Source of the DNA: a virus
Length of the DNA stretch: 33,180 bases
Virus record (IMG/VR): IMGVR_UViG_3300014497_000285
Coordinates: 1 to 33,180 of that record
Direction: 5' to 3' (one strand)
Below, piece by piece: positions 1 through 33,180 of the stretch. The notes under the pieces are model-generated. The model was not told the DNA's origin. It was given only the letters and a program-made list of their open reading frames with translations, and searched no databases. Numbering within the stretch: the stretch's first letter is position 1; each line of letters opens with the position of its first letter. The position numbers were made by a program, and so were the translations under genes.

Positions 1-1236
1 ATGATTTCGAAAATTAAGGGCGTAATTCTTAGCGTTGAAGACACTCTCGTACGTCAAGCAGGTGGCGAGGGGGTCCCTTCCGCGTTTGCAGAGGTTACAA
101 AGCTTATTCGCTTTCTACAACTTACTGGTATTGAATTCGTTGTTACGACAAATCGGCCATGGACTGTCGGGCCGGATAAGACGCCACTAAGGGAACGTCT
201 TCAGGAACGTTGGGGGCCGTTTCCCTATCTGAGCCTAGAAGACGATCCGAACATGCCGCCCCGGCCAAGGGCAGCGTTCACGGAATACATTCTGCAAAAG
301 ATGGGCTGGACTGATACGGAAACTGTGTACATCGGCTCCACGGAAAACGACATGCGAACGGCTGTGAATGGCGGGCTGCTTTTCCTCCGGGCTACATGGT
401 ATGCCGACCATCTTGACTACGGGTTCGACTTCGCTACACCAAAAGACATTGCCCGCTTTTTAGCTGTATTTTGCCGCCGCGAACACCTGTGGGGCTACCA
501 GATCGTTGACGGCGATTTCGAGTATTACGCCATCGCACCTTTCAGTACGATGAAAGAGGCGTTTGCCGCCTACTCGGCGGACGCGAGGTCAGCAGCAAAA
601 CATGGACTTGGACACTTCGATTTCTGGGTAGGCGCGTTAGTATCAAGCCTGTACTTCTCCGGTATCCACAAGCGAGTGGACTACATCGCCGGCTATCCTG
701 GTCACCAGAAAGCGTCTGGCAATGCGATGGATAGCGCCCTGGCGATCTTCGGAAAGTGCTTTCGCAGCCGCTTCCTTCCAGACCTTGTACAACGTCATAC
801 CACAGCGACCAAGATGCAGACGGCAAGGAACTCAGGGGTCATTGTCGGGCATAACATTCAGTTAGACACGATTAAGCTTAATCGCACGCCTCATAAGTCC
901 GCCACCGATGTCTACAAGGCTTCGCCGTTGGACAAGAAACGGAAGACTGTGCTCCTTATTGATGACATCTGCACACGCGGGTATTCGATGGAAGCGGCAC
1001 GTGCTTATCTCCAGCAGACAGGCACGAAAGTAATTATGGCGTCGTGGTTGAAGACGATCAACACCGACATAGAACGTCTTGGTGATTACAAGTTCGATCC
1101 TTATATAATAAACAACTTTGCTGCTGCGAACATAGCAAAGGTTTACCCATACAGGAACTATCTCACTAGTTTGCAGGCACCGACAGAACTAACCCGGATG
1201 TTGGAGAGCTACGTCACATGGGACTGGCCCGTATAG
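1..1236 (+). CDS. HAD-like / phosphoribosyltransferase fusion protein (putative cargo)
   Basis: The 411-residue protein has an N-terminal HAD-like half (about 1-155) and a C-terminal type I phosphoribosyltransferase half (about 200-370). The PRPP-binding loop is clear at 317-327 (VLLIDDICTRG, acidic pair D321-D322), and the preceding RHTTATKMQTAR stretch recalls ComF-type PRTases. In the HAD half the usual DxDGT motif reads SVEDT, so the nucleophile Asp is Ser11 and the acid Asp is Glu13. Motif II (VVTTN, T49/T50) is kept, and motif IV reads IGSTEND, with GD changed to GS but D117 kept. The HAD half therefore looks catalytically dead or altered. The gene is visibly less G+C-rich than the phage genes and converges on the late block at the end of the prophage, where P2-like phages often carry anti-phage cargo. 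Function is unknown: a nucleotide-linked defence or stress role is inference, and it could also be host flanking DNA. Confidence 0.75.
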   Translation: MISKIKGVILSVEDTLVRQAGGEGVPSAFAEVTKLIRFLQLTGIEFVVTTNRPWTVGPDKTPLRERLQERWGPFPYLSLEDDPNMPPRPRAAFTEYILQKMGWTDTETVYIGSTENDMRTAVNGGLLFLRATWYADHLDYGFDFATPKDIARFLAVFCRREHLWGYQIVDGDFEYYAIAPFSTMKEAFAAYSADARSAAKHGLGHFDFWVGALVSSLYFSGIHKRVDYIAGYPGHQKASGNAMDSALAIFGKCFRSRFLPDLVQRHTTATKMQTARNSGVIVGHNIQLDTIKLNRTPHKSATDVYKASPLDKKRKTVLLIDDICTRGYSMEAARAYLQQTGTKVIMASWLKTINTDIERLGDYKFDPYIINNFAAANIAKVYPYRNYLTSLQAPTELTRMLESYVTWDWPV

Positions 1237-1260
1237 TCAGGCAGCGAAGAAGAAAATGGC

Positions 1261-1287
1261 TCAAAAGTGCGTCAAAATGCGTCAAAT
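1261..1287. repeat. phased TCAAA direct repeats
   Basis: Three copies of TCAAA(A) followed by GTGCG, TGCG or TCGC begin at 1261, 1272 and 1282, so they are 11 and 10 bp apart, about one helical turn. A fourth TCAAAAG occurs at 1354. Helically phased short repeats are typical of protein-binding arrays such as integrase arm sites or terminase (cosB-like) sites. The assignment is inference. Confidence 0.45.
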
Positions 1288-1378
1288 CGCATACCCCTTC
1301 TTCCCGCCGCCGCGCCAGTCCTCATGCGCCCTCGGCCATGGCGCAAATTTGAGTCAAAAGAGCCCTATATAGCGGGCA

Positions 1379-1397
1379 GGTGTGGAGGGGGGACAAC
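1379..1397. other. candidate cos (cohesive end) site
   Basis: A G-rich 19-mer (GGTGTGGAGGGGGGACAAC) lies beyond the 3' end of the portal block, the position of cos in P2. Compared by eye with the P2 cohesive end as I remember it (GGCGAGGCGGGGAAAGCAC), 12 of 19 positions agree. Position and composition fit, but the match is from memory and cleavage cannot be seen from sequence. Confidence 0.3.
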
Positions 1398-1462
1398 TGC
1401 GCGCGCCGGGCCGAAATGGGCTTTTTTCTTGATACAAGAGCAACATCATTCGTCTGGACGTG

Positions 1463-1484
1463 AAAAAACCGCCTCGTGGGCGGC
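1463..1484 (-). terminator. Rho-independent terminator, leftward
   Basis: Read leftward the sequence is GCCGCC CACGA GGCGGT followed by TTTTT: a GC-rich stem of at least 5 bp, a 5-base loop and a U-run. It ends the leftward P-Q-zinc-ribbon transcript. Confidence 0.7.
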
Positions 1485-1559
1485 TTGTGCGGTGGCTGGG
1501 GCGCTCCGGTGCGGCTGGGCTGTCGCGGCCCTGCCCTGCCGGCTATCACTGCCTGGCGG

Positions 1560-1775
1560 TCATCCTGGGCGGCCGGCGCGGATCATCGCCGCTTGCTCCT
1601 TGTCGTAGTCGTCGCGGCAGTCTGCATTGCAGAACAGCAGTGCCGGCGCCAGCGCCTCGTCGCAGTAGTGGCAGCAGCCATGCGCCACCAGGGCGGGCCG
1701 GCGCCGCACGGCGGCCAGGCCGCGCGCCACCTCGGCAAAGATGATCTTGTCGGTGTTGTCGATATGGTCGCTCAT
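1560..1775 (-). CDS. small zinc-ribbon phage protein
   Basis: This 71-residue protein has a four-Cys metal-site pattern, CHYC followed about 13 residues later by CNADC, and a polar CRDDYDKEQ tail. Such small zinc proteins occur beside the portal gene in P2-like phages of high-GC hosts; a nucleic-acid-binding or regulatory role is only a guess. Its ATG overlaps the TGA of the portal gene (ATGA), so it is translationally coupled to Q and is the last gene of the leftward late operon before the terminator. Confidence 0.7.
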   Translation of the reverse strand: MSDHIDNTDKIIFAEVARGLAAVRRRPALVAHGCCHYCDEALAPALLFCNADCRDDYDKEQAAMIRAGRPG

Positions 1776-2833
1776 GCCGCGCCCTCCCCGCCCGTCGCCA
1801 GGTCATACGGCGCGAAGCGCACCACTTCCACGCCGGCCCACTCGTTGATCGCCATGAACTGCGCCTGCAGCGGCACCAGCTCGTTACGCGCGAAGACGCG
1901 AGCGGCCGGTTCCACGGCGCCGAAGCCGCCGGCATTGTTCGGCAGGATGCCCATGAGCTGCGGCGGCACGCGGTGCGCGGCCAGCTGGTCGTCGCGCGTG
2001 ACGCTCTTGATGTTGAAAAACTCGTCCTTGGCGGCCACATCCGACACCGGCAGAATCTGGATGCCGTCCTTCTTGCCGTTCGGCGCGTACATGAACAGGT
2101 TGCGGAAGTTGCCCGGCCCCTTGCTGTCGCGCATGGCCTGACGCAGGTTGTCCACGTCCTGTGTGTTGGCGGCGGCGTCCGTCATGTAGAACACGAAACC
2201 CGCGTGCGAGCCGTTCTTGTAATACTTGCGGCGGAACAGAGTAGCCGCCTCGTTGAGCCAGGCCGACTGCAGGGCGCTCAGGTATTGCGGCACGCCGTAC
2301 AACTCCTGGTTCACGTCCGGCTCCATCAGGTGGAACACGCGGCCCTTGTCGAACTGGTGCACGGCCTGGTAGCCGTTCACAAAATAATAGGTATCCAGAT
2401 CGACGCCGCGCCGCATGTACTTGGCCAGCGCATGCTGGTATGCCAGCGCCTTGCCGCTGCGGCTGGGCCGGTCTTCCAGGTAGGCATTGCCAAACGTCAG
2501 GAAGTCCAGGGCCATGCGTTTAAAAGCGTCGCGCGACAGGTACTTCGTTGGCATCAGGGTGGACGCCAGCACGTTGGCCTTGAAGTGGATGGCGCTGCTG
2601 TGGTGCACGCCGGCATTGAACGACTTGGCCAGGCCGGCCAGATTGACGGGCGGCTCGTACCAATGGCCGTTCTTCCAGCATTCGAAGCAGTCGAGAATGT
2701 CGGCGTGCTCCAGCACGGGCGTCGGGTCGCCGAAGGAAAACGCCTCGATGCCGGCGGCGGCCGGCGCCGTGGCCGCTGGTGGTGCGCTCTCGGCCTGCCG
2801 GCCGCGCGAGCGCAAGTGTCGTGCTTTGCTCAA
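1772..2833 (-). CDS. Q: portal protein (P2 gpQ-like)
   Basis: The product is the dodecameric portal of the capsid vertex, through which DNA is packaged and to which the tail joins. At 353 residues it is close to P2 gpQ (about 344). It has recognisable family stretches such as FGNAYLEDRPSRSG, HLMEPDVNQELYGVPQYL and RVPPQLMGILPNNAGGFG. I chose a TTG start at 2833 because it overlaps the terminase stop codon (TTGA) and is preceded by GGAGAT at normal spacing. A longer frame upstream only reads through terminase sequence. It lies between terminase P and the zinc-ribbon gene in one leftward operon. Confidence 0.93.
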   Translation of the reverse strand: MSKARHLRSRGRQAESAPPAATAPAAAGIEAFSFGDPTPVLEHADILDCFECWKNGHWYEPPVNLAGLAKSFNAGVHHSSAIHFKANVLASTLMPTKYLSRDAFKRMALDFLTFGNAYLEDRPSRSGKALAYQHALAKYMRRGVDLDTYYFVNGYQAVHQFDKGRVFHLMEPDVNQELYGVPQYLSALQSAWLNEAATLFRRKYYKNGSHAGFVFYMTDAAANTQDVDNLRQAMRDSKGPGNFRNLFMYAPNGKKDGIQILPVSDVAAKDEFFNIKSVTRDDQLAAHRVPPQLMGILPNNAGGFGAVEPAARVFARNELVPLQAQFMAINEWAGVEVVRFAPYDLATGGEGAA

Positions 2834-4641
2834 GAATAAATCTCCATGAAAGAGTGGTGGTTGTCGGTCGTGCCTTCGAATGGCTCGTGATCGAGGGCGT
2901 GCATGCAGGCCCACGCCAGGTCGGCGTGGCCGGTTTCATCGCTGCGGCCGGCGACATAGGTCACGTGCCGCCCGCTGGGGGTGAGGGTTTTATGGATGGC
3001 CATGAAGGACTGCGCAATGTCCGTCCAGCCGGCGTCAAACTCCAGCCGCCCCTTGCTGATGATGTTTTTGGCCTTCAAGACCATGCGGGTTTTGACTTCG
3101 GGCGAGTAGTTCAGGGCCGTGACGGCGGGGAAGAAGCCGCGCACGATGGGCAGCACGCCGATGCCCATGCCGGTGGTGTCGATGCCGATGTACTCAACGT
3201 TGTAGCGCTGGGTCATCTGGCGGATGGCGTCGGCGTGGTCTTCGAAACTCTGCCCGCGCCACTGGTGGCGCTCCAGGATGCGGAACTTGCCGCCGGCCGT
3301 CATGGGCGGCGCCAGCACCACGCAGCCGGCGCTGTCGCCGTTCAAGGCCGGGTCGTAGCCGATCCACACGGGCCGGTTGCCGAACGGGCGCAGGCCCAGC
3401 AAGGGCTTGTAGTCGTCCCACTCCACCCAGGAATCGACCATGCAGCGCTGCAGCTCGGCCAGCGGAAAGACCGAGGCCGAGTCGTCGATAAAATTGCACA
3501 TCAGCAGGTTGTCGAACTGGTCGGGGCTGTATTCGAAGTTGCGCAGCTCGTCGATGTCGAACAGGTTGCAGCCGCCGCGCTCGGCGTCCAGGATGGTGAC
3601 GATCTGGCGCCAGATCTTGTCCTCGCCCGTAAAACCCGACGAGAGGCGGCCATGGCTGACGTCGATGTTGACTTGATCCGCCTTGGCGCGGCGCTTGTTG
3701 AATAGCTCGCCCGTCCAGAACGGGTAAGCCTGGTGCGTGGTCGAGGATGGCGTGGAAAAGTAGGTCTTGCGCCACTTCTTGTGAATGGCCATGCCCGAGG
3801 CCACCTTGTTGAGTTCCTGGAAGTTCTGCGTCCAGAAGAATTCATCGAAATAGAAATTGCCGTGGTAGCCCTGCGCCGTGCGCGCGTTCGTGCCCAGGAA
3901 GTACAGGTGCGCACCGTTCGGCAGCACGATGGGGTCGCCCGTCAGCTCGATGCCGGCCGCTTCGCGCGCGAATTGCACGATGTATTGCTTGAAGACGTGG
4001 GCCTGGCTTTTTGAGGCCGACAGGAAAATCTGGTTGCGGCCCGTCGCCATGGCGTCGGCCAGCGCCTCGCGGGCGAAGTACCAGGTGGCGCCGATCTGGC
4101 GCGACTTCAAAATGGCGCGCGTGCGCTGGTCGCCGTTGCGATACCAGACCTTTTGATAGTCGAACAGCGAATCCTGAAAGGCGTCGAGCAGCTGGATTTT
4201 CTGTTCTTCGCTGAAGTCGTTGCGGGTCGGCTTCTTCTTCGGGCCGGCATTGCGGTTCGCCAGCTTGGGATTGAGGTCCACCTCGTTGCCACCCGGCTGC
4301 TCATAGCGACGCACGCGCGCCATCTGCACAATGGTGCGGGCGAGTAAATCGATTTCCTTGTAGTCGCTGCCGCTCTTGACCTCTTTTTCGATCAGTTTCA
4401 CCAGGCGCAGCTCGGCCGACGCCTCGACGTGCTCGATGGCCTGCGCCTTGTCCCACTCGTCGCGCTCTTTCCAGCTATTGATGGTGCTGCGCTTGATCCC
4501 CAGGTGGCGGGCGATGGACGAAATGCGCCAGCCCTTCCAGTACAGGGCGCGCGCGGCGCGGCGCGGCTCGGATTCAGGCACGGCCAATTCACCGATGATT
4601 TGGTCGGTGGTTTGTTCGCTTGTTTTCTCGATTGTCAGCAT
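2830..4641 (-). CDS. P: terminase large subunit, ATPase (P2 gpP-like)
   Basis: This is the packaging motor and cos-cleaving subunit, which acts with gpM and the portal. At 603 residues it matches P2 gpP (about 590). An N-terminal helix-turn-helix (about 45-75, including ISSIARHLGIKRSTINSW) is followed by the P2-type Walker A region SRQIGAT (180-186, after K179) and a Walker B FYFDEFFW with D266/E267. The C-terminal nuclease half includes IGYDPALNGDSAG and YIGIDTTGMG. I chose ATG 4641 because upstream sequence belongs to the divergent control region. It is transcribed divergently from O, as in P2, and its end overlaps Q. Confidence 0.95.
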   Translation of the reverse strand: MLTIEKTSEQTTDQIIGELAVPESEPRRAARALYWKGWRISSIARHLGIKRSTINSWKERDEWDKAQAIEHVEASAELRLVKLIEKEVKSGSDYKEIDLLARTIVQMARVRRYEQPGGNEVDLNPKLANRNAGPKKKPTRNDFSEEQKIQLLDAFQDSLFDYQKVWYRNGDQRTRAILKSRQIGATWYFAREALADAMATGRNQIFLSASKSQAHVFKQYIVQFAREAAGIELTGDPIVLPNGAHLYFLGTNARTAQGYHGNFYFDEFFWTQNFQELNKVASGMAIHKKWRKTYFSTPSSTTHQAYPFWTGELFNKRRAKADQVNIDVSHGRLSSGFTGEDKIWRQIVTILDAERGGCNLFDIDELRNFEYSPDQFDNLLMCNFIDDSASVFPLAELQRCMVDSWVEWDDYKPLLGLRPFGNRPVWIGYDPALNGDSAGCVVLAPPMTAGGKFRILERHQWRGQSFEDHADAIRQMTQRYNVEYIGIDTTGMGIGVLPIVRGFFPAVTALNYSPEVKTRMVLKAKNIISKGRLEFDAGWTDIAQSFMAIHKTLTPSGRHVTYVAGRSDETGHADLAWACMHALDHEPFEGTTDNHHSFMEIYS

Positions 4642-4686
4642 GCCGCCAGCGTAGGCCGCGCGCGCGCGGAGCGGGGAAAGGCAAAA

Positions 4687-4707
4687 GTCGCTATGGCCCA
4701 TAGCAAC
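4687..4707. promoter_or_regulatory. strong dyad between divergent P and O genes (candidate late activator site)
   Basis: The left arm GTCGCTATGG and right arm CCATAGCAAC flank a single C; the inner 7+7 bases pair perfectly and the full 10+10 arms have one mismatch. It sits between the two divergent late operons, where P2 has its Ogr-dependent PP and PO promoters. This phage encodes an Ogr/Delta protein, so binding by it is a reasonable inference. The spacing is not the TGT-N12-ACA described for P2. Confidence 0.5.
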
Positions 4708-4777
4708 CCGCACCGCATTGAATCGCAGCGCCAAGACGTTGACCATGGCGTTATCCGATCAACCGAGAACGCCCACC

Positions 4778-5566
4778 ATGTCCAAATCGAAATTTTTCCG
4801 CGTCGCCACCGAAGGCGCCACCACGGACGGCCGCAACATCGACCGCGCCACCATCGAGCAGATCGCCGCCACCTACAACCCGAAAACTTATGGCGCGCGC
4901 ATCTGGCTGGAGCACATTCGCGGCATCCTGCCCGACAGCCAGTTCAAAGCCTACGGCGACGTAATCGCCGTCAAGGCCGAAGAGGTAGACACCGATAGCG
5001 GCAAGAAACTGGCCCTGTTCGCGCAGATCGAACCCACGCCCGAACTGGTGGCCATCAACAAGGCGAAACAGAAGCTCTACACCAGCCTGGAGATTCAGCC
5101 TGACTTTGCCGACTCGTCGCAGCCCTACCTGGTCGGCTTGGGCATCACCGACAGCCCGGCCAGCCTGGGCACCGAGGCGCTGCAATTCTCGGCCAGCCGC
5201 AAGCAGCAAGCCGCCAACCTGTTTACTTCGGCCGTCGAGGTAACGCTGGAATTTGACGAGCCACAGGGCACCAAGCTGGCCGATGCCGTGAAAAACCTGT
5301 TGTCGCGCTTTTCCACAAAGACCGGCAGCGACGCGGCGCAGTTCGCCGACATCAGCGAAGCGGTACAGGAACTGGCCGGCCACGTCGTCACCGCCAACGA
5401 CAACTACACGGGCACCCTGGCGCGCTTGGAAAAAACCGAAACGGCATTGAAGGCCACGCAGGACGAGCTGGCCGCCTTCAAGGCGCAGATGGATGAAGCG
5501 CCCGGCAACGGCCCGCGCCGCCCTGCCGCGACCGGCAACGACGGCGCCGTGCAGACCGAGTTTTAA
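4778..5566 (+). CDS. O: capsid scaffold and maturation protease (P2 gpO-like)
   Basis: The 262-residue protein is close to P2 gpO (about 284). The N-terminal half is the serine protease that matures the capsid proteins and the C-terminal half is the scaffold. The likely catalytic triad is D17, H46 (in WLEHIRG) and S103 (in LYTSLEI), matching the spacing of Asp19/His48/Ser107 in P2. The acidic, helical C-terminal part (about 200-250) suits the scaffold. ATG 4778 is preferred because the protein then begins MSKSKFFRVATEG like the family; upstream in-frame ATGs lie in the promoter region. It is the first gene of the rightward head operon. Confidence 0.93.
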   Translation: MSKSKFFRVATEGATTDGRNIDRATIEQIAATYNPKTYGARIWLEHIRGILPDSQFKAYGDVIAVKAEEVDTDSGKKLALFAQIEPTPELVAINKAKQKLYTSLEIQPDFADSSQPYLVGLGITDSPASLGTEALQFSASRKQQAANLFTSAVEVTLEFDEPQGTKLADAVKNLLSRFSTKTGSDAAQFADISEAVQELAGHVVTANDNYTGTLARLEKTETALKATQDELAAFKAQMDEAPGNGPRRPAATGNDGAVQTEF

Positions 5567-5612
5567 GCGCCCTCGCCCTTTCTTCCCCCATTCAACAACG
5601 GAGCAATGATTT

Positions 5613-6632
5613 ATGAAAAAGCAAACGCGCCAGGTCTTTGGCCAGTATGAAACCCGCCTGGGCCAACTGAACGACACCGACAACGTGGCCAAGACCTTCA
5701 GCGTCACGCCCAGCGTGCAGCAAAAGCTGGAAACGAAGATGCAGGAATCGAGCGAGTTCCTGTCGAAAGTGAACATCATCGGCGTGGGCGAGCAGGAAGG
5801 CGAAAAGCTGGGCCTGGGCGTCTCCGGCCCGATTGCCGGCCGCACCAACACCAAGGACAAGGAACGCAAGACGCGCGACCTGTCCACCCTGGACGGCACC
5901 AAGTACCGCTGCGAACAAACCAACTTCGACACGCATCTGAACTATGCCAAGCTGGACGCCTGGGCCAAGTTCGCCGATTTTCAATCGCGCGTGGCCAATG
6001 CCATCCTGACGCGCCAGGCGCTGGATCGCATCGTGATCGGCTTCAATGGCGTCAAGGCCATGGCCGACACCGATCTGGACGCCAATCCGCTGCTGCAGGA
6101 TGTCAACAAGGGCTGGCTGCAGCACCTGCGCGAGCTGGCGCCCGAGCGCGTGCTGGGCCTGGTGGCCGCTGGCATGCCGGGCAAGGTCATCATCGGCGAC
6201 GTGGACGGCGCCGACTATGCCAACCTCGACGCGGCCGTGACCGATGCCGTCAACCTGCTGGACCCGTGGTATCAGGAAGACACCAATCTGGTGGCCATCG
6301 TCGGGCGCAAGCTGTTGAACGACAAGTATTTCCCACTGGTCAACACCAAGCAGGCGCCCACGGAAACCCTGGCGGCGGACATCATCATCAGCCAGAAACG
6401 CATCGGCGGCTTGCCGGCGGCGCGCGTGCCGTTCTTCCCCGATAACGCCATCCTGATTACACGCTTCGACAATCTGTCGATCTACTTCCAGGAAGGCGCG
6501 CGCCGCCGCCGCGTCGAGGACGTGCCCAAGCGCGACCGCATCGAAAACTACGAGTCGTCGAACGACGCCTACGTGATCGAAGACCTGGGCCTGGCCGCGC
6601 TGGTGGAAAACATCGAGCTGAAAGACAAGTAA
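5613..6632 (+). CDS. N: major capsid protein (P2 gpN-like)
   Basis: The 339-residue protein corresponds to P2 gpN (about 357), the HK97-fold subunit of the icosahedral head. Family signatures include the N-terminal TRQVFGQYETRLGQLN, FLSKVNIIGVGEQEGEKLG and YKCE-like KYRCEQTNFDTHLNY segments, plus a C-terminal YESSNDAYVIEDL. A good GGAG ribosome site lies 9 bases upstream of the ATG. The TAA stop overlaps the ATG of M by one base (TAATG). Confidence 0.95.
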   Translation: MKKQTRQVFGQYETRLGQLNDTDNVAKTFSVTPSVQQKLETKMQESSEFLSKVNIIGVGEQEGEKLGLGVSGPIAGRTNTKDKERKTRDLSTLDGTKYRCEQTNFDTHLNYAKLDAWAKFADFQSRVANAILTRQALDRIVIGFNGVKAMADTDLDANPLLQDVNKGWLQHLRELAPERVLGLVAAGMPGKVIIGDVDGADYANLDAAVTDAVNLLDPWYQEDTNLVAIVGRKLLNDKYFPLVNTKQAPTETLAADIIISQKRIGGLPAARVPFFPDNAILITRFDNLSIYFQEGARRRRVEDVPKRDRIENYESSNDAYVIEDLGLAALVENIELKDK

Positions 6633-7348
6633 TGGCCAACCAATCCCCCGCCCTGCGCCACCGCGCGCGCATGCTGGCCGAGCGCACGGCTGGCGCCGCC
6701 GCGCCGCAGGGCGTCACCACCGGCACGGCCTACGAGCTGATGCTCTACAAGCTGTCCGACGACCGGCGGCGCCTGAAGTCCATCCAGTCCGTCGAACGCA
6801 AGATCGAGGTCAAGGCCACCTTGCTGCCCGACTATGCGCAATGGATCGACGGCGTGCTGGCCGGCGGCAAGGGCGCCCAGGATGACGTGTTTGCCACCTT
6901 GCTGGTGTGGCACATCGACACGGGCGAGTACGAGCGCGCCCTGGTCATGGCCGAATACGCGCTGGCGCACAAGTTCACCCTGCCAGATGGCTACAGCCGC
7001 GACATCGCCACCTTGATGCTGGACGAGTTTGCCGAAGGCTATTTGCACGGCAAGCTGGCCGCCGATCCGCAGCACGCGGCCCAGGTGCTGGGCACCGTCG
7101 AACAGTTGACGGCCGCCAGCGACGCGCCCGACCAGGCGCGCGCCAAGCTGCACAAGGCCATCGGTCTGGCCATGGTCGCCGTGCTGGACCAAAACGACGA
7201 TACCGACATCGCCCCGGCGCTGGTGGCCCAGGCGGAAAACGCCATGGCCCAGTTGAAGCGCGCCCGCGCCCTGTCGGAATCGTGCGGCGTCAAGAAAGAT
7301 ATGGAACGGCTGGAGCGGCGCATCAAGCGCGCGGCCGGTTCCACGTAA
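6632..7348 (+). CDS. M: terminase small subunit (P2 gpM-like)
   Basis: At 238 residues it is near P2 gpM (about 247). It is the DNA-recognition partner of the large terminase and binds around cos. The N terminus (SPALRHRARMLAERTAG) and central LLPDYAQWIDGVLAGGKGAQDDVFATLL stretch, here quoted only in part as LLPDYAQWIDGVL, are typical. The gene is coupled to N by a TAATG overlap and followed by L. Confidence 0.92.
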   Translation: MANQSPALRHRARMLAERTAGAAAPQGVTTGTAYELMLYKLSDDRRRLKSIQSVERKIEVKATLLPDYAQWIDGVLAGGKGAQDDVFATLLVWHIDTGEYERALVMAEYALAHKFTLPDGYSRDIATLMLDEFAEGYLHGKLAADPQHAAQVLGTVEQLTAASDAPDQARAKLHKAIGLAMVAVLDQNDDTDIAPALVAQAENAMAQLKRARALSESCGVKKDMERLERRIKRAAGST

Positions 7349-7404
7349 AGAGCATCCCCCGCAGCACGGCGGCACGGGGGGATTCTGGCCAAACCAGCGG
7401 CCTG

Positions 7405-7947
7405 ATGAACCCCGTCCACCGCCCACTTTTTGAAAGCGCCCCGTATGTCCTTCATGGCCCTGCCCCCGTCAACCCAGCCTGGCACCTCCCGGCGCCGCCG
7501 GCGCCTGCGCCTGGCGTCATCGAGAACGACGGCTGGTTTCCAGACATCCTGCTCACCGATATGCGCGACGCCATGCGGTTAGACGGCACCGTCACCGACG
7601 CGCGCCTGGTGCAAGCCGTGGTCGATGCCATCCTGCAGGTCAACCGCGAGCTGGCCGACTGGCAAGGCAAGCAGGCCGCCGCAGGTATCACCGCCCTGGT
7701 GAACGTGCCGGCCACGCGCATCAACCGCGAGTCCCGCTTGCTGGCGCAGTACCGGCGCGCCGTCTACAGCACGGCGAAGGCCGACCTGATCGAGCGTTAC
7801 CGCGACTACGACAGCACGGCCACGTCCGTCAGCGACAAGAAAAGCATGGAGTGGCTGGACGAGGCACCCGGCGCGCAGCGGCGCAATGCGCAATGGGCGA
7901 TTGCCGATATCGTCGGCCGCACGCATCTCACCGTGGAATTGATCTGA
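7405..7947 (+). CDS. L: head completion/stabilisation protein (P2 gpL-like)
   Basis: The product (180 residues from ATG 7405; P2 gpL is about 169) completes the head-tail connector after packaging. The core WFPDIL..DMRDAMRLDGTVT, VNVPATRINRESRLLAQYRRAV and LIERYRDYD follow the family. The start is uncertain because the first 40 residues are proline-rich and poorly conserved, and no strong ribosome site is seen. The stop codon overlaps the X start (TGATG). Confidence 0.88.
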   Translation: MNPVHRPLFESAPYVLHGPAPVNPAWHLPAPPAPAPGVIENDGWFPDILLTDMRDAMRLDGTVTDARLVQAVVDAILQVNRELADWQGKQAAAGITALVNVPATRINRESRLLAQYRRAVYSTAKADLIERYRDYDSTATSVSDKKSMEWLDEAPGAQRRNAQWAIADIVGRTHLTVELI

Positions 7948-8162
7948 TGCAGGTGCGCACGCGGCAGCACGACACGGTAGACGCCCTGGTGTGGCGCTAC
8001 CTGGGCGACGGCGCGGGATACGTCGAGCACACCCTGGAAATGAATCCCGCGCTGGCGCGCCACGGCGCCGTGCTGCCGGCCGGCCTGGTCGTCACCCTGC
8101 CCGAGCCGGCGCCCAGCACGGCCACCGTGGCCGCAGCCGATCTTGTGCGGCTATGGGACTAA
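7947..8162 (+). CDS. X: tail protein X, LysM-like (P2 gpX-like)
   Basis: This 71-residue protein (P2 gpX about 67) contains the small LysM-like fold of the tail X family: an N-terminal TRQHDTVDALVWRYLG followed by a segment ending PAGLVVTLPEPAP. It is required for tail assembly in P2. Its ATG overlaps the L stop codon. Confidence 0.9.
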   Translation: MQVRTRQHDTVDALVWRYLGDGAGYVEHTLEMNPALARHGAVLPAGLVVTLPEPAPSTATVAAADLVRLWD

Positions 8163-8209
8163 ATTTTTTAACAACACCTCTACTTATCCTCATCATGGAG
8201 AAACAAGCA

Positions 8210-8581
8210 ATGTCCGCAGAATCGTTTGGTGGTTTCGCCACCCTGGTCAAACTGTATGGCTTCAAGGCGGCGCTGGGCATGGTCGGCGCGGCCATGCTGT
8301 ACATCGTGCTGCCGCCGCTGAATAGCGACGGCACCTTCAACAAGGGCGAGTTCGTCGCCCGCCTGGCCTGCGCGGGCGTGTTCTCGTGCCTGCTGGGCGG
8401 CACCGTGTACCAGCTGCTGTGCGCCCAGCTCCCCGCCATCGGCGCCATGGTCAATGCCTCCGCCATCGACTTGATCGTGGGCGCACCTGGCTGGTGGGTA
8501 TCGCGCGCCGTGGCCCTGTGGTTCCAGCGCCGCAGCGACAAGGACATCGCCGAGCTGGTCAAAGACGCGAAGGAACATTGA
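8210..8581 (+). CDS. holin
   Basis: The 123-residue protein has three predicted membrane segments (about 16-34, 48-69 and 84-102) and a charged C terminus (RRSDKDIAELVKDAKEH), as expected for a holin that permeabilises the inner membrane to release the endolysin. I chose ATG 8210 because GGAG lies 8 bases upstream. It directly precedes the endolysin with an overlapping TGATG. The holin family is not one I can name with certainty. Confidence 0.8.
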   Translation: MSAESFGGFATLVKLYGFKAALGMVGAAMLYIVLPPLNSDGTFNKGEFVARLACAGVFSCLLGGTVYQLLCAQLPAIGAMVNASAIDLIVGAPGWWVSRAVALWFQRRSDKDIAELVKDAKEH

Positions 8582-9141
8582 TGGCCATCACTGACACCCA
8601 GTTGATCGCGCACGTCATCGACGCCATCTTGCGTTCCGAAGGCGGCTATGTGAACGACCCGCAAGACAAGGGCGGTGAAACCAACTTCGGCATCACCGTG
8701 GCCGTGGCCCGCGCCAACGGCTACGCGGGGCCGATGCGCGATCTGCCCGTGGCCGTGGCGCGCGCCATCTACACGGCCCGCTACATCACGGAACCGAAGT
8801 TCGACCAGGTGCTGGCCCTGCATGCCGGCATCGGCGCCGAAGTGATCGACACAGGCGTGAACATGGGGCCGCACCGCGCGGCCGAGTTCCTGCAGCGCTG
8901 GCTGAACGGTTTCAACGACACGGGGGCACGCTACCCCGCCCTGTTCGTCGACGGCCGCCTGGGCGCGCAGTCGCTGGGTGCGCTGGCCGCCTTCCTGAAA
9001 TGGCGCGGCCAGGACGGCGCCGCCGTGCTGCTGCGCGCCCTGAACGGCCTGCAGGCGGCGCGCTACCTGGAAATCACCGAGGCAAACAAGAGCCAGCGCC
9101 GCTTTCTGTTCGGCTGGATCAAGGAACGGGTGGCCATGTGA
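8581..9141 (+). CDS. endolysin, glycoside hydrolase family 108 type
   Basis: This 186-residue muralytic enzyme has the family signature SEGGYVNDPQDKGGETNFGI near the N terminus. E20 of the EGGY motif is the expected catalytic acid, and a C-terminal peptidoglycan-binding part follows (about 90-186, including FVDGRLGAQSLGAL). No signal peptide is evident, so export should depend on the holin. It replaces the unrelated lysozyme-like gpK of P2. The gene is coupled at both ends, to the holin and to Rz. Confidence 0.9.
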   Translation: MAITDTQLIAHVIDAILRSEGGYVNDPQDKGGETNFGITVAVARANGYAGPMRDLPVAVARAIYTARYITEPKFDQVLALHAGIGAEVIDTGVNMGPHRAAEFLQRWLNGFNDTGARYPALFVDGRLGAQSLGALAAFLKWRGQDGAAVLLRALNGLQAARYLEITEANKSQRRFLFGWIKERVAM

Positions 9142-9650
9142 CCGCGACCACCTGGCGCCCGCTGGCCGCTGTTCTCCTGTGCGGCGCCCTGGTCGGCTGG
9201 ACGGCGCAGGGCTGGCGCAAGGACGCGGCCATCGCCGCACTGCAGCGGGCGGCGGCTATCCAAACATCCAGCGCCGCCAGCGCGCTGGCCCAGGCCACCG
9301 CCCGCGTGCTCACCTTGGAGCGCGCCGCCGGCGCCGCCCTGGCGCAGCGCGCCGACCACCTCACCCAGGAGCAAACCCATGCGAAAACTGAGCGTGACCG
9401 TTTCAGCCTTGATGTGCGCAGCGGCGCTGTGCGCCTGTCAATCCCCGTTGCCAGCGGCCAGTGCGCCACCACTGCAGATTCCACCGCTGCCGCAAGCGAT
9501 CAGCACCAAGCGCGCGCCGAACTTGACCCGGCGACTGCGGCAGCTCTTGACGCCATTGCCGGCGACGGCGACAACGCCACCCGCCAACTGAACGCCTGCA
9601 TCGACGCCTACAACCTGATCCGAGACACCTACCATGTACAAACCGAATAG
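9138..9650 (+). CDS. inner-membrane spanin (Rz-like)
   Basis: This 170-residue protein has an N-terminal membrane anchor (about 6-24, LAAVLLCGALVGWTAQG) followed by a long alanine- and charge-rich helical periplasmic region, the architecture of an i-spanin (Rz) that spans the periplasm and fuses inner and outer membranes. A GTG start overlaps the endolysin stop (GTGA), indicating coupling. It contains the complete Rz1 gene in another frame and overlaps the start of R by 17 bases. Confidence 0.8.
   Translation: MTATTWRPLAAVLLCGALVGWTAQGWRKDAAIAALQRAAAIQTSSAASALAQATARVLTLERAAGAALAQRADHLTQEQTHAKTERDRFSLDVRSGAVRLSIPVASGQCATTADSTAAASDQHQARAELDPATAAALDAIAGDGDNATRQLNACIDAYNLIRDTYHVQTE
9379..9591 (+). 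CDS. outer-membrane lipoprotein spanin (Rz1-like), nested in Rz
   Basis: This 70-residue reading frame lies wholly inside Rz in the +1 frame. It begins MRKLSVTVSALMCAAALCAC, a lipoprotein signal with a lipobox ending at Cys20 (LCAC), and continues as a proline-rich mature peptide (SPLPAASAPPLQIPPLPQ). Nested Rz/Rz1 pairs are the classic two-component spanin arrangement, and P2 has the same in lysB/lysC. Confidence 0.85.
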   Translation: MRKLSVTVSALMCAAALCACQSPLPAASAPPLQIPPLPQAISTKRAPNLTRRLRQLLTPLPATATTPPAN

Positions 9651-10122
9651 CCTGCGCCAGCACCTGGCGGCCGCCATCCCCGACCTGCAGCGCGACCCCG
9701 ACCGCCTGCTGGTCTTCGCCGACGAGGGCAACGTGGTGGCGTCGGCCACCGCCTCCCTCTCCTTCGAATACCGTTTCAAGCTCAACCTGATCGTGACCGA
9801 CTACGCGGGCGACGCCGACGCCATCATGGTGGCCCTGATCGCCTGGCTCAAAGTCCACCAGCTCGACCTGATGGCCAACGAGGAAACGCGCAAGCACGGC
9901 ATCGCCTTCGAGGTGGATTTCAACAACCATGAAACGGTCGACATTTCCATCAAGCTGGACCTAACCGAGCGCGTGGCCGTCAAGGCCGGCGAGGCGGGCC
10001 GCCTCGACATCAAGCACCTGGCCGAGATACAGCACATGCCGGCCTACGCGGACGAGTTCTGGAAGCTGTACGCCGGCGAGACCCTGCTGGCCGAATGGCG
10101 CACGCCCGAGGCCACACCATGA
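9634..10122 (+). CDS. R: tail completion protein (P2 gpR-like)
   Basis: The 162-residue protein (P2 gpR about 155) acts with S in completing the tail tube. N-terminal MYKPNSLRQHLAAAIPDLQRDPDRL and a central FEYRFKLNLIVTDYAGDADAI are typical; both are shown here as short extracts. It overlaps Rz by 17 bases and S by 4 (ATGA). Confidence 0.9.
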   Translation: MYKPNSLRQHLAAAIPDLQRDPDRLLVFADEGNVVASATASLSFEYRFKLNLIVTDYAGDADAIMVALIAWLKVHQLDLMANEETRKHGIAFEVDFNNHETVDISIKLDLTERVAVKAGEAGRLDIKHLAEIQHMPAYADEFWKLYAGETLLAEWRTPEATP

Positions 10123-10586
10123 GCAGCGACCTGCACGCGCTGGAAGCCTGGGCAGGCGCCCTGCTGGCCAAGCTGCAGCCGGCCCAGCGCCGCGCCATCA
10201 ATCACAAGGTGGCTATCGACCTGCGCCGCAGCCAGGCGCAGCGCATTAAGGCACAGCAGGGGCCGGACGGCGCGGCCTATCCGGCGCGCAAGCGGCGCAA
10301 GGAATTCAAGGGGAAGAATGGACGGATCAAGCGGCAGAAGGCTGCCATGTTCGCCAAGATTCGCACCGCAAAACACCTGAAAGTGAAGGCGAGCGGCGAC
10401 CAGATCGAGGTCGGCTTCTTTGGCTGGGTAGCGCGCGTGGCGCGGGTGCATCAGTTTGGCCAGCAAGATCGCGTGTCAAAAAAAGGGCCGGCATACAAGT
10501 ATCCGGAGCGGCCGTTGCTGGGGTTAAGTGAACCGGATCGAACGTTCATACGCGAATCGCTGTTACGTCACCTAGAAAAATTTTAG
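10119..10586 (+). CDS. S: tail completion/virion morphogenesis protein (P2 gpS-like)
   Basis: This 155-residue protein (P2 gpS about 150) has the family motif GPDGAAYPARKRRK and C-terminal YPERPLLGLSEPD. I chose ATG 10119 because it overlaps the R stop (ATGA). The last codons turn AT-rich, and the AT-rich island begins immediately after the stop codon. In P2 the next gene would be V. Confidence 0.9.
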   Translation: MSSDLHALEAWAGALLAKLQPAQRRAINHKVAIDLRRSQAQRIKAQQGPDGAAYPARKRRKEFKGKNGRIKRQKAAMFAKIRTAKHLKVKASGDQIEVGFFGWVARVARVHQFGQQDRVSKKGPAYKYPERPLLGLSEPDRTFIRESLLRHLEKF

Positions 10587-10699
10587 AATTTGTGACAAAA
10601 TTTCATCACGCTCGCTATTAATGAGTTATGGTAGTTAAAATATTTAAAAATATCGAGGAAATTTTTTCCAAATAATTTTCAGTAAAATCTAGGATTTGT

Positions 10700-11536
10700 A
10701 TGCAAAAATTTTCAGATAGATATGGTTATACATCATCAGAAAAGGCTTTTCAGCGAGAATCTGTAGATGTTGCACTACGTACCAAGATTTGGAATATATT
10801 GAAAGTGGAAATTTGGGATAATTATGATTATGGAAAAAGAAATTATCACGGGATAACGAGCAACATCGACAAATTAGCCAAACGTCTATGGTTTAGCTAT
10901 TTCAATAAAGATTTAGACGATCTCCCTGACTTTTCCGAGCGGTATGGAAAAAATGGTTATTACGACATATTCAAAAATTATTTCTACAACTGCAAATGGT
11001 TTGAGTTTTACAACTTCCTAGAAGAAATCGCAAACGACGGCAGTAATTTGATTTCTGATAGTACAAAAACATGGATCAACAATACATTAGAAAATCTCAA
11101 TTCTGCATATAGATTCGTTGGTAAAAATATTGCTGAAATTACTGACAAAACTGAAATAGAGTGCATTGATGATGCCATTACCATTTCAGAAAAGTCCGCC
11201 CGCACTCATTTAAGTGTAGCTCTTCGTATGCTTAGTGATAGAGAAAATCCTGACTATCGAAATTCAGTAAAGGAATCTATCTCCGCAGTAGAAGCGACGT
11301 GCAGGCTTGTAACGGGAAATCCTTCAGCAACACTAGGCGAAGCGCTAAAAAAAGTCCAAAACCTTCATCCCGCTATGTCGCGTGCTTTTGCACAACTCTA
11401 TGGCTATACAAACGACTCGTCCGGCATTCGCCACTCCTTAACAGATGAAGCGACCATTAGTTATGCTGATGCAAAATTCATGTTGGTTACGTGCTCAGCG
11501 TTCGTATCATATTTAAAAACAACTGCAACACAATAA
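10700..11536 (+). CDS. AbiJ-type abortive-infection protein (putative phage-defence cargo)
   Basis: The 278-residue protein has two parts. The N-terminal part (about 1-120, beginning FSDRYGYTSSEKAFQRESVD, then LRTKIWNIL) matches the AbiJ N-terminal domain 4 pattern. The C-terminal part (about 185-275) has SISAVEATCRLVTG, LGEALKKVQNLHPAM and SGIRHSLTDE, with R244-H245 as a HEPN-like conserved pair. Such proteins are associated with abortive infection; RNase activity is an inference from HEPN relatives. A weak AGGA lies upstream of the ATG. The gene is about 37% G+C in the line I counted, against clearly higher in neighbours, and sits inside the late tail operon, so it was acquired horizontally. 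The 113 upstream bases are AT-rich and probably carry its own promoter, but I cannot pick out one convincing -35/-10 pair. Confidence 0.75.
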   Translation: MQKFSDRYGYTSSEKAFQRESVDVALRTKIWNILKVEIWDNYDYGKRNYHGITSNIDKLAKRLWFSYFNKDLDDLPDFSERYGKNGYYDIFKNYFYNCKWFEFYNFLEEIANDGSNLISDSTKTWINNTLENLNSAYRFVGKNIAEITDKTEIECIDDAITISEKSARTHLSVALRMLSDRENPDYRNSVKESISAVEATCRLVTGNPSATLGEALKKVQNLHPAMSRAFAQLYGYTNDSSGIRHSLTDEATISYADAKFMLVTCSAFVSYLKTTATQ

Positions 11537-11598
11537 TTTTATGACATTCATGATGAGAATTTTTTTGTGCTGTCATCAAACCTGATATTAACCTTCCT

Positions 11599-11620
11599 CC
11601 GGCGTGTATCCGCACACGGA
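11599..11620. repeat. copy 1 of a 22-bp near-repeat, before the island membrane gene
   Basis: This element matches the segment at 12732-12753 in 19 of 22 positions, sharing GCGTG.ATCCGCAC.CGGA. It forms a weaker hairpin (CGTGT/ACACG) followed by TTTTT, so it could also be a weak terminator after the AbiJ-type gene. The start codon of the next gene follows within 20 bases. Confidence 0.6.
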
Positions 11621-11628
11621 TTTTTAAT

Positions 11629-12618
11629 TTGAAAAATATGACATCACCCACTATCGATTGGAATTGGTTTTTTAGCTCACTTGCTCAGTCCGCTGCTGCA
11701 ATTGTTGGAATTTTTGGCGCCTTCATCATTACGAAAATATTATCTAATCAAGGGATATTTTCCGATAAGAACATAAAAATAAAAGAACTAATAGCAGACG
11801 GAGAAAAAATATCAGATCAAGCGCTCGGCAGATATTTTGAGTGGTACAACACAAATTTCAATAAAAATTCCATCTACCAAGCAGAAAATTTACTTATAAA
11901 AGATCCAAATATTAAGGCTGAAGAAATATTAAAAGAAATAAATTTCTCCCCATTCACAAAATATGAAGAAGCCTTAGAAGAAATCAACGATCTAATCAGC
12001 AAAAAAAATGAACAACTAGACTTGAACGATAAAAGAATTAAGTCCCACCTAGCTGCCGAACGAGCACGTTTGGACAGAGAAGGAAAGACGCATTATGCGG
12101 CAGCCATGCTAAACTCACCACTAGCGCGTCTTACATCATTTCCTAATTTAGACATAGGACCTCAACTTATAGAGGAGCGCGAATTCATTGACAAAGTTTT
12201 CCGTGATGCACGACATCACTCCCGCGTAGTAAGCAATTTTCATCAGACGATATCCAACAATCCAGAATCATCTACTGCCATATCATACTCACTGATAATG
12301 GTTGGAATTCTTTTCTTACTAGGGGTAATCTATCCTCTTAGCTTCTTACCGGCACCAGTTCCTAGCACACCTGAATTATCTATAGCCGGGTCCTTTGAAT
12401 TCATAACCTCAATTCGCGGAATACTTCTATCGCTAGTAAGTATAATATTCGGAATAATTCTTATAATGTTTTTTACAATGAATTTTCGCATGAAATATTC
12501 CCAAAAAAACATAGAAGAATTATTAAAATTTTCCCTACCTAAAAACTACTCCACATACTTAGATATACTTGAAGAAAACATAATAATAAAAAAAGAAAAA
12601 ACAAAAACTCACAATTAA
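11629..12618 (+). CDS. membrane protein of unknown function (island gene 2)
   Basis: This 329-residue protein (TTG start at 11629; ATG at 11638 is the alternative) has an N-terminal hydrophobic segment, FFSSLAQSAAAIVGIFGAFI (14-33), then a charged, largely helical region of about 180 residues, and two further membrane segments (about 220-241 and 265-285) before a lysine-rich tail. The N-terminal motif recurs, as I remember, in uncharacterised bacterial membrane proteins, but I know no function. A GGA eight bases before TTG is the only ribosome-site candidate. The gene is strongly AT-rich like the AbiJ-type gene before it. A membrane effector in a defence pair is possible but unproven. Confidence 0.7.
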   Translation: MKNMTSPTIDWNWFFSSLAQSAAAIVGIFGAFIITKILSNQGIFSDKNIKIKELIADGEKISDQALGRYFEWYNTNFNKNSIYQAENLLIKDPNIKAEEILKEINFSPFTKYEEALEEINDLISKKNEQLDLNDKRIKSHLAAERARLDREGKTHYAAAMLNSPLARLTSFPNLDIGPQLIEEREFIDKVFRDARHHSRVVSNFHQTISNNPESSTAISYSLIMVGILFLLGVIYPLSFLPAPVPSTPELSIAGSFEFITSIRGILLSLVSIIFGIILIMFFTMNFRMKYSQKNIEELLKFSLPKNYSTYLDILEENIIIKKEKTKTHN

Positions 12619-12731
12619 TATAAGTAGCCACACAAAAAAATATTTCACTTCATGAAGCACAATAACTTTATCGATATCTGATGCGGTACATCAACTAATA
12701 ATAGAGTCATTAAAACGTATATCAACCCGCC

Positions 12732-12753
12732 CCCGCGTGCATCCGCACGCGGA
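12732..12753. repeat. copy 2 of the 22-bp near-repeat, before gene V
   Basis: This copy contains a perfect 8-bp hairpin, CCGCGTGC ATCC GCACGCGG, then GA. G+C-rich phage-like sequence resumes exactly here, so this is the right-hand joint of the AT-rich island. It may be the original leader of V, with copy 1 brought in with or duplicated during insertion. Confidence 0.65.
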
Positions 12754-12772
12754 CTTCGGCAACATGCATTGC

Positions 12773-13435
12773 ATGAACGCCGACCTGTCCGACCTCCTCC
12801 GCTTGCTACAAAACCTGATCCGCCTGGGCACCATCGCAGAGGTCAACGGGGCCAAGGCGCGCGTGCGGCTCGGGCCGACGCTCACCACCGAATGGCTGAA
12901 ATGGGCCACACGACGCGCCGGCAGCATGCGCACTTGGTCGGCGCCCACCATGGGCGAACAAGTGATCGTCTTTTCCCCGGGCGGTGACCTGACGCGCGGC
13001 GTCATCTTGCCGGCGCTGTACTCGCAGGAATTTGACGCGCCGGAAATCAGCCCCACCATCCATACCACGCACTACCCGGACGGCGCCGTGGTGCAGTACG
13101 ACCATGCGACCCACGCCCTCATCGCCACGCTGCCAGGCGGCACCGCCACCATCACCGCCGACAAGGTCACGTCGAACGCACCGAGCACCATCTGCACGGG
13201 CGACCTGACCGTCATGGGCAATCTGCTTGTCGAGCAAGCGGCGACCGTCAACGGCGCCACCGCCCTGAACAGCGGCGTGAACGCCAAGGCCGGCGCCGCT
13301 GGCGGCGTGGCCATGGCAGTGCAAGGCACTGTGAAAGCCAGCGAGGACGTGCTGGCGGGCGCCATCAGCCTGGCCAAGCACCCGCACGGCGGCGTCAAAC
13401 AAGGCGAAGACCAATCGGGCGGGCCACTGCCATGA
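12773..13435 (+). CDS. V: baseplate spike protein (P2 gpV-like)
   Basis: The 220-residue protein (P2 gpV about 211) is the trimeric membrane-piercing spike at the tail tip. The N-terminal OB-like part includes EWLKWATRRAGSMRTWSAPT and GEQVIVFSPGGDL, a repetitive beta-helix follows, and the C-terminal HPH (203-205, in AKHPHGGV) fits the metal-binding tip histidines. I chose ATG 12773 for similarity of MNADLSDLLRLL to family starts; ATG 12764 is an alternative. It is the first gene of the V-W-J-I-H operon, and its leader is the island joint. Confidence 0.9.
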   Translation: MNADLSDLLRLLQNLIRLGTIAEVNGAKARVRLGPTLTTEWLKWATRRAGSMRTWSAPTMGEQVIVFSPGGDLTRGVILPALYSQEFDAPEISPTIHTTHYPDGAVVQYDHATHALIATLPGGTATITADKVTSNAPSTICTGDLTVMGNLLVEQAATVNGATALNSGVNAKAGAAGGVAMAVQGTVKASEDVLAGAISLAKHPHGGVKQGEDQSGGPLP

Positions 13436-13776
13436 TGGGCATGCACGCCGCCACCGGGCGCAGCCTGACGGGCCTGGGCCACCTGCGCCAGTCCGTGACC
13501 GACATTCTCACGACGCCCATCGGCTCGCGCATCCGGCGCCGCCGCTATGGCTCCGAAGTGCCCGAACTGATCGACCAGCCCTTGCACAGCGCCACGCAGT
13601 TGCGCATCTATGCGGCCACCGCCTTTGCCCTGCGCCGCTGGGAGCCGCGCCTGCAGCTCGCCAGCGTACAGCTCACGCGCGACACGGACGGCGCCATCGC
13701 GCTGCTGCTCGATGGTACGGCCAATGGCCAGGGCATCACCCTGGCCGTGCCCGTCAAGCAAGGCGGCGCCGTATGA
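13432..13776 (+). CDS. W: baseplate wedge protein, gp25-like (P2 gpW-like)
   Basis: This 114-residue protein matches P2 gpW (115). The lysozyme-like gp25 wedge fold is indicated by DILTTPIGSRIRRRRYGSEV and PELIDQPL. It joins the wedge around the central spike. ATGA overlaps occur at both ends, with V and J. Confidence 0.94.
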   Translation: MMGMHAATGRSLTGLGHLRQSVTDILTTPIGSRIRRRRYGSEVPELIDQPLHSATQLRIYAATAFALRRWEPRLQLASVQLTRDTDGAIALLLDGTANGQGITLAVPVKQGGAV

Positions 13777-14684
13777 GCACGCCCATCGACCTGACCCAGT
13801 TGCCGGCACCCAGCGTGGTGGAAGTGCTGGACTTCGAAGCCATCCTCGCCACACGCAAAGCCCACCTGGTGAGCCTGCTGCCGGAAGCCGAGCGCGCCGC
13901 CGTCACGGCCCTGCTGGAGCTTGAATCGGAACCGGCCACCAAACTGCTGGAAGAGAACAGCTATCAGGAAACCATCCTGCGCAACCGCGTCAACGAAGCG
14001 GGCAAGGCCGTCATGCTGGCGTTCGCCCTCGATGGCGACCTGGATCAACTGGGCGCCAACGTCAACGTGGCGCGCCTGACCATCACGCCGGCCAATCCCA
14101 ATGCCCTGCCGCCCGTGGCGGCCATCATGGAAGACAACGACGCCTACCGCCTGCGCATCCAGGAAGCGCCGGACGGCCTGTCCGTCGCCGGCCCGAAAGC
14201 CTCCTACGAATTTCACGCCCGCAGTGCGGACGGCCAGGTCAAGGACGCGAGCGCCACCAGCCCCGCGCCGGCCAGCGTCACCGTCACGGTGCTGGCCAAC
14301 AATGAAACCGGCATCGCCAGCGCGGAATTGCTGGCCATCGTGGCACGCGCGCTCAACGCCGAGGAAGTGCGCCCCCTGGGCGACCGCTTGAGCGTGCAAG
14401 CTGCCCAGGTCATCGATTACCAGATCGAGGCCACCTTGTTTATCGGCGTCGGCCCGGAAGTGCCGATTCTGCTGGAGGCCGCGCGCGCCAACGCCGTGCG
14501 CGTGTCGCAGCCGCGCCGCCCGCTGGGCCACAGCATCTATCGTTCCGCCTGCAGCGCCGCCGTGCACGTCGAAGGCGTGCGCAAGGTCGTCTTGACCAGT
14601 CCGGCGGCGGATATCGAACTGAACGCCACCCAGGCCGCGCGCTGCACCGCCATCAAGCTGAATGTGGTGGTACGCGATGAGTAA
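13773..14684 (+). CDS. J: baseplate assembly protein J (P2 gpJ-like)
   Basis: At 303 residues it has the length of P2 gpJ (302). It has the usual N-terminal DLTQLPAPSVVEVLDFEAIL and central YEFHARSADGQVKDASATSP, both typical of the baseplate J family. It forms the outer baseplate wedge with W and I. It overlaps W by 4 bases and I by 8. Confidence 0.95.
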   Translation: MSTPIDLTQLPAPSVVEVLDFEAILATRKAHLVSLLPEAERAAVTALLELESEPATKLLEENSYQETILRNRVNEAGKAVMLAFALDGDLDQLGANVNVARLTITPANPNALPPVAAIMEDNDAYRLRIQEAPDGLSVAGPKASYEFHARSADGQVKDASATSPAPASVTVTVLANNETGIASAELLAIVARALNAEEVRPLGDRLSVQAAQVIDYQIEATLFIGVGPEVPILLEAARANAVRVSQPRRPLGHSIYRSACSAAVHVEGVRKVVLTSPAADIELNATQAARCTAIKLNVVVRDE

Positions 14685-15297
14685 GCTCGTGCCGACCTTG
14701 CCGCCCAACACCACGGCGCTCGAGCGCGCCATTGCCGTGGCCTGCGCCGAGCTGGTCAACGTGCCCGTACCGCTGCGCGACCTGTGGAACGCCGACCGCT
14801 GCCCGGTCGCCCTGCTGCCGTTTCTGGCCTGGGCCTGTTCCGTTGACCGCTGGGACGACGCCTGGCCCGAATCGACCAAGCGCGGCACGATCAAGGCGTC
14901 CTATTTCATCCACAAGCACAAGGGCACGATTGCCGCCGTGCGCCGCGTGGTGGAGTCCCTGGGCTATTTGATCCGCATTACCGAATGGTGGCAGACCACG
15001 CCGCCGGGCGTGCCGGGCACGTTCCGTCTCGACGTGGGCGTACTGGACACGGGTATCACCGACGCCATGTTCCAGGAAATGGAACGCCTGATCGCCGACG
15101 CCAAGCCCGTCAGCCGCCACATGACGGGCCTGGCCATTTATCTGGAAAGTCGCGGCAACGTCTACGCGGGCGCCTGCGCCTACCACGGCGACAGCATGAC
15201 CGTGTATCCCTGGATCGCGGAAACCATCGAAGTGCGCGGCACGCTGTTACAAAGCGGCGCATCCCATACCATCGACACCCTGACCATCTATCCATGA
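14677..15297 (+). CDS. I: tail protein I (P2 gpI-like)
   Basis: The 206-residue protein (P2 gpI about 176) has the family signature RDLWNADRCPVALLPFLAW followed by DRWDDAWPE, then RVVESLGY. It connects the fibres to the baseplate. I chose ATG 14677, with an 8-base overlap with J. The C terminus (about 165-206) carries an extra beta-rich segment compared with P2. The stop overlaps the H start (ATGA). Confidence 0.92.
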   Translation: MSKLVPTLPPNTTALERAIAVACAELVNVPVPLRDLWNADRCPVALLPFLAWACSVDRWDDAWPESTKRGTIKASYFIHKHKGTIAAVRRVVESLGYLIRITEWWQTTPPGVPGTFRLDVGVLDTGITDAMFQEMERLIADAKPVSRHMTGLAIYLESRGNVYAGACAYHGDSMTVYPWIAETIEVRGTLLQSGASHTIDTLTIYP

Positions 15298-16814
15298 GCA
15301 CATACTTTGCCATCCTGACCGAAGTGGGCGAGGCCAAGCTGGCCAACGCCATCGCCCTGGGGCGTACCCTGAAACTGAAAAACCTCGCCGTGGGCGACGG
15401 CAACGGCAATCTGCCCATGCCATCGCGCACGCAAAAAACGCTGGTGCGCGAGGTGCGCCGCGCGGGCCTGAACCAGCTGAGCATCGACCCGGCCAACGCC
15501 AGCCAGATCATCGTTGAGCAAGTCTTGCCCGAGGACGTGGGCGGCTGGTGGATACGCGAAATCGGTATCTACGACGAGGCGGGCGACCTGTGCGCGGTGG
15601 CCAACTGCCCGCCCAGCTACAAGCCCCTGATGCTTGAAGGCAGCGGGCGCACGCAAGTGGTGCGCATCGTGCTGATCGTTTCCAGTACGGCCGCCATCGA
15701 GCTGAAAATTGATCCGTCCGTCATCCTGGCCACCCGTAAATATGTCGATGACCAGGACATTACCGTGCGCGCCTACAGCGACGCGCAACTGGCCAAGCAC
15801 CTGGCCGCCGCCGATCCGCATCCGCTTCTGGCGAAGGTCGCCTATGTCGATCAGCAGGACACCAGTGCGCGCACCTATAGCGATCAGCAACTGGCCAAGC
15901 ACCAGACTGCGGCCGATCCGCACCCGCTCCTGGCCAAGGTCGCCTATGTCGATCAGCAGGACACCAGCGCACGCGCCTATGGCGATCAGCAACTGGCCAA
16001 GCACCAGACTGCTGCAGACCCGCACCCGCTGCTGGCCAAGGTCGCCTATGTCGATCAGCAAGACGCCAAGCACTTGGCCGCCCTCGATCCGCACCCGCAA
16101 TACAGCATGAAGGAAGTGGCGACGCTGCCCCGGTTTGATGCGTCCATGAAGCTGGTGAATGCGGAATTTTTGCGCCGGGCGCAAGGCAATATGGTGGGCT
16201 ATGTTCGCATCGCTGAAAATCGCACGCTCACCGCTGCCGACATCGGTTCAGTAATTCTGCTCGGCGATGCGCCCACCGTGCTGACCTTTCCAGCGCCCGC
16301 AGCATTAGGCATTCCCAACAATAGCGGTGCCTGTGTTCATATCGTCTGCGTCGGCTCGCACGCTGTCACGCTCGTGCCTGGCGACAACGATGCACAACTT
16401 GCCGCCCCCGATGCCACCCCTAGCATCCGGGTCAAGAAAGGTCAGTCGCTCACATTGATGGCGACCAATAACCAGTATTGGCGCGTCATCAGCTCGACTG
16501 CCGAGCTGTGGCGCAACGCCGACTTCACGCCACACCTGGCCAGCACAGGAAGCCAGCCCCTGCCGGGCGGATTCATTCTGCAATGGATTGCGGCGGCCAA
16601 TGCCGGCGGCAGCGGCACGGCAGCCGATACGCCTTATGACATGGCGTTTCCCAATGCCGTCGTCGCTGTTTCCGCCATCCATATCGGCAGCGATACGTCC
16701 GTCAACATCACGGTCGATGGCTCTGCCCCCAACAAGCTGGCTAGCGTACGCCTGCGCAGCAACTACACCAACGGCGCCAGTGTCATGGCCTATGTCTTAG
16801 CGATTGGATACTAA
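15294..16814 (+). CDS. H: tail fibre protein (P2 gpH-like)
   Basis: The 506-residue adhesin begins with the conserved tail-collar fibre N-terminal domain (about 1-150; YFAILTEVGEAKLANAIALG, GGWWIREIGIYDEAGDLCAV). The stalk (152-271) is built of near-identical 34-residue repeats, and the C-terminal part (about 425-506; GGFILQWIAAANAGG then a beta-rich end) resembles the receptor-binding tip of gp53-like fibres. It is shorter than P2 gpH (669). The tip should determine host range. It is followed 2 bases later by a fibre-assembly gene. Confidence 0.9.
   Translation: MSTYFAILTEVGEAKLANAIALGRTLKLKNLAVGDGNGNLPMPSRTQKTLVREVRRAGLNQLSIDPANASQIIVEQVLPEDVGGWWIREIGIYDEAGDLCAVANCPPSYKPLMLEGSGRTQVVRIVLIVSSTAAIELKIDPSVILATRKYVDDQDITVRAYSDAQLAKHLAAADPHPLLAKVAYVDQQDTSARTYSDQQLAKHQTAADPHPLLAKVAYVDQQDTSARAYGDQQLAKHQTAADPHPLLAKVAYVDQQDAKHLAALDPHPQYSMKEVATLPRFDASMKLVNAEFLRRAQGNMVGYVRIAENRTLTAADIGSVILLGDAPTVLTFPAPAALGIPNNSGACVHIVCVGSHAVTLVPGDNDAQLAAPDATPSIRVKKGQSLTLMATNNQYWRVISSTAELWRNADFTPHLASTGSQPLPGGFILQWIAAANAGGSGTAADTPYDMAFPNAVVAVSAIHIGSDTSVNITVDGSAPNKLASVRLRSNYTNGASVMAYVLAIGY
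15747..16106 (+). repeat. 102-bp tandem repeats in the tail fibre stalk
   Basis: Units start at 15747, 15849, 15951 and 16053, each coding a 34-residue motif such as DQQDTSARTYSDQQLAKHQT followed by AADPHPLLAKVAYV. The fourth is truncated internally and ends ALDPHPQYS. Units 2 and 3 are the most alike, which suggests recent expansion. The reading frame is preserved throughout. Confidence 0.92.
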
Positions 16815-16816
16815 CA

Positions 16817-17281
16817 ATGCGTAATTTCTATTCGATGTCCACAGGCGGCTTCTACCCGGCAAGCAAACAGGCCGATTACGAGCAGGCCGGCACCTGGCCG
16901 GAGGATGCGATTGCCGTCACGCCGGAGGAAGAAGCTGCCCTGCGCACATCCACGCTGGTGGACGAGTCCTTTGCCGCCTTGTCCGCACGCTACTTCGACA
17001 GCGTGCGCACCGCGCGCGAGGTCGTGCTCAACCGCTTGGCCGGCATCGGCATGGCAGCGCTGGCAAATGACGACACGGCGGCCGTACAAGCCATCCATAT
17101 GGCACGCGCAGACCTTCTCGACATTACAAGCTGCGCCGCCGTGCTCGCCGCACCGGACATCGCGGCGCTGCAAGCGGCCGTCAGCGCCGAATACGCGCGC
17201 ATCGCTGCCACCTTGCCCGACGAGGCGCGGCGCGCCTACTCCGACGCCGGCATCGCGCTGGCGGCGCCTGTCACCCCGTAA
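16817..17281 (+). CDS. tail fibre assembly protein (P2 gpG position)
   Basis: The 154-residue protein starts MRNFYSMSTGGFYPASKQAD, the common opening of phage fibre-assembly chaperones, and has an alanine-rich helical remainder. It lies right after the fibre gene, where P2 has G, and probably helps fold or attach the fibre. The Z/fun cargo spot that follows G in P2 is empty here: only 43 bases separate it from the sheath start. Confidence 0.8.
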   Translation: MRNFYSMSTGGFYPASKQADYEQAGTWPEDAIAVTPEEEAALRTSTLVDESFAALSARYFDSVRTAREVVLNRLAGIGMAALANDDTAAVQAIHMARADLLDITSCAAVLAAPDIAALQAAVSAEYARIAATLPDEARRAYSDAGIALAAPVTP

Positions 17282-17324
17282 CGCCTCATCCACGCCCCAT
17301 TCACCACCTACCAGGAGAAAAATT

Positions 17325-18499
17325 TTGGCCACCGATTACCACCATGGCGTGCGCGTCATTGAAATCAACGAGGGTTCGCGCCCGATCCGCACCGTCTCGA
17401 CGGCCGTGCTGGGCCTGATCGCCACGGCCGACGATGCCGACCCCGTGTCCTTCCCGCTCGACACGCCCGTGCTCATTACCAACGTGCTGGCAGCCATGGG
17501 CAAGGCCGGCAAGAGCGGCACCTTGTATCGCGTGCTGCAGGCGATTGCCGCGCAGACCAAGCCCCTGACCATCGTGGTGCGCGTGGCCGAAGGCGAAACG
17601 GAAGCGGAAACCACGACCAATGCCGTGGGCGGCGTCTCGCCCGATGGCAAGTACCTGGGCGCCCAGGCGCTGCTGGCCGCGCAAAGCAAGCTGGGCGTGA
17701 AACCGCGCATCCTGGGCGCGCCGGGGCTGGACACCCAGGCCGTCACCAATGCCCTGGCCAGCGTGGCACAGCGCCTGCGCGGCTTCGTGTATGCGTCGGC
17801 CTACGGCTGCGCCACCGTCACGGCGGCCACCGCCTATCGCGGCCAGTTCGGCCAGCGCGAAGTGATGGTCATCTGGCCCGACTTCGTGAACTGGAATACC
17901 GCCACCAACGAAGAGGCCAGCATTTCGGCCGTGGCCTACGCCATGGGCCTGCGCGCCAAGATCGACGAGGAAACAGGCTGGCACAAGACCTTGTCGAACG
18001 TGTCGTCAACGGCCCGACCGGCATCAGCAAGGATGTGTTTTTCGATCTGCAAGACCCGGCGACCGATGCCGGCGTGCTCAATGCCAAGGAAGTGACCACG
18101 CTGATTAACATGGGCGGTTATCGCTTCTGGGGTTCGCGCACCTGCGAGGCGCCGGGCGGCTTCTTCTATTTCGAAAGCTACACGCGCACGGCCCAGGTGC
18201 TGGCCGACACCATCGCCGAGGCGCACTTCGCCTACGTCGATGTGCCCCTGCATCCGTCCCTGGTGCGCGATCTGCTGGAAAGCATCAACGCCAAGTTCCG
18301 CGACCTGAAATTGCAGGGCTACATCATCGACGGCCACGCCTGGTATGACGAGCAGTACAACGACAAGACGGCGCTGAAAGACGGCAAGCTGGCCATCGAT
18401 TACGACTACACGCCCGTGCCGCCGCTGGAAAACCTGAAATTCCAGCAGCGCATCACCGACCGCTACCTGGCCGACTTCGCCTCGCGCATCGCGGCTTAA
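17325..18499 (+). pseudogene. FI: tail sheath protein (P2 gpFI-like), broken by a one-base frameshift
   Basis: The sheath is the contractile outer tube of the tail. Starting at TTG 17325 (AGGAG 7 bases upstream; [20 protein letters not shown]), the frame follows the family up to GWHKTLSNV, then runs into unrelated residues and stops at 18095 (256 residues). The expected continuation, [19 protein letters not shown], is in the -1 frame from 18002 and goes to 18499, ending in FASRIAA. Inserting one base at about 18000-18003 would restore 391 residues, against 396 in P2. No slippery heptamer is present, so this is a mutation or a sequencing error, not programmed frameshifting. If real, no contractile tail can form. 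Confidence 0.92.
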
Positions 18500-18509
18500 C
18501 CATCCCCGT

Positions 18510-18526
18510 GCCCGCCGCGTGCGGGC
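18510..18526 (+). other. hairpin between sheath and tube genes
   Basis: GCCCGC and GCGGGC pair across a CGCGT loop in the 50-base gap before FII. No U-run follows, so it is more likely an mRNA stability or processing element than a terminator. Confidence 0.45.
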
Positions 18527-18549
18527 GCAACTGATCACTGGAGAACACT

Positions 18550-19059
18550 ATGGGCATGCCCCACAAACTCAAGCAATTCAACGTATTTCAAAATGGCGTG
18601 CTGTTCATGGGCATGGTGCCCGAAGTCACCTTGCCAAAACTGAGCCGCAAGATGGAAGAGTACCGCGCCGGCGGCATGAGCGGCCCCGTTTCCGTGGACT
18701 TCGGCAATGAGGCGCTGTCGTTGGAATGGAGCGCCGGCGGCCTGATCGCCGAAGCCCTGAAACAGTACGGCGCGCACACGCACGGCGCCGTGCAACTGCG
18801 CTTTGCCGGTGCTTACCAGAACGACGATGACGGCAGCGTCGCCGCCGTCGAGGTCGTCGTGCGCGGCCGTTACAAGGAAATCGACATGGGCGCGGCCAAG
18901 ATGGGCGACGACACCACCCACAAATACACCATGGCTTGCAGCTATTACAAACTGATGATCGACGGCGCCACCGTCATCGAACTGGACTTCATGAGCGGCA
19001 CCGAGAACTTCGGCGGCGGCGACACCAATGCGGCCATCCGCAAGGCCATCGGCCTGTAA
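18550..19059 (+). CDS. FII: major tail tube protein (P2 gpFII-like)
   Basis: At 169 residues this matches P2 gpFII (172), which forms the inner tube. Typical segments are PHKLKQFNVFQNGVLFMGM, VTLPKLSRKMEEYRAGGM and MDFMSG-like LDFMSGTENFGG at the end. A GGAG ribosome site lies before the ATG. It is unaffected by the frameshift upstream. Confidence 0.95.
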   Translation: MGMPHKLKQFNVFQNGVLFMGMVPEVTLPKLSRKMEEYRAGGMSGPVSVDFGNEALSLEWSAGGLIAEALKQYGAHTHGAVQLRFAGAYQNDDDGSVAAVEVVVRGRYKEIDMGAAKMGDDTTHKYTMACSYYKLMIDGATVIELDFMSGTENFGGGDTNAAIRKAIGL

Positions 19060-19096
19060 TCCCCTTTTTTAATCACACCACAACAAGGAACACAGC

Positions 19097-19405
19097 ATGA
19101 ACAACGATACCCAAAACAGCGCCGTCATCGAGCTGGACGACCCGATCAAGCGCGGCGACAGCTTCATCACCGCGCTGACCGTGCGCAAGCCCAAGGCGGG
19201 CGCCCTGCGCGGCATTTCCCTGATCGAGCTGGCCAACCTGAACGTGTCGGCCCTGCAGATCGTGCTGCCGCGCATCACCGAGCCGACCTTGACCGCGCAC
19301 GACATCGCCAACATGGACCCTGCCGACCTGCTGGCCGTGGGCGTCGAGGTTGCCGGTTTTTTGGCGAGCAAAGTAGATCGCCTTTCGGTATCCCCGGCGA
19401 AGTAG
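19097..19405 (+). CDS. E: tail assembly chaperone E (P2 gpE-like)
   Basis: This 102-residue protein (P2 gpE about 91) is the shorter of two tail-assembly chaperone products. Family-like segments are AVIELDDPIKRGD, VRKPKAGALRGISL and MDPADLLAVGVEVAGFL. An AAGGA ribosome site precedes the ATG. A slippery heptamer near its end allows a longer fusion with E'. It lies between tube and tape measure, the universal place for these chaperones. Confidence 0.93.
   Translation: MNNDTQNSAVIELDDPIKRGDSFITALTVRKPKAGALRGISLIELANLNVSALQIVLPRITEPTLTAHDIANMDPADLLAVGVEVAGFLASKVDRLSVSPAK
19357..19363 (+). promoter_or_regulatory. -1 programmed frameshift site (T TTT TTG) of E/E'
   Basis: In the E frame the bases read GGT TTT TTG, giving the X XXY YYZ heptamer T TTT TTG, the slippery sequence described for P2 E/E'. 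After a -1 slip, reading resumes at 19363 and stays open to the TAG at 19525-19527. Confidence 0.85.
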
Positions 19406-19527
19406 AAGACGCCATGGCCGACATTGCCGGCGTCTTCCACTGGACGCCGGCAGCAATGGACGGCTTTACGATTGATGAACTGATGGCCTGGCGCGAACGC
19501 GCCAGACAGAGAAGCGGAGCGGAATAG
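19363..19527 (+). CDS. E': E' extension of the tail assembly chaperone, made by -1 frameshifting
   Basis: This -1 frame adds 54 residues after residue 89 of E, giving a 143-residue fusion; in P2 it is about 142. The extension has the family signature HWTPAAMDGFTIDELMAWRE followed by RARQRSGAE. Its TAG lies directly against the ATG of the tape measure gene. No independent start is needed, and it is annotated here as part of E. Confidence 0.88.
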   Translation, partial: GEQSRSPFGIPGEVEDAMADIAGVFHWTPAAMDGFTIDELMAWRERARQRSGAE

Positions 19528-22398
19528 ATGGCTGGTCGGGATCTGAAATTACAGGTAGTGTTTGCAGCGCTGGACAAGATCACCGGCCCGCTGAAAAAGA
19601 TCATGGGCGGTTCCAGCGACACGGCCAAGGCTTTGAAGGCCACCAGCGACCGTTTACGTGACCTGAATGCCCAGCAGAAAAACATCAGCAAGTTCCGCGA
19701 ACTGCATGGCGGCCTGGACGCCACGCGCACCAAGCTGGAAGCGGCCCAGCAAAAGGTGGCTAGCCTGGCCGCCAAGATGAAACAGGCGGAGGCGCCCACG
19801 CGCGCCATGACGCGCGAGTTTAACGCCGCAGTCAAGGCGGCCGGCGCCTTGAAGACCGCCGGCCAGCAACAAGCCCAGCAACTGCAGGTCATGCGCGAGC
19901 GCCTGGCGGGTGCCGGCATCGGTACCAAAGACCTGGCCAACCACGAGCGCACCTTGCGGCGCGAAATCGAGGCCACCAACAAAACCATGACCTTGCAGCA
20001 GCAGAAGCTGGCCAACGCGGCCGCCAAGCAGCAGCGCGTCACCAACGCCACCCAGCACGCCGACAAGCTGCGCAACAAGGCGGGCAACCTGGCCATGGCC
20101 GGCGCTGGCGCCACAGCCACGGGCGCCGTGCTCGGCGCACCCATCGTCAAGGGACTGAACGAGGCCAAGCACTATCAAACAGAAGTGGGCCGCGTCAACG
20201 CGCTGGGCCTGGGCGACAAAGTGTCAGCCGAGGCCGTCGCCTTCGCGCGCAACATGAAGACCTACGGCACCAGCCAGCTCGACAACCTGCAGCTGATGCG
20301 CGACGGCATGAGCGCCTTTGCCGACGTGCACCACGCGGAAATGGTCGCCCCTACCCTGGCCAAGATGAAGTTTGCCAATCACGCCTTCTTTGGCGAGGCC
20401 GAGGGCGCCGACAACGAACGCAAGTTCATGGACATGCTCAAGGTCATCGAGCTGCGCGGCGGCCTGGAGAGCAAGGAAAAGTTCGAAGCCCAGGCCAATA
20501 TCGTGCAGCAGGTCATCACCGCCACGGGCGGGCGCGTCGGCCCGAATGAATGGCTGAACATGATCAAGACGGGCGGTATCGCCGCCAAGGGCTTAAAAGA
20601 CGACGCCTTTTACTACCAGATGGAACCGCTGGTGCAGGAAATGAGCGGCAACCGCGTCGGCACGTCGCTGATGAGCGCCTACCAGAACTTGTACCAGGGC
20701 CGCACGACGAAGCGCTCGGCCAAGAAACTGGAAGAATTTGGCCTGATCGGCGACAAGAGCAAGGTCACGCATGATAAAGCGGGACAACTTTCCTTCCTCA
20801 ATCCTGGCGCGCTGCTGGGTTCCGAGCTGTTCCGCGAAAATCAGTTTGAGTGGATGGAAAAGGTGCTGTTGCCGCAACTGGCAAAAAAAGGCATCACGGA
20901 AAAGAAACAGGTGCTCGATGCCATCGGCAGCATCTTTTCCAACCGCACGGCGTCGAACCTGTATTCGCAGATGTATTTGCAGCGCGGGCAAATCCACAAG
21001 AACGAAAAGCTCAACCGTGGCGCCGCCGATATCGGCCGGCTGGAAAAGCTGGGGCGCGAATCGGCCGCCGGCAAGGAACTGGAGGCGCAGTCGAAGCTGG
21101 CCAACTTGAAACTGACCATGGGCGAAAAAATCCTGCCGCTGTACGCGCAGGGACTGGAAATGGCGATTTCCGCCGTCACGCGCCTGAACGGTTTCATGGA
21201 ACGCAACCCGACCGTGGCAAAGGTCATGATTACCGCCTTTGCCGTGCTGGCCGGCCTGCTGCTGGTGCTCGGCCCGCTGATGCTGGGCATCGCCGCCCTG
21301 ATCGGCCCGTATGCCATGCTGCACGTCATGTTCGCCAAGATGGGCGTGACGGGCGGCGTGCTCACGCCAATTCTGCGCAGCTTGGGCGGCGCTTTCATGT
21401 GGGCGGGCCGGGCCGTGCTGTGGCTGGGCCGCGCTCTTCTGATGAACCCGATTGGCATCGCCATCACGGTCATTGCCGGCGCCGCCTTCCTGATCTACAA
21501 ATACTGGGAGCCGATCAAGGCTTTCTTTGGCGGCCTGTGGTCCAGCGTCAAGGCGGCGTTTGCCGGCGGCTTTACCGGCATCAATAGCCTGATCGCCGAC
21601 TGGTCACCGCTGGGCCTATTCTATCGCTCCTTCGCGGGCGTGCTGGGCTGGTTCGGCATCGCCCTGCCCGCCAAGTTCACCGATTTTGCCGCCAACATCC
21701 GGCATAGCATGGCCGAGGGACTGGCGCCGCTGACAGGCTTCATTGCCAGTCTGTGGTCGCAACTGCAAACCACCTTCAGCGGCGGCATGGCCAGCATCAG
21801 CGCCCTGATTATCAACTGGTCGCCCGTCGGCGTGTTCTACCAGGCGTTCGCGGGCGTCATGAGCTGGTTCGGCATCCAGCTGCCGGCCCAGTTCACCGAA
21901 TTCGGCGCCAACATCCTGCGCGGCCTGGTCAACGGCATCACGGGTTCCATGGGCGCCGTCAAGGACGCCATCAGCAATGCCGGTTCCAGCACCATTGCCT
22001 GGTTCAAGGAAAAGCTGGGCATCCACAGCCCAAGCCGCGTGTTTGCCCAGCTGGGCGACTACACCATGCAGGGCCTGGCCGTGGGCTTGGATCGCAGCGA
22101 GGGCGCGCCGATAGCCAAGGTATCCAGCCTGGCGCAACGCCTGACGCAACTGGGCGCCGGCATCGCCATCGGCACGGCCACCGCCCTGCCCGCCAGCGCC
22201 TTCGACATGCGCGCGCCGCTGTCACAAGGCGGCTTCGGCGCCGGCATGACGATTCAGGGCGACAAGATCGAAATCACGATCCAGGCGCAAGCCGGTTCCG
22301 ATCCCCAGGCCATCGCCCGCGCCGTGTATGCGGCCATGGAACAGCGCGACCGCGAAAAGGCGGCACGCATCCGCTCGTCCCTGCGCGACCACGATTAA
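19528..22398 (+). CDS. T: tape measure protein (P2 gpT-like)
   Basis: The 956-residue protein (P2 gpT about 815) sets tail length and is ejected with DNA. Long alpha-helical, coiled-coil-like stretches (about 20-190) are followed by two hydrophobic clusters (about 563-600 and 621-660). A duplicated segment occurs near 669-722 and 741-794 (WSPLGLFYRSFAGVLGWFGI against WSPVGVFYQAFAGVMSWFGI). The KEKLGIHSPSRVFAQLG motif near 830 is common in such proteins. Tail length should scale with its size. Confidence 0.95.
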   Translation: MAGRDLKLQVVFAALDKITGPLKKIMGGSSDTAKALKATSDRLRDLNAQQKNISKFRELHGGLDATRTKLEAAQQKVASLAAKMKQAEAPTRAMTREFNAAVKAAGALKTAGQQQAQQLQVMRERLAGAGIGTKDLANHERTLRREIEATNKTMTLQQQKLANAAAKQQRVTNATQHADKLRNKAGNLAMAGAGATATGAVLGAPIVKGLNEAKHYQTEVGRVNALGLGDKVSAEAVAFARNMKTYGTSQLDNLQLMRDGMSAFADVHHAEMVAPTLAKMKFANHAFFGEAEGADNERKFMDMLKVIELRGGLESKEKFEAQANIVQQVITATGGRVGPNEWLNMIKTGGIAAKGLKDDAFYYQMEPLVQEMSGNRVGTSLMSAYQNLYQGRTTKRSAKKLEEFGLIGDKSKVTHDKAGQLSFLNPGALLGSELFRENQFEWMEKVLLPQLAKKGITEKKQVLDAIGSIFSNRTASNLYSQMYLQRGQIHKNEKLNRGAADIGRLEKLGRESAAGKELEAQSKLANLKLTMGEKILPLYAQGLEMAISAVTRLNGFMERNPTVAKVMITAFAVLAGLLLVLGPLMLGIAALIGPYAMLHVMFAKMGVTGGVLTPILRSLGGAFMWAGRAVLWLGRALLMNPIGIAITVIAGAAFLIYKYWEPIKAFFGGLWSSVKAAFAGGFTGINSLIADWSPLGLFYRSFAGVLGWFGIALPAKFTDFAANIRHSMAEGLAPLTGFIASLWSQLQTTFSGGMASISALIINWSPVGVFYQAFAGVMSWFGIQLPAQFTEFGANILRGLVNGITGSMGAVKDAISNAGSSTIAWFKEKLGIHSPSRVFAQLGDYTMQGLAVGLDRSEGAPIAKVSSLAQRLTQLGAGIAIGTATALPASAFDMRAPLSQGGFGAGMTIQGDKIEITIQAQAGSDPQAIARAVYAAMEQRDREKAARIRSSLRDHD

Positions 22399-22413
22399 AG
22401 AAAGAAGCACACC

Positions 22414-23022
22414 ATGATGATGATTTTAGGAATGTTCGTGTTCAGCCTGCCGACGCTGGCCTATCACGAGCTGCAGCGGCAAACGGAATGGAAACACGCC
22501 AGCACGGCGCGCGTGGGCCTGCGCGACGCGCACCAGTACGTGGGGCCAGGCGACGACACCATCACCCTGTCGGGCTGGGTGGCGCCGGAACTGACCGGCT
22601 CCCTGTACTCGCTCGATGCGCTGCGCATGATGGCCGACACGGGTAAATCGTGGATTCTGATCCAGGGCACGGGCCGCATTCTCGGCTCCTACCGCATCAC
22701 CAGCATGACCGAGGGGCGCACCATCCTGGACGGCAGCGGCGGCGCGCGCCGCGTCGAGTTCTCGATTGCGCTCAAGCGCGACGACGACGGCGTGCTGGCC
22801 ATGGTGGGCCTGGGCGACATCGGCGACCTGAAAAACATGCTCAGCATCGACGGCATGACCAACAGCATTGCCGGCGCGGCCAAGAATGCCGTGGGCAGTG
22901 TGGTCGGCAATGTGGTCGGCGGCATCACATCAAGATACGGCGGCGTGGTCAGCGAGATGAAGGACAAGATCGGCGGCAGCATCGGCGGCGCCATCGGCAG
23001 CGCGGCGGACAAGTTCAAATGA
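22414..23022 (+). CDS. U: tail protein U (P2 gpU-like)
   Basis: The first 130 residues follow P2 gpU (about 159 in total): GMFVFSLPTLAYHELQRQTEW, the RVGLRDAHQYVGPGDDTITL stretch and FSIALKRDD. The remaining residues to 202 form a glycine- and alanine-rich low-complexity tail (VVGNVVGGI, IGGSIGGAIGSAADKFK). It is a tail-tip component. The stop overlaps the D start (ATGA). Confidence 0.92.
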   Translation: MMMILGMFVFSLPTLAYHELQRQTEWKHASTARVGLRDAHQYVGPGDDTITLSGWVAPELTGSLYSLDALRMMADTGKSWILIQGTGRILGSYRITSMTEGRTILDGSGGARRVEFSIALKRDDDGVLAMVGLGDIGDLKNMLSIDGMTNSIAGAAKNAVGSVVGNVVGGITSRYGGVVSEMKDKIGGSIGGAIGSAADKFK

Positions 23023-24290
23023 GCGAGCATATCCCCGCCTTCAAGGTCAGCATCGAGGACAAGGATTTGACGGCCATCGTCTCGCCGCGGCTGATCAATC
23101 TGACCTTGACCCTGTGCCGTGGCGATGAGAGCGACCAGCTCGACATGGCACTGGACGACAGCGACGGCAAGCTGGCCCTGCCGCCGCGCGGCGCGCAGAT
23201 CGCCCTGGCGCTGGGCTGGCAAGCGTCCGGCCTGGTGGAGATGGGCAGGTTCACCGTGGACGAGGTGGAGCACAGCGGCGCGCCCGACACCATCACCCTG
23301 CGCGCCAGGTCGGCCAACCTGATCGACACCTTCAAGCAGCAGCAGGAGCACAGCTTTCACAAGACCACCCTGGGCGCCATCATCGAGGCGATTGCCTTTC
23401 GCAACGAGCTGGCGTCGGGCGTGTCGGCGCGCCTGCGCGACACGGCCATCGAGCACATCGACCAGACCCACGAGAGCGATGCGGCCTTCCTGCGCCGGCT
23501 CGGCAGGAAGTACGACGCGGTGGCCACCGTCAAGAACGACACCCTGCTGTTCATCCCCATCAACCAGAGCCGCACCGCCAGCGGCAAGGCGCTGCCCACG
23601 ATCCCCATCACCCGCGCCCTGGGCGACGGCCACCGCTACCACAGCGCCGAAAGCGACGCGTACACGGGCGTGCGCGCCTTCTGGCACGACGAGCGCTACG
23701 CGCGCCGCCGCAGCGTGGTGGCGGGCGTGCCCGGCAACAGCAAGCGCCTGCGCACCACCTTCGCCAGCGAAACGGACGCGCGCGCGGCGGCCGTGGCCGA
23801 GTGGCAGCGCATCCTGCGCGGCCTGGCCACCTTTGAAATGAGCCTGGCCCTGGGCAACCCCGCCGTGTTCCCGCAATCGCCCGTGACCGTGCAAGGCTTC
23901 AAGCCCGAGATCGACGCCACCGAATGGCTATCGGTCAAGGTCACGCACAGCCTGGGCGGCAACGGCTTTACCACGCGGGTGGAATTCGAAACGAAGACGG
24001 AAGCGGTCGAGGCCGAGCGAGAGGAAGAGAAAGACCCGGACGAAGGCATCACGGGCGTGGTGGCCAGGTGGAAGGATGTGGCGGCGAAGAAGAAAAAGGC
24101 GGGACAGGAACAGGCTGGCGCCGCTGGCACGCTCAAGACGCTGGACCATGTTTATAAGAGCAAGCAGGCCGCGAAACGGGCGGCTCTGCATGCGTGGAAG
24201 CATATTGAGGAAGTGCGGGATATCATCCGCGAAAACAGCGAGGAACCCTGGAAGCCTAAGCAAACAGCAGCCGGCGCAGAAGCAGCCTAA
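23019..24290 (+). CDS. D: tail protein D, baseplate hub-like (P2 gpD-like)
   Basis: The 423-residue protein (P2 gpD about 387) is the gp27-like hub connecting tube and spike. Recognisable stretches are PAFKVSIEDKDLTAIVSPRL, THESDAAFLRRLGRKYDAVA and HSLGGNGFTTRVEFE. The final 60-70 residues are highly charged (EREEEKDPDEG, AAKKKKAGQE). It is the last late tail gene; P2 has ogr next, but here a leftward accessory block intervenes and the Ogr gene lies in the early operon. Confidence 0.93.
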   Translation: MSEHIPAFKVSIEDKDLTAIVSPRLINLTLTLCRGDESDQLDMALDDSDGKLALPPRGAQIALALGWQASGLVEMGRFTVDEVEHSGAPDTITLRARSANLIDTFKQQQEHSFHKTTLGAIIEAIAFRNELASGVSARLRDTAIEHIDQTHESDAAFLRRLGRKYDAVATVKNDTLLFIPINQSRTASGKALPTIPITRALGDGHRYHSAESDAYTGVRAFWHDERYARRRSVVAGVPGNSKRLRTTFASETDARAAAVAEWQRILRGLATFEMSLALGNPAVFPQSPVTVQGFKPEIDATEWLSVKVTHSLGGNGFTTRVEFETKTEAVEAEREEEKDPDEGITGVVARWKDVAAKKKKAGQEQAGAAGTLKTLDHVYKSKQAAKRAALHAWKHIEEVRDIIRENSEEPWKPKQTAAGAEAA

Positions 24291-24376
24291 ACGCGCGCCA
24301 TTTACATCCACTCAGCGGCTGCTTTCGCCCCGAAGCGGACGCATGCGTACCTCAGCTGCGAGATTGGCTTCGGCCG

Positions 24377-24613
24377 CTATCGAACGTTCTCGCGCAGCCA
24401 AGTTGCGAGCGAAGGCCACTCGACACGTTTTTCGTTTGGCGTGTAGGGATTGGCCTCCCAACAGACCATTGCCTCCCTATGATCACTGTCTTTGTGAACA
24501 AGCGTCCCAAAACTGTCTTTCCATCTGACCTCGAACGAGGCTCCGCAATCGATAATCTTCAAGTCTGGCAGATCTGAACAGTATTGCTCTAATCGCTCTT
24601 GCACCTTATGCAT
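24377..24613 (-). CDS. hypothetical protein, leftward accessory gene 4
   Basis: This 78-residue protein (MHKVQERLEQYCSDLPDLK, later VRWKDSF and a C-terminal WPSLATWLRENVR) is not recognised. GAGGA lies 6 bases before the ATG. The composition is less G+C-rich than the phage genes. It lies directly after D on the opposite strand and has a copy of the shared 15-bp element 40 bases upstream. Confidence 0.55.
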   Translation of the reverse strand: MHKVQERLEQYCSDLPDLKIIDCGASFEVRWKDSFGTLVHKDSDHREAMVCWEANPYTPNEKRVEWPSLATWLRENVR

Positions 24614-24652
24614 GGTAGTCCTCGATATCTGGAGCGCATAAGCGTTCGCTGG

Positions 24653-24667
24653 GTCCGCTTTTGGCCG
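24653..24667 (-). repeat. 15-bp shared element, copy 1
   Basis: On the leftward strand it reads CGGCCAAAAGCGGAC and lies 40 bases before the gene starting at 24613. It differs from copy 2 at two positions and from copy 3 at one. Confidence 0.6.
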
Positions 24668-24690
24668 ATAAGAGTCTTGAAGGTAGCCAC

Positions 24691-24996
24691 CTACTCAGAA
24701 AGAACTTTTCCTGTGCCGACGATCTTCGCGCCCTCTAATACTTCGAATACTACCCCAGGAATGAGGGGCGAATAGTCTACACTGGACTGATAAACAAGGA
24801 CTGCCTCCGCGTTCGCGGCGGTTCCAGGCATAACACCGCCTAGGGGGCCATTCAACAGCACGACTCCCAAATAATCACCCTGAGCGACACGAAGGTGTGG
24901 ACGATAAATGCCCGAACAAAGGTCAGTCGCAGTTGCGCGGCCACCATCCTGAGGGGCTTTAAAGTCAATCTGAACCCGAACGCTGTGCTTTTTCAT
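24691..24996 (-). CDS. stand-alone EF-Tu domain III-like protein
   Basis: The 101-residue protein resembles the C-terminal beta-barrel (domain III) of elongation factor Tu, without the GTPase domain. Landmarks align in order: VRVQIDFKAPQDGGR, with EF-Tu-like GGR; GIYRPHLRV, as in EF-Tu GYRPQFYFR; VMPGTAANAEAVLV, as in VMPGDN; then PLIPGVVFEVLEGAKIVGTG, as in EEGLRFAIREGGRTVGAG. I chose ATG 24996 because GGAAAG precedes it and the longer frame would translate the repeated intergenic element. Domain III in EF-Tu contacts tRNA and EF-Ts. A decoy or regulator of EF-Tu, which is a target in several phage-exclusion systems, is conceivable but unproven. Confidence 0.7.
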   Translation of the reverse strand: MKKHSVRVQIDFKAPQDGGRATATDLCSGIYRPHLRVAQGDYLGVVLLNGPLGGVMPGTAANAEAVLVYQSSVDYSPLIPGVVFEVLEGAKIVGTGKVLSE

Positions 24997-25019
24997 TGTG
25001 TTCTTTCCAGTTGAACTTT

Positions 25020-25034
25020 GTCCGCTCCTGGCCG
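25020..25034 (-). repeat. 15-bp shared element, copy 2
   Basis: On the leftward strand it reads CGGCCAGGAGCGGAC and lies 24 bases before the start of the EF-Tu-domain-III-like gene. A CCGGCCTTTCGGCC stretch beside it can form a small hairpin. Confidence 0.6.
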
Positions 25035-25174
25035 AACCCGGCCTTTCGGCCCAGGATAGCAGGTTACCAGGGTGAAAATCTAGCGGCTGCATCGGCAGAC
25101 TGAATTAGCCCTAAAAGTGCCCTTTGTCAGTGGCAAGAACGGTCCGACGTGCGAATCCTCTGTGCCGATCTCAC

Positions 25175-25609
25175 CTAAAAGCCAGTGGCTCGTTCCAGGC
25201 AAAGCGAATCGAATCGAGAGGAGCCTTCGCCAGTAAGCTGCTCTATCAAAAGATCATCGAGGTCTTGGAGGAAACGTTTGGAGTCAAAGTCCTTGATCCG
25301 CCGCTTTTCCAGCACTTTCCTAACCTGAGTCATAAGTTGTTCATAGAGTGTAGCGCGGCGTTCACGATGCTTCGCTTTCACAAAAAAAGGGAGATCCAGC
25401 ATCACGTCGATGTAGAGTGTCCTTGTCGCGGTCACAAGTCTCACGCGCTGTTTGAATTCAAGGGCTGGGTCGCGGCAAATGGCCGCAAGCGTAAGTTTGG
25501 ACAAGCCAGGGCCGTAATCGGCATCGATTAGCGAGTTGAAATCTACAACACGCATTGCATGGTCGAGCTTCGATTCCCAATTCATGTCGGCAAGCAAATT
25601 TACGTTCAT
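25175..25609 (-). CDS. hypothetical protein, leftward accessory gene 2 (immunity-protein-like)
   Basis: The 144-residue protein (MNVNLLADMNWESKLDHAMR, then an alternating polar/hydrophobic fold with LYIDVMLDLPFFVKAKHRE and a C-terminal helical DFDSKRFLQDLDDLLIEQL) is soluble, with no signal or membrane segment. The pattern recalls immunity proteins of polymorphic toxin systems, but I cannot assign a family. I chose the ATG at 25609 because the longer frame, from 25720, would run through the intergenic 15-bp element. No toxin gene is nearby. Confidence 0.55.
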   Translation of the reverse strand: MNVNLLADMNWESKLDHAMRVVDFNSLIDADYGPGLSKLTLAAICRDPALEFKQRVRLVTATRTLYIDVMLDLPFFVKAKHRERRATLYEQLMTQVRKVLEKRRIKDFDSKRFLQDLDDLLIEQLTGEGSSRFDSLCLERATGF

Positions 25610-25636
25610 CGTATCGTTTTGGTTGATGAAGGGACA

Positions 25637-25651
25637 GTCCGCTCTTGGCCG
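25637..25651 (-). repeat. 15-bp shared element, copy 3
   Basis: On the leftward strand it reads CGGCCAAGAGCGGAC and lies 28 bases before the gene starting at 25609. All three copies occupy the same place in front of leftward genes. Confidence 0.6.
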
Positions 25652-25731
25652 GTTTCCGCCGTTGCCAGGTTCTGCCCCAGTGCGGACGTTGGAAGTGAGC
25701 CATGACAACGGGGGGCGCATCTACCCGCTGT

Positions 25732-26112
25732 TCATTTGGAATTGATTTGATGGCGAATGACTTCGCCATGATGGCTTACGTAAATGTTCGTCTGGCCGCC
25801 AAACTGGCTTTGACACGCACCAACATCCCATCCCTCTGCAGTAAGACATAGTGAAAAAGCGGGCTTCCAACTTAGGTCATTTTTCAAAGCGTATTCCTTG
25901 GCGGCGGCCATTGCGATCAACGGATCGACGAAACCAAGCTGCGGTACAAGATCGCCGGTCTGAGCACTTATTCGAACCACGCATTCGCTCTCCGCATGAA
26001 CTTGCCATTCCCCCTCATCTAAGGAAATCCAGAATGGTGGGCGCCACTGCCAACCACGGTCATGTGCTGCAATGCGCGCGATTTTAAATGCTTCGAACTC
26101 GTCAATATTCAT
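25732..26112 (-). CDS. hypothetical protein with an internal duplication, leftward accessory gene 1
   Basis: This 126-residue soluble protein consists of two similar halves: WQWRPPFWISLDEGEWQVHA (about 21-40) followed by VRISAQTGDLV, and LSWKPAFSLCLTAEGWDVGA (about 80-99) followed by IYVSHHGEVI. Each half therefore has a W.(P)(P/A)F.....EGW..... core and a beta-hairpin ending in a small turn. Family unknown; immunity-type function is a guess from its neighbours. The ribosome site is weak. Confidence 0.55.
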   Translation of the reverse strand: MNIDEFEAFKIARIAAHDRGWQWRPPFWISLDEGEWQVHAESECVVRISAQTGDLVPQLGFVDPLIAMAAAKEYALKNDLSWKPAFSLCLTAEGWDVGACQSQFGGQTNIYVSHHGEVIRHQINSK

Positions 26113-26240
26113 TGTCGTCTGCTTTAAGGGAATTCAGCGTACAGTTTGGCGCTACCATCATGCATCAGATCGTTATGCGTAGTATGCAGATAAAACAAGT
26201 AGCAATTACAATATGCATAAGAAGGTAAATCATTTGCAGA

Positions 26241-26684
26241 CTATTTTTCCTTTTTTCGTCCGCTGCCGGCCACATTAAAAGTCTGCGGCCCAATAATATT
26301 CCCCACGAAATTTTGCCCAATCTTGCCATGGGTTTCAACGTGCGGGGCATTCCCTGCTTGGGATGCTGGGGGCGTTGGCGAGCGCATGCCGCCAATCATC
26401 CCAAGTACGCCGGCTTTCCCGCGAACGTCCATACTTCGATAGCCATCCAACAATTCGCGCTCATCCGAGGTAACGGCTGATTGCAATCTCTCACCCGTAA
26501 GTATGTAGTGGACATCGACTCCGATCCCAGCCAACGCTCGTAAGTAAAGCGCATCCGGGGCGCGCTCGTCTTGCTCATACAGCGTTTGTGCGCGTCGCTT
26601 CAGCCCGCCAACGGCAGCAAAATCCTCTTGATTCATGCCTAACCGCTGACGCTCTTCTTTTAGTATTTCACCAATTGATCTCAT
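26241..26684 (-). CDS. XRE-family phage repressor (C-like)
   Basis: The 147-residue protein has an N-terminal helix-turn-helix (about 5-65: GEILKEERQRLGMNQEDFAA, then LYEQDERAPDALYLRAL and YILTGE). After it comes a linker with GKIGQNFVGNIIGPQTFNV near the C terminus, probably for multimerisation. No self-cleavage protease domain is present, so induction should not be by RecA-stimulated autolysis; anti-repression is more likely. It is divergent from the early operon across an 82-base switch region containing palindromes, and should maintain lysogeny. Confidence 0.85.
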   Translation of the reverse strand: MRSIGEILKEERQRLGMNQEDFAAVGGLKRRAQTLYEQDERAPDALYLRALAGIGVDVHYILTGERLQSAVTSDERELLDGYRSMDVRGKAGVLGMIGGMRSPTPPASQAGNAPHVETHGKIGQNFVGNIIGPQTFNVAGSGRKKEK

Positions 26685-26701
26685 TTGTGCGCAAATTCTT
26701 C

Positions 26702-26731
26702 TTTACAATGCTCTCATTTGAGAGCTATAGT
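26702..26731 (+). promoter_or_regulatory. early rightward promoter
   Basis: TTTACA at 26702-26707 and TATAGT at 26726-26731 are separated by 18 bases (or CTATAG with 17). It reads into the early operon starting at 26767 and contains the operator palindrome in its spacer. Confidence 0.65.
26710..26725. promoter_or_regulatory. operator palindrome (7-2-7)
   Basis: GCTCTCA and TGAGAGC are perfect inverted repeats around TT, lying between the -35 and -10 of the early promoter. Binding by the divergent repressor would block that promoter. A less perfect ATTTG/CAAAT pair at 26683-26696 overlaps the repressor start. Confidence 0.65.
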
Positions 26732-26747
26732 TATGCCATACCATAGC
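26724..26747. promoter_or_regulatory. second inverted repeat of the switch region
   Basis: GCTATAG and CCATAGC, with one mismatch, are separated by 10 bases and overlap the -10 of the early promoter. The heptamer CCATAGC also forms the late dyad at 4687-4707. It may be a second control-protein site. Confidence 0.4.
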
Positions 26748-26766
26748 GATTACAGATCATAACATT

Positions 26767-26970
26767 ATGAAAAACGTATCCATAGCGAGGCGCACTGCCA
26801 AGGGCGTCACGACCAAGCCCCTTGGCGTCCGTCTGACATCTGACGAGGTAGCTGAAGTTGAAGGCTGCGCAGAGAAACTTGAACGCTCCCGCGCGTGGTT
26901 TCTCCGCTTCCTGATCCTGCGCGGCCTCGCCGATTACAAGCGCGAACTCGCTTCCAAATCCATTCACTAA
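26767..26970 (+). CDS. ribbon-helix-helix-like early regulator
   Basis: The 67-residue protein has a short basic N terminus, then a beta-strand and two helices (KPLGVRLTSDEVAEVEGCAE, RSRAWFLRFLILRGL), the pattern of ribbon-helix-helix DNA-binding proteins. It is the first gene after the early promoter, where P2 has cox, so it may repress the repressor's promoter. Only a weak ribosome site is seen. Confidence 0.65.
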   Translation: MKNVSIARRTAKGVTTKPLGVRLTSDEVAEVEGCAEKLERSRAWFLRFLILRGLADYKRELASKSIH

Positions 26971-26980
26971 GGACAACGTC

Positions 26981-27184
26981 ATGTACCCCGATGCAAAACG
27001 TATCCGCAGCCACCGCGTCATGCTGCGCCTGGACGATTATGAGCATCAGCTCGTTTCCTCGATCGCCAACTACCAGGGTGAAGAGCTTGCGGTGCTGGTG
27101 CGCCAGATCGTGATGCGTGAAGCCCTGGCCGTGATCGCCTTGGATGACGCCACCATCGACAGCGTACAGCGTCGCAGCGTTTAA
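26981..27184 (+). CDS. small early protein, possibly ribbon-helix-helix
   Basis: This 67-residue protein contains SHRVMLRLDDYEHQLVSSIA followed by ELAVLVRQIVMREAL, again a strand-helix-helix pattern like Arc/CopG proteins. It follows the previous gene by 10 bases and has AAGGA ahead of its start. Function unknown. Confidence 0.55.
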   Translation: MYPDAKRIRSHRVMLRLDDYEHQLVSSIANYQGEELAVLVRQIVMREALAVIALDDATIDSVQRRSV

Positions 27185-27221
27185 ACCGAGTCACTTTTGA
27201 GCAACTCTAAAGTTCCAGAAA

Positions 27222-27410
27222 ATGCCAGACCATCAAATTAACCTCAATGACGAAGAGCGCGCAGTGCTGGAACTCGTGCGCCAACGCCAGGGGCTGGCAA
27301 GTATCGATCAGGCGGCCGAATGGCTCGTCAAGTCGCGCTTACGCAAGCAGTCGAAAAACATGACAGGTCGCGGTCGCGCCCTGTACCAAGTGGAAAGAAA
27401 GCTGAAATGA
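27222..27410 (+). CDS. small early protein, hypothetical
   Basis: The 62-residue protein (MPDHQINLNDEERAVLELVR, then GLASIDQAAEWLVKSRLRKQ) looks like a short DNA-binding or toxin-antitoxin-like helical protein. Its stop codon overlaps the ATG of the Ogr gene (ATGA), so the two are translationally coupled. Confidence 0.6.
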   Translation: MPDHQINLNDEERAVLELVRQRQGLASIDQAAEWLVKSRLRKQSKNMTGRGRALYQVERKLK

Positions 27411-27670
27411 GAGTCATCGGCCTGCCCTGCCCGCATTGCGAATACACCGTCCGCGCCGTCAAGAGCCGCATGATGTCCGCCATGTTCAAGGAAATCACCT
27501 ACATGTGCCAGAACCCGGACTGCGGGCACTCCTTCGTGGCTGGCCTGGAAGTACTGCGCACCCTCTCGCTGTCCGCCATGCCCAAGCCCGATATCCGCAT
27601 CCCGATGTCCCAGCATGCGCGCACGGCAGCCACCAGCCAGCTGGCCCTGGACCTGACGGCGGGCTGCTGA
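27407..27670 (+). CDS. ogr: late gene activator, Ogr/Delta-type zinc finger
   Basis: This 87-residue protein carries the exact Ogr/Delta cysteine pattern C-x2-C-x22-C-x4-C at C8, C11, C34 and C39 (CPHC ... CQNPDC). P2 Ogr (72 residues) binds the host RNA polymerase alpha subunit and activates the late promoters. In P2 it lies after D; here it is in the early operon near the repressor. ATG 27407 overlaps the preceding stop. Confidence 0.88.
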   Translation: MRVIGLPCPHCEYTVRAVKSRMMSAMFKEITYMCQNPDCGHSFVAGLEVLRTLSLSAMPKPDIRIPMSQHARTAATSQLALDLTAGC

Positions 27671-27790
27671 TGACTATCCCGATCCTCGCGCCGCCGTAGC
27701 CCGGCCGCCGTAATTCCCCTCTTTTGCTGTGCCCTGCTGCGCTCCCTTTTGAGCGTGCGGGATTCGTTCAACCTGAAATAAGGAAAACCG

Positions 27791-28210
27791 ATGGAAAACA
27801 CGCTGCACGCCACCCGCCACGCCGACATCCCGGAAATGCCGAAACCGGGCCGTCCGGCCCTTGAAAAATGCGTCGTGCCTGTCGCGCCAACCTGTTTCCT
27901 GTTGCTGGCCAATGCTCAGACCCGCACCCGCACTCCTGACAGCATTGCCGTGCTGTCCGACTATCTCCGCGAGATCGTCAAGACCTATCACGCCTACGGT
28001 GCGGCCAATCTGACCTTCATCATCAGTGATCTGCAGGCGCTGCAGCATGGCGGCTTCTTCTTGCCCGACAGCCAGCGCGCCCTGGTAGGTGGCTTGCCCA
28101 TCGAACTGCGCTACCTGTTCGCCAGCGAATCCGGCGTCGTGCAATGCACTAGCTCGTCGCGCACGCTGACTTACTGGGCCAAGTATTTTGCCAAGGAAGG
28201 AGCGCTCTAA
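27791..28210 (+). CDS. hypothetical early phage protein
   Basis: The 139-residue protein (MENTLHATRHADIPEMPKPG, then LSDYLREIVKTYHAYGA and C-terminal YWAKYFAKEGAL) is unrecognised and soluble. A good AAGGA ribosome site precedes it. The 120 bases before it are non-coding and hold only a weak hairpin (CGCTC/GAGCG). The stop overlaps the next small gene (TAATG). Confidence 0.65.
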   Translation: MENTLHATRHADIPEMPKPGRPALEKCVVPVAPTCFLLLANAQTRTRTPDSIAVLSDYLREIVKTYHAYGAANLTFIISDLQALQHGGFFLPDSQRALVGGLPIELRYLFASESGVVQCTSSSRTLTYWAKYFAKEGAL

Positions 28211-28308
28211 TGCTGCGACTGGCCAAGACCTGCGGCATCTGGCTGCTGTCGCTCCTGATCGTCATTACCCCTGACTTTCTGCGGGCCATCGGCGCCATCA
28301 AGGACTGA
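28210..28308 (+). CDS. 32-residue single-span membrane peptide
   Basis: Its ATG overlaps the previous stop codon (TAATG), and it codes MLRLAKTCGIWLLSLLIVIT then PDFLRAIGAIKD: a short basic N terminus, one hydrophobic segment (about 9-19) and an amphipathic tail. The 3-base gap to the next ATG and the coupled start suggest it is translated. No function known. Confidence 0.5.
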   Translation: MLRLAKTCGIWLLSLLIVITPDFLRAIGAIKD

Positions 28309-28311
28309 ACC

Positions 28312-28665
28312 ATGCCGGCGTCCCTTATTGACAATCACCTGTCCTTCCAGCCTGCCGCCGAGATTCTGGCCGCGCGCGACAAGGACATGCCCACGCCACC
28401 AGGCGCCGGGCATGCGCTGGCCGCCATCGCCGAAGCCAAGGCCCAGCTACGCAGCATCAAGCCGCGCAACCTGGCGCCCTTCATAGCCCAGGCCTGGGGA
28501 TTGTCGCCGCGTGGCGCCCGCCGTTCCGTGCTGATCGCCGCCGGCATGGACGCCGACCGCTGGGAATCGCCCATCCACTCATTTACCGAGGAAGAGCGTA
28601 TCGCGCTGCGCGCCGCCACCTCTGCCGCTATCCGTGTGTACGAAAGACTGTTGAATGCAATCTAA
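28312..28665 (+). CDS. hypothetical early phage protein
   Basis: The 117-residue helical protein (MPASLIDNHLSFQPAAEILA, later FIAQAWGLSPRGARRSVLIA and TEEERIALRAATSAAIRVYE) is unrecognised; the middle looks like a small DNA-binding helix pair. It overlaps gene A by 11 bases, so it is coupled to replication. Confidence 0.6.
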   Translation: MPASLIDNHLSFQPAAEILAARDKDMPTPPGAGHALAAIAEAKAQLRSIKPRNLAPFIAQAWGLSPRGARRSVLIAAGMDADRWESPIHSFTEEERIALRAATSAAIRVYERLLNAI

Positions 28666-30493
28666 ACAAATCCTGCTGCCCGACGCCCAGCGTCACGAAG
28701 CCTTCTTGCGATCCGCCCAGTTTGCGCCCGAGCTGGCCCGCATTCCGTTCAAGTGGCGCAACCGCGTCATCACGGCCGCCATGGCAAAAATGGTCTGGTC
28801 GTCCTGGTACAAAGTCTATGAGTCCATCGCCACCAGCTTTGTGCGCGAGTTCGCCGAACAGTATGTGCCGGCCGGCGTTGACCTGTCGCAAAGCGATGCC
28901 GATATCGTGACCACCGCCGAGCGCGCGGCAGCCGGCGTGACCAAAATGCTGTGGATGGCCTTGTCCGACACGCACGCCCTACAGATCATGGAAAGTGAAT
29001 GCGCCTCGTATGGCATCGATCTGCCCGAGTTCGACACGCTGGCCGACACCATCGCCCGCCTGGTGGATGCCCGCTGGTGGCGCCGCCAACTGCGCAAACG
29101 CGTCAAGCGCGCCTTTGAAGCGGGCAATATCCGCCTGGGCTATGTGAACTATCGCGGCGAACCCTACGCCAGCAACGACGCCGTGCTGTCGCGCCTGGCG
29201 CAGAACCGGCGCAACGCGGCGGCGCTGGCCGCCACCTTGGTGCAAAACGAGAACGGCCAACAATTCAGCATCGCCGAGCTGGCCGAGAAAACGACCGCGA
29301 ATAAAGCCATCCGGCGCGGCGAGCTGATGCTGCGCATCAACGGTTTTGAACAGATCGCCCGCGAGTGCGGCGACCAGGGCATTTTCATCACCTGGACGTG
29401 TCCATCACGCTTTCACGCCATGCAGCACAGCGGCAAGCCCAACGACAAGTTCGACGGCTCCACGCCGCGCGAAGCCAATGCCTACCTGGGCAAAATGACA
29501 TCGCTGTGCCGTTCCGCACTGGCGCGCCGGGGCATCGGCCTATACGGTTTCCGTATCGCCGAACCGCATCACGATGGCTGTCCGCATTGGCATTTGCTGC
29601 TGTTCGTGCGCCCGACCGCGAAATACAAGACGGCCCACCTGCGGGACGTGGCGGGCCGCGCCATCCGCATCATGAAGCGCTACGCCTGGCGCGTGGACCG
29701 TGGCGAACCGGGCGCCTTCGCGCGCCGCTTGGACGTGAAACGCATCGACTGGGCCAAGGGCAGTGCCGCCGGCTACATCGCCAAGTACGTGGCCAAGAAC
29801 ATCGACGGCGTGGCCGAGCACAAGACGAAAGAAGGCTATGTCGTCACGGCCGACACCGAAGGCGATGTCGAGCTGACGCCATCGGCGCGCGTCGAGTCTT
29901 GGGCCGCGTGCTGGGGCATCCGTCAATTCCAGCAATGGGGCGGCGCGCCCGTCACCGTCTGGCGCGAACTGCGCCGCATCGAGGAAAGCATGCTCAACGA
30001 AGCCCCGGCCGCCATGCGCCGCGCCTGGGACGCCGTGCAAAAGATCGACGGCGAAAAACGCGCCTGCTGGGCCGAATATCTGCGCGCCCAGGGCGGCGCC
30101 CTGGTGCCGCGCAAGGAGCTGGTCGTCACGCTGGCCAAGGATGAAAAAACCGTCATCGGCCGCTACGGGGAAACGCTGCGCACCACGCCCTACGGCGTGC
30201 GCTGCAGCGACCTCATTGGCGTGGTCTTCAAGTCCGTGCGCCATACGTGGACGCCGGTACAGGCCACAGGCGCTCGCGCGGTGGCTGTTGGGGTTGCCGT
30301 TCCTCGGACTCGTGTAAATAACTGTACGCACCCCGACCGCCCTGCCCCGGCCACGCCGCCGGCGGCGCCCGTGCCCAATCTGTCCGACGAGGCAAAAGCA
30401 GCACTGATTGCCGCCTGGGCGGCCGTCAACGCCTGCCCGTATCCCCGGATGATCGTCCCCGACAACCCACCCCATGAAGGAAATGGCACATGA
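28655..30493 (+). CDS. A: replication endonuclease (P2 gpA-like rolling-circle initiator)
   Basis: The 612-residue protein nicks its origin and stays bound to the 5' end to start rolling-circle replication. The HUH motif is H311-W-H313 (GCPHWHLLLF) and the paired catalytic tyrosines are Y374 and Y378 (GYIAKYVAKNIDG), as in P2 gpA (Y-x3-Y). It is shorter than P2 gpA (761), mainly in the C-terminal part, which ends proline-rich (APATPPAAPVP). The P2 origin lies within A; I could not locate it here. It overlaps the genes on both sides. Confidence 0.95.
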   Translation: MQSKQILLPDAQRHEAFLRSAQFAPELARIPFKWRNRVITAAMAKMVWSSWYKVYESIATSFVREFAEQYVPAGVDLSQSDADIVTTAERAAAGVTKMLWMALSDTHALQIMESECASYGIDLPEFDTLADTIARLVDARWWRRQLRKRVKRAFEAGNIRLGYVNYRGEPYASNDAVLSRLAQNRRNAAALAATLVQNENGQQFSIAELAEKTTANKAIRRGELMLRINGFEQIARECGDQGIFITWTCPSRFHAMQHSGKPNDKFDGSTPREANAYLGKMTSLCRSALARRGIGLYGFRIAEPHHDGCPHWHLLLFVRPTAKYKTAHLRDVAGRAIRIMKRYAWRVDRGEPGAFARRLDVKRIDWAKGSAAGYIAKYVAKNIDGVAEHKTKEGYVVTADTEGDVELTPSARVESWAACWGIRQFQQWGGAPVTVWRELRRIEESMLNEAPAAMRRAWDAVQKIDGEKRACWAEYLRAQGGALVPRKELVVTLAKDEKTVIGRYGETLRTTPYGVRCSDLIGVVFKSVRHTWTPVQATGARAVAVGVAVPRTRVNNCTHPDRPAPATPPAAPVPNLSDEAKAALIAAWAAVNACPYPRMIVPDNPPHEGNGT

Positions 30494-30642
30494 GCACCTA
30501 TGCCGTGATCGTTCGCACGCAAACCGAACGCTTTGAATTTTTTGAGGTTGCCGCTTCCAGCGGCGACGTGATCGACGCTGCCATCGACCGCTACGGCGTA
30601 TGTGGCGTTACCGCCAAACTGAAAGGAAAACCGGAATGCTGA
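30490..30642 (+). CDS. 50-residue early phage protein
   Basis: ATGA couples it to gene A. The product reads MSTYAVIVRTQTERFEFFEV then AASSGDVIDAAIDRYGVCGV and ends in GKPEC; one beta-rich half, one helix. It overlaps the next gene by 7 bases. Unrecognised, but the start coupling and family-like small size support it. Confidence 0.55.
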   Translation: MSTYAVIVRTQTERFEFFEVAASSGDVIDAAIDRYGVCGVTAKLKGKPEC

Positions 30643-31031
30643 ACACTTTGACAATATCCAACAACCAGGCCGACGAGGCCCGCAATGCACTGAAGCAGCG
30701 TAGAGCCTATCTGTCCGGATTACGGTCTTCCGACGATGTGAAAATCGCTCTGCAACTTGAGATGATTGCCGACGTAGATGCGTCGCTGGCCCTCCTTGAC
30801 ATCCCTGGCAGGAAGAAATGCAACGAACACACTGTCGCGGTAGGTGACCGCGTGAGTTTCGACAGCGACGAGGGCTACCAGGCCGGCACCGTCAGCGACC
30901 TGCGCCGCGACGTGGGCAATGGCGAGCTGCACGCCTGGGTAGAACTGGACCACCAGTGGCCTGGCATGTTCCGCGCGGTGCCACTGTCGGCCATCGTTTT
31001 CATCCGCCCTGCCCTGTTGGTGGCCGCATGA
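30636..31031 (+). CDS. hypothetical early phage protein
   Basis: The 131-residue protein has a helical N-terminal half (QADEARNALKQRRAYL) and a beta-rich C-terminal half (VAVGDRVSFDSDEGYQAGTV, HAWVELDHQWPGMFRAVPLS) that looks like a small SH3- or KOW-type barrel. ATG 30636 follows AAGGAAAACC. The stop overlaps the next start (ATGA). Confidence 0.6.
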   Translation: MLNTLTISNNQADEARNALKQRRAYLSGLRSSDDVKIALQLEMIADVDASLALLDIPGRKKCNEHTVAVGDRVSFDSDEGYQAGTVSDLRRDVGNGELHAWVELDHQWPGMFRAVPLSAIVFIRPALLVAA

Positions 31032-31321
31032 ACGATACCGCAACGCTCGACATGTTCCCGCCAGAGGTTCGCGCACCGCGTAAACCAATCACCAGCGCAG
31101 ATCCTGAGGCGGCACGCGTGCTGCGCGCACAGAAGCTGGCTGAGAAACACGAGGCGAAGCGCTGGGTAGTGGTGGAGAACCCTGGAACGGTGGACGAATA
31201 CGTTTGGGACCATTGCAGGTGCAGCACGTACCGCGAGGCATTGGCGATGGGTAGCGACTGCGGCGTGAGATTCGATGTGATGTTCAGACTGCCAGACGGC
31301 GGTTTGACCACGGAGTTTTAA
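31028..31321 (+). CDS. hypothetical early phage protein
   Basis: The 97-residue protein (MNDTATLDMFPPEVRAPRKP, then VVENPGTVDEYVWDHCRCST) is unrecognised. The beta-rich C terminus ends FRLPDGGLTTEF. It overlaps the preceding gene by 4 bases and is followed by the next gene after 3 bases. Confidence 0.6.
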   Translation: MNDTATLDMFPPEVRAPRKPITSADPEAARVLRAQKLAEKHEAKRWVVVENPGTVDEYVWDHCRCSTYREALAMGSDCGVRFDVMFRLPDGGLTTEF

Positions 31322-31324
31322 GCC

Positions 31325-31534
31325 ATGAACAAAACCACCTACAAAAAATCCTTCCAAGCGAAGCTGACTAGCGAAGAAATGCGCCTTGACGCGCTAGTTA
31401 TGGCAGGGAGTCAGCCAGGCGACATTGCACGCGTTTGGAAGTACCGTGGCGGCGTCACCGTAGAGCGCGGCGGCATGGTCGTGCTGAGTGTAAGTCGTGC
31501 GCAGATCGGACTGAACATGGCATTGCCAGGGTGA
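31325..31534 (+). CDS. hypothetical early phage protein
   Basis: The 69-residue protein (MNKTTYKKSFQAKLTSEEMR, then WKYRGGVTVERGGMVVLSVS) is unrecognised. It is basic at the N terminus and beta-rich at the C terminus. It belongs to the tight run of small genes between A and int. Confidence 0.5.
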   Translation: MNKTTYKKSFQAKLTSEEMRLDALVMAGSQPGDIARVWKYRGGVTVERGGMVVLSVSRAQIGLNMALPG

Positions 31535-31570
31535 AGTGCGGCCCGCAAAAAAAGACGAGAGTATCCCCGC

Positions 31571-31855
31571 ATGATGAGCTACCTGAACGAGCAATATTTC
31601 CACGAGTTGGTCTGCATGAGTGACAAGCAACGAAGAAAGCTGTTTTTCGGCCAATTTAATCAATCAACTGAAGCACAAACAAACCATATGGACCAATACC
31701 AAGAATTCTGCCGGCTGCGCGACTACCGCAAGCCTGGCGTCGAAGTGCCGCACCACACCGAGGCCGAAGCATTCGCCTTGGCGGTGCAAAGCAAAGCCTG
31801 CCAAACAGAAGCAGCCCAGCGCAAGAAAAACCCCACCACGAAAGGAATCAAATGA
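31571..31855 (+). CDS. hypothetical early phage protein
   Basis: The 94-residue helical, charged protein (MMSYLNEQYFHELVCMSDKQ, then QYQEFCRLRDYRKPGVEVPH) is unrecognised. Its stop overlaps the excisionase-like gene (ATGA), suggesting coupled expression. Confidence 0.5.
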   Translation: MMSYLNEQYFHELVCMSDKQRRKLFFGQFNQSTEAQTNHMDQYQEFCRLRDYRKPGVEVPHHTEAEAFALAVQSKACQTEAAQRKKNPTTKGIK

Positions 31856-32034
31856 TGAACGAGGACCGAATTATTTACCGCCAGGACTTATACAAGATGC
31901 TGGGCGTTACTTCGGAGACGCTGCGCAGATGGGTCAAGGAAAACAAGCTGCCGCCAGCGGACGTGGCCATAACCCAGCGCACGCTGGGATGGCGCCTGTC
32001 AACGCTCCAAGCCGCTGGGATCAGGCTTCTCTAA
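31852..32034 (+). CDS. excisionase-like helix-turn-helix protein
   Basis: This 60-residue protein is a single MerR/AlpA-like DNA-binding unit: IYRQDLYKMLGVTSETLRRW then VKENKLPPADVAI. Its place right beside int, on the converging strand with a 36-base overlap of the int 3' end, makes an excisionase role likely. In P2 the cox gene product serves as both excisionase and regulator; here the two jobs appear to be split. Confidence 0.65.
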   Translation: MMNEDRIIYRQDLYKMLGVTSETLRRWVKENKLPPADVAITQRTLGWRLSTLQAAGIRLL

Positions 32035-33180
32035 CAGCCAGTCAGCGAAGGCCTGAAGCATGACGCGGCGCTGCTTCAGGTATTCCGCCGAGTTGTACAC
32101 GCCGCGCACGCCGCCGTCCTTGTGCGCGAGCTGCACCTCGACATGGTCCGAGTTGTACTCGTGCTCGTTGGCCCAGGTGGAACCGACCTTGCGCCAGCCA
32201 TGGCCCGTCATCTTGCCCTTGAAGCCGATACGGTGAATGAGGTAAAGAATCGCGTTTTCACTCATGGGGCGGCTACCGCCCCGGTCGTTCGGGAAAACGT
32301 AGATGCTGCCCCGCGAACGCAGCTTCATTTCAGCCAGCAGGTCCAGCGCCTGGGAAGACAGTGGCACGAGGTGCTCGCGGCCTTTCTTCATGCGCTTGCC
32401 CGGTATTCGCCAGACATCGCCCTCCACTTCCGCCCAGGTCATGCGCCGCAGCTCGTCCGTGCGCGTCCACGTCAACGCCAGCAGCTTGCAAGCCAGCACG
32501 GACTGAATTTCATCTTCCAGGGCCAGGCGCTCCATGAACGGATGCACCTCGGCCAGGGCCAGGGCGGCGAACCCTTCGCGCGGCTTGCGGGAAAAGGCGA
32601 CCTTCGAATTGATGTTCGATGCGGGGTTCTCTTCGCAGTGGCCGTGCTGGATGGACCAGTCGAGCACCTGGCCCACCCACATGCGCACGCGCCGGACGTA
32701 CACGGACAGGCCGGCGGCATCCATCGGGCGCAGCGCGGCCATCAAGTCTTCCTTGGTAATTTCACGCACGGTTTTCGGGCCCAGCGTCGGCGAGACGTAC
32801 ATGGCCAGTGCGCGCAGTGCATTGGCCTTGTAGCCGGCGCTGATATCTGTCCGCCCCGCCCAGTAGGTATCGATGGCGGCATCAAGGGTAATGGATGGGC
32901 TGCTTGCCTTGCGCTTGGGCTTGAGGTCTTCGCCGTCGATCAGTCTCAACCGCAAAACGTCGCGGCGCTCGCGCGCTTCCTTGAGGCCGATCAGGGGATA
33001 CGGGCCGATGACGGCAGTTTGCTGCTTGCCCTCGTCGTTACGATAGGCCATGCGCCAAACCTTGTTTCCGCTCGGCAGGACTGCCAGCATCAGGCCGTGG
33101 CCATCGAAGAGCTTGCGCAGCTTGCCGTCATTCGGCGTGGCGCGGCGGCAGTCTGCATCGGTAAGCGTATTGATGGCCAT
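31999..33180 (-). CDS. int: tyrosine integrase with P4-type arm-binding domain
   Basis: The 393-residue protein (P2 Int about 337) has an N-terminal DUF4102/Arm-DNA-binding type domain (about 1-90, FDGHGLMLAVLPSGNKVWRM), a core-binding helical domain (about 95-190) and the catalytic domain. The active-site residues visible are R240 (TRTDELRRMTW), H327 and R330 (TGHGWRK), H353 (LAHKDGG) and nucleophile Y362 (GVYNSAEY). The complete set suggests activity. The gene starts at the window edge, so promoter and attachment site are not visible. Confidence 0.95.
   Translation of the reverse strand: MAINTLTDADCRRATPNDGKLRKLFDGHGLMLAVLPSGNKVWRMAYRNDEGKQQTAVIGPYPLIGLKEARERRDVLRLRLIDGEDLKPKRKASSPSITLDAAIDTYWAGRTDISAGYKANALRALAMYVSPTLGPKTVREITKEDLMAALRPMDAAGLSVYVRRVRMWVGQVLDWSIQHGHCEENPASNINSKVAFSRKPREGFAALALAEVHPFMERLALEDEIQSVLACKLLALTWTRTDELRRMTWAEVEGDVWRIPGKRMKKGREHLVPLSSQALDLLAEMKLRSRGSIYVFPNDRGGSRPMSENAILYLIHRIGFKGKMTGHGWRKVGSTWANEHEYNSDHVEVQLAHKDGGVRGVYNSAEYLKQRRVMLQAFADWLLEKPDPSGLER

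What the first reader, a model, noticed from the sequence alone, without database searches (positions are those of the whole stretch)
1..1236. HAD-phosphoribosyltransferase fusion with substituted HAD nucleophile
The PRPP loop is intact (VLLIDDICTRG), but in the HAD half the nucleophile Asp is Ser11, the acid Asp is Glu13 and motif IV GD is GS. A pseudo-HAD fused to a PRTase suggests binding or sensing of a phosphorylated ligand coupled to nucleotide chemistry. Its lower G+C and its place next to the portal block fit a moron or defence gene; PRTases occur as accessory proteins in some defence systems such as certain retrons.
Basis: partly seen in the sequence, partly recalled or inferred. Interest (0 to 1): 0.65.

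Follow-up and report, generated by a model that had tools for sequence, protein, structure and literature searches.

The report
ShosT toxin of a prophage-borne ShosTA system
The odd fusion protein at the left end of this prophage is ShosT, the toxin half of a known bacterial anti-phage defence system (ShosTA), whose partner gene was cut off by the edge of the record; its 'dead' phosphatase half is a feature of the whole family, so the find is real but largely ordinary.

Summary
Window 1-1236 encodes a 411-residue protein with a HAD-like N-terminal half and a PRTase C-terminal half. The HAD nucleophile is Ser11, the acid is Glu13 and motif IV reads GS; the PRPP loop is intact. It is not a new fusion. 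It is ShosT, the toxin of the ShosTA toxin-antitoxin anti-phage system: PADLOC ShosT 263 bits, and full-length matches to solved ShosT structures by sequence (E 1e-74) and by fold (TM 0.87 to 8zvc, ShosT with PRPP-Mg). The DprA-like antitoxin gene shosA is most likely absent only because the record starts at the shosT ATG. In a relative 96% identical over the first 1.7 kb of DNA, and in Janthinobacterium sp. GW456P, shosA lies immediately upstream with an ATGA overlap. In GW456P shosTA lies inside the prophage, between a tRNA-Gly att repeat and portal gene Q, matching the known gpA-gpQ defence hotspot of P2-like phages. In 21 distinct homologues the nucleophile is never Asp (Ser 20, Gly 1). 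The acid and first motif IV Asp positions vary freely, while motif II Asn, motif III Lys/Arg and the second motif IV Asp are kept. So the pseudo-HAD is family-wide: no canonical HAD chemistry is expected, but ligand binding remains possible.

The parts
1..1236 (+). shosT, 411 aa toxin: pseudo-HAD domain (about residues 4-145) plus PRTase domain (about residues 165-411); domain limits approximate
   Evidence: PADLOC PDLC03012 ShosT 263 bits, residues 29-410; phmmer to PDB ShosT E 1e-74 over 6-410; Foldseek 8zvc TMq 0.87
1..4 (+). ATGA: start codon of shosT, and by homology the stop codon (TGA, bases 2-4) of the upstream shosA that is cut off by the record edge
   Evidence: In L021 shosA ends at 2284 and shosT starts at 2281; in L002 shosA ends at 8004 and shosT starts at 8001
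22..51 (+). degenerate HAD motif I (residues 8-17, VILSVEDTLV; Ser11 and Glu13 in place of the two Asp)
148..153 (+). HAD motif II, Thr50-Asn51, retained
   Evidence: Asn51 in 21/21, Thr/Ser50 in 20/21 homologues
262..264 (+). HAD motif III basic residue (Arg88; Lys in most homologues), retained
   Evidence: Lys 17, Arg 4 of 21
328..351 (+). HAD motif IV (residues 110-117, YIGSTEND): first Asp replaced by Ser113, second Asp117 kept
   Evidence: Asp113 absent in 21/21, Asp117 present in 21/21
949..981 (+). PRPP-binding loop VLLIDDICTRG (residues 317-327)
   Evidence: D321, D322, T325, G327 invariant in 21/21
1772..2914 (-). P2-like portal gene Q (ORF as listed; the true start may lie further in), convergent with shosT: one border of the hotspot
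   Evidence: phrog_68 portal protein 526 bits
28655..30493 (+). P2-like replication gene A: the other border of the gpA-gpQ hotspot on the circular map
   Evidence: Pfam Phage_GPA 256 bits
31999..33180 (-). tyrosine integrase; the record ends exactly at its start codon, so both ends of the record are gene boundaries
   Evidence: Pfam Arm-DNA-bind_3, Phage_int_M, Phage_integrase; sequence end ...GGCCAT

Best explanation
The gene is shosT, the toxin of a ShosTA toxin-antitoxin/abortive-infection module carried as an accessory defence cassette in the gpA-gpQ hotspot of a P2-like prophage, very probably of a Janthinobacterium-like host. The antitoxin shosA (DprA-like) lies directly upstream in the same operon, outside the record. 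Shown here: the family, the domain architecture, the intact PRPP loop, the family-wide loss of the HAD nucleophile, the shosA-shosT operon in close relatives, and its place inside the prophage in one of them. Taken from the literature: DprA+PRTase from this hotspot protects against T7 and lambda; ShosT uses PRPP chemistry to disturb purine nucleotide pools, giving DNA damage, filamentation and death; ShosA binds DNA and counteracts this, probably through homologous recombination. Inferred: the same holds for this copy, and the HAD half does no HAD hydrolysis but serves as a structural or ligand-binding part, so any pyrophosphatase activity reported for ShosT is most easily placed in the PRTase site.
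For: PADLOC ShosT 263 and 178 bits. PDB sequence matches to ShosT 8zvb, 9w2p, 9w2q at E 1e-74. Foldseek top three hits are ShosT 8zvc (PRPP-Mg), 8zvb and 8zvd, TMq 0.83-0.87. Upstream ORF in relatives is ShosA (PADLOC 286 bits; Pfam DNA_processg_A 190 bits; PDB ShosA 9vzo and 8zva E 1e-68). Every intact homologue with enough upstream sequence has a DprA-like gene directly upstream. Prophage att repeats in Janthinobacterium sp. GW456P enclose shosTA. The hotspot and phage protection by DprA+PRTase are described in PMC9122126; the mechanism as summarised in PMC12593503.
Against: shosA itself is not in the window, so an orphan shosT in this very genome is not excluded. Sequence identity to the tested E. 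coli-type ShosT is 36-59%, and no activity was tested. The primary mechanism paper (Pu et al. 2025) was not held, so the mechanism rests on a review's summary.
Confidence: 0.93

Rival explanations
1. An orphan or degenerate shosT: the toxin gene remains in the prophage without its antitoxin and is inactive, or does something else.
For: No shosA is in the record.
Against: The record is cut exactly at the shosT start codon. L022, another IMG/VR provirus record, is cut at the same place, while L002, the Janthinobacterium sp. GW456P contig with the same 92% identity to the query, has intact shosA there. The window begins ATGA, as the overlap requires. All catalytic PRTase residues are intact.
Confidence: 0.04
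2. A PRTase effector of another defence type (retron-associated PRTase, PsyrTA/RqlHI).
For: PRTases occur in retrons (stated in PMC9122126). PADLOC PsyrT gives a weak match over the PRPP loop only (14.6 bits).
Against: The ShosT model scores 263 bits over the full length. The ShosA model beats PsyrA (286 against 72 bits). The relatives' upstream gene is a DprA, not a reverse transcriptase.
Confidence: 0.02
3. A host nucleotide-salvage or competence gene picked up at the prophage edge.
For: It stands at the edge of the record, and its partner is related to competence protein DprA.
Against: In GW456P the operon lies between the 47-bp att repeats, inside the prophage. About 1.1 kb (the last ~140 bp before shosA plus shosA) is shared between two prophages whose outer flanks share no detectable similarity there. 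The family is sporadic: full-length matches in 1 of 394 genomes of the family sample and 2 of 398 of the phylum sample, G001 counted in both.
Confidence: 0.01

Closest known systems
ShosT of E. coli (PDB 8zvb, 8zvc, 8zvd, 9w2p, 9w2q); near-identical in family to phage P24C9 and 10W genes
   Same: Full-length homology (36% identity to the P24C9 gene), same two-domain fold, Ser at the HAD nucleophile position, DDxCTxG PRPP loop, DprA-like partner directly upstream
   Different: Acid position is Glu13 here and Ala in the E. coli structure sequence; motif IV GS here, GR there; host and phage lineage differ
ShosTA of a P4-like satellite in E. coli PSJ-36 and of a Pseudomonas fragi plasmid
   Same: 59-61% identity, SVED/SIED motif I as in the window, DprA-like gene upstream
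   Different: Carried by a satellite and by a plasmid instead of a P2-like prophage
PsyrTA / RqlHI (DprA-like antitoxin with PRTase-containing toxin)
   Same: DprA-like partner and a C-terminal PRTase loop
   Different: Only a short weak match to PsyrT (14.6 bits); ShosA scores far above PsyrA

Membership tests
ShosT (toxin of ShosTA) | Full-length match to the ShosT profile | tested here: met
   PDLC03012, 263 bits, residues 29-410 to profile 34-426 of 427
ShosT (toxin of ShosTA) | HAD-like plus PRTase two-domain fold as in solved ShosT | tested here: met
   Foldseek 8zvc TMq 0.87, TMt 0.84
ShosT (toxin of ShosTA) | Intact PRPP-binding loop | tested here: met
   D321, D322, T325, G327 shared by 21/21 homologues
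ShosTA system | DprA-like ShosA gene directly upstream in the same operon | tested here: inconclusive
   Outside the record for the window itself; present in two close relatives with ATGA overlap and in every intact homologue with enough upstream sequence
ShosTA system | Toxicity of ShosT neutralised by ShosA; phage protection | not testable with these tools
   Literature only, for other members (PMC9122126, PMC12593503)
Catalytic HAD phosphatase | DxD nucleophile/acid pair in motif I | tested here: not met
   Ser11/Glu13; no Asp at the nucleophile position in 21 homologues
P2-like gpA-gpQ defence hotspot | Lies between replication gene A and portal gene Q of a P2-like phage | tested here: met
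   Directly next to Q in the window. In GW456P the order is att, int, A ... Q, shosT, shosA, att, which puts shosTA in the A-Q interval of the circular map
Retron accessory PRTase | Reverse transcriptase and msr-msd next to the PRTase | tested here: not met
   Upstream gene in the close relatives is DprA-like; no RT found in the ORFs examined around it; no RNA-family search was run

The most novel reading that the evidence does not exclude
The pseudo-HAD of ShosT is a conserved, catalytically dead ligand-binding site that gates the PRTase, for example by sensing a phosphorylated nucleotide or sugar made during phage takeover. Retention of Ser11, Thr/Ser50-Asn51, Lys/Arg88 and Asp117, with free variation exactly at the two lost Asp positions, fits this.
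Probability: 0.25. Interest if true: 0.45.

Novelty: new member of a known kind. Interest (0 to 1): 0.2.

Why it matters
It places ShosTA in P2-like prophages of Janthinobacterium-type hosts, at the hotspot known from E. coli. It shows that the HAD nucleophile is missing across the sampled family, which bears on which active site does the chemistry attributed to ShosT. It also warns that provirus records trimmed at gene boundaries can split a toxin from its antitoxin and make a known defence operon look like a strange single gene.

Tried and rejected
Retron accessory PRTase: rejected, the partner gene is DprA-like. Salvage or competence host gene: rejected, the operon lies inside the att repeats of a relative. 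ARAGORN on L002 and L021 found no tRNA, but the attR side of GW456P gave tRNA-Gly(CCC). For relative G002 no long att repeat was found; a tRNA-Ser lies near its integrase end. Most genome-contig hits (L003-L020, cyanobacteria, 40-61% over 23-37 residues) are short local matches and were set aside. A first search for 'ShosTA' without whole-word matching returned unrelated names. The primary paper on the mechanism (Pu et al. 2025, doi 10.1038/s41467-025-58540-9) is not held.

Full report
Observation. Window 1-1236 (+) is an open reading frame of 411 codons that starts at the first base of the record. The N-terminal half carries VILSVEDTLV at the place of HAD motif I (Ser11 for the nucleophile Asp, Glu13 for the acid) and YIGSTEND at motif IV (Ser113 for the first Asp). 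The C-terminal half carries the PRPP loop VLLIDDICTRG. Pfam sees both halves only weakly. G+C is 51.6% against 60.5% for the window.

Identity. PADLOC names the protein ShosT (263 bits over residues 29-410); PHROG 10564, of unknown function, matches the same stretch. By sequence the only strong PDB matches are ShosT entries 8zvb/8zvc/8zvd, 9w2p and 9w2q (E about 1e-74). A model made from 13 aligned relatives (mean pLDDT 80.6, pTM 0.84) finds as its top three PDB folds ShosT with PRPP-Mg (8zvc, TMq 0.87), ShosT (8zvb) and ShosT with phosphate (8zvd), followed by HAD phosphatases with partial-length matches.

The missing partner. ShosT works with ShosA, a DprA-like antitoxin. The record begins exactly at the shosT ATG and ends exactly at the integrase start codon, so it was evidently trimmed at gene boundaries. 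Two close relatives show what lies outside. In L021 (IMG/VR record, 96% DNA identity over 1.7 kb) shosA occupies 1298-2284 and shosT 2281-3516. In L002 (Janthinobacterium sp. GW456P, 92% protein identity) shosA is at 7018-8004 and shosT at 8001-9236. These ORFs are ShosA by PADLOC (286 bits), Pfam DNA_processg_A (190 bits) and PDB 9vzo/8zva. The window's first four bases, ATGA, are what the overlap requires. Among all homologues collected, each intact gene with enough upstream sequence has a DprA-like gene directly upstream. L022, another IMG/VR provirus record with the same 92% identity as GW456P, shows the same cut between the two genes.

Place in the prophage. The window is a P2-like prophage: portal, terminase, scaffold and capsid genes, GpR, GPD and GPA, and a tyrosine integrase. 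In GW456P a 47-bp direct repeat, the 3' end of tRNA-Gly(CCC), flanks the prophage at contig positions 24791 and 59987. ShosTA lies inside it, between the att repeat and gene Q, with integrase and gene A at the other end. On the circular map this is the interval between gpA and gpQ, which PMC9122126 describes as a defence hotspot of P2-like phages and in which it tested a DprA+PRTase pair that protected E. coli against T7 and lambda.

The pseudo-HAD. In 21 distinct homologues, from P2-like phages, plasmids, a P4-like satellite and chromosomes, the nucleophile position is Ser in 20 and Gly in 1, never Asp. The acid position is Arg 7, Glu 6, Ala 6, Asp 1, Lys 1. The first motif IV Asp is absent in all (Arg, Ser, Ala or Asn). 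Other pocket positions are kept: Asn51 21/21, Thr/Ser50 20/21, Lys/Arg88 21/21, Gly112 21/21, Asp117 21/21, and PRPP-loop D321, D322, T325, G327 21/21. Among 14 representatives below 80% identity, the two positions of the lost acidic residues are about average in variability for the domain, while the kept ones are among its most conserved. The loss is therefore ancestral to the sampled family and not particular to this protein. Inference: no aspartyl-phosphate chemistry, but a pocket that may still hold a phosphate group, or a structural role.

Mechanism. According to a review (PMC12593503, citing Pu et al. 2025, which is not held), ShosT acts as phosphoribosyltransferase and pyrophosphatase, disturbs purine pools and causes DNA duplications, filamentation and death; ShosA binds DNA and promotes recombination; T7 Gp0.7 triggers the system. 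PMC10732053 groups ShosTA with systems activated by phage single-stranded-DNA-binding protein. These statements concern other members and were not tested here. If the pyrophosphatase activity is real, the absence of the HAD nucleophile throughout the family makes the PRTase site the simpler place for it (inference).

Verdict. A correctly read but known protein: a new member of the ShosT family in a P2-like prophage of a Janthinobacterium-like host. The only open point of interest is what the conserved pseudo-HAD pocket does.

Noticed in passing
window 10700-11536 (+), in the low-G+C island of about 10.6-12.7 kb: A second candidate defence gene inside the tail block: PADLOC PDC-S32 (328 bits) and Pfam AbiJ_NTD4 (94 bits). 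The next ORF, 11629-12618 (329 aa, TTG start), has no match in Pfam, PADLOC or PHROGs.
   Followed up: partly
L040 4378-5289 and L041 4392-5303: On Rhizobiaceae plasmids shosTA is followed by a convergent pair: a hypothetical gene and a second DprA-like gene.
   Followed up: no
L028 3-1304 and 1360-2565 (-): Two neighbouring genes, both distant ShosT/PsyrT-like PRTases; the upstream one (1360-2565) gives 158 bits to the short ShosT model. Possibly a related two-PRTase system.
   Followed up: no
L038 1769-2233 and 2382-2996: In Bermanella marisrubri the HAD and PRTase halves of ShosT are annotated as two separate genes downstream of dprA; a broken or split shosT.
   Followed up: no
L021 1-765: A DUF4145 protein with a zinc-ribbon-like N-terminus stands upstream of shosA in the closest relative, outside the stretch shared with GW456P.
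   Followed up: no
L043 2705-4925: A P4-like satellite in E. coli PSJ-36 carries a ShosTA 59% identical to the window's, next to psu and ogr/delta genes.
   Followed up: partly
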